From an uncultured Lysobacterales bacterium (GTDB taxonomy: Bacteria > Pseudomonadota > Gammaproteobacteria > Xanthomonadales > SZUA-36): a stretch of 64,000 bases of DNA. The translations under genes and the position numbers were made by a program. The notes under the pieces are model-generated. The model had not been told where the DNA came from, did not search any database, and was given only the letters and a program-made list of their open reading frames with translations. The stretch is taken from the NCBI GenBank assembly GCA_937924405.1, contig CALDVW010000043.1, positions 1 to 64,000 of the forward strand, written 5' to 3'. Shown piece by piece: positions 1-64,000 of this stretch (the first letter of the stretch is position 1; the number at the start of each line of letters is the position of its first letter).

Positions 1-1
1 T

Positions 2-673
2 GAAATCTTGGCCGGGGCGAGGTCCGCTTTTCGCGAAGGCAACGCCGAAAGAGCGATCGCCCTGATGGGCGCAGCGAAACGGATGGAGGGCCGCATGGAC
101 GGCTTCTACGATGAGTTGTTCGCAGAAGACGATCGCATGGATGCCACCACCATGATGGTCATTTTCGTTGTTTTCAACCTGTTCAAACGGGTAGCCGACC
201 AGGCCAAGAATGTCTGTGACCAAACGGTCTTCGCGGTCCGCGGTATCGCCAAGCTGCCCAAGGTTTACCGCATCCTGTTTCTCGGCCAGCCCGGATCCGA
301 TCTGGTTCAGCTGGCCACGGCCATCGGACGAAAAAACTTTCCGGAAACGGCCGAGTTCACTTCGGCTGTTGCGGGGGGCTCAGGGCCCATATCCGCGGAG
401 CTGATGGAGTTTCTGGAACAACATGGCCTGGAAGACGGCGACCTGAGCAGTGAACCCGTGGAGGCGCTCGAGCACGATTTTTCGGATTATATTGTCATCA
501 TCAGTCTCAATGGCCGCGTCGCGGATTACGTTGCAAAAGTGCCTTTCCACAGCTCGGCCCTGAACTGGACGGTTGCCGAGGATGCCGAGCGTGCGGACCA
601 GTACCGCCAGTTACGCGGCCAGATCACCGATCTGATCACGCTGATCGCCGGCGAAGAAACCACGCAGGCCTGA
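2..673 (+). CDS. PhoU-like protein with degenerate LMW phosphatase/ArsC-like domain (5' partial)
   Basis: The frame is open at the left edge, so the N terminus lies outside the window. The first 80 or so visible residues are helical and resemble a PhoU repeat. From about codon 87 the sequence follows the fold order of low-molecular-weight phosphatases and arsenate reductases (ILFLGQPGSDLVQLA, then a TSAVAGGSGP stretch, then DYIVIISLNGRV). The catalytic P-loop C-x5-R is missing: Gly stands at the Cys position and Leu at the Arg position, so phosphatase activity is unlikely. It ends 4 bases before pstC, which suggests a regulatory role in phosphate uptake as known for PhoU. The domain assignment rests on pattern and context, not on a profile search. 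Confidence 0.6.
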   Translation, partial: EILAGARSAFREGNAERAIALMGAAKRMEGRMDGFYDELFAEDDRMDATTMMVIFVVFNLFKRVADQAKNVCDQTVFAVRGIAKLPKVYRILFLGQPGSDLVQLATAIGRKNFPETAEFTSAVAGGSGPISAELMEFLEQHGLEDGDLSSEPVEALEHDFSDYIVIISLNGRVADYVAKVPFHSSALNWTVAEDAERADQYRQLRGQITDLITLIAGEETTQA

Positions 674-677
674 TTTG

Positions 678-1613
678 ATGGAGAGACAGTCAACCGGTGC
701 GGTCGCCGGCGTGGATTCCAGTTTCGACCAGTTGAACCGCGACTGGTATATCGACAAGGCCGTCCAGATCCTGGTATTCCTTGGTGGCATCTCCGCGATC
801 GTTTTCATCATAGGAATCTTTATTTTCATCAGCAAGGAAGGTTTCGGCTTTCTGGTCGGGGATTTCAATTTCAGGGAGTTTTTCTTCTCGCCGAACTGGC
901 GCCCGACGTCCGAAAGCAGGGAAACCTTTGGCATCCTCGCCCTGATTGCCGGTACCGCCAGCGTAACCGGCCTGGCCATGCTGATTGCGATTCCTTTTTC
1001 GCTGGGTGCGGCGATCTTCATTGCCGAATTCGCCAGCGGTAAAACCCGTGAATTCCTCAAGGTCACCGTGGAGTTACTCGCTGCCATCCCTTCCGTGGTC
1101 TGGGGTTTTATCGGTCTGGCCATCATGAATCCTGTCATCATCCAGACTTTCGATGTTCCGGTTGGCCTCAATGTCCTGAATGCCGGCGTGATCCTTGGCC
1201 TGATGGCGGCGCCGATCATGACGTCAATCGCCGAAGACGCACTCAAAGCCGTGCCGGACCGTTACCGGGAGGCGGCCGAAGCCATGGGCGCAACCCGTTG
1301 GCAGGTCATTTACAAGGTCGTTTTGCCCGCTGCCAAGAACGGCCTGCTCGGCGCCGTTTTGCTGGGTGTGGGGCGCGGATTTGGTGAAACCATGGCGGTG
1401 TTGATGGCAACCGGCCATTCCATCAACATTCCCACCAGTGTTTTCGATTCAGTGCGGGCGCTGACCGCGACAATTGCGGCCGAGCTGGGCGAGACCGCCG
1501 CGGGATCGTCCCATTACCAGGCCCTGTTCACGATCGGAATTTTCCTGTTCGTCATCACATTCATTATCAATCTGGCGGCCGACCTGATCGTCCGCGGCAT
1601 ACGCAAAGGGTGA
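678..1613 (+). CDS. pstC: Phosphate ABC transporter permease PstC
   Basis: Inner-membrane permease subunit of the high-affinity Pst phosphate importer; 311 residues, the usual length. About six hydrophobic segments are visible. The cytoplasmic coupling (EAA) loop reads YREAAEAMGATRWQVIYKVV, which docks onto the ATPase. The frame also offers a TTG at 675; ATG 678 is preferred. It is followed after 6 bases by pstA, so this is one operon: phoU-like, pstC, pstA, pstB1, pstB2. No pstS is in view; it may lie upstream of the window. Regulation by PhoB would be expected, but the promoter is not in the window. Confidence 0.92.
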   Translation: MERQSTGAVAGVDSSFDQLNRDWYIDKAVQILVFLGGISAIVFIIGIFIFISKEGFGFLVGDFNFREFFFSPNWRPTSESRETFGILALIAGTASVTGLAMLIAIPFSLGAAIFIAEFASGKTREFLKVTVELLAAIPSVVWGFIGLAIMNPVIIQTFDVPVGLNVLNAGVILGLMAAPIMTSIAEDALKAVPDRYREAAEAMGATRWQVIYKVVLPAAKNGLLGAVLLGVGRGFGETMAVLMATGHSINIPTSVFDSVRALTATIAAELGETAAGSSHYQALFTIGIFLFVITFIINLAADLIVRGIRKG

Positions 1614-1619
1614 TCGGAA

Positions 1620-2489
1620 ATGTTTGAAGCCAGCGCACTCAACCGCAAGAACGAAACCCGCCAGAAACTCTTCCGCTTCGGACTGGGCACCATGACCGGC
1701 ATCCTGATCCTTCCGGTAGTGCTGATCATGGGCACACTGATCTACAAGGGGGCCCCGGTCATTTCCTTTGAATTCCTGTTCGCAAGCCCGACCAACGGAA
1801 TGACGGCGGGCGGCATATTTCCTGCCCTGCTGGGTACTGTGCTGTTGGTGATCGTCGCCCTGCTGGCTTCCGTACCACTGGGCGTGGCGGCCGCCATTTA
1901 TCTGAGTGAGTACGCACCGGATAACTGGTTTACCCGCGCCATCAACCTGGCCATTATTAACCTGGCCGGGGTTCCGTCCATCGTGCACGCATTGTTTGGT
2001 GTCGGTGCTTTCGTGATTTTCTTCAAGTTCGGGACCAGCATTCTGGCAGCCAGCCTGACCTTGGCCATCATGACCCTGCCGGTGGTCATTGTGGCCACGC
2101 GTGAGTCACTGCAGGCCGTTCCAATGGCGTTCCGTGAGGCCTGCTGGAACATGGGCGCAACCCGGTGGCAGACAATCCGGCGCGTCGTGCTGCCCAATGC
2201 CATCACCGGCATACTGACCGGTGTGATCCTGGAGGTATCCCGCACGGCAGGTGAAACGGCCCCGATCATGTTCACGGGCGCCGCGTTCTTCCTTCCTTTG
2301 TTGCCGCAGACGGTTTTCGATCAGACTATGGCGCTGTCCCTTCACCTGTTCGTTGTATCGACCCAGGTACCGGGCATGCCCGAGCAATTGCCTTTCGGTG
2401 TCGCCCTGGTATTGATCTCAATGGTGCTGTTAATGAACAGTTTGTCCATTGCCCTGCGCATGTATCTGCGGGGTAAGAAAAAATGGTAG
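1620..2489 (+). CDS. pstA: Phosphate ABC transporter permease PstA
   Basis: Second permease of the Pst phosphate importer, 289 residues. The N-terminal hydrophobic helix (about residues 22-44) is followed by five more. The EAA loop (FREACWNMGATRWQTIRRVV) is intact and close to that of PstC, as expected for the paired permeases. The SRTAGETAPIMFTGAA stretch is typical of PstA. The gene starts 6 bases after pstC and its last 7 bases overlap the start of pstB1, which implies translational coupling. Confidence 0.92.
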   Translation: MFEASALNRKNETRQKLFRFGLGTMTGILILPVVLIMGTLIYKGAPVISFEFLFASPTNGMTAGGIFPALLGTVLLVIVALLASVPLGVAAAIYLSEYAPDNWFTRAINLAIINLAGVPSIVHALFGVGAFVIFFKFGTSILAASLTLAIMTLPVVIVATRESLQAVPMAFREACWNMGATRWQTIRRVVLPNAITGILTGVILEVSRTAGETAPIMFTGAAFFLPLLPQTVFDQTMALSLHLFVVSTQVPGMPEQLPFGVALVLISMVLLMNSLSIALRMYLRGKKKW

Positions 2490-3283
2490 GCCCGGAAGCC
2501 GGAAACCCGGCTGCGGCGCCGATGGAAAGCGCGGTGAAACTGGGGGTGCGCGACCTGCAGATTTCCTACGGCCGGGAAACCATTCTCGATGACGTCAGTT
2601 TCGACATCCACGAACATGAAATATTCGGCATCATCGGGCCCGCCAACGCGGGGAAGACCTCCTTCCTCAAGGCGGTTAACCGGATGGATATGTTCAACCC
2701 CGAGATGACCGTGGGCGGCAGCATCACGTTCAATAATGTCGCCGTTGACAAGATCCGCAATGTTTACGGCCTGCGACGCAGAATCGGGGTCGTGTTTCCG
2801 TTGCCGGTGGGGCTGCCGCTGTCGATTTACGACAACGTGGCGCTCGCGCCCAGGCTCGGTGGACAGAAAAACAGGGCGGAACTGGATATCATCGTGGAGC
2901 GCTGCCTGACCCGGGCGGCGCTGTGGGACGAGGTAAAAGACCGTCTCAACTCACTTGGCAGCATGTTGTCCGGCGGCCAGCAGCAGCGGCTGACTATTGC
3001 GCGCGCGCTTTCCCAGGACCCGGAACTGCTGATGCTGGACGAGTTCTCTATTGCGGTTGATCCGGTTACCACCATGCGCATCGAAGACGTGCTGAAGGAA
3101 CTCCGCAGCGAAGTAACCATCATCCTGGTTACCAACCTGGTGCAACAGGCCCGCCGCCTGGCTGACCGCACGGCATTCTTCCTGGAAGGCGGCTGCGTTG
3201 AAGTGGGCCTAACGGAGGATCTGTTTACCGGGGAAGTAAAAGACCAGCGCACTCGCGACTACGTCGAGGGGAGGTTCGGTTAA
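2483..3283 (+). CDS. pstB1: Phosphate ABC transporter ATPase, PstB-like subunit 1 (degenerate catalytic residues)
   Basis: ABC ATPase of 266 residues, related to PstB along its whole length. Seen in the sequence: Walker A GPANAGKT (51-58), intact signature LSGGQ (161-165), Walker B LLMLDE with Glu186. Two catalytic positions are changed. The Q-loop Gln is Pro105 (VVFPLP where PstB has VFQxPN), and the switch His is Asn217 (VTNLVQ where PstB has VTHNMQ). In ABC ATPases these residues couple to the permease and support hydrolysis, so its own Walker site is probably poorly active. It overlaps pstB2 by one base, and pstB2 has the opposite defect, which suggests a heterodimer. An alternative ATG is at 2522. 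Confidence 0.85.
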   Translation: MVGPEAGNPAAAPMESAVKLGVRDLQISYGRETILDDVSFDIHEHEIFGIIGPANAGKTSFLKAVNRMDMFNPEMTVGGSITFNNVAVDKIRNVYGLRRRIGVVFPLPVGLPLSIYDNVALAPRLGGQKNRAELDIIVERCLTRAALWDEVKDRLNSLGSMLSGGQQQRLTIARALSQDPELLMLDEFSIAVDPVTTMRIEDVLKELRSEVTIILVTNLVQQARRLADRTAFFLEGGCVEVGLTEDLFTGEVKDQRTRDYVEGRFG

Positions 3284-4074
3284 TGTTCGAACAGGCAACC
3301 ACCCCAATTCAGGAACTGGCCATCAGCACGGAAAAACTTAACCTCTGGTATGGCACTTTCCAGGCCCTGTTCGATATTGATCTGAGCATCCGTCAGGGCA
3401 TCATCACCTCGATGATCGGGCCATCCGGCTGCGGCAAGAGCACCTTTTTGCGCAGCGTCAACCGCATCAATGAACGCCTGGGCTACGTACGCATCTCCGG
3501 CACCATTGATGTCATGGGCGAGAATATTTACGACCCCGCTGTCGAACTGGTCCAGGTACGCAAGCAGATCGGAATGGTCTTCCAGCGGCCCAATCCCCTG
3601 CCCATTTCAATCCGGGATAATGTGCTGTTTGGCCATCGCATCCACAATGCCGGCACAAGAACGACGAAAATCGAAGATGATGAAATCGTCGAAAACGCCC
3701 TGCGAACCGTGTTGTTGTGGGACAAGGTAAAAGACCGCCTGGACCAGAAAGCCACGGCGCTGTCACTGGAAGAACAGCAAAAGCTCTGCATCGCCCGCCT
3801 GTTGCCGGTCAAGCCGGGAATCCTGCTGATGGACGAACCCTGCTCAGCGCTGGACCCCAAGGGCACCGAGGCAGTTGAAGAGTTGATCTGGGAACTGCGC
3901 GGCCAGTACACCATCCTGATCGTGACACACAATATGGCCCAGGCCCGGCGCGCCAGCGAAGAGTGCATCTTCATGCTGATGGGCAAAGTGGTGGAGCATA
4001 CCGAGACCGGCCAGATGTTCGTTACACCGAAACATAAAGAAACAGCGGATTACATCGAGGGCCGCTACGGCTAG
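3283..4074 (+). CDS. pstB2: Phosphate ABC transporter ATPase, PstB-like subunit 2 (degenerate signature motif)
   Basis: ABC ATPase of 263 residues, closer to classical PstB. Walker A GPSGCGKS (46-53), Q-loop MVFQRPNPLP (Gln101), Walker B LLMDEPCSALDP (Asp184, Glu185) and switch His216 (VTHNM) are all intact. The ABC signature is not: LSGGQQQRL is replaced by LSLEEQQKL (160-168), losing both glycines. The signature acts in trans on the partner's nucleotide. Paired with PstB1 it would give one complete site (this subunit's Walker motifs, PstB1's LSGGQ) and one dead site. Last gene of the pst operon, convergent with the phospholipase D-type gene. Confidence 0.87.
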   Translation: MFEQATTPIQELAISTEKLNLWYGTFQALFDIDLSIRQGIITSMIGPSGCGKSTFLRSVNRINERLGYVRISGTIDVMGENIYDPAVELVQVRKQIGMVFQRPNPLPISIRDNVLFGHRIHNAGTRTTKIEDDEIVENALRTVLLWDKVKDRLDQKATALSLEEQQKLCIARLLPVKPGILLMDEPCSALDPKGTEAVEELIWELRGQYTILIVTHNMAQARRASEECIFMLMGKVVEHTETGQMFVTPKHKETADYIEGRYG

Positions 4075-4108
4075 CTGTGGTTTGGGGGGACCCGGGGAGG
4101 GCTGACGC

Positions 4109-5668
4109 CTAGTACTGCTCCTTTGGAACAACCTTGAAAATTTTGTCCATAATGCGCTGCCCGCCGTCTCGTGCGGGTTGTTTGTGCACGGTCTCGTCAC
4201 TGTTGATCCAGTAAAGTTTGCCTTTATCATCGAGCAAAACCTGCCAGGCATTTTCCGGCCGCATGTCCCTTTCCATCACTTGCGCCAGGTCTTCGGCCAG
4301 GCCCGGGCTGTGTACGAACACCCCGCCTTCGGCATTGATATTGATAGAGCGTGGATCGAAATTCATCGAGCCAATGAACACCTGCTCCCGGTCCACCACC
4401 ACCGCCTTGGTATGAAGGCCGGTAAACCCACCCTCTACCGGCGGCACATCAACGATTGACTGAATCGCTGGGTCTGCCCGTAATTCGTACAATTCGGCAC
4501 CGGCAAGGATGAAATCGTCTCTCCAGTCCTTGTAGTGACTGTTGACTGCCGGCACATCATGAGAAGCCAGCGAGTTGGTGAGGATGCGTACGTTCACGCC
4601 GCGCCCGGTCAGGTTGCGCACAAACTCAATACCCCTTTCGCTGGGAATAATGTACGCATTGGTGATCAGCAGTTCATTTTGTGTCTGGGACATGAAACCG
4701 GCCATTTTCTCGAACACGGCCTGGTTCACCGCATCCTCGACAATTTCATCGTAAATCAGTTCGCTGCTGCCGATATGCAGTTCATCCGCCACGACCGCCA
4801 AGGCCTCGCTCCAGTCATTGGGCTCAGTGCCAAAGGCCTGCAGCTCGGGAGCCGCCCGGTTCTTCATCTGGATTTCGGCCCAGGTCTGGCGTGCAAATTC
4901 CGGATCCGGGTCGGTATCCAGGTTGATTGCGGATACGACCCAGTCACTATTCCAGAATGCATCGAACATGTGGTTGGCCTGACGCGCCACGTGCCCGAAT
5001 CCGAGCAGGTCGAGGTCATGAAAGTTATAGTCTTGGCTCAAGCCGAAATAGTGATCACCAATATTGCGCCCCCCCACAATGGTGGCATTTCCATCCGCGA
5101 TCACCAGTTTGTCATGCATTCGCGTATTCAGACGCTCCATTTCCGCGATCATTTGACCCCCCCGTGCCAGCGTGGTGCGATCCTGCCAGGGATTGAACAG
5201 CCTCATCTGTATTTGAGGGTGCTGATTCAGTTCATAGATAACCTGGTCCTGGCCGATGGTCAGCAGGTCATCGATGATCAACCGGACAGAAACACCCCGC
5301 TCCGCCGCCTCGACAGCACGTTCCAGAATCAGGCGGCCACTGTTATCCGGGTACCAGAGGTAGGTTTGTATGTCGATGGAAGAAACCGCTGAATCAATCA
5401 ACGCCAGTCGCGCGGACAGGCCGTCATGACTTGCGTCGAGCAGCCTGAAACCGGAATATTCCGGGCCGTGTTCACTCATGACATCGTTTGCCATTTCCCA
5501 CAGGATGCCCTCTGTCGCGGGTTCTCTGGCGTAACTGGCATCCTCTTGCACCCGGTCTTTTTTGAGCGATGGGCCGGCACAGGCGGCCAGCAACAAAATC
5601 GCAACGGCCAGGGACAACGTTCGCGAAACGTTCGTGGCCATTGCATAAAAATCGGATTCAGGTCTCAT
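4109..5668 (-). CDS. Phospholipase D / cardiolipin synthase-like lipoprotein
   Basis: Enzyme of the phospholipase D superfamily, of the ClsC/YmdC-like type, which act on phosphatidyl groups at the envelope. A hydrophobic signal ends in the lipobox LLLAAC, so the mature protein should be a lipoprotein. Two HKD half-sites are visible: MHDKLVIADGNATIVGGRN and HTKAVVVDREQVFIGSMNFD, both with the His, Lys and Asp. An EGGVFVHSPGLAEDL stretch near the C terminus is typical. The start at 5668 is chosen for a weak upstream GAG; ATG 5641, directly before the signal, is equally possible. The frame stays open much further upstream but without the lipobox near its start. Transcribed toward the pst operon. 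Confidence 0.8.
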   Translation of the reverse strand: MRPESDFYAMATNVSRTLSLAVAILLLAACAGPSLKKDRVQEDASYAREPATEGILWEMANDVMSEHGPEYSGFRLLDASHDGLSARLALIDSAVSSIDIQTYLWYPDNSGRLILERAVEAAERGVSVRLIIDDLLTIGQDQVIYELNQHPQIQMRLFNPWQDRTTLARGGQMIAEMERLNTRMHDKLVIADGNATIVGGRNIGDHYFGLSQDYNFHDLDLLGFGHVARQANHMFDAFWNSDWVVSAINLDTDPDPEFARQTWAEIQMKNRAAPELQAFGTEPNDWSEALAVVADELHIGSSELIYDEIVEDAVNQAVFEKMAGFMSQTQNELLITNAYIIPSERGIEFVRNLTGRGVNVRILTNSLASHDVPAVNSHYKDWRDDFILAGAELYELRADPAIQSIVDVPPVEGGFTGLHTKAVVVDREQVFIGSMNFDPRSININAEGGVFVHSPGLAEDLAQVMERDMRPENAWQVLLDDKGKLYWINSDETVHKQPARDGGQRIMDKIFKVVPKEQY

Positions 5669-5778
5669 GCCCGTCACTCGCTTTTCAATGAGAGTTCGAT
5701 CATACCAAATGAAAGTGCAACATTTTCGAGCCGGGCCGGGCCGGGGAATCGACCCTGATTCCCGGATAAAAAGCAGCT

Positions 5779-7236
5779 TCAGGTGATCATCCAGCTGATC
5801 AACATTACCCAGGCGACGATGAGCAGCGGTCCGAGCAAGCCGATCAGCAATCCTCCGGGTCTCAGGTCCCGGGTCTGGATTTCTCCAGTACTGTAGGCCA
5901 CTGCATTGGGTGGTGTGGAAACCGGCAGCAGCAAGGCGCACGATGCGCTGAGGCCCAGTATCAGGCACGTTTCCATTTCACGCCCAGGCAGCAGGGCGAC
6001 CGCAACCGGCAATATCAGGGATACCGTTGCGGTGTTGCTCATGAAATTCGAAAGCGTCACCGTGATCAGCGCCAGCGCTGCGAAAACCAGGCCATCCATG
6101 TCGAAAACCGTTAGAAATTCCAACCAGGATGCCAGCCGGTCGGCCAGCCCGGTATCGACCACGGCGGCGCCCAGGGAAAGCCCGCCGGCAACCAGCATCA
6201 GGGTATCCCAGGGCAACCCCCTGACCTGCGCCGCACCCATTACCTGAGTCATGGTGAGCCCGACAATCGGGATCAGCGAGATGGCAGCCACGTGGATACC
6301 ATGAAGCGGAGTGGTCATCCACATCAGCACCGTGGCAACGGACAGGGCAGCGACTATTAACCGATCCCGTTTTCCGGGCAATTCAGGTTCTTCCATCCCC
6401 TGCAGGTCGAGACTGAACTCTTCCATGGTCGCAGGATAGAGTTTCAACATGAAAAACCAGGCCACGATGACCAGGCCCAGTGCAACCGGCACGCCCAGTA
6501 ACATCCACTGGATGAAATTAATATCCTGGCCAAAGCCGGCCGCGACGCCGGCCGCGATCGCATTCGGCGCACTGCCGATGATGGTCCCCATTCCACCAAC
6601 CGATGCGGCGAGGGGGATGGCGACCATCAGCGCTTTTGAGAACGGCTCGTCGCGCCCGGCCTGCCGCACCAGCGGTAACACGGCGCCGATCATCAGAACG
6701 GTAGTCGAGGTGTTTGAGATGAACATCGAGGCCACCGCACTGGTTAGCATCACCGCCAGCAGAACGCTGCCTGGCCGGGTCCCTGCCGGCTTGATGGCCC
6801 ATGCGAACAGCTGTCGGTCCAGCCCGGTGCGGGACAGGCCTTCAGCCATGAAGAAACCACCCAGCATCAGCCAGATCACGGGGCTCGACCAGGTATTCAG
6901 GTAAGGGCTGACATCCCAGGGCTCCGGATGCAGCAAGGGTGTGCCCAGCGCAAACACCAGATAACCCATGATCAGCAACCCTACCGCAAAAGCCGGCACG
7001 GCCTCGGTGATCCACAACCCGACCGCCAGCAGGAACAGGAACAGAACGGCTCGTTCTTCAGGGGGAAAGTCGCCGGTCAGCGTGCGCCAGACGTAGACAA
7101 CAAGTGCCGCAACAAGTACAAAGGACACAAAACGCCGGAGCGCATGAGTTTTGCCTGGCTGCAGAATGCGAAAAGCGGCTCGCCGACTATCACGATAAGA
7201 GACTTTCTCACTGAAAGAATTGGAATTATCTGCCAT
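5779..7236 (-). CDS. DASS/SLC13-family anion:sodium symporter
   Basis: Integral membrane transporter of 485 residues with at least ten hydrophobic segments, of the divalent anion:Na+ symporter (DASS, SLC13) family. Two repeated hairpin motifs are visible, SMFISNTSTTVLMIG in the first half and LSNFMSNTATVSLILP in the second; in this family the SNT motifs bind sodium and substrate. Substrates in the family are dicarboxylates or sulfate; sequence alone does not decide. Sulfate is attractive in a sulfur oxidiser but this is inference. It lies between the phospholipase gene (same strand, downstream) and the divergent CDF gene. Confidence 0.82.
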   Translation of the reverse strand: MADNSNSFSEKVSYRDSRRAAFRILQPGKTHALRRFVSFVLVAALVVYVWRTLTGDFPPEERAVLFLFLLAVGLWITEAVPAFAVGLLIMGYLVFALGTPLLHPEPWDVSPYLNTWSSPVIWLMLGGFFMAEGLSRTGLDRQLFAWAIKPAGTRPGSVLLAVMLTSAVASMFISNTSTTVLMIGAVLPLVRQAGRDEPFSKALMVAIPLAASVGGMGTIIGSAPNAIAAGVAAGFGQDINFIQWMLLGVPVALGLVIVAWFFMLKLYPATMEEFSLDLQGMEEPELPGKRDRLIVAALSVATVLMWMTTPLHGIHVAAISLIPIVGLTMTQVMGAAQVRGLPWDTLMLVAGGLSLGAAVVDTGLADRLASWLEFLTVFDMDGLVFAALALITVTLSNFMSNTATVSLILPVAVALLPGREMETCLILGLSASCALLLPVSTPPNAVAYSTGEIQTRDLRPGGLLIGLLGPLLIVAWVMLISWMIT

Positions 7237-7337
7237 GAATGATTCTCACCGTGAAGTACCGGAAATCGAGTAGTTTATACTACCGTTTTGCGATCAGCTT
7301 AATGCTTGCTTTTTCCACTCAACCCTGAAAAGGATCT

Positions 7338-8252
7338 ATGGCCGGATCATCTAAAATAGCCATCTACGGAGCCATTGCAGCCAACAGCGCTATCGCGGTC
7401 AGCAAGTTCATCGCCGCTTTTTTTACCGGCTCATCAGCCATGCTCTCGGAAGGTGTTCATTCACTGGTGGACACCGGCAACGGCATACTTTTGTTGTTTG
7501 GCATCAAGCTCAGCAAAAACCCTCCGGATGACAAACATCCTTTCGGCTATGGCAACGAAGTATTTTTCTGGAGTTTCGTGGTGGCGATCCTGATTTTCGC
7601 ACTCGGTGGCGGCATCGCTATTTATGAAGGCGTCCGGCACATCCTGCATCCCCGTCAGCTGGAAAACGTGCAGTGGAATTACGTGGTGCTGATACTGGCC
7701 ATGATTTTTGAGGGAGCAGCTCTGCGGGTTGCTCTGAAGCAGTTCAACGCTTCGCGCAGGAACAAACCGTTCATGAGGGCTTTAAAGGACAGCAAGGACT
7801 CGTCCACGGTCGCCGTGGTGGTGGAAGACACCGCGGCTCTGCTGGGCCTGATGATCGCATTACTGTCGGTTTTGCTGGGCCACCTCACCGGCTGGCCCTA
7901 TTTCGACGGGATCGGATCGGTGTTGATTGGCGTACTTCTGGTCAGTGTTGCCTTTTTCTTCGCTGTTGAGTGCAAGGCTCTGCTGGTCGGCGAAGGTCTG
8001 CTGCCCGAAGAAGTAGAGAAGATCGGTCAAATACTTGACGAAGAACCGCGTGTATCGGTTTACCGCCGGCCTCTGAGCCTCTATTTTGGCCCCAGTGAAG
8101 TGCTGGTCAACCTCGATGTACATTTTATCGATAACCTCAACTCTGACCAGATAGAGCAGACCGTTGACCGGATTGAAGACAGGATCAAGGCCGCCCTGCC
8201 AAGCGTCAATCGGATTTATATAGAAGCAGACACTATAAAAACGAAGAAATGA
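7338..8252 (+). CDS. Cation diffusion facilitator family transporter (ZnT9-like)
   Basis: Inner-membrane metal/proton antiporter of the CDF family, 304 residues. The first metal site in TM2 is visible as SEGVHSLVD (His41, Asp45). The second site in TM5 reads EDTAALLG instead of HxxxD, as in the ZnT9/TMEM163-like branch of the family, so metal preference may differ from the zinc exporters. The C-terminal cytoplasmic domain (DVHFIDNLNSDQIEQTVDRI) is present. The stop overlaps the start of the MscS gene by 4 bases (ATGA), so the two are probably translated from one transcript. Confidence 0.85.
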   Translation: MAGSSKIAIYGAIAANSAIAVSKFIAAFFTGSSAMLSEGVHSLVDTGNGILLLFGIKLSKNPPDDKHPFGYGNEVFFWSFVVAILIFALGGGIAIYEGVRHILHPRQLENVQWNYVVLILAMIFEGAALRVALKQFNASRRNKPFMRALKDSKDSSTVAVVVEDTAALLGLMIALLSVLLGHLTGWPYFDGIGSVLIGVLLVSVAFFFAVECKALLVGEGLLPEEVEKIGQILDEEPRVSVYRRPLSLYFGPSEVLVNLDVHFIDNLNSDQIEQTVDRIEDRIKAALPSVNRIYIEADTIKTKK

Positions 8253-9469
8253 GCAAATTCATTAACACCATGTTCACAGAGGAAGGCGAATCATCGTCTT
8301 CCGAGGCTGCTGAGATCGGGTCGGAAGAAAACGCAGCGGAATCGGTCGCAGATATTATTGTCCGGTTCGACATTTCGCCCTACCTGAACGAGCCCATGCA
8401 GGATGTCTGGAACTTTCTGCAACACTATCCCCTGCTGTTCGCCATCATGCTGGTCGCGCTGGGCTATGGAATCGGCCGGGCTCTCAAGGCTTTGATTCAC
8501 ATCCTGCTGGATCGCCTGCGCAAGAGTCAGAAATCCGAGCTGGACTACCAGATCGCCCATTACCTGAGCTCGCCTATTCTGCAAACCATGGTCACTTTAT
8601 CGATGGTCCTGGCGTTGGCGACACTGGATTTTCCCGGGGCGATCGAGCACCTGTTGATCAAGGTCTGCTTTACCACCTTGCTGATTTTGTGGGGGCGCGC
8701 CTGGTTCCGGGCCACCAAGGTCATTCTGCAGGCGCTCGAAGCAGAGCGCGATCGATTTCATTTATTTCAGCCCCGGACGATTCCGCTTTATGAAATGGGT
8801 ATCAAGCTCGTCCTGGCGGGTTTGTTCATCTATTTCTTTTTCCTGATTTGGGGCATAGACGCTACGGCCTGGGTCGCATCAGCGGGAATCATCGGTATCG
8901 TAATAGGCTTCGCGGCCAAGGATACCCTGGCCAACCTGATTTCGGGTGTCTCGATCGTGGCCGATGCGCCCTACAAGATTGGCGATTACATAGTGCTGGA
9001 TAGCGGTGAGCGCGGCATTGTTTCCAGTCTCGGAATCCGCTCCACAAGGCTGATCACGCGTGACGACGTCGAGGTCTCGATCCCCAATGCGATCATAGGC
9101 ACGGCAAAAATCATCAATGAAAGCGGCGGCCCCTACGTGCGCCACCGCATCCGGATTCCCGTCGGCGTAGCCTACAGCAGCGATATCGACCTGGTTATTG
9201 AAACAATGAAGAGTCTCGCGAAAGAAAATGAGCACGTGGTCGATGAACCTGTTCCGCGCGTACGGATACGCGGTTTCGGCGACAGCTCGATCAACGTCGA
9301 GCTCTTGTGCTGGATCAGGCGGCCGGCCGAACGCGGCATGGTCGTTCACCATCTCAACCACCAGCTCATCAAACGTTTCCGCGAAGAACAGATCGAGATT
9401 CCGTTTCCCCAGAGAGACCTCAACTTCAGAGACAAGCCACCGGCAGGCGATGCGGACACCCCAGCCTGA
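8249..9469 (+). CDS. MscS-family mechanosensitive channel
   Basis: Small-conductance mechanosensitive channel of 406 residues. An acidic cytoplasmic N terminus is followed by several membrane helices. The pore-lining helix and its continuation are recognisable by WVASAGIIGIVIGFAAKD and LANLISG, and the beta domain by DAPYKIGDYIVLDSGERGIV and TRDDVEVSIPNA. The protein would release solutes under osmotic downshock. Coupling to the CDF transporter by a 4-base overlap is notable but the functional link is unknown. Confidence 0.88.
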   Translation: MSKFINTMFTEEGESSSSEAAEIGSEENAAESVADIIVRFDISPYLNEPMQDVWNFLQHYPLLFAIMLVALGYGIGRALKALIHILLDRLRKSQKSELDYQIAHYLSSPILQTMVTLSMVLALATLDFPGAIEHLLIKVCFTTLLILWGRAWFRATKVILQALEAERDRFHLFQPRTIPLYEMGIKLVLAGLFIYFFFLIWGIDATAWVASAGIIGIVIGFAAKDTLANLISGVSIVADAPYKIGDYIVLDSGERGIVSSLGIRSTRLITRDDVEVSIPNAIIGTAKIINESGGPYVRHRIRIPVGVAYSSDIDLVIETMKSLAKENEHVVDEPVPRVRIRGFGDSSINVELLCWIRRPAERGMVVHHLNHQLIKRFREEQIEIPFPQRDLNFRDKPPAGDADTPA

Positions 9470-9741
9470 ACTACCGGGCATAAGAGCGGCTATTGTGAGG
9501 ACATCTGCTGGTCTGCCGCCGCGATTTCGGGTCAATTCCCGGGTCAGTCCTTGTCTCTTTGTCGTTATGTTCTGACCACAATCACGCTGCCTGAAAATAA
9601 GCCTGAATTGTAGAACTATTCTGACCTGAATCATGTTCAACATAAGCCTCCGGTAGCACTCTTTAGTCATCTTCAGTTCTCGGGATTTTCCGCAAAATGC
9701 AGCTTCCGGAATCCCGCTCGCTACGGCGAAAGGAAGAGGCT

Positions 9742-11505
9742 TTGAACAGGAAAAAAGTTCGAAGATCCGGCAGACAAGAAGCAGGTTTGACTGTCAAGCG
9801 CACCGAATTGCTCGACTACCTGTGGCAGGTACAGAATGAACACGGCCATATCCGCTCGGAAGATATCGCTGCGGTTAGCCGTGCGCTGAATATCTCCACC
9901 ATCGAGGTCGAAGGTGTCATCTCTTTTTACCATTTTTTCCACCGCAGGCCGAGCGGCGAATTCACCATTTACCTGAACAACAGCCCGGTCTCGGAATGCA
10001 AGGGGTTTGAAAGAGTCAAGGAGGCCTTTGAGATGGCCACCGGAGGGAATTTCAACGGAGTAGACCCGAGTGGCCAATGGGGGCTGTTCGAAACGGCCTG
10101 CATAGGACTCAGCGACATGGAGCCCTCTGCCCTGATCAATTTTTTTCCGTTCACCAATCTCAACAGCCTCAAGGTGAAGGACGTCATTGCCCGGCTGAAG
10201 CAAGGCGCGTTACCCGGAGAAATTTGTGACCCCGTGCCGGACCACATTCGCTCGGTTCCCGGCGGGGAAAAAACGATACTCCTGCGCGACTATGACCCGG
10301 GCTGCGCCCTGGCCGTGTTGCGCCGGCGATCTCCGGAATCGGTGCTCGAGGACATCCGAAGATCCGGGCTGCGTGGTATGGGGGGGGCCTATTTTCCGAC
10401 CGGGCTGAAATGGGCTGCCTGCAGGAATGACCCCAAGTCCCCCAAATACATATTCTGCAATGCGGACGAAGGGGAGCCGGGCACCTTCAAAGACCGGGTG
10501 CTGATGAATTCCTTACCGGGACTGATGCTCGAGGGAATGGCCATCGCGGGATACGTGGTTGGCTCGGCCAACGGTACGATTTACCTGCGCGGCGAATACA
10601 CCTGGTTGAAGGACAAGTTGCAGAACACCATCGATCGCTTCCGGAAAATGAACCTCCTCGGCACCAATATTTGCGGAATCGAGGGATTCAACTTTGATAT
10701 CCGCCTGCAGTTAGGCGCCGGCGCTTACGTCTGTGGCGAGGAAACGGCCATGTTGAACTCGCTCGAGGGTAAGCGCGGTGAGCCCCGCAACAAGCGCTAT
10801 TTTCCTACGGAAAGGGGTTACTTGCAGAAACCTACCGTGATCAATAACGTCGAGACTTTTTGTGCCGCGGCGCGAATTATTCAATTGGGCGTCGATCAGT
10901 ACCTGCAAACCGGCAGGCCAGCTTCTCCCGGGACCAAGTTACTGAGTGTCTCGGGGGACTGCCGCCTCCCCGGAATCTATGAGATCGAGTGGGGTACGAC
11001 CGTACGGGAAATCCTGGAAAAGTGCGAAGCGGACCGCCCTTACTTCGTGCAGGTCAGCGGTCCTTCAGGAGAATGCATCTCCATGGATGAGTTTGACCGG
11101 GCGATTTCCATGGACGACCTGGTCAGCGGGGGCTCCATCATGATATTCAGCCGGTCGCGGAACATCCTGGATATCCTCAGAAATTTCAACCGCTTCTTCA
11201 AGCACGAGTCCTGCGGGCTGTGCACTCCCTGCCGTGCGGGTAATTTCATCCTCGAGAAAAAGCTCAACCTGTTCGCGGCGCACCTGGCGCATCCGTCGGA
11301 TGTCGAGGATATCCGGTCTTGGGGAAAAATCATGAAACTGACTTGCAGGTGCGGACTCGGTAAGACAGCCCCAAATGCCCTGTTGACGGCCCAGGAAAAG
11401 TTCCCTGAATACTTTGAAAGCATCGTTGCCCAGAACCCTGATCGCCTGAGCAAGGGATTTAGCCTGAAAGATGCGGTGCGGGAATACGACCGGTTCAGCA
11501 GCTGA
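9742..11505 (+). CDS. hoxF: NAD-reducing hydrogenase diaphorase subunit HoxF
   Basis: Diaphorase subunit that passes electrons between NAD(H), FMN and the hydrogenase iron-sulfur chain. The N-terminal 160 residues are a NuoE-like thioredoxin-fold domain; only two of the four cluster cysteines are obvious (SECKG, TACIG). The NuoF-like part has the FMN/NADH region FCNADEGEPGTFKDR, GAGAYVCGEETAMLNSLEG and the [4Fe-4S] motif ESCGLCTPCR followed by a Cys near LTCRCG. The usual GRGGAGFPTG loop reads GMGGAYFPTG. TTG 9742, preceded by AGGAAGAGG, is chosen as start (587 residues); ATG 9697 would give 602. First gene of the hox operon, followed 11 bases later by hoxUY. Confidence 0.88.
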   Translation: MNRKKVRRSGRQEAGLTVKRTELLDYLWQVQNEHGHIRSEDIAAVSRALNISTIEVEGVISFYHFFHRRPSGEFTIYLNNSPVSECKGFERVKEAFEMATGGNFNGVDPSGQWGLFETACIGLSDMEPSALINFFPFTNLNSLKVKDVIARLKQGALPGEICDPVPDHIRSVPGGEKTILLRDYDPGCALAVLRRRSPESVLEDIRRSGLRGMGGAYFPTGLKWAACRNDPKSPKYIFCNADEGEPGTFKDRVLMNSLPGLMLEGMAIAGYVVGSANGTIYLRGEYTWLKDKLQNTIDRFRKMNLLGTNICGIEGFNFDIRLQLGAGAYVCGEETAMLNSLEGKRGEPRNKRYFPTERGYLQKPTVINNVETFCAAARIIQLGVDQYLQTGRPASPGTKLLSVSGDCRLPGIYEIEWGTTVREILEKCEADRPYFVQVSGPSGECISMDEFDRAISMDDLVSGGSIMIFSRSRNILDILRNFNRFFKHESCGLCTPCRAGNFILEKKLNLFAAHLAHPSDVEDIRSWGKIMKLTCRCGLGKTAPNALLTAQEKFPEYFESIVAQNPDRLSKGFSLKDAVREYDRFSS

Positions 11506-11516
11506 GTGTCCAGGTT

Positions 11517-12836
11517 ATGAGTAAAGCAAAAATGAAGACAAACGGCCAGGCTGGGAACACAACGGAAAAAGAGCCTGCTCAAATCACCATTACGATTGAT
11601 GGCAGGGAGATCAGGACAGAAGCCGGTCGCAACCTGGTGCGGGTTGCCAACGAAAACGACATATTCATTCCCAGCCTGTGTTACTTCGAGCACATTGAAC
11701 CACCGCTGGGCACTTGCCGGGTATGCACCTGCAAAATCAACGGTGTCGCAGGCCCGGCCTGCACCGAATCCGTGAAAGAGGGGATGGTCGTTGAAGCCTC
11801 CACCGAAGAACTGGCGGACGCCCGCAATGCGATTGTCGAAATGATGTTCTCCGAAGGTAACCATTTCTGCCCGGGCTGCCAGAAAAGCGGTGACTGCGAT
11901 TTGCAGCACATGGCGTATGAACTGGGCCTCAGGCAGACCCGCTTTCCCCATTTGTTCAAGGACCGCCTGATTGATTTCAACCCGCAACGCATGATCATGG
12001 AACACAACCGCTGCATCAAGTGCGGACGCTGTGTGAAGGAGGTCTTTACAGACGATGGCCTTGCAGTCTTCTCCTTCCGCTACCGGGGTAACGAAACCCG
12101 CGTGGGAATCGACTATGGGCAGGAGGCCAAGCTCACTGACCGCCAGGCAAGGGACGCCATGAACCTTTGCCCAACGGGGGCCATCATCGTCCGCGGCGAG
12201 TTACATGCGAGGCCCTTTGGGGAGCGGCGCTTCGACCTGCAGTCAGTACAGAAGAAAAAACCGGTCGAAGATCCCAGGATCACATTGCCGGCGGAAAAGA
12301 AAACCATTGCGACCGTCTCGCTGGCCGGGTGCTTCGGCTGCCATATGTCACTCCTTGATATCGACCTGAAACTGATGGATCTGGTCGAAATCGTTGAGCT
12401 GAACAAGTCGCCTCTGAACGATATCAAGGAATTCACCAAGCAATGTGATATCGGCCTGATCGAGGGCGGCTGCTGCAATGCCGATAACGTGGAAGTGCTA
12501 CGGGAATTCCGGCGTAAATGCGACGTGCTGGTGGCCTTCGGAGAGTGTGCGCTCTGGGGTGGGGTGCCCTCTATGCGCAATACCATTCCCCTGGGCGAAT
12601 GTCTGGAGGAGGCATACCTCAATTGCATCACGTCGATGCCGGATGAGTGTGCGGTTCCCTACCACGATGATCTTCCGAAGATTCTCGACAAGGTCTACGC
12701 CTGCAGTGAAATCGTTGAAATCGACTATTTCATTCCCGGCTGCCCGCCGGACGCCAATCACATATGGAAGTCAGTACTGAGCCTGATATCAGGTGCGCAG
12801 CTGCCAGTTCTGTATTCCGAATTCAAATACGACTGA
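11517..12836 (+). CDS. hoxUY: HoxU-HoxY fusion: diaphorase electron-transfer subunit joined to hydrogenase small subunit
   Basis: 439 residues combining two proteins usually encoded separately. Residues 20-240 are HoxU-like: [2Fe-2S] cysteines 55, 67, 70 and 82; NHFCPGCQKSGDC (His116, Cys118, 121, 127); and a [4Fe-4S] set CIKCGRC (166-172) with Cys218 in LCPTG. Residues from about 262 are HoxY-like, the [NiFe] small subunit: SLAGCFGCHMSLLDID (Cys272, Cys275), EGGCCNADN, FGECALWGGVPSMRN and the closing PGCPPDANHIW, which together bind the proximal cluster. The junction is a short linker rich in Lys and Pro near residues 245-262. No frame break is seen, so the fusion looks genuine. It lies between hoxF and hoxH, exactly where separate hoxU and hoxY would be. 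Confidence 0.9.
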   Translation: MSKAKMKTNGQAGNTTEKEPAQITITIDGREIRTEAGRNLVRVANENDIFIPSLCYFEHIEPPLGTCRVCTCKINGVAGPACTESVKEGMVVEASTEELADARNAIVEMMFSEGNHFCPGCQKSGDCDLQHMAYELGLRQTRFPHLFKDRLIDFNPQRMIMEHNRCIKCGRCVKEVFTDDGLAVFSFRYRGNETRVGIDYGQEAKLTDRQARDAMNLCPTGAIIVRGELHARPFGERRFDLQSVQKKKPVEDPRITLPAEKKTIATVSLAGCFGCHMSLLDIDLKLMDLVEIVELNKSPLNDIKEFTKQCDIGLIEGGCCNADNVEVLREFRRKCDVLVAFGECALWGGVPSMRNTIPLGECLEEAYLNCITSMPDECAVPYHDDLPKILDKVYACSEIVEIDYFIPGCPPDANHIWKSVLSLISGAQLPVLYSEFKYD

Positions 12837-12839
12837 GCC

Positions 12840-14324
12840 ATGAACACCACATCAAGAAAGATCACGATTGATCCGGTCACCCGGGTCGAAGGGCACGGCC
12901 GCGTCACCATCCAACTGGATGAACGGGGCAAGGTGGAGCGGGCACGGTTTCACATTGTCGAGTTTCGCGGATTCGAACGCTTCATTCAGGGACATCCCTA
13001 CTGGGAGGCGCCACTCCTGGTGCAGCGGCTCTGTGGTATCTGTCCGGTCAGCCATCACCTGGCGGCCGCCAAGGCCATCGACCAGGTTTACGGTGTCGAT
13101 CCGCAAGACCTGCACCCGACAGCTTCCAGGATCCGGCGGCTGCTGCACTACGCCCAGGTATTCCAGTCCCATGCCCTGCACTTCTTTTACCTCGCATCAC
13201 CCGACCTGCTATTCGGCATCAACGCTCCGGTGCAGAAGAGGTCGGTCGGTGCCGTTGCCCTGGAACACAGCGACCTGGCCCGCAAGGGCATCCAGATGCG
13301 CCAATTCGGCCAGGAGCTGATCAAGGCGCTCGCTGGCAAAAAGATACACGGAATTACGGCAATTCCGGGCGGTGTGCACAAGAACTTCTATCCCGAGGAA
13401 CGCGACTACTTCCTGCAGGAAAATGAGACACCTTCCATCGACACGATGATCGAATGGTCACAGGAAGTCGTTGCGTTTATAAAAGACTACCATGACAGGC
13501 ACTTTAGCTGGCTGGACTCATTCGCCAGCTATCCGTCAGGCCATCTTGGACTGGTCGGTCACAACGGCACCCATGAGTTATACGATGGGTGCATGAGAGC
13601 CATCGACAGTAATGGCGAAGTCACTCTCAACGATGTGCACAGCGACAGCTATCTCAAGTATTTCGGTGAAGGCGTCGAAAAATGGTCCTATATGAAATTC
13701 CCCTTCCTGCGGCACCTGGGCCGGAAGTCAGGCTGGAACCGGGTTGGACCACTGGCCCGCCTCAATGTCTGCGACAGCATCTCCACACCGCTTGCCAACC
13801 AGGAGTTGTGCGAGTTCAAGGCCTATACCAATGGCCGACCCAACAATCACACGATGCACTCACACTGGGCGCGTCTGATTGAAGTCCTGCATTGCGCAGA
13901 GCAGATTCGGAACCTGCTCACTGACAGGACCATTCTGGACGAAGTCGAACGGCCCCCGGTCAACAGGCGCCCCGAGGGAATCGGCATCATCGAGGCGCCG
14001 CGCGGCACCCTGATCCATCATTACAAGGTGGATGAGAAAGGAAGCATTACCAAATGCAACCTGATTGTATCGACCACGCATAACAACGAGCCCATGAACC
14101 GGGCCGTGCAGTGGGTAGCGCAAAACGTGCTGGACCAGCAACAGGAAATAAGTGACGGCATGCTGAACCAGGTGGAAGTGGCCATTCGCGCCTATGACCC
14201 CTGCCTGAGCTGCGCAACTCATTCGATGGGTCAGATGCCACTGATTCTGACCGTTCTGGATGCCGCCGGTAATGTAACCGCCGAGCACGTAAAAGAAAGC
14301 AATGAGTATCGAACTGCCAGTTAA
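12840..14324 (+). CDS. hoxH: NAD-reducing [NiFe]-hydrogenase large subunit HoxH
   Basis: Catalytic large subunit, 494 residues. N-terminal nickel ligands are in RLCGICPVSHH (Cys65, Cys68) and C-terminal ones in DPCLSCATH (Cys455, Cys458, His461). A 33-residue C-terminal extension after His461 would be cut off by the dedicated protease once nickel is inserted, as known for this family. The motifs and the HoxF/HoxU/HoxY partners place it with the bidirectional NAD-linked hydrogenases (group 3d). Spaced 3 bases from hoxUY; its last 23 bases overlap hoxW. Nickel-insertion hyp genes are not in the window. Confidence 0.95.
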   Translation: MNTTSRKITIDPVTRVEGHGRVTIQLDERGKVERARFHIVEFRGFERFIQGHPYWEAPLLVQRLCGICPVSHHLAAAKAIDQVYGVDPQDLHPTASRIRRLLHYAQVFQSHALHFFYLASPDLLFGINAPVQKRSVGAVALEHSDLARKGIQMRQFGQELIKALAGKKIHGITAIPGGVHKNFYPEERDYFLQENETPSIDTMIEWSQEVVAFIKDYHDRHFSWLDSFASYPSGHLGLVGHNGTHELYDGCMRAIDSNGEVTLNDVHSDSYLKYFGEGVEKWSYMKFPFLRHLGRKSGWNRVGPLARLNVCDSISTPLANQELCEFKAYTNGRPNNHTMHSHWARLIEVLHCAEQIRNLLTDRTILDEVERPPVNRRPEGIGIIEAPRGTLIHHYKVDEKGSITKCNLIVSTTHNNEPMNRAVQWVAQNVLDQQQEISDGMLNQVEVAIRAYDPCLSCATHSMGQMPLILTVLDAAGNVTAEHVKESNEYRTAS

Positions 14325-14778
14325 GGGTCAAACCGGTTTCGAACCGGCAACCCTTGTTTTCGGTATCGGCAACAGCGGCCGCAGTGACGACGGTCTGGGC
14401 TGGGTTTTTCTTGATTGGCTACAACAGGACTCTCAATTTCCCGGCCAGGTCGAGTACCGCTATCAGTTGCAGGTCGAAGACGCGGCCCTGGTCAGCCGTG
14501 CCGGCCGCGTCATTTTCGTCGATTCGTACAAGGGAACACTGCCCGGCGGTTTTCAGTGGAAATCCTGTGGGCGAACGAATGACTTTGAGTTTACCTCGCA
14601 TGTACTGCCACCACGGGCCGTGATGTACTTTTGCCGGGATCTTTACGGCAAATCACCACCGGCAGATATCCTGATGATCCAGGGCTCAAGCTGGGGCCTG
14701 GGCACAGAAGTGTCGCCTGCAGCAAAACATCACCTGGCCAGCGCCCTGCGGTTCTTCAAAAACAAAGTGCTGTCCTGA
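14302..14778 (+). CDS. hoxW: Hydrogenase maturation protease HoxW
   Basis: Endopeptidase of the HycI/HoxW family (158 residues) that removes the C-terminal extension of the large subunit. The family motif G-G-N-x-x-x-x-D-D-G-x-G is visible as GIGNSGRSDDGLG, and a metal-binding Asp follows in VIFVDSYKG; another acidic site is in QLQVEDAALVS. It overlaps hoxH by 23 bases, so translation is probably coupled. Its position directly behind hoxH makes HoxH the likely substrate. Confidence 0.85.
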   Translation: MSIELPVKGQTGFEPATLVFGIGNSGRSDDGLGWVFLDWLQQDSQFPGQVEYRYQLQVEDAALVSRAGRVIFVDSYKGTLPGGFQWKSCGRTNDFEFTSHVLPPRAVMYFCRDLYGKSPPADILMIQGSSWGLGTEVSPAAKHHLASALRFFKNKVLS

Positions 14779-14850
14779 AGCACGACCGGCAGACTCAACC
14801 TTGACCACATATATTTATGACCTGCCTCCTGCGAGCTTTATAATTCAGAA

Positions 14851-17595
14851 ATGCCCCGAACCCGCATCAAAAACGGCTGGAACATCCTCCCACCCGTAAC
14901 CATCCCGGCCGGAGAGCGGCTTGAGCACGTCCGATATTGCAGCGACTTTGCCGCCGGACTCCTGGACCGCTATCCCGGCTGGATCGAGGGCTTGGATGAG
15001 CCCTGTGCCCCGGAAATCACGCGATTTTCGTCCGTCGCCAAGAAGCACGGACTGGATGACGGTCTGAGGATTTTCCGAAACCGGGAAATGCTCCGTATCG
15101 TGTGGCGGGATTTATGCGGGTTGGCGACCCTGAAGGAGACTTTCTCAAGCCTGACGTCCCTGGCGGAACTGTGCCTGCAGGCGGCGATCGAAGAGCATCA
15201 TCGCCGCCTGGAAGAGAAGCACGGCACGCCCAGGGGTGAGGACGGCAGTCCGCAACGCCTGTTCGTGATCGGCCTGGGCAAGTTCGGTGGCGGCGAACTC
15301 AACCTGTCTTCGGACATCGACGTTATATTCTGCTACCCACAGCCCGGAACGTGCGATGGCCGTCACGGCCTGGCGAATGACCAGTTTTTTACCCGCCTGG
15401 CCCGCGCCGTCATTTCCAGCCTGTCGGAAATCACCGGGGAAGGGTTTTGTTTCCGCGTTGATACCCGTCTGCGTCCTTTTGGAAATTCCGGCCCCCTGAC
15501 ATCCAGCCTGGCTTCACTGGAGCAATATTACCAACGTGAGGGAAGAGACTGGGAGCGCTATGCACTGATAAAAGCCCGGCCGGTGGCGGGTGACTTCGAA
15601 GCGGGCGCGCGTTTCATTGCAGACATCAGGCCATTCGTCTATCGCCGTTACATCGATTACAGCTCGGTCGAAGCGCTGCAGGAAATGCATGCCAACGTGC
15701 AGGATGACGCGAGGAGAAAAGACCGACTGGACGATATCAAGCGCGGTCCGGGCGGCATCCGCGAAATCGAGTTCCTGGCGCAGTGCTTCCAGATCCTCAG
15801 GGGGGGCAGGGAAACCAGCCTGCAAACATCTTCACTGGACGGCGCCCTGCGTGTGATCGGCAAACTCGGCCTGCTGGAATCGCAAACCATCCAGGAAATT
15901 CGCCACGACTATACTTTTTTGCGCTTCCTGGAAAACCGCATCCAGGCTTTGCGTGACCAGCAAACCCACCAGGTCCCCGGGGGAGAGGACCGTGAGCGCG
16001 TTGCCCGAGCGATGTACGAAACGGACGTTGAGTCTCTTGAAAAGAGCCTGTCCAGAACCCGCAAACGGGTCAGCAGACGCTTCCGGGATATCTTTCCCTC
16101 GCGACCCGCGCCTTCATCCAATCAGCAGTGGGCTGAGCTTTGGCGACGACTTCAGGTTGATCGCCAGGGAATCGATCAGCCAACCCAGGTGCCTGAAAAC
16201 AACCCCCTTGCTACCTTCATGCATCGTCTTGGAAGGGTCGTATTGAGCCAACGGGCCAGGCTGCGGCTGGATCGTTTCATGCCGGAACTGCTGGACCGCC
16301 TGGATCAAACTCCACTGGATGATGACTCGCTCAACCGTGTATTCGACCTGGTGCTGGCCATTTGCCGACGCAGCGCCTACCTGGTGCTGCTGGTGCAGCA
16401 CCCCAAAGCGCTGGATCGAATGCTTGAGTTGTTTGACGGCAGCGAATGGGTCGCCGCGAAGGTCATCCGTTTTCCAGCCCTGCTCGACGAGTTGATCGAT
16501 CCGGCGCTCGGCCGGCAGATCCCCGTTGGCGAGGAATTACAGAGAAGCGTCGACCGGGTGCTCGCGGCAGCGCAGGGAACGGAAGCGGTACTGGAGGGGC
16601 TTAACTACCTGAAACTGGCAACGGAATTACGAATTGCTGTCAGCCAGCTCAAGGGCAAGCTGGGCGCGGAGGATGCGCAGGCGGCTCTTGCCGACCTCGC
16701 AACCGCTGTGCTCAGGGGTGTTCTCAGGATCGCAGCCCGGGAAATTGAACTGCGCCATGGCGGATTTAACGGTGACGCAAGCGACCCGGGGCGTCACCAC
16801 GCAACCATGGGAATAATTGGCTACGGCACCCTTGGGGCCGCTGAACTGGGGTACAACTCGGACCTGGATATCGTATTCCTGTTCGAAGCCATTGCAGGTG
16901 AGTCGGACGGCGACCGCCCATTGCCGCCGGAGCGCTACTACGCTCGAATGGCGCAACGTGTTCTCAGTTTTCTCACCGTGATGACCCCCTCCGGCCGTCT
17001 CTATGAAGTCGACACCCGCCTGCGCCCCAACGGCCGCGCCGGTTCCCTGGTCAGCAGCATCTCTGCTTTCCGTGAGTACCAGCTCAATCAGGCCTGGACC
17101 TGGGAACTGCAGGCCCTGACCCGGGCACGCTACATTGCCGGCGATCAGGACGTAGCCGTGCAATTCTATAGAATCCGGCAGGAAGTTCTCTGTAGTCAGC
17201 GGGAAGAGTCACAGCTGGCTTCCGATCTGCTCGAGATGCGTAAAAAAATGAACAGGGAACACTTGGCAGACAACCATATCGATACCATGCGGTCACCCAA
17301 ATACCGTCCTGGCGGGCTGGTCGATATAGAGTTTGTCGCTCAACTCGGTGTGCTGGCGTCAGCACGCCTGTACCCCAGGGTATTGCAGGCAACAGGCACT
17401 CTGGCACAACTGAATGAACTTATGTCCATCGGCTGGCTCACGAAGCAGGAGGTTTCCATATTAAAGAGCACGGCGATCGCTTTGAGACAACAACGCCTGA
17501 TGGCCTCGCTGATACAGGGAAAATCCATTGAAGCGGCGGACACCAGCAAGGCCGCAGAAATATTCGAGCGTAAGCTGGGTAGCCGTAGAGAATGA
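14851..17595 (+). CDS. glnE: Bifunctional glutamine synthetase adenylyltransferase/adenylyl-removing enzyme GlnE
   Basis: Controls glutamine synthetase by adding or removing AMP in response to nitrogen status through PII. 914 residues, near the usual 940-950. Two nucleotidyltransferase domains are visible, each with its acidic pair: FVIGLGKFGGGELNLSSDID in the N-terminal (deadenylylating) half and GIIGYGTLGAAELGYNSDLD in the C-terminal (adenylylating) half. The PGGIREIEFLAQ and PGGLVDIEFVAQ repeats following each domain are typical. It is a single gene, 72 bases after hoxW and not clearly part of the hox operon. Confidence 0.95.
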   Translation: MPRTRIKNGWNILPPVTIPAGERLEHVRYCSDFAAGLLDRYPGWIEGLDEPCAPEITRFSSVAKKHGLDDGLRIFRNREMLRIVWRDLCGLATLKETFSSLTSLAELCLQAAIEEHHRRLEEKHGTPRGEDGSPQRLFVIGLGKFGGGELNLSSDIDVIFCYPQPGTCDGRHGLANDQFFTRLARAVISSLSEITGEGFCFRVDTRLRPFGNSGPLTSSLASLEQYYQREGRDWERYALIKARPVAGDFEAGARFIADIRPFVYRRYIDYSSVEALQEMHANVQDDARRKDRLDDIKRGPGGIREIEFLAQCFQILRGGRETSLQTSSLDGALRVIGKLGLLESQTIQEIRHDYTFLRFLENRIQALRDQQTHQVPGGEDRERVARAMYETDVESLEKSLSRTRKRVSRRFRDIFPSRPAPSSNQQWAELWRRLQVDRQGIDQPTQVPENNPLATFMHRLGRVVLSQRARLRLDRFMPELLDRLDQTPLDDDSLNRVFDLVLAICRRSAYLVLLVQHPKALDRMLELFDGSEWVAAKVIRFPALLDELIDPALGRQIPVGEELQRSVDRVLAAAQGTEAVLEGLNYLKLATELRIAVSQLKGKLGAEDAQAALADLATAVLRGVLRIAAREIELRHGGFNGDASDPGRHHATMGIIGYGTLGAAELGYNSDLDIVFLFEAIAGESDGDRPLPPERYYARMAQRVLSFLTVMTPSGRLYEVDTRLRPNGRAGSLVSSISAFREYQLNQAWTWELQALTRARYIAGDQDVAVQFYRIRQEVLCSQREESQLASDLLEMRKKMNREHLADNHIDTMRSPKYRPGGLVDIEFVAQLGVLASARLYPRVLQATGTLAQLNELMSIGWLTKQEVSILKSTAIALRQQRLMASLIQGKSIEAADTSKAAEIFERKLGSRRE

Positions 17596-17690
17596 CTGAT
17601 ATTGATAATTAGCTGCCATTCATCAGGGGCTGTGCCGTAAAATACGCGGATGCAACCACTGCTTATTCACGAATTCCGGGAGATCTCATC

Positions 17691-17900
17691 GTGACACACC
17701 CCACCGATGCAGCCGATGCAGGGCTGGAAAACGCCAATACACAACGGGAATACGAGGTCAGGCTGGCGGACCTGCCGCTTTCCTGCCCCACTCCTGAGCA
17801 AAAACTCTGGAACTCCCACCCCAGGGTCTATCTTCCGATCGAAGAGACCGGCTCAGTGATCTGTCCTTATTGCAGCGCCAGTTATCGACTGGTCGACTGA
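17691..17900 (+). CDS. Zinc-finger protein of the COG4391/zf-CHCC type
   Basis: Small protein of 69 residues. The family pattern is visible: a Cys in LSCPTPEQ, His in HPRVYLPI and the pair in ICPYCSASY, which together give a CHCC zinc site related to that of the mitochondrial complex I subunit NDUFS6. Start is GTG 17691, with GGGAGA 6 bases upstream. The bacterial role is not well defined. In many Gammaproteobacteria it sits near LPS core genes, as here, where it precedes a glycosyltransferase by 15 bases. Confidence 0.8.
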   Translation: MTHPTDAADAGLENANTQREYEVRLADLPLSCPTPEQKLWNSHPRVYLPIEETGSVICPYCSASYRLVD

Positions 17901-17915
17901 AACGGACAACTCGCC

Positions 17916-19028
17916 ATGCACATCGTCCAGGTTCTGGTTTCGCTCAACCTGGGTGGGTCCGAACTTGTCGCTGTAGAACTAAGCGAGTTTGCGACCTCTA
18001 CCGGCCATCGCGTTACCGTGATTGCGGCCGACGGCCCGCTGGGTGACCGGCTCAGATCCAGTGGTGCAACACACCTGGACTGGCCGGTCGGCAAAAAGCG
18101 GCTCGGTACACTCCGTTACATCTCGCGGCTGAGCGACTGGCTGGCCAGGCAGCAACCTGACGTGATTCATGTCCATTCGCGCCTCCCTGCCTGGATATGT
18201 CTGCTGGCCCTTCGTAGACTCGATCCAAAACAGCGCCCGGCTCTGGTCACCAGCATGCACGGACATTATTCGGTCAGCCGCTACAGCGCTGTGATGGCGA
18301 GTGGTGACCGTGTCATAGCCGTCTCCGATCACATCCACGACTACAGCCTGCATAATTATTCAGGTACAGACCCTGACCGCATGATTACGGTACACGGCGG
18401 TATCAGTCACGAAGCATTCCCTTTTGCCTACCAACCCGGCGCGGCCTGGTGGGAGCAAACATACCGTGAATTCCCTGAGTTGGCCGGTCGGCGACTGCTT
18501 TGCCTGCCCGGACGCCTGTCCCGGTATAAGGGACACGGAGAATTTATTGAACTGATCAGTGGCTTGCTTCCGGATCAACCTGACCTGCACGGCATTATCG
18601 TCGGCAAAGCCAAGCCGGGATCAAGGTATCGTGACGAACTCGAAGGACTGGCGGAACGATACGGAGTGCTCGAGCATCTCACTTTCACCGGTGCGCGAAC
18701 CGATATGCGCGACTGGATGGCCGCATCGGAAATCGTTTACAGCCTGTGCAGCGATCCGCCGGAAGCTTTTGGCCGAACCGTGCCGGAGGCATTGCACCTG
18801 GGCGTACCCGTTATTGGATGGGATCATGGCGGTGTGCAGGAGACGCTCGCCGTACTCTTTCCACAAGGCGCTGTCGTTCCGGGCGATACCATTGAACTCC
18901 TGCAACGTAGCAGAGCCTTCCTGGCGAAACGACCATCCGTGCAACCGAATCTGGCGTTTGGCCTGAATGAATCCATGCAGAAAACCATGCGCGTTTATCA
19001 ATCAGTACTAGCGGAAAAAGACCAATGA
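17916..19028 (+). CDS. Glycosyltransferase family 4-like protein
   Basis: 370 residues with the GT-B fold: an N-terminal acceptor domain beginning IVQVLVSLNLGGSELVAVEL and a C-terminal donor domain with the E-x7-E motif EAFGRTVPE followed by GVPVIGWDHGGVQE, which binds the nucleotide sugar. The neighbours (WaaL-like ligase, lipid A acyltransferase, Kdo transferase) suggest it extends the LPS core or a surface glycan; the sugar cannot be told. Its stop overlaps the ligase start by 4 bases. Confidence 0.85.
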   Translation: MHIVQVLVSLNLGGSELVAVELSEFATSTGHRVTVIAADGPLGDRLRSSGATHLDWPVGKKRLGTLRYISRLSDWLARQQPDVIHVHSRLPAWICLLALRRLDPKQRPALVTSMHGHYSVSRYSAVMASGDRVIAVSDHIHDYSLHNYSGTDPDRMITVHGGISHEAFPFAYQPGAAWWEQTYREFPELAGRRLLCLPGRLSRYKGHGEFIELISGLLPDQPDLHGIIVGKAKPGSRYRDELEGLAERYGVLEHLTFTGARTDMRDWMAASEIVYSLCSDPPEAFGRTVPEALHLGVPVIGWDHGGVQETLAVLFPQGAVVPGDTIELLQRSRAFLAKRPSVQPNLAFGLNESMQKTMRVYQSVLAEKDQ

Positions 19029-20272
19029 AGCTGTTTATCAGGCGATTTCAATCCGATTGGGCCAGCTGGCTTGCAGTAGCCTTTATTGCATTACTGCCGT
19101 TTGGCCGTTGGTCAGAGTTGCCACTATCAATATTTGCCGTTTCGCTGGCGTTCCTTGCGCAGTCCGCGGACAACCGTGCCAAAATCCGCTCCGCGTCGAA
19201 GTTCGTATTGCCCCTGTTTCTCTGTTTCTGGATTCCAATGATCCTGTCCAGCCTGGATTCGATGTATCCGGCAAAAAGCTGGTCGTCGAGCCTGGCTGCG
19301 CTGCGTTTCCTGGCGGCAGCGCTGGCCATGTCCCTGTTGCTGAATGCTCCATCGGCCCGCGAACGCGTGTTGCGCTGGACAGCTTATCTGCTTCTATTCT
19401 GGGCCTTGGATGCTTTTGTTCAACTTCTCTTCGGCCGCGACCTGCTCGGCATTGCGATGCATCCGGACCGGCTCAATGCTCTTTTTGTCAAAAAATACCA
19501 GTTTTTCGGACCCACGCTGGCCATGCTGTCGCCACTGGTTCTGGAACACGCCCGGCGGCAATGGCGGCCCTGGGCATGGGCGGTTTCTTTCGCGCTGATC
19601 CTCGGCGCGGTGATGATTGCAGGCATGCGCGCGGGCTGGCTCACCATGGCCCTGGTTTTGGGTACCTACCTGGCACTGATGCTGAAGCGCGAGAACCGGG
19701 AACTGCGCCGGACGATCTTCACCATTCCCGTTCTGGCCGTCGTCGTGCTCGCCGTCAGTTATTTTTCATCACCCCTGTTCCAGCAGCGTATCGATGTCAC
19801 GCGGAGCTTCGCAACCGGATCTGAAATAACGCTTGACGAATCGTCGATGGAGCGGTTACCCATTTTCGAAACCGCGCTGAAGATGTTCCGCGAGCACCCG
19901 ATCAACGGGGTTGGTGTGAGGGCTTTTCCGAAGGCCTACCTGGTTTATGCAGAACCCGATGACATACACCTCAGAAAATCTGGGGGAAAATCGGGTGCTA
20001 CCCACGCGCACAATGTCATTCTGGAAGTGATGTCCGACACGGGTACGATAGGTCTGGTGGGCATGCTCGCAGCCCTCGGATTTCTGTGGATTCACTACAC
20101 CCGGATCACGCCTGGTGAGCGCCGGGACGCTTTTCCTTTTGCGCTTTCCGTGTTCCTGATCCTGTTCCCGCTCAACTCGCACTTTGCAATATACGGTACG
20201 TATACTTCGTCGCTGGTCTGGTTTCTTGTCGGGCTCTGGGGGGCTTCCCTGCGGCTCGGTGCCCGCTCCTGA
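19025..20272 (+). CDS. O-antigen ligase-like membrane protein (WaaL/Wzy_C)
   Basis: 415 residues with about ten hydrophobic segments and one large periplasmic loop. Within that loop the sequence FREHPINGVGVRAFPKAY and THAHNVILEVMSDTGTIG matches the pattern of the Wzy_C/WaaL domain, where a His and Arg are needed to transfer polysaccharide from undecaprenyl diphosphate to lipid A core. WaaL and Wzy polymerases cannot be separated safely by sequence. Overlaps the upstream glycosyltransferase gene by 4 bases. Confidence 0.8.
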   Translation: MKLFIRRFQSDWASWLAVAFIALLPFGRWSELPLSIFAVSLAFLAQSADNRAKIRSASKFVLPLFLCFWIPMILSSLDSMYPAKSWSSSLAALRFLAAALAMSLLLNAPSARERVLRWTAYLLLFWALDAFVQLLFGRDLLGIAMHPDRLNALFVKKYQFFGPTLAMLSPLVLEHARRQWRPWAWAVSFALILGAVMIAGMRAGWLTMALVLGTYLALMLKRENRELRRTIFTIPVLAVVVLAVSYFSSPLFQQRIDVTRSFATGSEITLDESSMERLPIFETALKMFREHPINGVGVRAFPKAYLVYAEPDDIHLRKSGGKSGATHAHNVILEVMSDTGTIGLVGMLAALGFLWIHYTRITPGERRDAFPFALSVFLILFPLNSHFAIYGTYTSSLVWFLVGLWGASLRLGARS

Positions 20273-20281
20273 TCCGCGCGC

Positions 20282-20359
20282 TTAAAATGTTGAGCGCAGT
20301 ATGGATGCGGTGATGACCGCAACGGTCAGGATGAAAAAAATCCGGATAAGGTTTTTCAT
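20282..20359 (-). CDS. Candidate 25-residue single-TM microprotein downstream of the lpxL-type gene
   Basis: A short frame starting MKNLIRIFFILTVAVITAS and ending in ILRSTF, with a charged N terminus, one hydrophobic helix and a basic residue after it. An AGGA lies 9 bases before the ATG. It starts 21 bases after the stop of the acyltransferase gene on the same strand, so it could be its last co-transcribed cistron. It is too short for coding statistics. Annotated as a candidate on the basis of ribosome binding site, membrane-peptide composition and position only. Confidence 0.45.
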   Translation of the reverse strand: MKNLIRIFFILTVAVITASILRSTF

Positions 20360-20380
20360 AATATGGCGTCCTGGCCAGGT

Positions 20381-21301
20381 TCAGTCATAAAAAGGCGGCT
20401 CGCCTTCAGGGCGGGTTTTGAATCGCCGGTGAATCCACCAGTATTGATCCGGCGCCTGCCTGATTTGCTCCTCTATCATCGCATTGATCCTGGTGAGGGT
20501 CTGCACAATATTTTCATCCGGGATTTTTTTCATCGCCGGATACATCGTGACCGTGTATTTCCCCGTTTTCGAATCGAACACCGGAAACATGGGCATCACT
20601 TCGCAGCCGGTCATCTCGATGAGTCGGCCGGTCGCTTCCAGGGTCGCGGTATCAATGCCGAAAAATGGGGCAAAAACACTTCTCCTGGCGCCAAAATCCT
20701 GGTCAGGTGCATACCAGAGCACGCCTCCACTTCTCAGGAACCGAATGAACGATCGCATATCTCTTTTGCTGATAACACCCCCTGAATATTGGGCGCGGGA
20801 GCGGTTCTGATACCACTCTATGACCGGGTTCTTCAGTGGCCTGTACACGCCTTTCAAGTCCGGAATCTCGAACGCGGCCAGCCTGCCGCCCATTTCCAGG
20901 CAGGTCACATGATGGGTAATGGCCAGCACTCCTTTTCCTTTCGCAATGGCGTTCCGTGCATTTTCCACACCCTTGACCTGACCCATCTGTTGTATGCGCG
21001 AGGTTGATGCGGACCAGGACCACGCCAGTTCGAACACCATCCGGCCGAGTGAATGGAAATGCTCCGCAAGCAGTTGGTTGAGCCGGGACGGCGTCCAGTC
21101 AGGAAAACATCGTTCGAGATTTCGCTGCGCTATTTTGCGCCGCTCTTTCATCAGGCGCAGCAAGACCCAGCCCATTGGAATGGACAACGCCAAACCCAGC
21201 TTCCGTGGACTCTTGCCGAGCAGCCACATGGCGCCGACGGCCAGCCAGCTCAACCAGTAACGTGGCGTGAACGGTGGCCTCTTCGTCACTCCGGATGTCA
21301 T
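20381..21301 (-). CDS. lpxL: Lipid A biosynthesis lauroyl/myristoyl acyltransferase (LpxL/HtrB family)
   Basis: Inner-membrane acyltransferase that adds a secondary acyl chain to Kdo-lipid A; 306 residues. A membrane helix (YWLSWLAVGAMWLLG) comes first. The catalytic H-x4-E is visible in THHVTCLEMGGRLAAFE, and the acceptor region in LKGVYRPLKNPVIEW and YAPDQDFG is typical. Divergent from waaA, which makes its substrate, with 61 bases between the two starts. LpxL and LpxM cannot be distinguished here. Confidence 0.85.
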   Translation of the reverse strand: MTSGVTKRPPFTPRYWLSWLAVGAMWLLGKSPRKLGLALSIPMGWVLLRLMKERRKIAQRNLERCFPDWTPSRLNQLLAEHFHSLGRMVFELAWSWSASTSRIQQMGQVKGVENARNAIAKGKGVLAITHHVTCLEMGGRLAAFEIPDLKGVYRPLKNPVIEWYQNRSRAQYSGGVISKRDMRSFIRFLRSGGVLWYAPDQDFGARRSVFAPFFGIDTATLEATGRLIEMTGCEVMPMFPVFDSKTGKYTVTMYPAMKKIPDENIVQTLTRINAMIEEQIRQAPDQYWWIHRRFKTRPEGEPPFYD

Positions 21302-21362
21302 GGCGCTATTGTCGCCCTTGTTGATTCCTGATCCAAGCGCCGATGATATACTTGAATCATCG

Positions 21363-22655
21363 ATGCGCGCGCTTTATTCCCTTCTCCTTTATCTGCTGAC
21401 GCCACTGGTGCTTGTGTACCTGGCTGTTCGAGGATTACGCAGCAGTGACTACCTGAAAAGGTGGCCGGAACGATTTGCCTGCTTCAAGGCGCCACAGCCG
21501 GGCAACGGGATCGTCGTCCACGCTGCTTCAATGGGAGAAGTCAACGCTGCCGCTGAGCTGATAAAGGAGTTAGCGAACCGATTTCCCGGACTTCCTCTAT
21601 GCCTGACCACCTTTACCCCAACCGGATCGGACCGGATTCGTTCGTTATTTGGCGAAAGTGTGTTTCACGTGTATGTGCCCTTTGATTTACCGGGTGCGGT
21701 CCGGCGCTTCCTTGATCGCGTAAAACCCCGGCTCCTGATTGTGATGGAAACCGAAATCTGGCCGAATCTCTACTTCGGCGCAGCATCGAGGGAGATTCCG
21801 ATCCTGATCGCGAATGCGCGCATTTCAGAAAAGTCCATTGGTGGATACCTCCGCTTTCGCGGGTTGACCTCGGCGGCACTAAGCCAGGTGTCCTGTATCG
21901 CCGCGCAAAGTGAACAGGATGCTGAACGTTTGATCCAAATTGGCGCCAATCCTGATCGGATAGCCGTTACCGGCAATCTGAAATTCGACTTCAGGCTGCC
22001 GCCCAGCCTGATGGAACAGGGAGATTCCATCCGGTTGGCCTGGGGTACAGACCGTCTCGTGTTGCTGGCGGGGAGTACACATGAGGGCGATGAAGCACCC
22101 GTTGTAGGAGCCTTCCAGGCGATTCTTGACGCCTTCCCGACCGCGCTGCTGGTGCTGGTGCCACGCCATCCAGAACGTTTTGGCCGGGCCGCCCAGTTGG
22201 CGCGCGCGGCCGGGCTGAGCGTATCCATGAGGAGTGACGGCGTCAGTTGCCCGCGAACCACGCAGTGTTTCGTGATCAACGCCATGGGAGAACTCCTTCG
22301 TTATTATGCTGCTTGTGACGTGGCCTTTGTGGGCGGCAGCTTCGACCCGATCGGCGGCCATAACGTACTGGAACCGGCCGCCCTGTCAAAACCGGTGCTG
22401 GTCGGGCCGCATACTTTCAATTTCAAGGACATAACGCAGCAATTACTTGACGTTCATGCTGCCATGAGGGTTGCGGATGAGAACGCTCTCGAGGCGGCCG
22501 TGTGCCGGTTGTTCAGCGAACCCGAACTTCGGGACAGCATGGGCCTGGCCGGTTCAAAACTGGTTGCAAGTAATCAGGGCGCACTCGAGCACACCCTGGA
22601 CATCACGAAGAACCTGCTTGGGGCTTCAGATCGCCCGCCATCCGCAGACGGTTGA
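21363..22655 (+). CDS. waaA: 3-deoxy-D-manno-octulosonic acid transferase WaaA
   Basis: Transfers Kdo to lipid IVA at the inner membrane. 430 residues from ATG 21363, chosen because the protein then begins with the family's N-terminal helix (MRALYSLLLYLLTPLVLVYL); an in-frame ATG at 21267 would overlap the lpxL start region. Motifs: IVVHAASMGEVNAA near residue 50, TGNLKFD in the middle, GGHNVLEPAALSKPVLVGPH near the C terminus, which includes the nucleotide-sugar binding Glu. Convergent with the tolC-like gene. Confidence 0.92.
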   Translation: MRALYSLLLYLLTPLVLVYLAVRGLRSSDYLKRWPERFACFKAPQPGNGIVVHAASMGEVNAAAELIKELANRFPGLPLCLTTFTPTGSDRIRSLFGESVFHVYVPFDLPGAVRRFLDRVKPRLLIVMETEIWPNLYFGAASREIPILIANARISEKSIGGYLRFRGLTSAALSQVSCIAAQSEQDAERLIQIGANPDRIAVTGNLKFDFRLPPSLMEQGDSIRLAWGTDRLVLLAGSTHEGDEAPVVGAFQAILDAFPTALLVLVPRHPERFGRAAQLARAAGLSVSMRSDGVSCPRTTQCFVINAMGELLRYYAACDVAFVGGSFDPIGGHNVLEPAALSKPVLVGPHTFNFKDITQQLLDVHAAMRVADENALEAAVCRLFSEPELRDSMGLAGSKLVASNQGALEHTLDITKNLLGASDRPPSADG

Positions 22656-22678
22656 GGCGAACTGCAGGACTGTCTTTT

Positions 22679-24028
22679 TTACTCTAGCAGTTGATTGACG
22701 ACGCTCAGGTCATCGGAATTCAACAACCCGGCCACGCTTTTAAGACGAAGGTGTCGAATGATGTAGGCATGGCGCGCTACCGAGTTATCCCGTTGCGCCT
22801 GGTATTTTCTTTGTTCCGCGATCAATACATCAACGATGGTCCGGGTCCCCACTTCGAAACCCGCCTGGGTCGCCTCGAGTGCACTTTCGGCTGAAATACT
22901 CGCTTGTTCGAATGCTTGCACTTCCTGGATACCGGCCAACACGGCCCGGTAAGAGTTCTGGGCTTCGCGAATAACGGTGCGCTGAACGTCGTCGAGGTCC
23001 TGCCCGGTCGCATCCAGCAGAAGCCTCGCTTGGCGGGTTTGTGCGTTGACGCGGCCGCCCTGGTAAATGGGAACATTCAGCACCAACCGGATATTTGAAT
23101 CGTCAGATCGAAGAGTGGAATTCAGAATTCCGCCTTCGATCGGGTCGAAGAAACGGTATTTGTCATTTTCAAAGCGGTTTACCGTACCTAACAGATCAAG
23201 CGTGGGAAAATAGCCGGAACGGGCCAGGCGCATATTGGCATCGGCTACGTCAACCCCGGAACGGGCGGAAAGCACCGCCGGGTTGCTCTGCAAAGCCATA
23301 GCCACCCAATTATCCGCATTGACGGGATCGGGCTCAACCAGTGGCAAAACTTCCTGCAATGTGTCGTATTCCTCGAAATACTCACCCGTCAGTTGGCGAA
23401 TGGCTTCCTTGGCGTCCGCCAGGTCATTGCGGGCCACGATGGCACGGGCCCGCGCGTTGTCGTAGCTGGCCCTTGCCTCGTGTACATCGGTCACGGCCGT
23501 GAGGCCTACTTCAAAGCGTTGTTCGGCCTGTTCGAACTGGCGCTGAAAGGCTTTTTCCTCTGCCTCGGCAAAGGTCACGCCATCAATCAGCGTCAGCGTG
23601 AGAAAGTAAGTCTCGGACACCCTGAGCAAAAAATCCTGGTAGGCGATTTCATAGATGGCGTCTGCCTGGGTGATCTGCCCGCGGGCGATATCCAGTGACT
23701 CGTAATTCGCCTGCCGGTAAAGGCTCTGAACAAGGGACGCCTCGTATATGGTGGTTTCCGTGTCCTGATCCGGCAGGTCCTGACCTGCTATCTTGGTGCT
23801 GGTCTCACCCCAGGACCAGTTTCCACCAGCGTTTATCTGGGGCAGCAGGTTGGCGCGAGCTATTTTGCGGTTTTCGCCGGTTGCATCACGCCGGAATTCA
23901 GCAGCCTGCAGGCGGGGATCGCTTTTCGACGCCAGGTCATGAACGCCGACGAGATCTACGGCCATGGCTGGAGATGTAATGAACAGTCCCCCGCTAACCA
24001 GGCAAATCAGTTTCCACTTTGTCGACAT
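22679..24028 (-). CDS. tolC: TolC-family outer membrane channel protein
   Basis: Outer-membrane exit duct for tripartite efflux or type I secretion. 449 residues from ATG 24028, where a signal peptide begins (MSTKWKLICLVSGGLF, cleavage after AMA). Two homologous halves of the outer membrane efflux fold are visible with the long coiled-coil helices and the beta-barrel stretch YEASLVQSLYRQANYES. The downstream flank is convergent with waaA; upstream is a Pcm-like gene 11 bases away on the same strand, an arrangement seen in other Gammaproteobacteria. It could serve the RND pump at 46-50 kb, which has no duct gene of its own. Confidence 0.88.
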   Translation of the reverse strand: MSTKWKLICLVSGGLFITSPAMAVDLVGVHDLASKSDPRLQAAEFRRDATGENRKIARANLLPQINAGGNWSWGETSTKIAGQDLPDQDTETTIYEASLVQSLYRQANYESLDIARGQITQADAIYEIAYQDFLLRVSETYFLTLTLIDGVTFAEAEEKAFQRQFEQAEQRFEVGLTAVTDVHEARASYDNARARAIVARNDLADAKEAIRQLTGEYFEEYDTLQEVLPLVEPDPVNADNWVAMALQSNPAVLSARSGVDVADANMRLARSGYFPTLDLLGTVNRFENDKYRFFDPIEGGILNSTLRSDDSNIRLVLNVPIYQGGRVNAQTRQARLLLDATGQDLDDVQRTVIREAQNSYRAVLAGIQEVQAFEQASISAESALEATQAGFEVGTRTIVDVLIAEQRKYQAQRDNSVARHAYIIRHLRLKSVAGLLNSDDLSVVNQLLE

Positions 24029-24039
24029 AAATGACTCCA

Positions 24040-24699
24040 TCAAAATTCGAACTTCGGTTGCGGCTCGGCGTTTACCAGCCTGGGAAGGTCGGTTTCCAGC
24101 AGGCTTTCCTGTGTCCAATCGGTAACATCCAGGCGGGTCAGTAACTGAGCGTCCATGGCGGGTGATTTGCCACTGACGATGAACATCCGTCCGCCAGGGT
24201 TGACCCAGCCGCGAAACGCTTCCGGAATCTCGGGTACTGATCCGGTTACAACGACCACATCGTGCGCCTGCTCGGGTTGCCAGCCACGCATCACGTCTCC
24301 GGTGAACAACTCAACGTTCCTGATCTGCTTGTCGTCAAGTTTCTGGGCAGCTTCTTCGTGAAGTTCCCCGAATATTTCCACGCTGACGACGCGTTTCGCC
24401 AATGTCGCAAGGCAAGCTGTCATGAAACCGCTGCCGGTGCCGATTTCCAGAACCGTCTCATCTTCCTTGAGATCGAGCGCCTGCAGCATGCGGGCTTCAA
24501 TCTTCGGCCGCATCATGGCCTGCCCGCAATCCAGTGGAATGGCGAAATCAGCAAAAGCCAGCTTCCGGTAACGGACCGGAACGAAATCTTCCCGCTGGAT
24601 CGACTCCAAAAGTGACAGGACCTTGCTGTCCAACACTTCCCATGGCCTTATTTGCTGCTCGACCATATTGAAACGCGCTTGATCAAAATTCATATTCAT
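24040..24699 (-). CDS. Protein-L-isoaspartate O-methyltransferase-like protein
   Basis: SAM-dependent methyltransferase of the PCMT family; 219 residues from ATG 24699 (start of MNMNFDQARFNMVEQQIRPW). The SAM site is VLEIGTGSGFMTACLATLA, followed by VVSVEIF. This branch, often next to tolC, is shorter at the N terminus than classical Pcm and its substrate is not established. It probably forms an operon with the downstream tolC-like gene. Confidence 0.82.
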   Translation of the reverse strand: MNMNFDQARFNMVEQQIRPWEVLDSKVLSLLESIQREDFVPVRYRKLAFADFAIPLDCGQAMMRPKIEARMLQALDLKEDETVLEIGTGSGFMTACLATLAKRVVSVEIFGELHEEAAQKLDDKQIRNVELFTGDVMRGWQPEQAHDVVVVTGSVPEIPEAFRGWVNPGGRMFIVSGKSPAMDAQLLTRLDVTDWTQESLLETDLPRLVNAEPQPKFEF

Positions 24700-25033
24700 T
24701 TGCAGGCCCCCGGCCCAATTTAGCGTCACGCAATAAACGCCCAAGAGTAAGGCCTAAGGCGTTTAGCATCAAGCGAAAGAGTGCGCATTCATGACTCAAC
24801 AATTAAGTGCCATAAGTAACAGCAGGAATTTGAGCCAGGTCACCGGCAGCGGCATTCTTTTCTCCCGTGGATACACCGCACGATTCCCCGGCAAGTGTTG
24901 CGCGCGGCGCGCGGCACACGTTATGGTTCCCGGTGTTTCCCTGGGCATATCCCATGCCAGGCTCATTTTTCGAAGCGGGGTTTTCGAATCAGTGTGAATA
25001 AAAAGGTTAAATTTTTGCAAGATTTTTCTGCCA
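24700..25033. other. Intergenic region (334 bases) between pcm-like and ECF sigma genes
   Basis: Upstream region shared by two divergent genes. It holds an inverted repeat with 8-base arms TAAACGCC (24734-24741) and GGCGTTTA (24758-24765), separated by 16 bases, 35 bases before the pcm-like start; it could be an operator. No promoter could be placed with confidence and no RNA gene was recognised. A 68-codon frame (24791-24997) lacks a ribosome binding site and any family resemblance. Confidence 0.4.
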
Positions 25034-25570
25034 ATGCCGGTCATGAACACTGAAGCCGGCCGTCAGGCGAAATTTAATCAGCTGGCTCAAGCCTATGGCA
25101 GCGATCTTTATCGTTATGCCATGTGGATATGTGGCAACGACGCGCTTGCCAAGGACCTGGTGCAGGAAACTTACCTGAGGGCCTGGAAAGCGCTGGACAA
25201 GCTAAATGATACAGGGGCTGCGAAAAGCTGGCTGATTACGATTCTGCGCCGGGAATACGCCCGCACTTTTGAGCGTAAAGTACCGAAATTTACAGATGTG
25301 GATTCGGTAGTTGTTCCCGATGACAGAGAGCTGGAGCCTGATGACCGGGCAGAAATCAAGCAATTGCGCCAGGGCATCATGAAGCTGGCGCCGAAATACC
25401 GGGAACCCCTGTTGATGCAGGTAGTGCTTGGTTACAGCTGCGAGGAGATTTCCAAGCAGCTGGATATCAGTAAAAGTGCTGTCATGACACAGTTGTTCAG
25501 GGCGCGCGAGCAGTTGAAACAGCGCCTGCGTAAAGATGGAGTAACGGGAAATGTCCATGAACTTTTCTGA
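25034..25570 (+). CDS. ECF-type RNA polymerase sigma factor
   Basis: 178 residues with region 2 (DLYRYAMWICGNDALAKDLVQETYLRAW), a short linker and region 4 helix-turn-helix (YSCEEISKQLDISKSAVMTQLFRAREQL). There is no region 3, so it belongs to the extracytoplasmic-function group. Its 3' end overlaps the next gene, a DUF3379 protein, by 20 bases; that pair is a conserved arrangement in Gammaproteobacteria, and the partner probably acts as anti-sigma factor. Target promoters and signal are unknown. A second ATG at 25043 is possible. Confidence 0.85.
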   Translation: MPVMNTEAGRQAKFNQLAQAYGSDLYRYAMWICGNDALAKDLVQETYLRAWKALDKLNDTGAAKSWLITILRREYARTFERKVPKFTDVDSVVVPDDRELEPDDRAEIKQLRQGIMKLAPKYREPLLMQVVLGYSCEEISKQLDISKSAVMTQLFRAREQLKQRLRKDGVTGNVHELF

Positions 25571-26273
25571 GTTCAAACGAAAGCTGGGAGCCGAACCTCG
25601 TAATGAGGATCCGGAGTTTCTCCGCGCCCGTCATTCTTCTCCGGAGTTCAAGGAAGCAGCTGAAGCGGCAGACCGTTTCGAAGCAAAGCTCGAACGTGCC
25701 GCCTCTGTCCCGCTTCCCGAGGGCCTGATCGACGATATTCTGGCCCTGGCCGAACATTCACCAGAACGCTCTGCCGGCCGTAATTGGTGGCCAATGGCCG
25801 TGGCAGCCAGCGTCCTGATCGCAGTGGGTGCAGCGGGGCTGGGCTGGAAAATGAATCATCGTTGGGAATCGGTCGAAGAATACCTGGTCGACCACTACCG
25901 CCATGATGGCGATAAAATGGTTGTTATGGCTGACGGCAGCAGCGCAAACGACGTCCAGGCGGTGCTCTCCAAATTTGATGTGAGCGCGGCCCCGGCTTTC
26001 GCGGAGATCGTGAGCGTCATCAAGTATTGCCCGACACCTGACGGAAAGGGCGTCCACATGGTTGTGAACACAGAAAATGGGCCCGTCACGGTCATCTACA
26101 TGCCCCACACACAGGTTGCTGACCGGGAAATGCTCGCTTTTGACAACGTCGAAGCCCTGTTGGTGGACCTGCAAAGCGGCTCTGCGGCCATAATTGGCGC
26201 AGGCGTCAAAAGTGTCTCGGAGTTGTATACACTCGTCCAGGCTTCCATCATTCCGACCCCAATCAGCTCCTGA
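25551..26273 (+). CDS. DUF3379 protein, probable anti-sigma factor
   Basis: 240 residues with a cytoplasmic N-terminal domain (about 80 residues), one membrane helix (WPMAVAASVLIAVGAAGLGW) and a periplasmic C-terminal domain. This topology and the 20-base overlap with the ECF sigma gene are typical of anti-sigma factors. The family has no established biochemistry, so the function is inferred from context. Confidence 0.72.
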   Translation: MSMNFSEFKRKLGAEPRNEDPEFLRARHSSPEFKEAAEAADRFEAKLERAASVPLPEGLIDDILALAEHSPERSAGRNWWPMAVAASVLIAVGAAGLGWKMNHRWESVEEYLVDHYRHDGDKMVVMADGSSANDVQAVLSKFDVSAAPAFAEIVSVIKYCPTPDGKGVHMVVNTENGPVTVIYMPHTQVADREMLAFDNVEALLVDLQSGSAAIIGAGVKSVSELYTLVQASIIPTPISS

Positions 26274-26311
26274 TCAAGGCGAAAGCCTTGTCCTTCTGGT
26301 ATGTTGACAGC

Positions 26312-27313
26312 ATGATCAGTCAACTATCGCCTAAAGCTCGTGCACTGTGGATCGGTATCCCCGTAACTTTGCTTCTGATCACTGCAGTGATGATGTTTTT
26401 TCTCAATCACGAACCGCCACCGTTCAACCCGGTTGAGCGGGCCACACTGCATGCCCAGGAGCACGGTCACCAGGTGGTAACCGGCTACACAACAACCGCG
26501 ACATTGATTGAAACGGTTGATGTTTTGTTGCACAAACGCGGTGGCTATATGTCAAACGACATCATGCCGCCCTGGATTTTCCTCGACAACGTGCCCAACT
26601 GGGAGTTCGGTGTAGTCACCCAGGTCCGCGACCTGGCCCGGGCGATGAGAAACGATTTCAGCCGGTCTCAGACCCAATCCACCGAAGATGCCGACCTGGC
26701 CCAAGCAGACCCGCTTTTTCACTATGACAGCGGGCGCTGGATTCCACCGGATACGGAAGGCCGCTATGCCAAGGCCGCCGATTCGCTTGAAAAATACCTG
26801 ACCCGACTGTCTTCACCGACCGAACCCGAAGCCCAGTTTTTTGCTCGCGCGGATAACCTCACCGATTGGCTCTCGATCGTGGAAAAACGCCTGGGTTCCC
26901 TGTCCCAGCGGTTATCTGCCAGCGTAGGCCAGGTTCGATTGAATACCGACCTTTCCGGCGAGCCCGAGGCGCGCCAGTCTACCGCCTCACCCGGTGTGCT
27001 GATGGTCAAGACGCCATGGACGCAAATTGACGATATCTTCTACGAATCCCGGGGAACCGCCTGGGCGCTGGTGCACTTTCTTCATGCCATGGAAGTGGAT
27101 TTCGAGGAAGTGCTTCGAAAGAAGAATGCGACAGTCAGCTTTCGACAGATCATCCGGGAACTTGAGTCCACACAGGAGCCCCTGCATAGCCCCATGGTGC
27201 TTAACGGAAGTCAATTCGGGCTGTTCGCAAACCACTCTCTGATCATGGCCAATTACATCGCTCGCGCCAATGCGGCGATTATCGATCTGGGAAGACTGCT
27301 GCAGGAAGGATAA
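26312..27313 (+). CDS. DUF2333 family membrane-anchored protein
   Basis: 333 residues from ATG 26312 (an upstream in-frame ATG at 26288 would add 8). One N-terminal membrane helix (LWIGIPVTLLLITAVMMFFL) is followed by a long hydrophilic, mostly helical domain. The stretch KRGGYMSNDIMPPWIFLDN is characteristic of DUF2333 (COG5345). No function is established. It lies 6 bases before ampD and after the sigma/anti-sigma pair on the same strand. Confidence 0.75.
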   Translation: MISQLSPKARALWIGIPVTLLLITAVMMFFLNHEPPPFNPVERATLHAQEHGHQVVTGYTTTATLIETVDVLLHKRGGYMSNDIMPPWIFLDNVPNWEFGVVTQVRDLARAMRNDFSRSQTQSTEDADLAQADPLFHYDSGRWIPPDTEGRYAKAADSLEKYLTRLSSPTEPEAQFFARADNLTDWLSIVEKRLGSLSQRLSASVGQVRLNTDLSGEPEARQSTASPGVLMVKTPWTQIDDIFYESRGTAWALVHFLHAMEVDFEEVLRKKNATVSFRQIIRELESTQEPLHSPMVLNGSQFGLFANHSLIMANYIARANAAIIDLGRLLQEG

Positions 27314-27318
27314 GCAAG

Positions 27319-27912
27319 GTGAGCCCCTTTTCTGAACGGCCGCTTTCAGCCATCGAACCGGTCATTGTGCGCAATCATCTGTCCTACGTTGCGCGGCTGA
27401 AGCCCAGAGAACCTGCCACCATAGATTTAGCCGTTATTCACTGCACAGAATTACCGGACCGGACTGCAGCACGAAAATTCGGTGAAGAGATTCATTACCC
27501 TGAATCGGGCACAGGAAATTCAGGACATTACTACATAGAACAGAATGGGGGGATTGAACAATGGGTTCCAGAGGACCGGGTTGCCCATCATGTCCGGGGT
27601 TTCAATGAACGCAGCATCGGGATCGAACTCGATAACAGAGGACGTTACCCATCATGGTTCGATTCCCGCCAACAGAAAATGACAGAACGCTATACCCTGC
27701 CGCAGTTAAACAGCCTGATCGGTCTTATTAACCGGTTAAGCGTGCAGCTGCCTTCGTTGCAGTGGATCGCGGGGCATGAAGATCTCGACAGGACACGGAT
27801 ACCCTCGACAGACAACCCGTCTGTATTTGTAAATCGAAAAATGGACCCCGGACCGCAGTTTCCATGGAAGGAAGTTATCCCACTGATAAATCTGAAGGTA
27901 TTCAGTCATTAA
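27319..27912 (+). CDS. ampD: N-acetylmuramoyl-L-alanine amidase, AmpD-like
   Basis: Zinc amidase that cleaves anhydro-muropeptides in the cytoplasm during cell-wall recycling. 197 residues, starting at GTG 27319. Zinc ligands are visible: His in AVIHCTELPD, His in VPEDRVAHHVRG and the late HEDLDRTR; the substrate loop NSGHYYIEQNGGIEQWVPED is present. No signal peptide is seen, as for AmpD. An AmiD-like role is possible given sequence divergence. Confidence 0.78.
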   Translation: MSPFSERPLSAIEPVIVRNHLSYVARLKPREPATIDLAVIHCTELPDRTAARKFGEEIHYPESGTGNSGHYYIEQNGGIEQWVPEDRVAHHVRGFNERSIGIELDNRGRYPSWFDSRQQKMTERYTLPQLNSLIGLINRLSVQLPSLQWIAGHEDLDRTRIPSTDNPSVFVNRKMDPGPQFPWKEVIPLINLKVFSH

Positions 27913-27944
27913 CGGCGTCTCGTTTCCCGGCACCAGGTGGCAGA

Positions 27945-28256
27945 TCAGTCCCGCGTACCAACCTTGATTCCGGCAACAACGCCACGGTAAATAAGTATCA
28001 CCCGTTCCAGGCTGCGTTTGCTTTTTTGGTAATACCAGCGTTCAACCCGTGTTTTCTGAAGAACGCCTTCGATTTTGATTTTTGCGTAACCCCTGTCCTT
28101 GTAACCGGGTTCACCGCAAACCCTGATGACGTCGCGGCTGGAATCGCCTGTTCTGATCAGCTTGCGGCCGCAACGGTAACTGTCCGCCGAAAGATTTTCA
28201 ATGATCGTAAAACCAAACAAAGAGATGATTATCACAACTGAGGATATGACTCGCAT
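27945..28256 (-). CDS. DUF2845 family secreted protein
   Basis: 103 residues with an N-terminal signal (VVIIISLFGFTIIENLSA) and a small domain starting YRCGRKLIRTGDSSRDVIRVCGEP, characteristic of DUF2845; its two cysteines may form a disulfide in the periplasm. Function unknown. Convergent with ampD. Confidence 0.75.
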   Translation of the reverse strand: MRVISSVVIIISLFGFTIIENLSADSYRCGRKLIRTGDSSRDVIRVCGEPGYKDRGYAKIKIEGVLQKTRVERWYYQKSKRSLERVILIYRGVVAGIKVGTRD

Positions 28257-28344
28257 GGCCAGAGAATAGACGAAATATCAGGTACTGATCAGTAGTATAT
28301 TTCGCAGTTTTTTGTAGGAAAACCGCACCGGTTCCTTCAGGCAC

Positions 28345-28466
28345 TCAAATATAGCGGTAACCCATACCGTAAACTGACTCTATCAGGTCGAGCCCACCGG
28401 AAGCCGTGTACAGTTTTTTCTCAGGTTCTTTACCTGTTGGGAATACTGATAACGGGAAAGGACGCC
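28345..28466 (-). pseudogene. Remnant of an OmpR-type winged-helix response regulator C terminus
   Basis: Reading the minus strand, VLSRYQYSQQVKNLRK in one frame continues as KLYTASGGLDLIESVYGMG then YRYI and a stop at 28345 in another. Together they resemble the end of an OmpR/PhoB-type DNA-binding domain, where helix 3 (...ISRLRKKL) is followed by the beta hairpin (IETVYGxGYRx). The break falls in a run of six A (T on the plus strand, 28414-28419); one more A would join the frames. The receiver domain and the first part of the winged helix are absent, and cmoB begins right after, so even a repaired frame would be a fragment. Confidence 0.55.
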
Positions 28467-28500
28467 GCGGTGGAGGCCATCACGAGCTGGATTGCTCCGG

Positions 28501-29460
28501 CTAGCTCCTGGCGATAACGATGGCCCGAACAGGCGCCGGCAACCCCTCCACGGTCTGAGACGTATCCGAGGGGTCAAGGGCTTGTTCGAGTGATTCGAAC
28601 CGCATCCAGTCCGTGGTTCTCTGTTCCAGGGAAGTGGTGGGCGTCACGTCCACCACTTCAATATTTTCAAAACCCGCCTCCTCTACCCATTGCAGCAGAC
28701 AATCCGTGCCGGGAATGGCCCAGACGTTGCGCATTCGGGCATAGCGGCTATCCGGTACCAGTAAATCTTCCTCCATACCCTCTGGCAGCACCAGGGTCTC
28801 CAATACCATGCTGCCGCCGGTTTTCAGCAGGGAGTGGATTCGCTGTAAATGATGTGCCGGATCTTTGCGGTGATAGAGCACACCCATGCTGAACACCGTG
28901 TCCAGATCCACGGCGATTTCCGGTAGCTCTTCTATACCCAGAGGCAGTACGTAATTCGGAATACCGCCTGAAAAATGACGGCAAGCCAGCCACTGCATGA
29001 CATAAAGCAAGGTCGGATCGATGCCGACGACCAATTCTGCACCGGCCCCCAGCATGCGCAGACCGAAGTAGCCGTTACCGCAGCCGATATCTAGAACGCG
29101 CTGCCCATGCAGGTCGATATGCGGCGCCAGCCGCCCCCACTTCCAGTCTGAACGCCACTCGGTATCCAGGGTCAGGCCACCCAGGCACAAGGGGCCCTTC
29201 CTCCAGGGGTGCAGCTCCATCAGGGCCTCCCGCAAGCCGTGCTGGTCCGAAACGCTGCAACCCAGCTCCGGAGCCGGCTGGTTCAATAAGGCGCCGGCCC
29301 GGACTTGGGGTAAGGCGTCAAGCGCCGCACGCCACCGGGGCAGGTCTCCATGCCGATGATCGCGCAACTTCGTTTCCGCCAGGGCGCATACCTCAGCCAG
29401 CCACTTGCTGTTTTTCCAGCGTGACCGGAGAGAGCCATAGAGCATTTTGTTGCGGCTCAT
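28501..29460 (-). CDS. cmoB: tRNA U34 carboxymethyltransferase CmoB
   Basis: Converts 5-hydroxyuridine at tRNA position 34 to 5-carboxymethoxyuridine using carboxy-SAM. 319 residues; the N-terminal helical part carries WRKGPLCLGGLTLDTEWRSD and the Rossmann domain has VLDIGCGNGYFGLRML. The stretch FSMGVLYHRKDP is typical of CmoB. The usual partner cmoA, which makes carboxy-SAM, is not adjacent and may be elsewhere. Confidence 0.92.
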   Translation of the reverse strand: MSRNKMLYGSLRSRWKNSKWLAEVCALAETKLRDHRHGDLPRWRAALDALPQVRAGALLNQPAPELGCSVSDQHGLREALMELHPWRKGPLCLGGLTLDTEWRSDWKWGRLAPHIDLHGQRVLDIGCGNGYFGLRMLGAGAELVVGIDPTLLYVMQWLACRHFSGGIPNYVLPLGIEELPEIAVDLDTVFSMGVLYHRKDPAHHLQRIHSLLKTGGSMVLETLVLPEGMEEDLLVPDSRYARMRNVWAIPGTDCLLQWVEEAGFENIEVVDVTPTTSLEQRTTDWMRFESLEQALDPSDTSQTVEGLPAPVRAIVIARS

Positions 29461-29633
29461 CCGGTAATTTCCTCACCCGGGTAGTCTAAGTGCGTCAATC
29501 TTCTCATTTCGTGACTTTTGGCGCATTCCGTTTGCCAGTCCTTCTGCTATCTTTTCAATGGGAGAAAATTCCTGCAACCACAAGGCATCAAAGGGGGTTC
29601 AGGAACTGCTTATTGCCAGTTGCGGAGGTCACC

Positions 29634-30563
29634 ATGTTAGACAGCGTATTGATTTGGGCGGTCGTTGCGGCCGTACTCGGCATTACTGTCGTTCGCACCG
29701 CAGTCATCATCGTGCACCAGGGTTACGAATATACACTCGAGCGATTTGGCCGTTACCAGTCAACGATGCGCCCCGGCTTTCATTTCATCATTCCATTTGT
29801 GAACCGCGTCGGTCACAAGGTCAACATGATGGAGCGTGTGCTGGATGTGCCGTCGCAGGAAGTGATTTCAAAAGACAACGCCTTGTTGACCGTAGACGGA
29901 GTCGTGTTTTTCCAGGTGCTGGATGCAGCCAAGGCCGCCTATGAAGTATTTCGCCTGGAACATGCGATCCTGAACCTCACGATGACGAATATTCGTACGG
30001 TATTGGGTTCGTTGGATCTGGATGATGCACTTTCCAAGCGTGACGACATCAACGCCCGGTTGTTAATGGTGGTCGATGAAGCGACTACGCCCTGGGGTGT
30101 CAAGGTGACCCGAATCGAGATCAAGGATATCAGCCCACCCAGGGACCTGGTGGAATCAATGGCCAGACAGATGAAAGCCGAGCGTGAAAAACGGGCGACC
30201 ATTCTCGAAGCCGAGGGTACGCGTCAAGCCGAAATTCTGGAAGCTGAGGGCCTGAAGCAGGCTGCAATCCTGCAAGCAGAGGGCCGCAAGGAGGCTGCTT
30301 TCCGCGATGCTGAGGCCCGGGAACGACTGGCTGAGGCCGAAGCGCGCGCCACCTCAATGGTTTCTGAAGCGATTGCAAGCGGCGATATCCAGGCCGTGAA
30401 CTATTTCGTGGCGCAAAAGTATGTTGAAGCACTGAGTGATTTTGCAACTGGAACAAACACCAAGACTTTGCTGCTGCCGATGGAAGCCACCGGCATTCTT
30501 TCCAGCCTGGCAGGTATCACTGAAGTAGCAAAACAGGCATTCAGTAAGGACGACAGCCAGTGA
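29634..30563 (+). CDS. SPFH/band-7 domain protein (stomatin/QmcA-like)
   Basis: Membrane scaffold protein of 309 residues from ATG 29634, which has GGAGG-like GCGGAGGT just upstream; a longer frame from 29490 lacks this. An N-terminal membrane helix ([17 protein letters not shown]) precedes the SPFH domain ([19 protein letters not shown]), then a coiled coil of AEG-rich repeats ([15 protein letters not shown]). Found 10 bases before an NfeD-like gene, the pairing known for this family. The pair is thought to organise membrane microdomains and protease access; the exact role is not settled. Confidence 0.85.
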
Positions 30564-30573
30564 GGGCAGCGTG

Positions 30574-31026
30574 ATGGATTGGTTGCAACATATCGTATTC
30601 TGGCACTGGTGGATCCTGGCAGGCATGCTGCTCATCCTGGAGCTGACCTCACCCGTTTTCTTTTTCCTGTGGCTTGGCTTTTCCGCCGCCGCCGTAGGAT
30701 TCCTGCTGCTGGTGTTTCCCAACATCCCGATTGAGGCTCAACTCGTTCTGTTCGGCATGCTTTCCGTTGTTGCGGTGCTGGCCTGGCGGCGTTACCGGGA
30801 ACAACATCCCCCGGTTTCCGACCAGCCGCTTTTGAATCAAAGGGGGCAACAGTACACGGGGCGGGTATTTACCCTGGATCACGCTATCGTCAACGGCATC
30901 GGCAAGATTGAGGTTGATGACTCCACCTGGCGGGTCAAGGGCCCTGATCTACCGGCAGGTACGCCTGTGCGCGTCACCGGAGTCGACGGCGTTATTTTCA
31001 TTGTAGAGAGCGCGGAACCCTCCTGA
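30574..31026 (+). CDS. NfeD-like membrane protein (short form)
   Basis: 150 residues from ATG 30574 (GTG 30571 precedes it). Two or three membrane helices (WWILAGMLLILELTSPVFFF and following) are succeeded by a C-terminal OB-fold domain (GRVFTLDHAIVNGIGKIEVDD). This is the short NfeD form that lacks the protease domain. It partners with the SPFH gene directly upstream. Confidence 0.83.
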   Translation: MDWLQHIVFWHWWILAGMLLILELTSPVFFFLWLGFSAAAVGFLLLVFPNIPIEAQLVLFGMLSVVAVLAWRRYREQHPPVSDQPLLNQRGQQYTGRVFTLDHAIVNGIGKIEVDDSTWRVKGPDLPAGTPVRVTGVDGVIFIVESAEPS

Positions 31027-31105
31027 AACGGCTATACTAGCTGGCTTGAATTTTCCGGCGTAAGGTCGAATTTCGGTTTCCTTATCGCCGTATCCAACCC
31101 GGCTG

Positions 31106-32008
31106 ATGGCAATGACTTTTCAGGATTTTATAAAAACACTCGAGGCTTACTGGTCCGATCAGGGCTGTGCACTGGTGCAGCCGCTTGATCTCGAGGTCGG
31201 CGCAGGTACCTTTCACCCGGCTACTTTCCTTCGTTCGATTGGCCCTGAGCCCTGGAGCGCAGCGTATGTGCAGCCCAGCCGGCGACCCACCGACGGGCGC
31301 TATGGTGAAAATCCCAACCGGCTGCAGCACTATTACCAGTACCAGGTCGTGATGAAGCCCTCACCGGAAAACTTCCAGGAGCTCTATCTCGGATCGCTGG
31401 AAGCCGTCGGTATCGATCTTCATGTCCATGACATCCGCTTTGTGGAGGATAATTGGGAGTCTCCGACACTGGGTGCCTGGGGCCTGGGCTGGGAGGTCTG
31501 GCTGAACGGAATGGAAGTGACTCAATTTACCTATTTTCAGCAAGCCGGCGGTCTTGAATGCAGGCCGGTCATGGGGGAAATCACTTATGGCGCCGAACGC
31601 CTCGCAATGTACCTGCAGCAAGTGGACAGTGTCTACGACCTGGTCTGGACCCGGAACAAAGGCCGAACTGTAACCTATGGTGAGGTCTTTCATCAGAACG
31701 AAGTAGAACAATCGCGCTATAACTTTGAACACGCTGACACCGAAGCCCTGTTCCAGTGGTTCGATACCTGTGAAAGAGAAGCGCGCAAGCTGGTTGATCT
31801 GGACCTTCCACTGCCCGCGTATGAGCAGGTTCTCAAGGCCTCACATACTTTCAACCTGCTCGATGCACGTAGGGCGATCTCCGTCACCGAGCGGCAACGG
31901 TTCATCCTGAGGGTGCGGGACCTTTCCCGCCGGGTTGCAGAAAGTTACTACAACAGCCGCGAAGCGCTTGGATTTCCCGCTCTCGAAGACAGCGGAGTCG
32001 GAGCATAA
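31106..32008 (+). CDS. glyQ: Glycyl-tRNA synthetase alpha subunit
   Basis: Class II aminoacyl-tRNA synthetase subunit of the bacterial alpha2beta2 type, 300 residues, full length. Typical blocks: [19 protein letters not shown] at the start, [20 protein letters not shown], and [20 protein letters not shown]. The alpha subunit carries the active site for glycyl adenylate. glyS follows after 4 bases. Confidence 0.97.
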
Positions 32009-32012
32009 AATC

Positions 32013-34106
32013 ATGAAAAAACAATCGGATACACTGATTGAAAAAGCCGACCTGTTGATTGAGCTTGGCTGTGAAGAACTTCCGCCCAAAGTACTGGATA
32101 AGATCCGGGAAGCTTTTTTCGATGCTCTGTGTTCCGGCCTCGAGAAAGATCATATATCTTTCGATGCGAGTGACAGTCATAGTTATTCCAGCCCCCGGCG
32201 CCTGGCCATTTTGTTGCGTAATGTGGCATCCGGGCAAGCTGATCAGAGTCAGGATCGCCGTGGCCCGGCAACCAGTGCCGCTTTTGATTCCGAGGGTAAA
32301 CCCACCGGCGCCGCGACCGGCTTTGCCAGGTCAGTGGGGAAGGAGGTTTCCGAGCTCGAAACAATTGCCACAGACAAGGGCGAGTGGCTTCATACCCGCG
32401 TTCATCTGCCAGGCAAGCCTCTTGCAGAGTTGATTTTTCCCATATTGGAACAGGCCATCAGGCATTTGCCAGTGCCCAGGCCGATGCGCTGGGCAAACCA
32501 TGATTTCAGCTTTATCAGGCCGGTTCACTGGTTGGTCGTGATGCATGGAAGCCGCATTCTTAACGGCTCCTTGCTGGGCCAACACGCCTCGAACCACACA
32601 CGTGGTCACCGCGTCCATTCACCAGGCCCGCACCTCCTTGCCTGTGCATCTGATTATCTGGATGTTCTGGAACAGGCCTGCGTCCTGGCCGACCAGGCGC
32701 AAAGAAAATCCCGCATCAGGGAATTGTTGTTGGAGGCGAACCCTGATGTCTACATTGACAGCGAGCTCCTGGAGGAGGTCAATAATCTTGTCGAGTGGCC
32801 CGTAGCAGTTCCATGCTCATTTGAAGAGGAATTTCTGAAAGTACCGCATGCCGCGCTGATAGCCAGCATGCAGGATCATCAGAAATTTTTTCCGGTGCGC
32901 GACGAAACCAGTACAGACCGGGTGACCAACCAGTTCATTGCCATATCCAACATTGAAAGCACGCAGACACAGTCTGTTCGAGAGGGTTACGAGCGGGTGA
33001 TCCGGCCCCGGCTCGCAGATGCCCGATTTTTTTTGGAGCAGGACAAAAAAGAACCCCTGGAGTCCTATTTACCATTGCTCGATCGTGTGATATTTCAAAA
33101 GAAGATAGGTACTGTTGGTGACAAATCAAGAAGAATAGCCAATATATCGGCGAGATTAGAAGAAATTGTTGTTGGGGATATGGGCTTTTCCGGTCAGGCT
33201 GGCCGTCTGGCGAAATGTGACTTGATGACTCAAATGGTGGGTGAATTTCCTGAACTACAAGGTGTCATGGGGGAAATTTACGCTCTTTCATCCGGAGAGG
33301 CGGATGAGGTGGCTGAAGCCATTGGAGAGCATTATTTGCCGCGTTTTGCCGGTGATGATATTCCATCTTCAATGGCCGGCAGGCTCATCAGTATTGCCGA
33401 CCGAGTCGATACCCTGGTTGGGATCTTTGCTGCCGGCTTACGCCCCAGCGGCAACAAAGACCCGTTTGCCCTTCGCCGCGCCGCCCTCGGGTTGGTCAGG
33501 ATTCTGCTCGAGGCGGAGATCGGCCTGCCTCTGAATCAACTGCTGGCCATTGCAGCTGAAGAGCTTGCCGACCAGGTAGAGGTTGAGCCCGCCCTGCTTC
33601 AGGAGGTGCGAGATTTCGTTATAGAGCGTCTCAGGCATTACTACCGCGAGCAAGGACATGGCGCCACCCTGATCAGTGCAGTTTTCAATTCCGGCTGGGA
33701 CACCCTGCCGGATCTCGAAGAAAGACTAAAGGCACTATCCGGATTTATGGGTCAGGAGTCAGCGGAAAGCCTGGCATCAGCAAACAAGAGAATTGGCAAC
33801 ATTCTGCGAAAATCAGAAACGGATATTTCAAATCAAATTGACGAGGATATATTGGTTTTCGACGAAGAACGATTGCTTTTCGACGAAATTATCAACATGG
33901 AAAAGTTGGTGAATCCTCTGCTTGAACGAAGCGATTACCAGGCCAGTCTGAAATTGCTGGCCGGCCTGAGAGATCCCGTGGATAACTTTTTCGACGCCGT
34001 GATGGTCATGGATGAAGATGTTGCCCTCAGAAACAATCGGTTAGCACTTTTGACCCGCGTCAAATCACTTTTTGACCGGATTGCCGACCTTTCGGTCCTG
34101 GCATAG
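32013..34106 (+). CDS. glyS: Glycyl-tRNA synthetase beta subunit
   Basis: 697 residues from ATG 32013, four bases after glyQ. The N terminus (DLLIELGCEELPPKVLD) and the internal HD-like region typical of GlyS are present, with KCDLMTQMVGEFPELQGVMG and ALRRAALGLVRILLE. It binds the tRNA and is required for activity of the alpha2beta2 enzyme. Followed by a GmhB-like remnant gene, in the order known from Pseudomonas-like genomes. Confidence 0.96.
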   Translation: MKKQSDTLIEKADLLIELGCEELPPKVLDKIREAFFDALCSGLEKDHISFDASDSHSYSSPRRLAILLRNVASGQADQSQDRRGPATSAAFDSEGKPTGAATGFARSVGKEVSELETIATDKGEWLHTRVHLPGKPLAELIFPILEQAIRHLPVPRPMRWANHDFSFIRPVHWLVVMHGSRILNGSLLGQHASNHTRGHRVHSPGPHLLACASDYLDVLEQACVLADQAQRKSRIRELLLEANPDVYIDSELLEEVNNLVEWPVAVPCSFEEEFLKVPHAALIASMQDHQKFFPVRDETSTDRVTNQFIAISNIESTQTQSVREGYERVIRPRLADARFFLEQDKKEPLESYLPLLDRVIFQKKIGTVGDKSRRIANISARLEEIVVGDMGFSGQAGRLAKCDLMTQMVGEFPELQGVMGEIYALSSGEADEVAEAIGEHYLPRFAGDDIPSSMAGRLISIADRVDTLVGIFAAGLRPSGNKDPFALRRAALGLVRILLEAEIGLPLNQLLAIAAEELADQVEVEPALLQEVRDFVIERLRHYYREQGHGATLISAVFNSGWDTLPDLEERLKALSGFMGQESAESLASANKRIGNILRKSETDISNQIDEDILVFDEERLLFDEIINMEKLVNPLLERSDYQASLKLLAGLRDPVDNFFDAVMVMDEDVALRNNRLALLTRVKSLFDRIADLSVLA

Positions 34107-34110
34107 AGCA

Positions 34111-37112
<3,002 letters not shown>

Positions 37113-37116
37113 TTAA

Positions 37117-38199
37117 TTATAGCACTTCCCTCACCCGCCCATGTTCCACGTGAAACACTTTATGCCCGTGGATTGTTTCTTGCCCCCTCGCCCCCGTTAC
37201 CCAAACCTGCCCCCCACAAGAAAGGGCTTGCTCGAGGACAGCTTCAAAATGCTTTTCGTCAAACTCTGAAGCAAGATCGTCCAGAAGGATTAACGGTTTA
37301 TCACCGTGCTGGGACAGAATTATGGCCTGGGATATAAGTAACGCCGCTGATAAAATTTTTTGCTCCCCCCTGGAAAGAATAGCCCGGGCCACCGTATTGC
37401 GCCACTTCAATGATATGTCCGCCCGGTGCGGACCCAAACAGGTCATACCCCGCTCCAGATCTCTCTCTCTGCTCAACAACAGGGCTTCTTTAAGGCTTTC
37501 TCCTCTCCACCCCGGTTCATATTCCATATCCACACCGGACAAGTCCTTACTCAGTGTGCCTAACAGGCTTTGAATAATTCCAGATATTTCAGTGAAGTGG
37601 TCTTTTCTCAACCGGGTCAGCCGGGTTCCCGACTCCGACATGACCTCATCCAGACTATCCAGCAGGGTTTCTTGCCTGGAACGTAGTGCGGCATTACGCT
37701 GTTTTAGAATTTTGGAGTAACGCCGCCAGGTGTCCAGAAACTGTTGTTCCACGTGGAACATGCCCCAATCGATGTATTTGCGACGAATTTCCGGGGTACC
37801 ACTGACCAGCAGGTGGCTGTTGGGCTCCATCAACATTAAAGGCATGCTTCTTGTCAGTTGACTGAGTTGAGAAAGCTCCTGGCCGTCTTTTCGCGCCCTC
37901 CAATGATTTCCCGAACGCTCCAGGCCCAAGCGTTGATCTCCGCGCTCCGCGCCTGACGTCTCAGCATATACGCGAAAAGTTTTCTGTTCCGGGCCAACCA
38001 ACTCGCCTGACTGGTTTGTACGAAAAGACCGCCCCCGTGACAGTACGACTATGGACTCTATGACACTGGTTTTCCCAGCGCCGTTTGCGCCATTAAAAAA
38101 ATTGAGCTCATAATCAGGTTCGATTTCCACCTCGACCAGATTCCTGAAATTTTCAATTTTGAGTTTTTTGATTAACAAGGGGTCGCCGACAAGCTTCAA
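37117..38199 (-). CDS. recF: DNA replication and repair protein RecF
   Basis: SMC-like ATPase of 360 residues that helps load RecA at gaps. Walker A NGANGAGKTSVIESIVVLS, signature ILSRGEQKILSAALLISQA and Walker B PLILLDDLASEFDEKH are visible. It lies between dnaN and gyrB with 52 bases after dnaN, the standard order. Confidence 0.95.
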   Translation of the reverse strand: MKLVGDPLLIKKLKIENFRNLVEVEIEPDYELNFFNGANGAGKTSVIESIVVLSRGRSFRTNQSGELVGPEQKTFRVYAETSGAERGDQRLGLERSGNHWRARKDGQELSQLSQLTRSMPLMLMEPNSHLLVSGTPEIRRKYIDWGMFHVEQQFLDTWRRYSKILKQRNAALRSRQETLLDSLDEVMSESGTRLTRLRKDHFTEISGIIQSLLGTLSKDLSGVDMEYEPGWRGESLKEALLLSRERDLERGMTCLGPHRADISLKWRNTVARAILSRGEQKILSAALLISQAIILSQHGDKPLILLDDLASEFDEKHFEAVLEQALSCGGQVWVTGARGQETIHGHKVFHVEHGRVREVL

Positions 38200-38251
38200 T
38201 ACCCTGGTCTGCCAGCTCCACGACTGACAATCACTTAAAAAACCTTTTCAG

Positions 38252-39352
38252 TCAGAGTTTTAACGGCATTACGACGTGTTTGTCATTGCCACCGGCCTCA
38301 CTGGAAATAAGACAACTGCTGTTGGCATCCTTCAGCGCCATCACGACTGAATCACCCTCAATCGCACTCAGGGCATCCAGTAGATAGGTTACGTTAAAGC
38401 CAATGGCGATTTGGTCAAAATTCAGTTCGGCCTCAAGTTCTTCTACCGCCTCTTCATGTTGGGGGTTGTGAGCGACAATTTTTACCGAGCCGGAGGCCGC
38501 CTCGAGACGGACACCGCGGTATTTTTCATTTGAAAGAATGGATGCTCTTTGCAGTGCCAGCATGAAACTGGTCCGGTCAAGACTGATATGACGATCGGTC
38601 CCCTTCGGTATCACTGCCTGGTAATCGGGAAAGCGGCCGTCGATCAATTTGGAGGTAAAAATCACACTTCCCTTGACCAGGCGGACATGGTTCTTCCCAA
38701 GAGCCAGCTCAACCAAGTCTTCGCTGTCCGAGAGCATTCTGGACAACTCCAGCACTCCTTTCCTGGGAATGATCAATTGCCGGTCCTGTGCCACGCCCAG
38801 ATCGGAGGCCGAGTCACAAACGGCAAGGCGGTGCCCGTCCGTTGCAACGGTGGTTAGAGAGCCATCATGAAATTCGAACAGCAACCCGTTGAGATAGTAT
38901 CGGACGTCCTGGTTTGCCATTGAAAATGATGTTTTATCGATAAGTTTTTTTAATTCAACTTCTTGTATTTTAACAGTTTCTAGGGTTTCTACCTGATCGG
39001 TAGCGGGAAACTCGGTAGCCGGCAGTGTGGAGAGTGTGTAGCGGCCCCTGCCCGATGAAAACAGTAGCTTATCCCCTTCCAGGGTTGCGGTAATTTTTAC
39101 CCCTTCTGGCAGTTTTCTTACAATTTCAACGAGCTTTCGGGCGGGTACTGTCGTTTCGCCTTCTGCCTGGACATCAGCTTCAACAGAAGCCACCAACTCC
39201 ACCTCCATATCGGTCCCCGTAATGGACAAGCGGTTTCCTCTGGCAGAAACCAGGAAGTTGGCCAGTACCGGCAGGGTTTGACGTCGCTCAACGACCCCGA
39301 CGACCTGATTGATCGGTTGCAGGAGGGTTTCCTGTTGAATACTGAATTTCAT
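38252..39352 (-). CDS. dnaN: DNA polymerase III beta sliding clamp
   Basis: 366 residues, the normal length, with three clamp domains. The start MKFSIQQETLLQPINQVVGV and the C-terminal VVMPLKL (end of the peptide-binding cleft that receives polymerase and DnaA-regulatory partners) are typical. Follows dnaA with 247 bases between the two; that gap carries candidate origin sequences. Confidence 0.97.
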   Translation of the reverse strand: MKFSIQQETLLQPINQVVGVVERRQTLPVLANFLVSARGNRLSITGTDMEVELVASVEADVQAEGETTVPARKLVEIVRKLPEGVKITATLEGDKLLFSSGRGRYTLSTLPATEFPATDQVETLETVKIQEVELKKLIDKTSFSMANQDVRYYLNGLLFEFHDGSLTTVATDGHRLAVCDSASDLGVAQDRQLIIPRKGVLELSRMLSDSEDLVELALGKNHVRLVKGSVIFTSKLIDGRFPDYQAVIPKGTDRHISLDRTSFMLALQRASILSNEKYRGVRLEAASGSVKIVAHNPQHEEAVEELEAELNFDQIAIGFNVTYLLDALSAIEGDSVVMALKDANSSCLISSEAGGNDKHVVMPLKL

Positions 39353-39599
39353 ATACGCATTCCTTTCAATGATTATTTATATTCTTTAAATATAAGAACA
39401 GTAGTAATAATAACCACGGTGGATAACTTAGTAAGTCAATTATTTTGTTTAAAAACAAATCTTTATTGATAAAAAAAGCAAGCATAAATCAATCTGAAAG
39501 CTGTTTAAACCCTGTGGGTAAAATAAGCTGCATTCGGCTTCCAACGATTATCCACAGCTTTCGCAGGGCTTTTGCACCATGTTATCCCGTTCCGCTTCA
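39353..39599. other. oriC: dnaA-dnaN intergenic region, candidate origin of replication
   Basis: 247 bases with no gene. One perfect DnaA box TTATCCACA lies at 39548-39556, plus two near-boxes on the other strand: GGTGGATAA (39418-39426) and TGTGGGTAA (39513-39521). A very AT-rich stretch (39363-39412 and 39441-39476) could be an unwinding element. Oligo-A/T runs suggest curved DNA. The box number is lower than in Escherichia coli, so the origin may extend to the dnaA-rpmH gap, which has another perfect box. Confidence 0.5.
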
Positions 39600-40910
39600 T
39601 CATGCTGTTAACTGCCGCACCAACTTTGCTTTATCCTCCCGGATTCGGCCGTCCGTTTCACACAACTCCTCGACCTTACGACAGGCATGCAGGACAGTAG
39701 TGTGATCCCGCCCGCCGAAGGCATCACCGATTTCAGGCAGACTGTGCTGGGTCATTTCCTTACACAGGGCCATGGCGACCTGCCTTGGCCGGGCGATCGT
39801 TCTGGGCCGCCTGGGTGATAACAGGTCAGATACTCTGAGCTTGTAATATTCAGCCACCGCTTTTTGAATATTCTCAATGGTTATCAGGCGATCGTGAACG
39901 TGAAAAAGCTCCCTTAAGACCTCCTGTGCAAACCCTTCAGTGATTGACCGGCCGGTGAACCGGGCGTTTGCAAACAGCGTGTTAAGCGCGCCTTCAAGGT
40001 CGCGTACGTGGGATCGTACTCTACGAGCGATCAGGTAGGCGACAGGCTCTTCAATAATGACTCCCCGCTCCTGGGCCTTGTTCATCAATATGGCCACGCG
40101 TGTTTCGAAATCGGGTGGCTCAATCGACACGGTCAGCCCCCAGCCGAAGCGCGATCTAAGGCGTGCTTCGATACCATCGACCTCCTTGGGGTAGCGGTCG
40201 CAGGTTAGAATGATTTGTTGCTGGCTATCCAGCAAAGCATTGAAAGTATGGAAAAATTCCTCCTGCGTGCGTTCCTTTCCCGCGAAAAACTGGACGTCGT
40301 CAATGAGCAGCGCACTCGCTGTACGATAGTGCCGCTTGAACGCCTCTATACGATCTCCGCGAAGAGCGTTGATCATTTCACTCACGAACTGCTCCGAGCC
40401 CAGATAAATGACCTTTGATTCGGGACGTCGTTTGTAAACCAGGTTGCCTGCGGCGTGAAGCAGGTGAGTCTTGCCCAGACCGGTACTGCCGTATATCACC
40501 AAAGGGTTATAGGCAGTACCCGGTTTTTTGGCGACCTGTTGAGCAGCCGCATAAGCGAGTTCATTCGACTTACCCTGTACGAAATTCTTGAACAAATATC
40601 TTTTGTCCAGACCGGTTTGGTGGCTGTTGGTTTTTGACTGGGGAGGGTTGACCGGAGATCTTACGCCGCCCTGCCTGCTCACATCGGCGACGACGGAGCC
40701 TCTGGTGGCGCCCAGGTGTTCAAAGATATCCCGGATTCTTTCCAGGTGATTCAGAGAAATGTAGTCGCGAACATACTCGTTTGGGGCCAACAGAACGGTG
40801 CGGCCCTTGGAGGTTTTGATTTGCAACGGACGGATCCAGGTGTTGAAATCTTCCGCCGGGAGCTCACGCTCCAGATGTTTCAAGCAGGTTTGCCAGTATT
40901 TTTGGGACAT
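39600..40910 (-). CDS. dnaA: Chromosomal replication initiator DnaA
   Basis: 436 residues. Domain I (KYWQTCLKHLERELPAEDFN), variable linker, AAA+ domain with Walker A YGSTGLGKTHLLHA and Walker B LLIDDVQFFAGKE, and the DNA-binding domain IV with FGGRDHTTVLHACRKV. Divergent from rpmH. DnaA boxes flank the gene on both sides, so autoregulation is likely. Confidence 0.97.
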   Translation of the reverse strand: MSQKYWQTCLKHLERELPAEDFNTWIRPLQIKTSKGRTVLLAPNEYVRDYISLNHLERIRDIFEHLGATRGSVVADVSRQGGVRSPVNPPQSKTNSHQTGLDKRYLFKNFVQGKSNELAYAAAQQVAKKPGTAYNPLVIYGSTGLGKTHLLHAAGNLVYKRRPESKVIYLGSEQFVSEMINALRGDRIEAFKRHYRTASALLIDDVQFFAGKERTQEEFFHTFNALLDSQQQIILTCDRYPKEVDGIEARLRSRFGWGLTVSIEPPDFETRVAILMNKAQERGVIIEEPVAYLIARRVRSHVRDLEGALNTLFANARFTGRSITEGFAQEVLRELFHVHDRLITIENIQKAVAEYYKLRVSDLLSPRRPRTIARPRQVAMALCKEMTQHSLPEIGDAFGGRDHTTVLHACRKVEELCETDGRIREDKAKLVRQLTA

Positions 40911-41171
40911 TCCGGAAGTTTATCTTCGAGTTGTTGTCATATTGCCTTTGAACTATGTCTGCAGGCCCGGATGGACAAGTCTAACCTGCTGTGGATAACT
41001 TGACCACACCAATAAAATTCATTCAATGCCTTCTTGTTTGAGCACGCTAAAAACGTTACAATTGTCCTCTTTTGTCGGTCACTTTAGCATGCGGGTATCG
41101 TTGAGGACTCAATGAAACCGATCAGCAGGACAGGGCCGGTTTTTATAATGAAATTTTGAAGGACTAGAGAA
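40911..41171. promoter_or_regulatory. dnaA-rpmH divergent intergenic region with DnaA box
   Basis: 261 bases between the divergent dnaA and rpmH genes. A perfect DnaA box in inverse orientation, TGTGGATAA, is at 40990-40998, about 80 bases before the dnaA start. In Pseudomonas the origin lies in this gap; here a single clear box is seen, so it may instead serve autoregulation of dnaA. The rpmH promoter candidate is listed separately. Confidence 0.5.
41034..41062 (+). promoter_or_regulatory. Candidate sigma-70 promoter of rpmH-rnpA
   Basis: A -35-like TTGTTT (41034-41039), a 17-base spacer and a -10-like TACAAT (41057-41062, 5 of 6 matching the consensus). It lies about 110 bases before the rpmH start. 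The -35 element is poor, so the call is tentative. Confidence 0.4.
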
Positions 41172-41306
41172 ATGAAGCGTACATTTCAGCCAAGCCTCCT
41201 GAAGCGCGCACGCAGACACGGTTTCCGTTCACGCATGTCGACCCGTGCCGGCCGGGCTATTATCAAGGCCCGCAGGGCAAAGGGAAGAAAGCGCCTGTCT
41301 GCCTGA
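41172..41306 (+). CDS. rpmH: 50S ribosomal protein L34
   Basis: 44 residues, the normal size for L34, starting [19 protein letters not shown] and ending AKGRKRLSA. Extremely basic and conserved. The start lies a few bases after an AGAGA-type sequence. First gene of the rpmH-rnpA-yidC-mnmE run next to dnaA. Confidence 0.95.
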
Positions 41307-41357
41307 TAGCGAACAGGCAGCAGAATCACAACCAAGACCGCCCCAGACAGAAAAAAC

Positions 41358-41717
41358 ATGTCTCGTGCGGAATGTTCACGCAAACGAAAACTGACCAAGC
41401 CCACTGAATTTAAAAGGGTTTTTAAAAACCCTGTCGTCTCTTCAGATCATTGTTTCAAAGTTCTGGCCCGCACTAACGACAAACAACACCCACGCCTTGG
41501 AATGGCTGTTTCACGCCAGGTAGACAAACGCGCGGTGGGCAGAAACCGTATAAAAAGGGTGATACGAGAAAGTTTTAGGCACTGGTGTTCAGTGGACTGC
41601 CCCAACCTTGATATCGTCGTATTGCCCCGGAGGGAAACCGCCACCATATGCAATAGTCGACTAACCCGTTCATTGCAGGATCACTGGTCAAGGCTGGAAA
41701 GACAGCTTGAAGGATAA
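41358..41717 (+). CDS. rnpA: Ribonuclease P protein component
   Basis: 119 residues, basic. The RNR motif is visible as DKRAVGRNRIKRVIRESFR, which binds the RNase P RNA. It follows rpmH by 51 bases. The gene yidD, which normally sits between rnpA and yidC, is absent; yidC starts 5 bases after the rnpA stop. Confidence 0.93.
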   Translation: MSRAECSRKRKLTKPTEFKRVFKNPVVSSDHCFKVLARTNDKQHPRLGMAVSRQVDKRAVGRNRIKRVIRESFRHWCSVDCPNLDIVVLPRRETATICNSRLTRSLQDHWSRLERQLEG

Positions 41718-41722
41718 TACAG

Positions 41723-43414
41723 ATGGGAAATCTTAGACCGGTACTGATTATTGGCCTGGTTTTTCTGGGCTACATGATTTGGGTCCAGTGGCAAAAGGAC
41801 TATGGGCCCACGCCCCAAACCCCCGCAACACAGGCTCAGCCCGCAAGCGATACACTGGACGTACCTTCCACGCCAACCGGTGTCTCCGCCGCCGCCAAAG
41901 ACCTGCCAGAACCCGTTGAACAGCAGGAACCGCTGGCTGCCGGCGGCGAGGCTCCGGTTGTGAAGGCGGAAAACCCCGTCATTAAGGTAAAAACAGACGT
42001 TCTCGAGGTCGATATCGATCTGGTAGGAGGTACGGTTGTTTCCGCTTTGCTTCTGGACTACCCGGTTACGCTGGATCAACCCGATAATATAGTCGACCTT
42101 CTGTCCAACCAGGGCAACGACATGTTCATTGCCCAGTCAGGGTTGCTCTCACGCCAGGATTCACCAAATCATACCAGTCGATACCAGTCCCGCCAGATGG
42201 AATACCAGTTGTCTGAGGGCGCAGGGGAGTTACAGGTCCCCCTCAACTGGACATCGGAAAGTGGCGTAGAAGTAACCAAAACCTTCATATTTCGGCCAGG
42301 CGCCTACCAGGTGGAAGTTATTCACGAAGTGAGCAATCAAAGCGGTGAAACCTGGTCGGGAAGCCGCTATGAGCAGTTGCAACGCTCGATTCCTGCTGAC
42401 GAGGACTCCGTCGGATTTACCAATCCAGGCCGCTACAGTTTTGTCGGAATAGGGTTCTACAATCCGGAGGATAAATTCGAGAAAGTAGATTTCGACGATA
42501 TAGCGGATGATCCTTTCAATAAAACGACCCGGGGCGGCTGGTTGGCCATGATCCAGCATTACTTTTTCGCCGCCTGGATCCCACCAGGAGAAGAAGAGTC
42601 CAGTTATTCTACGGTCGCCATTGAGGGTGAGGGCTGGCCAAGATACATTGCGCGGAGTGTATCCCCACCCCGCGAGGCAATCACCGGTGGAAAAACCGAA
42701 TTCAGCAGCCGGTTGTACCTTGGGCCCAAACTGCAAAATGAGCTACCGGAGGTTGCCCCCGGCCTTGAACACACCGTAAATTACGGTATTTTCACGATAT
42801 TTTCCAAACCGCTTTTCTGGCTGCTCGCCAAGATTTACGGTTTTGTCGGAAATTGGGGCTGGGCAATTGTCATTTTGACCATTCTGATCAAGGCGGCCTT
42901 TTTCAAGCTCACTGAAGCTCAGTATCGCTCCACTGCGAGGATGCGCAAACTGCAACCCCGGATCGAGCAGCTCAAAGAACGTTATGGCGACGACCGGCAG
43001 CGCATGAGCCAGGCCATGATGGAGTTGTACAAGAAAGAGAAAGTGAATCCTTTGGGTGGGTGCCTTCCGATACTGGTTCAGATTCCAATCTTTATTGCGC
43101 TTTACTGGGTACTACTCGAGTCAGTTGAGCTCCGGCAAGCACCCTTTATCCTGTGGATTGATAACCTTTCCGTGCGGGATCCCTATTTCATTCTTCCGTT
43201 GTTGAATGCCGCTTTCATGTTTGCCACCCAGCGGCTTACGCCGATGGTGGGCATGGACCCGCTACAACAGAAAATGATGACCATGATGCCGATTGTTTTT
43301 TCAATCATGTTCGCATTTTTCCCTGCGGGCCTGGTGCTGTACTGGGCGACGAATGCGGGTCTTTCGCTGGCGCAGCAGTATTACATCACGCGCAAAATCG
43401 CCAAGGCTGATTAA
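41723..43414 (+). CDS. yidC: Membrane protein insertase YidC
   Basis: 563 residues. N-terminal membrane helix (RPVLIIGLVFLGYMIWVQW), then a proline-rich linker, a large periplasmic domain of the Gram-negative type and five C-terminal helices with NPLGGCLPILVQIPIFIALY. Inserts proteins alone or with SecYEG. The start is 5 bases after rnpA, with GAAGGA as ribosome binding site inside the rnpA end. Confidence 0.96.
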   Translation: MGNLRPVLIIGLVFLGYMIWVQWQKDYGPTPQTPATQAQPASDTLDVPSTPTGVSAAAKDLPEPVEQQEPLAAGGEAPVVKAENPVIKVKTDVLEVDIDLVGGTVVSALLLDYPVTLDQPDNIVDLLSNQGNDMFIAQSGLLSRQDSPNHTSRYQSRQMEYQLSEGAGELQVPLNWTSESGVEVTKTFIFRPGAYQVEVIHEVSNQSGETWSGSRYEQLQRSIPADEDSVGFTNPGRYSFVGIGFYNPEDKFEKVDFDDIADDPFNKTTRGGWLAMIQHYFFAAWIPPGEEESSYSTVAIEGEGWPRYIARSVSPPREAITGGKTEFSSRLYLGPKLQNELPEVAPGLEHTVNYGIFTIFSKPLFWLLAKIYGFVGNWGWAIVILTILIKAAFFKLTEAQYRSTARMRKLQPRIEQLKERYGDDRQRMSQAMMELYKKEKVNPLGGCLPILVQIPIFIALYWVLLESVELRQAPFILWIDNLSVRDPYFILPLLNAAFMFATQRLTPMVGMDPLQQKMMTMMPIVFSIMFAFFPAGLVLYWATNAGLSLAQQYYITRKIAKAD

Positions 43415-43435
43415 GGTTAGGTAAGCTGAGTCGTC

Positions 43436-44815
43436 ATGATGGACGGCAAAACTGGAAACTCGAAAGGATACTCCGAGACGATCTGTGCGGTGGCTACACC
43501 ACCCGGCGCCGGTGGTCTGGGAATCGTTCGTGTATCCGGACCCCGGGTTCCGGAAATCGCGCGCCTGATCACAGGACGGCTGCCCCGGCCCCGTTTTGCC
43601 ACATTTTGTGATTTTCTTGATTCAGGCAATGAGCCGATCGACTCCGGAATTGCACTTTATTTTCCGCAACCGCATTCGTTTACCGGTGAACATGTTCTTG
43701 AGTTACATGGTCATGGTGGAAGCTATGTTCTGCAACGCCTGTTGCAGCGGGTCATCTCTCTTGGCGCCCGTTCGGCCCGGCCGGGCGAGTTTTCAGAGCG
43801 GGCCTTCCTCAACGATAAAATTGATCTGGTTCAGGCTGAAGCCATAGCAGACTTGATCGACTCGGGGTCTGAAGCGGCGGCGCGGGCGGCGCAACGCAGC
43901 CTGCAGGGTGTCTTTTCAGCCCAGGTGAATGAACTGCGTGAGGAACTCACCGCTCTGCGTGTCTTCGTGGAAGCTGCAATCGACTTTCCGGACGAAGAAA
44001 TCGATTTTCTGGCAGAAAGCGATGTGGTTCAGCGTGTTCGCGGTGTTATCCAGCGCCTGGCCAGATTACTGGAAGGGGCGCGCCAGGGGCGTCTTTTGCG
44101 TGATGGGATTGTCCTGGCGATCATAGGCAGGCCCAACGCGGGTAAATCCAGTTTGCTGAACGCGTTATCCGGCCAGGATAGGGCGATCGTGACCGAGTTT
44201 CCCGGAACAACCCGCGACGTGTTGCGTGAACAGATCGATCTGGATGGCATTCCGGTACACGTCGCTGACACGGCCGGCATTCGCGAAACCAGCGACCTGA
44301 TCGAAGCGGAAGGCGTCCGGCGGGCACGCCAGACCCTCCAAACCGCGGATATCATTCTGTTGATCGAGGATGCGCGCCATATTCTGGCGGGTGAAGCAGG
44401 CCTGCTTGAGGAGCTTGCACCAGACACCACCTGCATCGTCGTTGCCAATAAAACGGATTTGCTTGCACCACGCGAACTTGCGGTAATTGAGCAGGAAAAC
44501 GAGGCGGGACAGGTATGGATATCTGCCAAAACCGGGCGGGGGCTTGATAATCTCAGGCACAGAATTCGTGAAGCTGTTGGTGCAACAGACCGTGCCGAAG
44601 GCAGTTTTTCCGCCCGCCAACGGCACATCGATGCTATCAAGCGCGCCAATAAGCACCTGCTGGCGGGACAACAGGTCATGGAAGAGAGTGCGGCGGGAGA
44701 GTTGCTGGCCGAAGAGCTGCGCCTGGCCCACCGGTCATTGGGAGAAATTACCGGCGAAATGTTGCCTGATGACCTTTTGGGCGAGATTTTTTCCAGCTTT
44801 TGTATTGGAAAATAA
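43436..44815 (+). CDS. mnmE: tRNA modification GTPase MnmE
   Basis: 459 residues; with MnmG it installs the carboxymethylaminomethyl group on wobble U34. N-terminal folate-binding domain (ICAVATPPGAGGLGIVRVSG), G domain with GRPNAGKSSLLNAL, a DTAG in VADTAGIRET and NKTD, and the C-terminal FCIGK whose Cys is required. mnmG does not follow; the next gene is an arsR on the other strand, 3 bases away. Confidence 0.96.
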   Translation: MMDGKTGNSKGYSETICAVATPPGAGGLGIVRVSGPRVPEIARLITGRLPRPRFATFCDFLDSGNEPIDSGIALYFPQPHSFTGEHVLELHGHGGSYVLQRLLQRVISLGARSARPGEFSERAFLNDKIDLVQAEAIADLIDSGSEAAARAAQRSLQGVFSAQVNELREELTALRVFVEAAIDFPDEEIDFLAESDVVQRVRGVIQRLARLLEGARQGRLLRDGIVLAIIGRPNAGKSSLLNALSGQDRAIVTEFPGTTRDVLREQIDLDGIPVHVADTAGIRETSDLIEAEGVRRARQTLQTADIILLIEDARHILAGEAGLLEELAPDTTCIVVANKTDLLAPRELAVIEQENEAGQVWISAKTGRGLDNLRHRIREAVGATDRAEGSFSARQRHIDAIKRANKHLLAGQQVMEESAAGELLAEELRLAHRSLGEITGEMLPDDLLGEIFSSFCIGK

Positions 44816-44818
44816 AGG

Positions 44819-45163
44819 TCAGTCGGTCACTTTGACCTCGCAGTAAACGTCATGCAGCAATTCAATGATGGTCATGGCTGCGGTATCGGCCAGGCGGTAG
44901 TATATGGTCTGACTTTCACGCCGGGTCTGGACCAGGCCCTGCTCGCGTAGCACGGCAAGATGCTGAGACAGTGCGGACTGGCTGAGTTTGATGCGCTGAT
45001 TCAGTTCACCAACGGATACCTCCCCCTCCGAAAGCACGCACATAATGATCAGGCGGCTTTCATTGGCAAGACCCTTTAGCAGGTTCACGGCGTCCGTGGC
45101 ATTGCGTCTCATGGCCTCCAGGTCCAGGCTCGAAACAGCATCGGTTTTTCTTGCATCAGTCAT
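44819..45163 (-). CDS. ArsR-family repressor with BigR/SqrR-type cysteine pair
   Basis: 114 residues, winged helix (KLSQSALSQHLAVLREQGLV). Cys42 (LIIMCVLSEG) and Cys108 (HDVYCEVKV) are the only cysteines and occupy the same positions as those of BigR, where they form a polysulfide link on persulfide and release DNA. It faces a persulfide dioxygenase-like gene across a near-palindromic AT-rich site (45176-45201), an arrangement matching bigR-blh. Persulfide-responsive repression of that gene is likely by analogy. Confidence 0.85.
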   Translation of the reverse strand: MTDARKTDAVSSLDLEAMRRNATDAVNLLKGLANESRLIIMCVLSEGEVSVGELNQRIKLSQSALSQHLAVLREQGLVQTRRESQTIYYRLADTAAMTIIELLHDVYCEVKVTD

Positions 45164-45175
45164 TGACTGAATTCT

Positions 45176-45201
45176 ATTTGCAATTTATCTAAATTACAAA
45201 T
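45176..45201. promoter_or_regulatory. Near-palindromic operator between arsR and the persulfide dioxygenase gene
   Basis: A 26-base AT-rich inverted repeat whose halves read ATTTGnAATTTA on each strand, with 11 of 13 bases matching. It lies 12 bases before the arsR start and 47 bases before the divergent hydrolase start. Size and symmetry fit an ArsR dimer site that controls both genes. Confidence 0.65.
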
Positions 45202-45248
45202 ATCTTAATAAGGGTTCACTCATGTAAGAATCGGAACACTCTCTGGAT

Positions 45249-46124
45249 ATGCAAATCAATTCTTTTTATGAACCGGATTCCGGTACATGGACCCACTTGC
45301 TCGCTGAACCGGCCAGCAAGTCAGCAGCCATCATTGATCCCGTCTGGGTTTTCGACCCAGTCAGCGGCATAGCGGACAGCGCCTTTATCGAAGAGGTATT
45401 GGAGGTTGCAAATCAAGCAGGTTGGCGCATCGAGTGGGTGTTGGAAACACACGCTCATGCGGATCACTTAACGGCCGCGGATCTGGTTAAACAGAGAACG
45501 GGGGCGAAAACTGCCTGTGGTCGCGGTATCTGTGCCGTACAGGAAAATTTCTCAAAAGTTTTCAATATGAGCAATGTTCAAACCGATGGCAGCCAGTTTG
45601 ACCGCCTTTTGGCTGAAGGAGACATCATCAACCTGGGCGGGTTGCAGATTCGTGTCATGGAAACACCCGGGCACACGGGCGATAGCGTCACCTATTTGGT
45701 CGAGGACGCGGCATTCGTCGGAGATACGCTTTTTGCGCCGGCATTCGGAACAGCCCGCTGTGATTTTCCGGGTGGTGATGCCGGTCAACTATATGATTCT
45801 ATTAGAAAGATCTATGCGCTGCCGCAGGACACCCGGATTTTCCTGTGTCACGATTACCCGAAGGGCGAAGAGGACCCCATCAGGCAGATTACCGTAGCGC
45901 AATCGCTGGCAGAGAATATACATTTGCGTAATGAGACTTCGCGCGAAGAGTATATCGCCATGCGTAACGGAAGAGATTCTCAGTTGGGGCTTCCAAGGCT
46001 CATTCTGCCATCCCTGCAGGTCAATATCCTGGCCGGTGCGACACCCGAACCCGAAGTAAATGGCGTCACGTACCTGCGCACGCCATTCAATCAATCCATA
46101 GCAGACCTGATTAAGGGTGTTTAA
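45249..46124 (+). CDS. Persulfide dioxygenase-like metallo-beta-lactamase hydrolase (Blh/ETHE1 type)
   Basis: 291 residues. The metal motif HxHxDH is visible as THAHADHL (His68, His70, Asp72, His73), followed by GHTGDSVTYL and DTLFAPAFGTARCDFPGGD, as in the iron-dependent ETHE1/Blh enzymes that oxidise glutathione persulfide to sulfite. Divergent from the BigR-like repressor. Together they would detoxify or process persulfide. Its last 4 bases overlap the convergent membrane fusion protein gene. Confidence 0.82.
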   Translation: MQINSFYEPDSGTWTHLLAEPASKSAAIIDPVWVFDPVSGIADSAFIEEVLEVANQAGWRIEWVLETHAHADHLTAADLVKQRTGAKTACGRGICAVQENFSKVFNMSNVQTDGSQFDRLLAEGDIINLGGLQIRVMETPGHTGDSVTYLVEDAAFVGDTLFAPAFGTARCDFPGGDAGQLYDSIRKIYALPQDTRIFLCHDYPKGEEDPIRQITVAQSLAENIHLRNETSREEYIAMRNGRDSQLGLPRLILPSLQVNILAGATPEPEVNGVTYLRTPFNQSIADLIKGV

Positions 46125-47182
46125 CGCGCCTGTTGAGAGCGCGGCGGCAGTATGAGTTCATTTTCCTGCAGGCCGGACACCACTTCCAGGAATCCCCGGC
46201 GCGCCTCACGCCCGGTGCGAATGAAGCGGCGCTCGACCTGACCTTCTTTATACACCCAGACAATATCGAGCTGACCGTATTGCACAATGCGATCGACGGG
46301 AATCAGCAACAGGCTTTCCGCCCCGGCGGGAACCAGCATGCGCGCGTACATGCCGGGAAGAAGTTGTCCGTCGTAATCAACCTGGGCCTTTACCATGAAA
46401 CTGCGCGAACCCGGGTCTGCGGCGGGAACCAGTTCTTCTATCCGGGCGGTCAGCGATCTCTCAAGCACCGGAATTTCAACCACTATTTCCTGGCCCAGCG
46501 TCAACGGCAGAGCAAGGCCCTCCCTGACCGCGGCCTCTATTCTCATGGAGTTGGGGTTGTAAAGGGTTAGCAACTTGTCGCCGGGTGAGGCGGTGTCGCC
46601 GGGCTCGGCAAAGCGTTCCACCACCCGGCCATCAATTGGTGAAAGAATTTCCGTGAAGCTGATGGCTATTTGAGCTTCTTTCACCGTTTGCTGTGCGCTC
46701 GCCAGGTCCGCGGTCAAGGCGTCGTGGTTCGCACGCGCTTCGTCGAGTGTGGCGGCGGCGATCAGGCCCTGTTGATGGAGCTGTTCCGCCCGGGCGAGAT
46801 TCCGCCTGGCCTCGGTGAGGCGCGCGATCACGGCCCGAACCTGTTCGGTTGCCTGTTGCAGACGGGATTCGAGGTCCGAGCGTTCGAGTTCAAGTAGCAA
46901 CTGCCCCTTGCTGACGGTGTCGCCGGCCCGCACAAGGATATTTGTTATGCGGGCCAGTGTGCGCGAGGAAATCGTTGTCGCTTGCCTGGCGCCGACTCCG
47001 GCCGGTACGGGCTCGTTCAACTGCACTATTTCCCGGCGCACAGCGATGGTATCGAGAGCGGGGATGGCTTCCGGCACGGTCAGCCCGGGTTCGGTCTTGC
47101 TGCGGAAGGACCCTGCCATCCAGGCGATAACAATGAACAGCACCACGATGGCGGCGACGGGAAGAAGCCATTTTTTAATCAT
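46121..47182 (-). CDS. RND efflux periplasmic adaptor (HlyD/MFP family)
   Basis: 353 residues from ATG 47182. An N-terminal anchor (WLLPVAAIVVLFIVIAW) is followed by a lipoyl-like half (SSRTLARITNILVRAGDTV), a long coiled coil, the second lipoyl half (ISFTEILSPIDGRVVERFAEPG) and a beta barrel. It links an RND pump to an outer-membrane duct. Its start overlaps the stop of the pump gene by 8 bases. Confidence 0.88.
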   Translation of the reverse strand: MIKKWLLPVAAIVVLFIVIAWMAGSFRSKTEPGLTVPEAIPALDTIAVRREIVQLNEPVPAGVGARQATTISSRTLARITNILVRAGDTVSKGQLLLELERSDLESRLQQATEQVRAVIARLTEARRNLARAEQLHQQGLIAAATLDEARANHDALTADLASAQQTVKEAQIAISFTEILSPIDGRVVERFAEPGDTASPGDKLLTLYNPNSMRIEAAVREGLALPLTLGQEIVVEIPVLERSLTARIEELVPAADPGSRSFMVKAQVDYDGQLLPGMYARMLVPAGAESLLLIPVDRIVQYGQLDIVWVYKEGQVERRFIRTGREARRGFLEVVSGLQENELILPPRSQQAR

Positions 47183-50100
47183 TGACCTGAGCCTTTTCCG
47201 GTTGATCGAACACCAGCAGATAAACCACGGGAACGACCAGGAGTGTAAACAGAGTTGATGCGACGATGCCGAAAATAATGGCCAGGGCCAGCCCACTGAA
47301 AACCGGGTCCAGCGTAATGATCAGGTTTCCGAGCATCGTGGTGCCTGCCGTGAGTAACACGGGACGCATGCGGACCGCACCTGCCTGAATCAGCGCCTCC
47401 TTGAGAGGCAGGCCACTCTCCCTGGACTGGGTGATGAATTCGACCAGAATCAGTGAGTTACGTACGACTATACCGGCCAGTGCAATCATGCCGATCATCG
47501 CCGTGGCGGTAAACATGACCGGATCAGGCGCACCGGCAATCAACCGCTCGCCAAACTGGTTCATTAACCAGAAGCCCGGCATGATTCCGATAATGGTCAG
47601 TGGGATTGACGACATGATGATCATCGACAAGGCGGTGGAGGCTGTCTGCAGGTGCAGCACGAAGAAAATGGCGATCAGGGCGAACGCGAAGGCCAGGCCC
47701 ATGTCGCGAAAAACGCGAACGGTGATGCGCCATTCTCCTTCTCCTGTCCACAGCACTTCGACTCCATCCGGAAGCTGCCAGCCGTCACCACCACCCGGGA
47801 CGATGAATTGCCGGCTTTCCCAGTCAGTGACAGGAGTATCCGACCGAGGTTGATCCGGACCCAGATCAGCCTGGACGTCCGCAATCACCTCGGCCGGCGT
47901 GCGACCCGAGATCTCAGCAGTCACATAAACGACCGGCCGGAGATCTTTCCTGTGAATGGCTTTGTCGGCCAGCTGTGGTTCAAACGAGCCCAGCTCACCA
48001 ATCGATACCAGCGGGCGGGCCGCGCTGTCCAGACCCTGGGGTGAGCTTTCCTGGACGATTCCCGGGCGGCCCTTGACCCGCAGCCGCATGAAGTCGCTGG
48101 TCGAGGTTCGTTCATTCGCTGCCAGGCGCAACTCTATGGGCAACGGGCGAGTTTCTCTTGGGAGCTGTACATATCCTGCCATGAGCCCCTGGTTTGCCAG
48201 GGACAGTGTCGCGGTGACATCCTCGGTGGAAACGCCGGACAAGGCGGCTTTTTGTTTATCGGCAATGAAGCGCAGACGCCGCTGGGAATGCTCAACAGTC
48301 GAGTCGATTTCCACCACCTGGGGTTCCCGGCCCAACCGGTCCATGACGAGGCCCGCGGCTCTGCGCTGCTCCTCGTAGGAAACCAGCGCCCCTGCCTGGA
48401 TTTCGGCAACCAGTGTGCTGAGCACCGGGGGCCCCGGCGGCACTTCGACAACCTTGATGCTTGCGTCTCCTGCATTCAGACCAATCAGCAATTCCCTGAG
48501 CCTCAACACCACGGCATGGGACTGGTGCTCACGGTCATCCTTGTCAACCAGCGTCAGGCGCAGGTCCGCCATATGCGGCCCCATGCGTTGGTAATAGCGC
48601 CTGACCATGCCGTTGAAATCAATGGGCGAAGGCGTTCCCACGAAAACCGCAATGGCTTGTATTTCCGGTAAGCGGCCGGCCAGCTTACTCACCTGTTTGG
48701 CCAGTGCGGCTGTGGATTCAAGGCTGGAATACTCGGGCATGTCGATAACGATCTGGATCTCGTTCTTGTTGTCATAAGGCAACAACTTCAGCGGCACCAA
48801 GCGAAACAGCGGAAGACTGGCGGCGATGATAAAGAGTCCGAGCACCCCCCATAGAACAAGGTGGGCGCGCTTACGGCTGTCCAGCACCGGTAGCAACATA
48901 CGACTGTAAAAGCGAAACAGAGGCGCCGCTTCGTCTTCAGGTTTGTTTGCCGTAAGTGAAGACGGCTTGAGCAATCGGCTGGCCAGCCACGGGGTGACCA
49001 GGAACGCTACCAGCGTGCTGGCGGCCACGCTGACAGGCACGTTGAAAGCCATCGGCGCCATGTAAGGCCCCATCATGCCGGTGATGAAACCGAGCGGAAC
49101 GAAAGCCAGCATGATCGTAACCGTCGACATCATCAGGGGCGTGCGGATTTCCGCCATTGCAGCCACGATCTGTTGCCGCATACCGGATCCCTTGCGCTTG
49201 ATGTAGCGCTCGATGTTGTCCACGCCGGTTATCGGGTCATCTACCAGCAGGCCCAGTGAAAGTATCAATGCGAACAAGGTCACCCGGTTTATCGTGTAAC
49301 CGAAAGCCAGGTCGAGAGCCAGGGTGATGCCATAACAGATGGGCACGGCCAGCCCTACCACCAACGCCTCACGGATTCCGAGAAATACACCGATGAAAAC
49401 GACCACCGTCATGATGGCGAATGCCAGCGAAGAGCTGAGGTTGTTTACTTTTTCATTTGCCGTCTGCCCGTAGTCGCGCAAAACCTCGACCTGGACCTCC
49501 GGCGGCAGTATGGTTTCCTGCATGGCAGACATGCGGTCATGAATTTCGCGGGCAACACTGACGGCGTTGCTGCCACGGTGCTTGGCCACGCTGATGGTCA
49601 CCATGGGGTAGTCTTCCTGCGCCGGGCTGAAGCGTGGGTGACCTGGTGCGAATTCGATCCAGCTGTAATTCTCCGCCTCACCCGGGCCGTCGATTATCGT
49701 AGCCACATCCTGCAGATAAACGGGTGTGCCATCGATCACGTTGACCAGCAGGCGCTCCAGTTCCTCTTCGCTACGGATAAAGTCCCCGCTTTCGAGCAGG
49801 ATGGTCTCGTTTCCGTATGTCCAGATACCCGCGCTCCGAAGTTGATTGGATAGCGTGAGTGCCTGGGCCACCTCGAGCGCCGTGGTTTTCCGGGCGGCGA
49901 GGCTTTCCGGATCGAGCAGTACACGAATCGCCCGGGGCCTTCCACCGGCAACCTTGACTTCACTGGTTTGAGGGATGCTCTGCAGCTGGGTTGTGACCTC
50001 ATCCGCGATCCGGCGTAACTCGTGGTCGTCGTAGAGTGAGGAATCCTCACTCCACAGGGCCAGCAGCACGATGGGTACGTCATCGACTTCCACCGGCCGC

Positions 50101-50507
50101 AACAGCCATTCGCTGACGACACCGGGTACCTGGTCCTGGTTGGAGTGAAGCTTGTTGTACGTATTGAGAATGGACTCTTCACGATCCTGCCCCACGTAAA
50201 ATCGTAAAGTGACCGCGGCCTGTCCTGATTTGCTGGTTGAGTAGACATGCTCAACGCCCGGTATCTGGGTCAGCAATTTCTCCACCGGGATGGTCACCTG
50301 GCGCTCTACCTGCCGGGCGCTCAACCCCGGAGCCGATACCAGCACGTCCAGCATAGGCACGACAATCTGGGGCTCCTCTTCACGCGGCGTGAATTGCAAA
50401 GCAATGAAACCGGCAATAATGGCCGCCAGGAACAGGAACAGTGGGATGCCTCCATCCAGCGAACGCCGGACAAGGCGATCGATGTAATGGCTGCCTGCCC
50501 TTTCCAT
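47175..50507 (-). CDS. RND-family efflux pump (AcrB-like)
   Basis: 1110 residues, proton-driven inner-membrane pump. The TM4 acidic pair is visible in LSLGLLVDDPITGVDNIERY, and the twelve-helix, two-repeat layout with large periplasmic loops is clear. Part of a rhodanese-pump-adaptor operon behind an AT-rich repeat site. Substrate unknown; the sulfur setting suggests a sulfur compound or a toxic by-product, which is inference. The outer-membrane duct could be the TolC-like protein at 22.7-24.0 kb. Confidence 0.88.
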   Translation of the reverse strand: MERAGSHYIDRLVRRSLDGGIPLFLFLAAIIAGFIALQFTPREEEPQIVVPMLDVLVSAPGLSARQVERQVTIPVEKLLTQIPGVEHVYSTSKSGQAAVTLRFYVGQDREESILNTYNKLHSNQDQVPGVVSEWLLRPVEVDDVPIVLLALWSEDSSLYDDHELRRIADEVTTQLQSIPQTSEVKVAGGRPRAIRVLLDPESLAARKTTALEVAQALTLSNQLRSAGIWTYGNETILLESGDFIRSEEELERLLVNVIDGTPVYLQDVATIIDGPGEAENYSWIEFAPGHPRFSPAQEDYPMVTISVAKHRGSNAVSVAREIHDRMSAMQETILPPEVQVEVLRDYGQTANEKVNNLSSSLAFAIMTVVVFIGVFLGIREALVVGLAVPICYGITLALDLAFGYTINRVTLFALILSLGLLVDDPITGVDNIERYIKRKGSGMRQQIVAAMAEIRTPLMMSTVTIMLAFVPLGFITGMMGPYMAPMAFNVPVSVAASTLVAFLVTPWLASRLLKPSSLTANKPEDEAAPLFRFYSRMLLPVLDSRKRAHLVLWGVLGLFIIAASLPLFRLVPLKLLPYDNKNEIQIVIDMPEYSSLESTAALAKQVSKLAGRLPEIQAIAVFVGTPSPIDFNGMVRRYYQRMGPHMADLRLTLVDKDDREHQSHAVVLRLRELLIGLNAGDASIKVVEVPPGPPVLSTLVAEIQAGALVSYEEQRRAAGLVMDRLGREPQVVEIDSTVEHSQRRLRFIADKQKAALSGVSTEDVTATLSLANQGLMAGYVQLPRETRPLPIELRLAANERTSTSDFMRLRVKGRPGIVQESSPQGLDSAARPLVSIGELGSFEPQLADKAIHRKDLRPVVYVTAEISGRTPAEVIADVQADLGPDQPRSDTPVTDWESRQFIVPGGGDGWQLPDGVEVLWTGEGEWRITVRVFRDMGLAFAFALIAIFFVLHLQTASTALSMIIMSSIPLTIIGIMPGFWLMNQFGERLIAGAPDPVMFTATAMIGMIALAGIVVRNSLILVEFITQSRESGLPLKEALIQAGAVRMRPVLLTAGTTMLGNLIITLDPVFSGLALAIIFGIVASTLFTLLVVPVVYLLVFDQPEKAQVND

Positions 50508-50526
50508 TGCTTTGCCGGCCCGCGCC

Positions 50527-50868
50527 CTACTGAGTCGACAGCTCAGCCGCTTTGGATTGCGCGTTTTCCAGGCTTTCCAGGTTGATCACCCGGGTATAGC
50601 CCATTTCTTCCAGCGCCTGTTTAGCGATGCCTGCCCGCCGGCCGCTGCGGCAATACAGATAGAGCACAGCGTCCTTGTCGTCTGTCACCTCGAATATTCG
50701 AGCCGGAACTTCCTCGTAGGGAATGTTTAGCGCTGTGGAAACGTGTCCCTGGTCGAATTCTTCTGCGCTGCGCACATCGAGCCAAAAGACATCTCCGGCC
50801 CAGCAGGCCGGATTAATCAGTAGTAAAAGCGCCAGGAAAGCTGGCTTTTTCAAAAACCGTCGCATCAT
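50527..50868 (-). CDS. Secreted rhodanese-like protein
   Basis: 113 residues. A signal peptide (FLALLLLINPACWAG) precedes a single rhodanese domain with the catalytic loop CRSGRRAG (Cys73). The active Cys carries sulfane sulfur in this family. Export implies a periplasmic role, such as accepting or delivering persulfide sulfur before or during efflux. First gene of the operon, 19 bases behind two AT-rich direct repeats. Confidence 0.85.
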   Translation of the reverse strand: MMRRFLKKPAFLALLLLINPACWAGDVFWLDVRSAEEFDQGHVSTALNIPYEEVPARIFEVTDDKDAVLYLYCRSGRRAGIAKQALEEMGYTRVINLESLENAQSKAAELSTQ

Positions 50869-50886
50869 GGGGTTCCTTTATTAAGA

Positions 50887-50912
50887 ATATTCTAATATAC
50901 AATATTCTAATA
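50887..50912. promoter_or_regulatory. Direct repeats upstream of the rhodanese-RND operon, candidate ArsR operator
   Basis: Two identical 11-base copies of ATATTCTAATA (50887-50897 and 50902-50912) on the plus strand, start-to-start 15 bases; toward the minus-strand operon they read TATTAGAATAT. They end 19 bases before the rhodanese start. Similar copies precede other genes of this region, so a common repressor is plausible. Confidence 0.55.
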
Positions 50913-50952
50913 CAAAGTGTCACGCATTGCTCAATATGAACCCGTCGAGCGA

Positions 50953-50976
50953 AGCCGCCTTCCGCCGCAGGCGGGA
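50953..50976 (-). repeat. REP-like palindromic repeat, copy 1
   Basis: A 24-base GC-rich unit that can fold on CCGCCT/AGGCGG arms. An identical copy lies at 60997-61020. Both copies are just downstream of a gene's stop (here the secreted protein gene on the minus strand) and read the same way relative to that gene. No U-run follows, so it is a REP-like or mRNA 3'-end element rather than a classical terminator. Confidence 0.6.
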
Positions 50977-50996
50977 GCCGGAAAACGAGACTCCTC

Positions 50997-51905
50997 TTAG
51001 TTGCCGGATTTCACCAACTCCTCGAGGGCATCTTCTGTCGCCCCCGGCGAAGACATCAGCTTGGTAAAGCCGTGCTTACCCATCATCGGCAAATCCGGGA
51101 AATGAACAGCCATCCGGAACTTCATCGGAAGCGCCTCGACAGCCGCTTCATCGACCAGTATTTCGTAAGGGAAATAGGCTACTTTGCTGTAGCCTTCAAA
51201 ATCGACGATGGACAGTTGGTGAGACTCATCGATATCGACCTCTTCGTCGGCGTCAGTGGTGGCTTTCATCCCGACACCGAACACGGTCTGGTTCTTTCCC
51301 GGAATATCGATGCGGTAAACCAGGGTCAGTGGATCGCCTTCTTTCGCGAGACCCGACTCGACGGCAGTAATGGCAGCCTCATGGCTGTCGAACGTACCCA
51401 GTTCCATGGGGTCATCGAAGTAGGGCATCATTGGCTTGTAGTGGTACTTGCCTAACTTCTTGGCAGTCATTTCCTTGTCAGCGCCGAAGGTTTCAACATT
51501 GCCAAGCACTGCGCTCAACTGGTCGAGCACGCTTTGCATGTCGCCTTCAAGGCGGTATGCGTGCTGAATGTACAGCGGATTGATGTAGGCAACCTCGGTC
51601 TTGCCCTCGCGTTCCGTGATGCTGACTCTTTGTCCGGCACCATAGCCGCCCTTGTCAGACAGCGCCGCAATGGATTTGAGGTTTGGGCTGGTCACCACGA
51701 GGACAATCGCGTTATCCAGAGGTGAGTACTGGCCGGCCAGTGTGAAACCGCCTTTTTGGAGGGCAGAAATAGTAGCTTCGGTCTGCTCTGCAAGTTCGCT
51801 GTCATTCACCGAGGCCAGAATGAAGGGTTGGTATGTCGTATCAGCAAGCGCTGTCGTGCTGATCAGAAACAATACGGAAAAAAGTGTTATCAGCTTGGTA
51901 TGCAT
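50997..51905 (-). CDS. Secreted protein of unknown function
   Basis: 302 residues from ATG 51905, with a signal peptide (MHTKLITLFSVLFLISTTAL, cleavage near ALA-DT). The mature part looks like two related modules of about 130 residues, each with hydrophobic strands and a conserved GG or GF turn; a distant relation to DUF302 folds is possible but not shown. No metal or catalytic motif and no cysteine in the mature part. It lies within the sulfur island, and upstream are two AT-rich motif copies (51991-52018) shared with the divergent methyltransferase gene. Confidence 0.6.
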   Translation of the reverse strand: MHTKLITLFSVLFLISTTALADTTYQPFILASVNDSELAEQTEATISALQKGGFTLAGQYSPLDNAIVLVVTSPNLKSIAALSDKGGYGAGQRVSITEREGKTEVAYINPLYIQHAYRLEGDMQSVLDQLSAVLGNVETFGADKEMTAKKLGKYHYKPMMPYFDDPMELGTFDSHEAAITAVESGLAKEGDPLTLVYRIDIPGKNQTVFGVGMKATTDADEEVDIDESHQLSIVDFEGYSKVAYFPYEILVDEAAVEALPMKFRMAVHFPDLPMMGKHGFTKLMSSPGATEDALEELVKSGN

Positions 51906-51990
51906 GGTTCGTCCTCTGTTTTCATGGTTCTTTTTTGATAATGCCTTCAGCTTAATCATAAAAGTTGCAGGAACAGAATGTTTTATTCAT

Positions 51991-52018
51991 TTTTTCTAAT
52001 ATTTATGATATTCCAATG
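51991..52018. promoter_or_regulatory. AT-rich motif pair between divergent secreted-protein and methyltransferase genes
   Basis: Two copies related to ATATTCTAATA: TTTTTCTAATA (51991-52001) and ATATTCCAATG (52008-52018), 9 of 11 bases each. On the minus strand, toward the secreted-protein gene, they read as the TATTAGAATAT consensus. On the plus side lies the operon ending in an arsR, so the repressor could control its own gene here. Confidence 0.45.
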
Positions 52019-52055
52019 ATTTGGGTCAATTTCAGGGGTAAGCGGCCGGTTGATC

Positions 52056-52718
52056 ATGGGTGCTGGTGCAAAAAGGCTGGTGCAGGTGAAAGCTTCAGAA
52101 TCCGACCGGAAAAAGCACTGGGAACGTACCTGGTCTGAAAAAAGCGTGACGGAAACCAGTTGGTATCAGGAAGTGCCGCGACTGTCACTGGCTATGATCG
52201 CCCATGCATCGCCTGGTCCGAACGATCCACTGATCGATATCGGTGGCGGGGCCTCATTGCTGGTCGATCATCTGTTGAAAGCCGGGTATCGCAATTTGGC
52301 GGTACTCGATATTTCACTGCTCGCGCTCAAGCAGGCGCAGCAACGCCTGGGTGAGGATTCCAGGCAGGTCGAGTGGATCGAGACGGACGTGACGAAGTAC
52401 CAACCGGATCGAAAATTTGCGCTGTGGCATGATCGCGCGGCTTTTCATTTCCTGACCTCGGCTAAAGACCGCGCGGCTTATGTCAGTGTTTTGAAAAAAG
52501 CGCTGACAGCGGGAGGGCAGGCCGTGATCGCTGCTTTTGCACCGGGAGCACCACGCCAATGCAGCGGACTGGATATCATCCAGTATGATGCTGAAAAGCT
52601 TGGGCTTGAATTGGGGCCTGAATTTGTGCTGGATGAAGAGGATCAGGAAATTCACATCACCCCGCTGGGCCGGGAACAGCAATTCGGTGTTTACCGGTTC
52701 ACTAAAATCAATCGATGA
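52056..52718 (+). CDS. SAM-dependent methyltransferase (type 11/12-like)
   Basis: 220 residues from ATG 52056. Begins KHWERTWSEKSVTETSWYQ, then the SAM motif LIDIGGGASLLVDHLL and VLDISLLALKQAQQRL. Small-molecule methyltransferases of this type include thiol and metalloid methylases. Being 49 bases before the arsR gene suggests a sulfur-linked substrate, but the sequence does not define one. Confidence 0.78.
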   Translation: MGAGAKRLVQVKASESDRKKHWERTWSEKSVTETSWYQEVPRLSLAMIAHASPGPNDPLIDIGGGASLLVDHLLKAGYRNLAVLDISLLALKQAQQRLGEDSRQVEWIETDVTKYQPDRKFALWHDRAAFHFLTSAKDRAAYVSVLKKALTAGGQAVIAAFAPGAPRQCSGLDIIQYDAEKLGLELGPEFVLDEEDQEIHITPLGREQQFGVYRFTKINR

Positions 52719-52767
52719 TACTGTACAATATGCCGAAAAATCGGCCGCAAGATCAGATACCTGAAAA

Positions 52768-53082
52768 ATGACACAAGAAGCACAGATTGACCCACGAAGG
52801 ATGGCCTCCGCGGCACAAAAGGCCAGCGAATTGATGAAAACCCTCGGTCACAAGGACCGGCTGATGGTGCTTTGCCACCTTACTTCCGGGGAAAAATCCG
52901 TGGGTGAACTTGCAGCCCTGCTGGATATTCCTCAATCACCTTTATCACAGCACCTGGCCAGGATGCGCAAGGAATCTCTGGTCACGACAAGGCGTGAAGC
53001 CCAGACCATCTACTACTCCATAGCCAGTGGCGAAGCGGCACGCTTCGTCGAGCTCATGCACGAAATCTACTGTAAAGAATGA
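52768..53082 (+). CDS. ArsR-family repressor, sHdrR/SqrR-like with cysteine pair
   Basis: 104 residues. Winged helix with IPQSPLSQHLARMRKESLV. Its only cysteines are Cys36 (MVLCHL) and Cys102 (EIYCKE), 66 residues apart, the same spacing as in BigR (42/108) and SqrR (41/107), which sense persulfide. In sHdr-containing bacteria a regulator of this type (sHdrR) represses the sulfur oxidation genes. It is the second such regulator in the window, and the better candidate for controlling the sHdr run nearby. Confidence 0.83.
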   Translation: MTQEAQIDPRRMASAAQKASELMKTLGHKDRLMVLCHLTSGEKSVGELAALLDIPQSPLSQHLARMRKESLVTTRREAQTIYYSIASGEAARFVELMHEIYCKE

Positions 53083-53250
53083 TTCCGCGCCCAATCTGGT
53101 GATACATTCCGCTGCATAATTCGCCGTTATTTTTTCGCTTTGCGAAAAACCACACCGGTAAACTCTTCCGTTACTCATTGGCGCAAATTTTGGGGGGTTT
53201 ACAGCGTTAATACATGATCCCGATCAGGTTTTTTTTGATTGAAGTCTGTT

Positions 53251-53277
53251 TATTAGACTATTTGTACATTAGAATGC
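53251..53277. promoter_or_regulatory. AT-rich motif pair upstream of the FadL-type gene
   Basis: TATTAGACTAT (53251-53261, 10 of 11 to TATTAGAATAT) and CATTAGAATGC (53267-53277, 8 of 11), start-to-start 16 bases, ending 45 bases before the gene's ATG. Orientation relative to the gene matches the other sites in the island. Confidence 0.5.
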
Positions 53278-53322
53278 CGTAAAGTACATAAACAGATTTT
53301 TAACAATTGATGGAGACCTCAG

Positions 53323-54714
53323 ATGAGTAAGTATTTCAACTGGTTTGCGACCGCAGTAGTTGTGGTCGGCCTGTGCGCAGCGGGGAGCGCATTTGCAACC
53401 AATGGGTATTTTACCCACGGCAACGGCACCAAGAATAAGGCCATGGCCGGCGCTGGTATCGCTTTGCCGGAAGACTCGATTGATGTCACCAACAACCCGG
53501 CAGTTGCACCCTTTGTTGGTAATCAACTGATTGTCGGCGCGGCATTGTTCAGCCCGGCCCGCAAATATCAGACTTCAGAAAGCCAGCTTAACGGAAACTT
53601 CGGTGCGATCACCATTGGTCCGAACAACATCAAGAGTGACTCCAATTATTTCGTCATTCCGCACATCGCGAAAGCATGGCAACTCGAAAATGGCAACGCC
53701 TGGGCGCTTTCATTTTATGGCCGCGGCGGCATGAATACCGATTGGAAGGGCGGCACTGCCACTTTTGATCCAGACGGCCCCGGACCTGCCGGCCCAATGA
53801 CATTTGACGGTACTTACGGCGCTGGCCTTTTCGGTATGCCTGACGCGGGTGTCAATTTCAACCAGGCGTTTTTTGACATTACCTGGGGTAAGCAATTCAA
53901 TGACCGGCTATCTCTGGGTATTTCCGGCGTTCTGGTTGCCCAGATGTTCGAGGCCAAAGGCGTCATGACGTTTGCGCAATTGACCGAGACCTTTGCCGCA
54001 AGCGGCGGCACCGAGTTTCCAGCGGCGCTGTCAGACAACGGCACCGACTGGGCCTACGGTGGTGGTGTGAAACTCGGATTGCACTCCAAGCTTTCAGACC
54101 GGGTCAGTTTCGGCATTATGTATCAGACCAAGATCAGCATGACAGAGTTCGACGATTACGCCGACCTGTTCGCAGAGCAGGGCGATATGGATATCCCTGC
54201 AGATTTGAAAGTTGGGCTGACCTTCCATGCCAACGAAAAGGTCGATATTAGCCTGGACCTCGAGCATATCTGGTACAGCGATATCGGATCAGTCGGAAAC
54301 CCAATTTCCTATCTTTTTGAGTGTCCCACGGCGGGTCGGGGTGGAACGGACCTGAGCAAGTGTCTGGGTGGTAACAACGGTGGTGGATTTGGCTGGGAAG
54401 ACATGACCGTCTACAAACTTGGAATGCGCTGGAAGGCGGGCGAAGACTGGGCCTGGCGTTTCGGCTATAGCTACGGTGAACAACCCATTCCTGAAACCGA
54501 GATGTCATTTAATATTCTGGCGCCCGGTGTCATGGAAAGTCATATCACGGCCGGCTTCACCCTGGAACGGACCACGGGCCGCCAGTTCAATATGGCCTTC
54601 ATGTATGCGCCGAGTGTTGACGTCACCGGACCACAGAATTTCGATCCGACCCAGACGGTCACATTTGAAATGTACCAGTGGGAGGTCGAGGCCAGTTATT
54701 CCTGGAGTTTCTAG
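53323..54714 (+). CDS. OmpP1/FadL/TodX-family outer membrane channel
   Basis: 463 residues. Signal peptide (FATAVVVVGLCAAGSAFA) followed by the family's N-terminal plug ATNGYFTHGNGTKNKAMAGAG, then a beta-barrel pattern ending in an aromatic residue (EVEASYSWSF). FadL-type channels let hydrophobic molecules cross the outer membrane. In this sulfur setting and behind a candidate persulfide-regulated site, hydrophobic sulfur species such as S8 or organic sulfur are possible cargo; this is inference. A strong terminator follows. Confidence 0.85.
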   Translation: MSKYFNWFATAVVVVGLCAAGSAFATNGYFTHGNGTKNKAMAGAGIALPEDSIDVTNNPAVAPFVGNQLIVGAALFSPARKYQTSESQLNGNFGAITIGPNNIKSDSNYFVIPHIAKAWQLENGNAWALSFYGRGGMNTDWKGGTATFDPDGPGPAGPMTFDGTYGAGLFGMPDAGVNFNQAFFDITWGKQFNDRLSLGISGVLVAQMFEAKGVMTFAQLTETFAASGGTEFPAALSDNGTDWAYGGGVKLGLHSKLSDRVSFGIMYQTKISMTEFDDYADLFAEQGDMDIPADLKVGLTFHANEKVDISLDLEHIWYSDIGSVGNPISYLFECPTAGRGGTDLSKCLGGNNGGGFGWEDMTVYKLGMRWKAGEDWAWRFGYSYGEQPIPETEMSFNILAPGVMESHITAGFTLERTTGRQFNMAFMYAPSVDVTGPQNFDPTQTVTFEMYQWEVEASYSWSF

Positions 54715-54739
54715 ACGCAAAAATAACCCTGCAATAAAA

Positions 54740-54763
54740 AACGGCCAGCTTTTGCTGGCCGTT
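54740..54763. terminator. Bidirectional rho-independent terminator
   Basis: Perfect 10-base stem AACGGCCAGC / GCTGGCCGTT with a TTTT loop, flanked by an A-run on the left and a T-run (TTTTCTTTT) on the right. It lies between the ends of the convergent FadL-type gene and tusA, so it can stop both. Confidence 0.9.
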
Positions 54764-54784
54764 TTCTTTTAAGCGGTTAAGAAC

Positions 54785-55009
54785 TTACGTCTTGCGAAGA
54801 AGGAACTTGTAAACACCACCTTCTTCGCTGTGCTCTACCAACTCGTTACCGGTCGTGCGGCAAAAAGCCTGGAAATCGGCCACGGCGCCGGGATCGGTCG
54901 CCAGAATCTCCAGCGTTCCGCCATCGGGTACTTCCTTGAGCGCCTTCTTGGCTTTAAGGATAGGGAGAGGACAGTTCAGTCCTTTTGCGTCGAGTACTTT
55001 ATCAGCCAT
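54785..55009 (-). CDS. tusA: Sulfur carrier protein TusA
   Basis: 74 residues from ATG 55009. The motif LNCPLPILKAKKAL with Cys13 is the sulfur-carrying site. In sulfur oxidisers TusA takes persulfide from a rhodanese or DsrE-type protein and passes it to sHdr or rDsr. It is 34 bases behind dsrE2 on the same strand, the known rhd-tusA-dsrE2 arrangement without the cytoplasmic rhodanese. Confidence 0.93.
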   Translation of the reverse strand: MADKVLDAKGLNCPLPILKAKKALKEVPDGGTLEILATDPGAVADFQAFCRTTGNELVEHSEEGGVYKFLLRKT

Positions 55010-55043
55010 ATTGGTTTCCTGATTGGTGAAAATGTTTGTACTT

Positions 55044-55553
55044 TTAAATGAACAGGTTGATGTGCGATTGGGTCGCCACTTCGATATACGTAGCCGCGCC
55101 ACCTATTTCAATTCCGTCGATCATGTCTTCATGTTTGTATTCGAAGAGGTCCATGGTCATTTGGCAGCCAATCAGGCGGACGTCGGCTTCAACAGCCAGA
55201 TCTCTCAGCTCGTCGATGGAAGCCACGCCTTTATTTTTGATCATGTTCTTCATCATCTTGGTGGCCATGGCGTCGACACCGGGAATGGCAGCAACGATGT
55301 TGGGCATGACCATGTGTTTTCCCATCATCGGCATTTTCATCGCCGCATTGCCCAGTGGCGTAACATTCAGGTCCAATTTCTTGAGCAACAGGGGCAGGCC
55401 GTAGAAGGTAAAGAACATCGTGACATCCAGGCCCATCGCTGCAGCCGTTGTACTCAGGATAAAGGGCGGATAAGCCCAGTCCAGGCTTCCCTTTGTAACA
55501 ATAATGGACATGGTATTTGGATTGATGGCGTTGCCGCCTGTTTCTTCTGACAT
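55044..55553 (-). CDS. dsrE2: DsrE2-type membrane-associated sulfurtransferase
   Basis: 169 residues of the DsrE/DsrF-like fold. The region IIVTKGSLDWAYPPFILST and TAAAMGLDVTMFFTFYGL is characteristic, with hydrophobic segments, and Cys130 sits in LIGCQMTMDLF, a position conserved in DsrE2. Thought to exchange sulfane sulfur with TusA near the membrane. Divergent from the HDAC-led operon. Confidence 0.88.
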   Translation of the reverse strand: MSEETGGNAINPNTMSIIVTKGSLDWAYPPFILSTTAAAMGLDVTMFFTFYGLPLLLKKLDLNVTPLGNAAMKMPMMGKHMVMPNIVAAIPGVDAMATKMMKNMIKNKGVASIDELRDLAVEADVRLIGCQMTMDLFEYKHEDMIDGIEIGGAATYIEVATQSHINLFI

Positions 55554-55590
55554 GGTCTTCGGGCCTCCGAAAAGAATTAGGAGTTAGGGC

Positions 55591-55628
55591 CGTATATTAT
55601 ATACAATTTTCATTTATTAGTAAAATCG
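55591..55628. promoter_or_regulatory. AT-rich region between divergent dsrE2 and HDAC-like genes
   Basis: Contains TATTAGTAAAA (55615-55625, 8 of 11 to TATTAGAATAT) and an upstream ATATTATATACAATT similar to the spacer region of the rhodanese site. Weaker than the other sites; listed because it lies at the head of the lipoate/sHdr gene run and of tusA-dsrE2. Confidence 0.3.
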
Positions 55629-55645
55629 AATACTATTGTCAGGCT

Positions 55646-56782
55646 ATGGACCGGATCGGTAAAAATTCCTTTCACATCAAACAAAAACAGTCGCTATTTG
55701 TCGGCAGCGATGTGTACAGGGAGGCCGCCTTCGGACAGCATCACCCGCTTTCCATAATTCGGGTTGCCGGCGTAGTCGATATCTGTGAAATGCTCGGATG
55801 GTTCGAAGCGGAACAGTTTCGGGAAAGTCCGCGCGCAACCGTGGAACAACTGCGTCAATTTCACGATGAAGACTATATCGAAGCAATAAGGGCCGCCGAT
55901 GAAAAGGGCAGCGTGGATAAGGAAATTCGTGACCGTTACCGGATCGGTACGATGGAGAATCCGCTTTTCCGGGGTCTGTACAAACGGGCCACGACAGCGG
56001 TCGGCGGTTCGATCATTGCCTCCGAACTGGCGATGGACGGCAGGGTGGTTTTCCATCCTTCCGGCGGTACCCACCATGGCAGGGCAGACCGGGCCAGCGG
56101 GTTTTGCTATTTTAACGACCCGGTATTTTCTATTCTGACGTTCCTGGCCAAGGGTCTCCAGCGGGTACTGTACGTGGACCTCGATGCGCATCACGGCGAT
56201 GGTGTGCAGGATGCGTTCGAGGCCGATTCACGGGTGCTGACGATTTCCATCCACGAGGAGAAGCGCTGGCCACACTCCGGGCTGGTTGATGACCGTGCCG
56301 GAGGCGCAGCGCGCAATTTGCCGGTGCCGCGCGGGTTTAACGACAGCGAATTGGATTTTCTGATGGAACACGCCGTTTACCCCCTGGCGAAGGCATTCGA
56401 TCCGCAGGCGCTGGTTATCACATGTGGAGCAGATGGCCTGGACGGCGACCCCCTTTCCCGGATGGCATTGAGTAACGTCGGGTTGTGGTCTGCCGTGGAA
56501 AAACTGCTTCGATTGTGCGAACGCACGGTCGTACTGGGAGGTGGTGGTTATAATCCCTGGACCGTTGTACGCTGTTGGGGTGGCCTCTGGGGGCGCTTGA
56601 GCGGCAGGGACATTCCCGCTGATCTTCCACCGGATACACGACGGTTTCTGGGCGGTTTTGAATGTGACCTGATCGATGAGGACGAAGTACCGGAGGCCTG
56701 GGTAAACACCCTGGCTGACGAGCCAAACATCGGCCCGGTCAGGCCAGAAATTGAAAGATTGGCTGATCTTGTATTGAATTGA
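55646..56782 (+). CDS. Histone deacetylase/AcuC-like deacetylase
   Basis: 378 residues of the zinc-dependent arginase-like deacetylase family. The tandem His in PSGGTHHGRADRASGFCYFND, the zinc ligands in YVDLDAHHGDGVQDAF and a third Asp in CGADGLDGDPL are present, so it should be active on acetylated lysine or small molecules such as acylpolyamines. It directly abuts the first radical SAM gene of the lipoate cluster. The link to lipoylation is unknown; acyl removal from a lysine of the lipoate carrier is one idea. Confidence 0.88.
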   Translation: MDRIGKNSFHIKQKQSLFVGSDVYREAAFGQHHPLSIIRVAGVVDICEMLGWFEAEQFRESPRATVEQLRQFHDEDYIEAIRAADEKGSVDKEIRDRYRIGTMENPLFRGLYKRATTAVGGSIIASELAMDGRVVFHPSGGTHHGRADRASGFCYFNDPVFSILTFLAKGLQRVLYVDLDAHHGDGVQDAFEADSRVLTISIHEEKRWPHSGLVDDRAGGAARNLPVPRGFNDSELDFLMEHAVYPLAKAFDPQALVITCGADGLDGDPLSRMALSNVGLWSAVEKLLRLCERTVVLGGGGYNPWTVVRCWGGLWGRLSGRDIPADLPPDTRRFLGGFECDLIDEDEVPEAWVNTLADEPNIGPVRPEIERLADLVLN

Positions 56783-56800
56783 TTGAATCCGGAAATTGAT

Positions 56801-57853
56801 ATGGCATGGCTTGAATCTTTAAAAGAAATTGAAGAACTTGAGGACGCCGAATTCGACACCGCACTGGTGGCCGAAATGGAACAGTTCGCCTCATTGAATC
56901 CGGATCGCATGGTTCGTTTCTCGACCCCCACCTTCAAGGAGTACGAGAGCAGTGAGCTTGAAGGCTGCGGTAAAAATACTTTTCCGGCCTTTTCCATTAC
57001 CGCAGGCGGCTGTGCACTGATGTGTGACCATTGCGAGGCCCGCATTCTAGAACCCATGATTCCGGCAACGAAGCCGGAAATGCTGGATCGAAAAGTCAGG
57101 CAACTGATCGCAACAGAAAATCTGCAGGGCTTCCTTCTGTCGGGCGGCTCCAACAGGAAAAACGAGATACGTTATACCCGCTTTTATCCCGTTGTAGAGC
57201 AGCTCAAACGCGACTTCCCGCATTTACGCATTGCGATTCACACGGCACTGACCGATGCAGCCGGGGCGAAGGAAATGGAAGCGGCCGGGGTCGACGTGGC
57301 TATGCTCGATATCATCGGCGCACAGGAAACGATCCGCGAGGTCTATCACCTGGACCGGCCGGTTGAAGACTTCGAGAAAACAGTGGAAGCGCTGTGCGCG
57401 ACCTCCATGCAAATCTCCCCTCATATCGTGATTGGCTTGCACTACGGCAGAATCCTCGGTGAACAGAATGCGCTTGATATTCTTAGCCGTCATGACACGA
57501 AAGCATTGGTGCTGGTCGTTATCATGCCGTTTTATGCGAAACCGGGAACCTTCGCGACACCTTCTACCACTGATGTCGGGCGCATCTTCCTGGAAGCGCG
57601 ACAACGGCTGCCTGATCGCCAGGTATTGCTGGGTTGCGCCAGGCCGCCTGGAATGCACAAGCGTGTGACCGACGCTTATGCGGTGATGGCGGGTCTCGAT
57701 GGCATTGCGTTTCCGGCAGATGGCGCCGTGGCGGTTGCCGGGATGACCGGGCGCCCGTTCCACCAGGCTCATGCCTGCTGTTCCATCAAGTTGGGAGATA
57801 ACAACGTAAGCAACAGCATCGCGACGCTGTCGCGATCCAGCTGTGCTGCCTGA
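56801..57853 (+). CDS. lipS1: Radical SAM protein, LipS1/LipS2-type lipoyl synthase component
   Basis: 350 residues from ATG 56801, preceded by GGAA; TTG 56783, one base after the deacetylase stop, is an alternative. The radical SAM cluster motif reads CALMCDHC (C-x3-C-x2-C). GFLLSGGSNRKNEIRY matches the biotin-synthase-related group COG1856. In sHdr organisms two radical SAM proteins (LipS1 and LipS2) together insert sulfur into octanoyl-lysine. Which of the two genes here is LipS1 is a guess from order; the pair call is firmer. Confidence 0.7.
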   Translation: MAWLESLKEIEELEDAEFDTALVAEMEQFASLNPDRMVRFSTPTFKEYESSELEGCGKNTFPAFSITAGGCALMCDHCEARILEPMIPATKPEMLDRKVRQLIATENLQGFLLSGGSNRKNEIRYTRFYPVVEQLKRDFPHLRIAIHTALTDAAGAKEMEAAGVDVAMLDIIGAQETIREVYHLDRPVEDFEKTVEALCATSMQISPHIVIGLHYGRILGEQNALDILSRHDTKALVLVVIMPFYAKPGTFATPSTTDVGRIFLEARQRLPDRQVLLGCARPPGMHKRVTDAYAVMAGLDGIAFPADGAVAVAGMTGRPFHQAHACCSIKLGDNNVSNSIATLSRSSCAA

Positions 57854-57872
57854 TCGAATTCTGGAGAAATAG

Positions 57873-59132
57873 ATGAGTTGTGTAAAAACCGAAGGCGCTC
57901 AACCGGCAGAAAAAGGCCAGAACGGCCTGGACTTCAATCCCTTTGAAACCATGGAACCGCGCGTGCCACTCAAGACGCCGAAGGAAATGAAAAATGGCGC
58001 CCCCGTGAAACGGCAGGATATCGCCCCGCAAGGTGTGTATCGGCCGGACTATGGAATTCTGACACCGCATATGCGCTCACCGGAATACGTGCAGATGTCG
58101 ACTGCAGCAGCCATCACGCTGGGAGTAACGACCGGCCGGATGTACCGTTGCTCCTGCACACGCTGCCTGAATCTCCTGCTTACTTACCCCGAAGGCTGCC
58201 GCGCCAATTGTGCATATTGCGGCCTGGCCAGGCACCGGGAGGCAGAGCGTGACTATGCAGACCGGAATTTCATACGTGTCGACTGGCCCGCCGTGCCGAT
58301 GGACGTGATAATTGAAAAGGTGGCCGGGGACGGCGAAAACAGCCCGTTCCACCGCATGTGTATCTCGATGATTACCCACCCCCGTTCGGATGAAGATACG
58401 GTCTCGGTGCTGAAAAAATGGACTGATCGGATTGATCCGGAGACGATCCCGGTGTCCATCTTGTCCAACCCAACCACCATGGGCCGACAGGACGTGCAGC
58501 AGCTGAAAGATCTCGGCGCGGACATTTTTACCGTGGCGCTGGATGCGGCAACGCCGAAAATTTTCGACCGCACCCGCGGCAAGGGCGTGCAGTCCCCTCA
58601 CAAATGGGACAAGTACTGGGAAGTACTAATGGACGCGCGTGATATTTTCGGGCCACAGAAATTTGGCGTACACATCATCGCCGGCATGGGTGAGACAGAG
58701 CATGACATGCTCAGCCTGGTGCAGAGAATTGTCGATCTGGGCGGACACAATCATATGTTCTGCTTTTTCCCGGAAGCCGGTTCACTTATGGACCACCTGC
58801 CAGCCACGCCTCGCGACCAGTGGCGGCGGGTACAGCTCGGCCGCTATTTGATTGATTATTGTGATGCCAAAGTAGATCACATGAAGTTTGACGACCAGGG
58901 CAGGGTTGCCGACTTTGGTTTACCGGCTGGCGAACTGGATGAAATCATCAACTCCGGCCTGGCATTTCGCACCTCGGGCTGCCCGGGCAAAGTTCAGGAA
59001 GATATTTCAGCGTGCGACCGGCCCTACGGTGATTCACCCCCCAGCGACATAGCGAGTTTTCCGTTTCAGCCGAACCGAAAGGATATAGGGAAAATTCGGA
59101 AGCAGCTCAATATTCCGCATCGGCTCGACTGA
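57873..59132 (+). CDS. lipS2: Radical SAM protein, second LipS1/LipS2-type component
   Basis: 419 residues, preceded by GGAGA. The radical SAM motif CRANCAYC (Cys109, Cys113, Cys116) is intact. A second cysteine group CSCTRC (93-98) precedes it and two further cysteines (TSGCPG, SACDRP) lie near the C terminus; these could hold an auxiliary cluster acting as sulfur donor, as in lipoyl synthase and biotin synthase. Resembles the COG2516 biotin-synthase-related group. Adjacent to its partner (19 bases) and to the lipoate ligase. Confidence 0.72.
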   Translation: MSCVKTEGAQPAEKGQNGLDFNPFETMEPRVPLKTPKEMKNGAPVKRQDIAPQGVYRPDYGILTPHMRSPEYVQMSTAAAITLGVTTGRMYRCSCTRCLNLLLTYPEGCRANCAYCGLARHREAERDYADRNFIRVDWPAVPMDVIIEKVAGDGENSPFHRMCISMITHPRSDEDTVSVLKKWTDRIDPETIPVSILSNPTTMGRQDVQQLKDLGADIFTVALDAATPKIFDRTRGKGVQSPHKWDKYWEVLMDARDIFGPQKFGVHIIAGMGETEHDMLSLVQRIVDLGGHNHMFCFFPEAGSLMDHLPATPRDQWRRVQLGRYLIDYCDAKVDHMKFDDQGRVADFGLPAGELDEIINSGLAFRTSGCPGKVQEDISACDRPYGDSPPSDIASFPFQPNRKDIGKIRKQLNIPHRLD

Positions 59133-59148
59133 AAAAGGCGCGAGAAAC

Positions 59149-60216
59149 ATGGCGGCGTATTTTCGCGTACTCGACACAGGCGTCCTGGAAGGGCGTCTCA
59201 ATATTGCTATCGGGCAGGCAATCGTAGAGGCTCACCAGTCCGGCAAGGCGCCCGACACCCTTCGGTTTCTGCGCTTTCCTCCCACCGCCCTGGTGGGCCG
59301 TCACCAGGCCCTGGGCCAGGAAATAGACCTGGACTACTGCGGTGAACATGGCATTGGCGTGGTGCGCCGGATAACCGGTGGCGGCGCAATATTCATGGAG
59401 CCGGGGCTGTTGGGCTGGGAGCTTGCCTTCGATCGCAAAACACTCGGCATTAAATCCCTTCCTGAACTTACCAGGGAAATTTGCGAGGCTGCTGCCGATG
59501 GCATCAGCCGCCTCGGGGTTGATGCCAGGTTCAGACCCCGAAATGATATTGAGGTAGATGGGCGCAAAATTAGCGGAACCGGGGGTTTTTTCGACGGAGA
59601 TACGCTCTTTTACCAGGGAACAGTCCTGGTTGACATGGATCCCGGTGTGATGGTTTCTGCTTTGCGAGTGCCTAAAGCCAAGCTGGCCAAGCGCGAACTC
59701 GACTCCGCCGAACAGCGCGTCGTCACCTTGCGGGAACTGCTGGGAGACAACACCCCTGGCCTGCCGGAAATCCAGGCGGCACTCACCGCAGCGTTTGCAG
59801 ACCGGTTCGGCCTGGAAATGCGGCCTGGCAGCCTTAGCAAGGAAGAGCGGTTGAGCGCCGATAAATTTTACCAGGAAGAGATCGGCACCGACGAATTTGT
59901 CAGGGAGATCGAAGAACCGCCACGGGCGCGTGGCGATCTCGAAGGCCGTCATACCAGTCCGGGTGGCACCATTACTACCTACCTGCGTCTTGAGGGGCCG
60001 GCTCAAAACCGCGTGCGGGGAGCGCTGATTACCGGTGATTTCTTCATTACGCCGCCGCGAATCATATATGACCTGGAGTCACGCTTACGTGGCCTTTACC
60101 TGGACGATCTCGCAGAGGCAATCAGGAATTTTTTCCAGGATACAGACGTTGAAGTACTGTCTGTATCGACCGATGACTTCATTGCATCCATCGAGAACGC
60201 GCTGGCGCCCGGATGA
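59149..60216 (+). CDS. Lipoate-protein ligase (sLpl type)
   Basis: 355 residues: LplA-like catalytic domain followed by the smaller accessory domain in one chain. The motifs RRITGGGA (73-80), N-D and Lys140 in RNDIEVDGRKISGTGG are those that bind lipoyl-AMP. In sHdr clusters this enzyme (sLplA) attaches octanoate or lipoate to the lipoate-binding protein LbpA, which carries sulfur through the pathway. lbpA itself is not in view and may lie beyond the right edge. Overlaps the next gene by 4 bases (ATGA). Confidence 0.85.
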   Translation: MAAYFRVLDTGVLEGRLNIAIGQAIVEAHQSGKAPDTLRFLRFPPTALVGRHQALGQEIDLDYCGEHGIGVVRRITGGGAIFMEPGLLGWELAFDRKTLGIKSLPELTREICEAAADGISRLGVDARFRPRNDIEVDGRKISGTGGFFDGDTLFYQGTVLVDMDPGVMVSALRVPKAKLAKRELDSAEQRVVTLRELLGDNTPGLPEIQAALTAAFADRFGLEMRPGSLSKEERLSADKFYQEEIGTDEFVREIEEPPRARGDLEGRHTSPGGTITTYLRLEGPAQNRVRGALITGDFFITPPRIIYDLESRLRGLYLDDLAEAIRNFFQDTDVEVLSVSTDDFIASIENALAPG

Positions 60217-60935
60217 ATATCCTCAACGTCGTGCAGCACACCTCGGCCGATTACCTTGGCCTGATGGAAGATCACCTGGAAGGGCGGCGGATCCGGTTCA
60301 GTTATTTTCGACCTTTCACGGAGCAGGGCAGAATTCCGCAGGCGGGTGATGTCTGTGACGGCCTGGTGTTGCTGGGAGGCGGACCATGGGGCAGTGCGGG
60401 TGGCCGCGATGTTCCAACCCTGGAGGATGAGATCCGCCTGACCCGGGCCATGCTGGACCAGGGTAAACCGGTCATAGGTGTCGGTCTCGGTGCACAGATA
60501 TTGGCGATAGCCGGCAACGGCGGGTCCATGCAGGCTGAGTTGGAGTTTGAAGTCGGCTACGCGCGGCGTGTCCAGCCGGAAGCTCTCGGCGGTTTTATGC
60601 CGGAAAGATTCCCACATATCAGCTATATGCGCGACCGGCCGGTGTTGCCGCCGGAGGCCCTGGTTCTGGCAGTAGACGAAGCGGAAAGGCCGGCTGTTTT
60701 CCAGTTGGGCACGAACGCGGTGGGCTTTGTCGGTCATCCAGGTTTCAAGACAGCGATGGCGGAAGACCTGATTATGGAGTTCGAGGAATGCCCGGATGAC
60801 CCAACTCCTCAGCTTGAACGTTTGCAGCTCATGATGCGGGATGTTGAGGATGCCCTGGTTTCTTTGATGACCGGGATCATAAAGGTCACCGGTTTGATGC
60901 AATCAAAGCGGCGGATTCCGCTTAAACTGGCGTAA
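60213..60935 (+). CDS. Class I glutamine amidotransferase-like protein lacking catalytic Cys and Glu
   Basis: 240 residues with the GATase1 fold: LVLLGGGPWGS, then the nucleophile elbow KPVIGVGLGAQILAIAG and the late FVGHPGFKTAM. In active enzymes the elbow reads G-x-C-x-G-x-Q and the late motif H-P-E. Here Gly91 replaces the Cys and Gly177 replaces the Glu, while His175 remains. Hydrolysis of glutamine is therefore not expected. Glutamine-amidotransferase-like genes are known in sHdr/lipoate clusters; the role here may be structural or binding. Coupled to the ligase by a 4-base overlap. Confidence 0.82.
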   Translation: MNILNVVQHTSADYLGLMEDHLEGRRIRFSYFRPFTEQGRIPQAGDVCDGLVLLGGGPWGSAGGRDVPTLEDEIRLTRAMLDQGKPVIGVGLGAQILAIAGNGGSMQAELEFEVGYARRVQPEALGGFMPERFPHISYMRDRPVLPPEALVLAVDEAERPAVFQLGTNAVGFVGHPGFKTAMAEDLIMEFEECPDDPTPQLERLQLMMRDVEDALVSLMTGIIKVTGLMQSKRRIPLKLA

Positions 60936-60996
60936 TATCGGAAAGGAAGGAGGAGCAATTTTGCCGCAGGCAAAGAAAGGAGCCTCGCTTCCCTGT

Positions 60997-61020
60997 TCCC
61001 GCCTGCGGCGGAAGGCGGCT
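60997..61020 (+). repeat. REP-like palindromic repeat, copy 2
   Basis: Same 24 bases as copy 1 (50953-50976), on the opposite strand but in the same sense relative to the upstream gene, 61 bases after the amidotransferase-like stop. Like copy 1, it is followed by an AT-rich site and then the next sulfur gene. Confidence 0.6.
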
Positions 61021-61076
61021 AGTGCCCCCGAGTTTCCTATATGACCTATTATTAAGGGGATAGCCTCACTGGCTAT

Positions 61077-61100
61077 TTACATTAGGATATCGTAATATAG
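61077..61100. promoter_or_regulatory. AT-rich motif upstream of dsrE3-shdr, candidate ArsR operator
   Basis: CATTAGGATAT (61080-61090, 9 of 11 to TATTAGAATAT) followed by CGTAATATAG. It ends about 30 bases before the dsrE3 start, so dsrE3-shdrC1B1A may have its own promoter under the same control as the other sulfur genes. Confidence 0.45.
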
Positions 61101-61128
61101 ATGGTTCACATATAAGGAAAGACCAGAC

Positions 61129-61506
61129 ATGACAGACAAACTCATCATCGTGATGGCCAACACCGATACACGAAATGGCGAAGAACTGGGTGCACCGATT
61201 TTCCAGGCCACGGTTGCTGCGGCGATGGAATACGAAGTGGATGTTATTTGTACGGCAACTTCAGGACGCCTGATGAGAAAAGGCGTGGCTGAGAAGCTGT
61301 TCGTCAAGGAAGGTTCGCCCAAGTCGGTTTACGATTTCATCAAGGATGCCCATGAAGCCGGCGCCAAATTTTACTGCTGCTCCCCCAACCTCGACCTGTT
61401 CGATATGACGACAGACGATTTGATCCCGGAATGTGAGGGAATCGTCGGTGGCGCTCATCTGATCGAGGAAGTCATGGAGGAAGACTGCAGGGTTTTGACT
61501 TATTGA
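61129..61506 (+). CDS. dsrE3: DsrE3-type sulfurtransferase
   Basis: 125 residues of the DsrE/F-like family. FYCCSPNLDLFDMT contains the cysteine pair Cys83/Cys84, the active position in DsrE3 (further Cys at 41, 102, 120). In sHdr operons DsrE3 receives sulfane sulfur from the TusA system and hands it to the sHdr complex. Head of the shdr genes; the next gene starts 45 bases later. Confidence 0.88.
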   Translation: MTDKLIIVMANTDTRNGEELGAPIFQATVAAAMEYEVDVICTATSGRLMRKGVAEKLFVKEGSPKSVYDFIKDAHEAGAKFYCCSPNLDLFDMTTDDLIPECEGIVGGAHLIEEVMEEDCRVLTY

Positions 61507-61551
61507 TTTACTGATCCGGCGGCCCCCTGGGGACCGCGGTATGGGAGAGCC

Positions 61552-62298
61552 ATGTCGCACGTTCAGACAAGCAGAATTCAGGAATTCATCGGGGATCCGG
61601 TTTCAGACAGCCCGGTTATTGGCCGGGACAAGATGGAGGAGATCTTTCAGGATATCCAGGCCGATATCCGCTTTGATCATGAACTCAACGGCTGCCTGAA
61701 CTGTGGTATCTGTACCGCGACCTGCCCGGCCGCGCATTACTACGACTTCAGTCCCCGCGAAATTGTTCAGTTACTTTGGACAGAAAACCTCGAAGGTATA
61801 TACGATGCCATGCAGGAAAAGATCTGGGCCTGCGCCCAGTGCTATACCTGTGCAGCCCGCTGCCCTTTCGATAACTCACCCGGCGGTCTGATCATGCTGA
61901 TGCGCGAGGCTGCCATCAAGCACGGCATGGAGTCGGCAAAGAACGTGCTGAGGCCTTTCAGCCGAGTCATGCTCAAGCTGATCTCAACGGGCAATCAACT
62001 GTCCCCGGATATGATCAACGCCGATGGCTTCCCCGACTGGGGTCCGAATATATCCAAGGTGGATGCACCGTTAAAAGTTCTGCGCCAGGCGATTCCCATG
62101 CCGACCCTTAATACAACGGCAACGGCCTGGGAGGTCAACCTCACCACTTCGGTTGAGCTTTACACGATCTGGGAAGAAACCGGGGTGCTGGATCAACTCG
62201 AGACGATAGACGAAAACCTGTACGACGTGATCCTGGACATCATGGACGAGAAGCGGGAAGACCTCGAGGACTGGGAAGACGAACAGGAAGATAATTGA
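61552..62298 (+). CDS. shdrC1: Sulfur-oxidising heterodisulfide reductase-like subunit sHdrC1
   Basis: 248 residues. Two [4Fe-4S] motifs of the CX2CX2CX3C type: CLNCGICTATC (48-58) and CAQCYTCAARC (94-104). As in HdrC, the subunit wires electrons between sHdrB and sHdrA. Acidic C-terminal tail. Followed by shdrB1 (19 bases). Confidence 0.9.
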   Translation: MSHVQTSRIQEFIGDPVSDSPVIGRDKMEEIFQDIQADIRFDHELNGCLNCGICTATCPAAHYYDFSPREIVQLLWTENLEGIYDAMQEKIWACAQCYTCAARCPFDNSPGGLIMLMREAAIKHGMESAKNVLRPFSRVMLKLISTGNQLSPDMINADGFPDWGPNISKVDAPLKVLRQAIPMPTLNTTATAWEVNLTTSVELYTIWEETGVLDQLETIDENLYDVILDIMDEKREDLEDWEDEQEDN

Positions 62299-62317
62299 GA
62301 ATTGGAGACTTTAAATA

Positions 62318-63688
62318 ATGAATTCAGGAAACGGCGATAATGGCGAACGCTTCACCGGGCATGGTGCCGAGTGGCGTGACGCCAATCTCAGTCCCGAAGA
62401 CGCGAAAACCGCCACGGCCTGGGTCGAGCAGGTCATCAATAAGCGGTCCATGGAAGTCAATAAGGATCGCGTTGAAGACGTACGCGACGCCATGTGGGAG
62501 CTGGAGAAAGACGGCGAGATCGTCGTCCACCGGATCGGTGAAGCGCATCAGCCTCGAATAGCCAAAACCATTTACGGCTGGGATAAAAAAGTTCCCACCA
62601 ATCAACTTTGGCACCACAAATCCTGTGGACAGTGCGGCAATATTCCGGGCTACCCGACATCGCTCCTGTGGATGATGAACAAGATGGACATCCAGTACCT
62701 GGATGAAACCGACCAGACGTCCTGTACGGCGTGGAACTATCATGGTTCGGGCATTGGCAATATCGAAAGCCTGGCAGCCGTCTTCCTGCGAAATTTTCAC
62801 CAGGCCTATGTATCGGCCCGGGCCCAGGGCCTGCCTGAGGGTCATTTCTACCCTCTGGTGCATTGCGGCACTTCCTTTGGCAATTACAAGGAGGTTCGCG
62901 CCTATTTGCTGCATTCCGCCGAATTGCGCGAGAAAGTGAAAAAAATTCTGGCCAAGCTGGGTCGGCTGGTGGATGGAAAGTTACTGATACCGGAAGAGAT
63001 CGTGCATTATTCCGAGTGGGTGCACATGATGCGCGACGATATTGCGCAGCATCAAACGATCGATGTCAGCAATATTCGCTCCACGATCCACCCGGCCTGT
63101 CACGTGTACAAGATGGTGCCGCAGGATGCAATCTATGATGACAACATCCTGGGTGGCAACCGGGTGGCGGTTTCCACCGGCATCATGGAAGCCCTTGGCA
63201 CCCAGGTGATCGACTATTCGACCTGGTACGATTGCTGCGGTTTCGGTTTCCGGCACATCATTTCCGAGCGTGAATTCACCCGCTCGTTCGCGATTGACCG
63301 CAAAATAAGCGTCGCGGTGGAGGAAGCAAAGGCGGATGTAATGATCGGTCACGATACCGGTTGCATTACGACGCTGGACAAAAATCAGTGGATTGGCAAG
63401 GCCGCCGGTAAAAACTACAACCTGCCGGTAGTGGCTGATATTCAATTCGCGGCGCTCGCGTGCGGCGCGCATCCGTACAAGATTGTGCAATCCCACTGGC
63501 ACGCATCAGCGACCGAGTCGCTGATGGAGAAAATGGGAATCGACTGGCAGGCCAAGAAAGTTGAATTCGAAGGCTACCTGAAAGAAGTCGAGGCAGGCAA
63601 TTACGACAGCCTCTACGATCCGCGCCTGGCGATTACTTCCGGGCCAGGATACGAACCGGTTAAGCAACTAGCCGAGAGTAATACCTGA
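62318..63688 (+). CDS. shdrB1: Sulfur-oxidising heterodisulfide reductase-like subunit sHdrB1
   Basis: 456 residues, longer than HdrB of methanogens (about 300). Two cysteine-rich (CCG-like) regions can be seen: CGQCGN, TSCTAW and VHCGTSFG in the first; HPACHVYK, YDCCGFGFRH and DTGCITTL in the second. Some of the cysteines that hold the noncubane clusters in HdrB are replaced, e.g. the last CxxC has only one Cys. The protein should bind the sulfur-carrying LbpA or another sulfane substrate. Lies between shdrC1 and shdrA. Confidence 0.85.
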   Translation: MNSGNGDNGERFTGHGAEWRDANLSPEDAKTATAWVEQVINKRSMEVNKDRVEDVRDAMWELEKDGEIVVHRIGEAHQPRIAKTIYGWDKKVPTNQLWHHKSCGQCGNIPGYPTSLLWMMNKMDIQYLDETDQTSCTAWNYHGSGIGNIESLAAVFLRNFHQAYVSARAQGLPEGHFYPLVHCGTSFGNYKEVRAYLLHSAELREKVKKILAKLGRLVDGKLLIPEEIVHYSEWVHMMRDDIAQHQTIDVSNIRSTIHPACHVYKMVPQDAIYDDNILGGNRVAVSTGIMEALGTQVIDYSTWYDCCGFGFRHIISEREFTRSFAIDRKISVAVEEAKADVMIGHDTGCITTLDKNQWIGKAAGKNYNLPVVADIQFAALACGAHPYKIVQSHWHASATESLMEKMGIDWQAKKVEFEGYLKEVEAGNYDSLYDPRLAITSGPGYEPVKQLAESNT

Positions 63689-63727
63689 ACGCATGGGTTT
63701 GAGAATTTAAGAGCAGAGCTGAAAATC

Positions 63728-64000
63728 ATGGCAAAACCGATCCTTATAGTTGGCGGCGGCCCGGCCGGGCTGGCCGCGGCGCATTCACTGGCCACCTTTG
63801 GCCAGGCGTGCATACTGGTTGAGAAAGAAGAAGAGCTGGGCGGAGCACCCATACTGGAGGGCTATGCCAAGCTGGTGCCATCCGGCGAGTGGGCCAGGGA
63901 TGCCATTGGCGGCATGGTCGACCGGGCGCGGGAACATGATCTGGTCGATGTGAAGGCTGGAACGACCGTTACTTCGTTTACGGGCGAGGTGGGCGATTTT
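63728..64000 (+). CDS. shdrA: Sulfur-oxidising heterodisulfide reductase-like subunit sHdrA (3' truncated by window)
   Basis: The first 91 residues are visible: ILIVGGGPAGLAAAHSLATF is the FAD-binding dinucleotide fold of HdrA, with the acidic end of the second strand at VEKEEELGGAP. The frame runs to the right edge. Completes shdrC1B1A; shdrC2, shdrB2 and lbpA would be expected next if the operon follows the known order. Confidence 0.85.
   Translation, partial: MAKPILIVGGGPAGLAAAHSLATFGQACILVEKEEELGGAPILEGYAKLVPSGEWARDAIGGMVDRAREHDLVDVKAGTTVTSFTGEVGDF

Follow-up and report, generated by a model that had tools for sequence, protein, structure and literature searches.

The closest described counterpart of the locus studied here is the Hyphomicrobium-type cluster lipS1-lipT-lipS2-slpl(AB)-lipX. 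Its last gene (Hden_0687; PMC10451225) was named lipX by Tanabe et al. (2023), who described the product as a "putative glutamine amidotransferase" (PMC10332631). A GATase1 gene appears in the cluster figure of PMC6067878, and LipX has been listed with the cofactor-assembly enzymes (PMC11582611); in print, the Hyphomicrobium protein is only a putative glutamine amidotransferase. Neither an experiment on lipX nor mention of a lost catalytic triad was found in these four papers. A glutamine amidotransferase (GATase) domain without the catalytic Cys, kept in a working protein, is known from carbamoyl phosphate synthetase I of terrestrial vertebrates (PMC7657897).

The lipX locus in the window

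The window is the 64,000-nucleotide stretch of DNA from an uncultured Lysobacterales bacterium that was analysed here. Its ORF at 60213-60935 (+) encodes 240 amino acids and is lipX, a gene name that the preliminary description had missed while giving the coordinates, strand and overlap with the ligase gene correctly. The identification is based on synteny, as the gene lies behind slpl(AB) and ahead of dsrE3C-shdr, and on Hyphomicrobiales orthologues, not on a direct comparison with Hden_0687. The position in the cluster, the dsrE3C-shdr neighbours and the ATGA overlap between the slpl(AB) stop and the lipX start (60213-60216, +) are the same as in H. denitrificans (PMC10332631), and the -4 overlap was also found in 40 LipX genes among those checked. 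The gene and its name are already known, while its pseudoenzyme state and its tracking of sHdr, both described below, appear to be new; no report of the latter was found in the lipX literature searched.

Upstream of lipX, Pfam and NCBIfam profiles identified the sLpl(AB) lipoate-protein ligase (59149-60216, +). It is preceded by the genes of a LipS2-type lipoyl synthase (57873-59132, +; NF053743, 185.6 bits, below the cut-off of 270) and a LipS1-type lipoyl synthase (56783-57853, +; NF053742, 186.4 bits, below the cut-off of 230). The LipS1 gene has a TTG start, of uncertain position, right behind the stop of a histone deacetylase (HDAC)-like gene. Between lipS1 and lipS2 (57853-57873), lipT is missing here and is present in L040, L068, L086 and other clusters. 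In most relatives, the lip operon begins with the HDAC-fold gene (55646-56782, +; PF00850, 238.8 bits); this gene adjoins lipS1 in 44 of 53 testable loci and also in sHdr-free clusters. The zinc-site motifs of its product are apparently intact, as judged by eye, and a lysine deacylase encoded in a lysine-lipoylation operon could be a candidate eraser of LbpA modification. No published link between this gene and sHdr was found in the literature searched. Divergent from the HDAC-lip operon are TusA and DsrE-like genes (54785-55553, -), an arrangement also seen in L035, L039, L200 and L201.

Downstream of lipX, a DsrE3-type sulfur transferase (61129-61506, +; PF13686) occupies the dsrE3C position and is followed by genes whose products were assigned by profile matches as an sHdrC1-like Fe-S protein (61552-62298, +) and an sHdrB1-like CCG-domain protein (62318-63688, +). 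The window ends within an sHdrA-like gene (63729-64000, +) that continues beyond it, and the contig carries sHdrH, C2 and B2-like genes after sHdrA (L199 3729-7414).

Fold and catalytic positions of LipX

Class I amidotransferases are recognised by a nucleophile elbow, G-x-C-x-G-x-Q, and a triad motif, H-x-E. The homology of LipX to this class is weak but real: it scored 24.6 bits against PF07722 (cut-off, 20.5) and 22.4 bits against PF00117, for which the curated cut-off is 22.8, and 64 of 68 orthologues matched PF00117 (E ≤ 0.01). No other enzyme family was indicated by Pfam or NCBIfam. The AlphaFold2 model calculated with 68 orthologues (pLDDT 89.7, pTM 0.89) displayed the complete GATase fold, with an unsure C-terminal tail (residues 233-239). 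The model agrees with the earlier statement that the fold motifs remain. In it, strand 87-91 passes into helix 92-100 at the old elbow (DSSP); the alpha/beta fold with its nucleophile elbow is present, but the elbow Cys and an intact H-x-E are absent.

The closest folds found by Foldseek and VIA-align are stand-alone class I amidotransferases, namely DnfC (8khs), 3l7n, 3m3p and TM1158 (1o1y), with Z values of 24-26. They have the complete fold, the GG(P) motif and the elbow frame in common with LipX. Where alignments were compared (1o1y, 3l7n, and 9xfs), the Cys elbow and a WHG segment are kept, whereas LipX lacks Cys and Glu and its WHG segment is altered. LipX also matched the fold of carbamoyl phosphate synthetase I (5dou, Z 18.1). 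There, the GATase domain belongs to a synthetase for which free ammonia is the substrate, whereas LipX is a separate protein with no known synthetase partner, and by this analogy the likeness would be one of kind, not of membership.

The nucleophile position of the elbow GVGLGAQ is held by Gly91 (60483-60485, +), and the segment that stands for H-x-E is His175-Pro-Gly177 (60735-60743, +; GHPG vs HPE), with codons at 60735-60737 for His175 and 60741-60743 for Gly177. Both substitutions given in the preliminary description, Gly for Cys and Gly for Glu, are thereby confirmed. It had not recorded that LipX has YMR (Y138 and R140) where intact relatives typically have WHG, adjoined by a near-invariant Asp (Tyr138-Met-Arg-Asp141, 60624-60635, +). 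Owing to this change, glutamine recognition was probably lost as well as catalysis. The conserved segments specific to LipX are QHTSA-YLGL-EDH-EGR, GGGPWG, YMRD, HPG-K-AMAEDLIMEFEE, and the C-terminal helix.

A profile search of genome contigs gave 193 relatives, of which 80 were kept, and genome searches added others. The 89 LipX sequences compared belong to alphaproteobacteria, betaproteobacteria and gammaproteobacteria. At the nucleophile position, 86 of them carry Gly, 3 carry Glu and none carries Cys, so the question of whether Cys is lost throughout is answered in the affirmative. The triad Glu position is Gly in 88 of 89, the exception being a frameshifted copy. The triad His was said to remain, which holds for the window protein (His175) and not for the family, where Asn replaces it in 17/89, mostly in Woeseiaceae. 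The picture is unchanged in the 76 sequences that are non-redundant at 90% (58 G/H/G, 15 G/N/G, and 2 E/H/G). Among the homologues outside LipX, Cys-His-Glu is intact in 35/37; the other two are a misaligned fragment and L117, with Glu/His/Gln. LipX forms one clade (SH-aLRT 98) on a long branch with L117 as its sister, and the intact Cys-His-Glu paralogues are separate.

The Cys-less sister L117 (L179 8870-9577 (-), genome G041) carries GIELGGQ and HPQ and adjoins a hemL-like gene; LipX is missing from the shdr and lipS1-slpl-lipT-lipS2 cluster of G041. G041 is the sole genome in its order, and L117 comes from that one genome.

All four Gly codons are used at position 91 (GGC 36, GGG 20, GGT 14, and GGA 11), and dN/dS of LipX is about 0.07-0.2 against near relatives, where computable; the Gly91 state is therefore maintained. 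With its catalytic residues gone family-wide under purifying selection, LipX is a putative pseudoenzyme. The idea of a decaying gene or a change confined to a single genome, to which we assign virtually no probability, could draw on a related copy (L013/L054) whose frameshift is probably an assembly error. It was rejected in view of the family-wide state and the purifying selection, along with the synonymous turnover at Gly91; homologues with intact Cys-His-Glu in the same context, which would have pointed to a single-genome change, were not found among the 89.

The literature annotation as a working glutamine amidotransferase is in keeping with the fold and the Pfam similarity. We regard it as very improbable, and the reading of LipX as an active glutaminase was rejected because it has neither Cys nor Glu; the elbow Cys is missing from all 89 sequences and the pocket is altered. 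On chemical grounds, judging from these residues, glutaminase activity is nearly excluded. An enzyme with new chemistry on the GATase fold, dispensing with a Cys nucleophile, is the next reading to consider. Its pocket would comprise R140-D141, H9, H21, and Y138, and the strong invariance of LipX-specific polar residues and the conserved YMRD in place of WHG speak for it. The lineage with Asn for His, together with invariant R140, H21, and D20, could also suit new chemistry. However, the elbow offers Gly or Glu and no conserved alternative nucleophile, the His175 position itself varies, and the profile databases point to no other enzyme; we consider this reading unlikely.

Distribution and gene context of LipX

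In the family sample (41 genomes), LipX was found in 14 genomes, LipS1 in 13, and sHdrB1 in 13, with mismatches only in genomes that are 77% complete. In the order sample (297 genomes), where LipX was called at E<1e-80 and the next best match was 8e-20, the same nine genomes hold LipX and sHdrB1. LipS1 occurs in 13 genomes of this sample: eight of those nine and five of family f120. LipX and sHdrB1 are absent from these five, and a permissive LipX search of them found only intact Cys-His-Glu amidotransferases. In the phylum sample, sHdrB1 was found in seven genomes; six of these carry LipX, and the seventh has the Cys-less sister L117. A side finding was an sHdrB1 homologue with one in-frame TAG (G012:C30:85455-86813), possibly an assembly error.

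LipX tracks the sHdr complex, not LbpA lipoylation, in a contrast that is clean, though single in evolutionary terms, as the genomes with LipS1 and without sHdr are from one family. The five LipS1 genomes without LipX also rule it out as an obligatory partner of LipS1/S2. The proposed tie to the ligase is weakened, with LipX absent from genomes that have lipS1 but no sHdr and with a mirror-tree signal for the ligase, itself a weak measure, of about zero.

Two of the five f120 genomes (G457 and G555) were opened. Both contain tusA, dsrE, HDAC-lipS1-lipT-lipS2-slpl-dsrE3, and lbpA, and no gene separates slpl from dsrE3, the usual slot of LipX. The LbpA of G457 is 65-72% identical to the best-matching LbpAs of sHdr clusters. 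The G457 module (L200 5231-13017, L203 3854-19740) adjoins genes for a [NiFe]-hydrogenase, an Fe-S/CCG protein, and DsrAB-like/DsrE proteins; neither this module nor that of G555 (L201, L204) includes sHdrB1. The LbpA of the module apparently serves another sulfur or hydrogen system.

Among the 80 LipX contig loci, lipX immediately follows the ligase gene in 70 and immediately precedes dsrE3 in 69, with both neighbours in 61. The tie to the ligase that had been proposed from the coupling of the two genes holds in this respect, including the ATGA overlap, but LipX stays by dsrE3C-shdr in several lineages whose lip operon is at another site or has no ligase gene (L181 from G370, with a like arrangement in G404; L087/L097/L106; L177; and L092, where no ligase separates lipS2 from lipX). 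In L079, L094, and L110, LipX is kept with the ligase and not with dsrE3C, and in L102/L103 it stands alone. The loci that keep LipX by dsrE3C-shdr were counted in favour of an adaptor on the sHdr side, and the fact that the operon breaks both ways was counted against it. The mirror-tree partial correlations of LipX, too weak to decide, are 0.38 with LipS1, 0.35 with sHdrB1, and -0.04 with the ligase; that LipS1 scored as high as sHdrB1 was likewise counted against it.

In G520 (L177 7689-9576 (-)), LipX lies by a second, divergent ligase (30% identity) ahead of dsrE3C-shdr, and lipS1-lipS2-slpl is on a separate contig (L178). An in-frame TGA in LipX of G370 and G404 was set aside as most likely the normal stop inside an over-extended match; the ORFs end there, at 228 amino acids.

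LipX might instead be a non-catalytic accessory of LbpA lipoylation that would hold sLpl(AB), LipS1/LipS2, or octanoyl-LbpA, aiding for example the second sulfur insertion. The position of the ligase gene immediately 5' of LipX with its common overlap, the company of the second ligase in G520, a mirror-tree correlation that is highest with LipS1, and the naming of LipX among the assembly genes (PMC11582611) are all consistent with such a helper. So is the observation that LbpA received one sulfur only in E. coli, where the genes listed for the helper plasmid do not include lipX; yet those genes were sufficient to modify LbpA (PMC10332631). The LipX-ligase correlation of about zero also argues against it, and the reading loses by the contrast with G457 and G555, which hold the whole assembly module and LbpA, yet no LipX. 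We consider it a doubtful though not negligible alternative.

Proposed role of LipX

A scaffold or binding role, already suggested for this protein as one option, is supported as its best reading by the family-wide loss of catalytic residues. From that loss, the fold model, purifying selection, strict co-occurrence with sHdr, and absence alongside the sHdr-free lipoate module, we infer, at roughly even odds, that LipX serves sulfur oxidation by sHdr and LbpA as a non-catalytic adaptor. Its ancestor would have been a stand-alone class I glutamine amidotransferase, the whole fold of which was kept while the nucleophile and the triad Glu were lost. Lacking these residues, LipX would no longer hydrolyse glutamine. 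It may bind a partner on the sHdr side, such as an sHdr subunit, DsrE3C, or holo-LbpA, and the remodelled pocket and LipX-specific conserved segments may mediate docking.

As a more tentative proposal, somewhat short of an even chance, LipX could be an obligate non-catalytic component of the sHdr machinery, a docking or assembly factor that brings holo-LbpA to the complex; it would then be a pseudo-amidotransferase taken over by dissimilatory sulfur oxidation and hitherto filed as a lipoate-assembly enzyme.

The genomes with the full LbpA-lipoylation module and without sHdr and LipX provide a ready comparison. In the sampled proteobacteria, LipX is a constant companion of sHdr. As it very probably is no glutaminase and follows sHdr, its function should be sought in protein interactions and away from amide chemistry.
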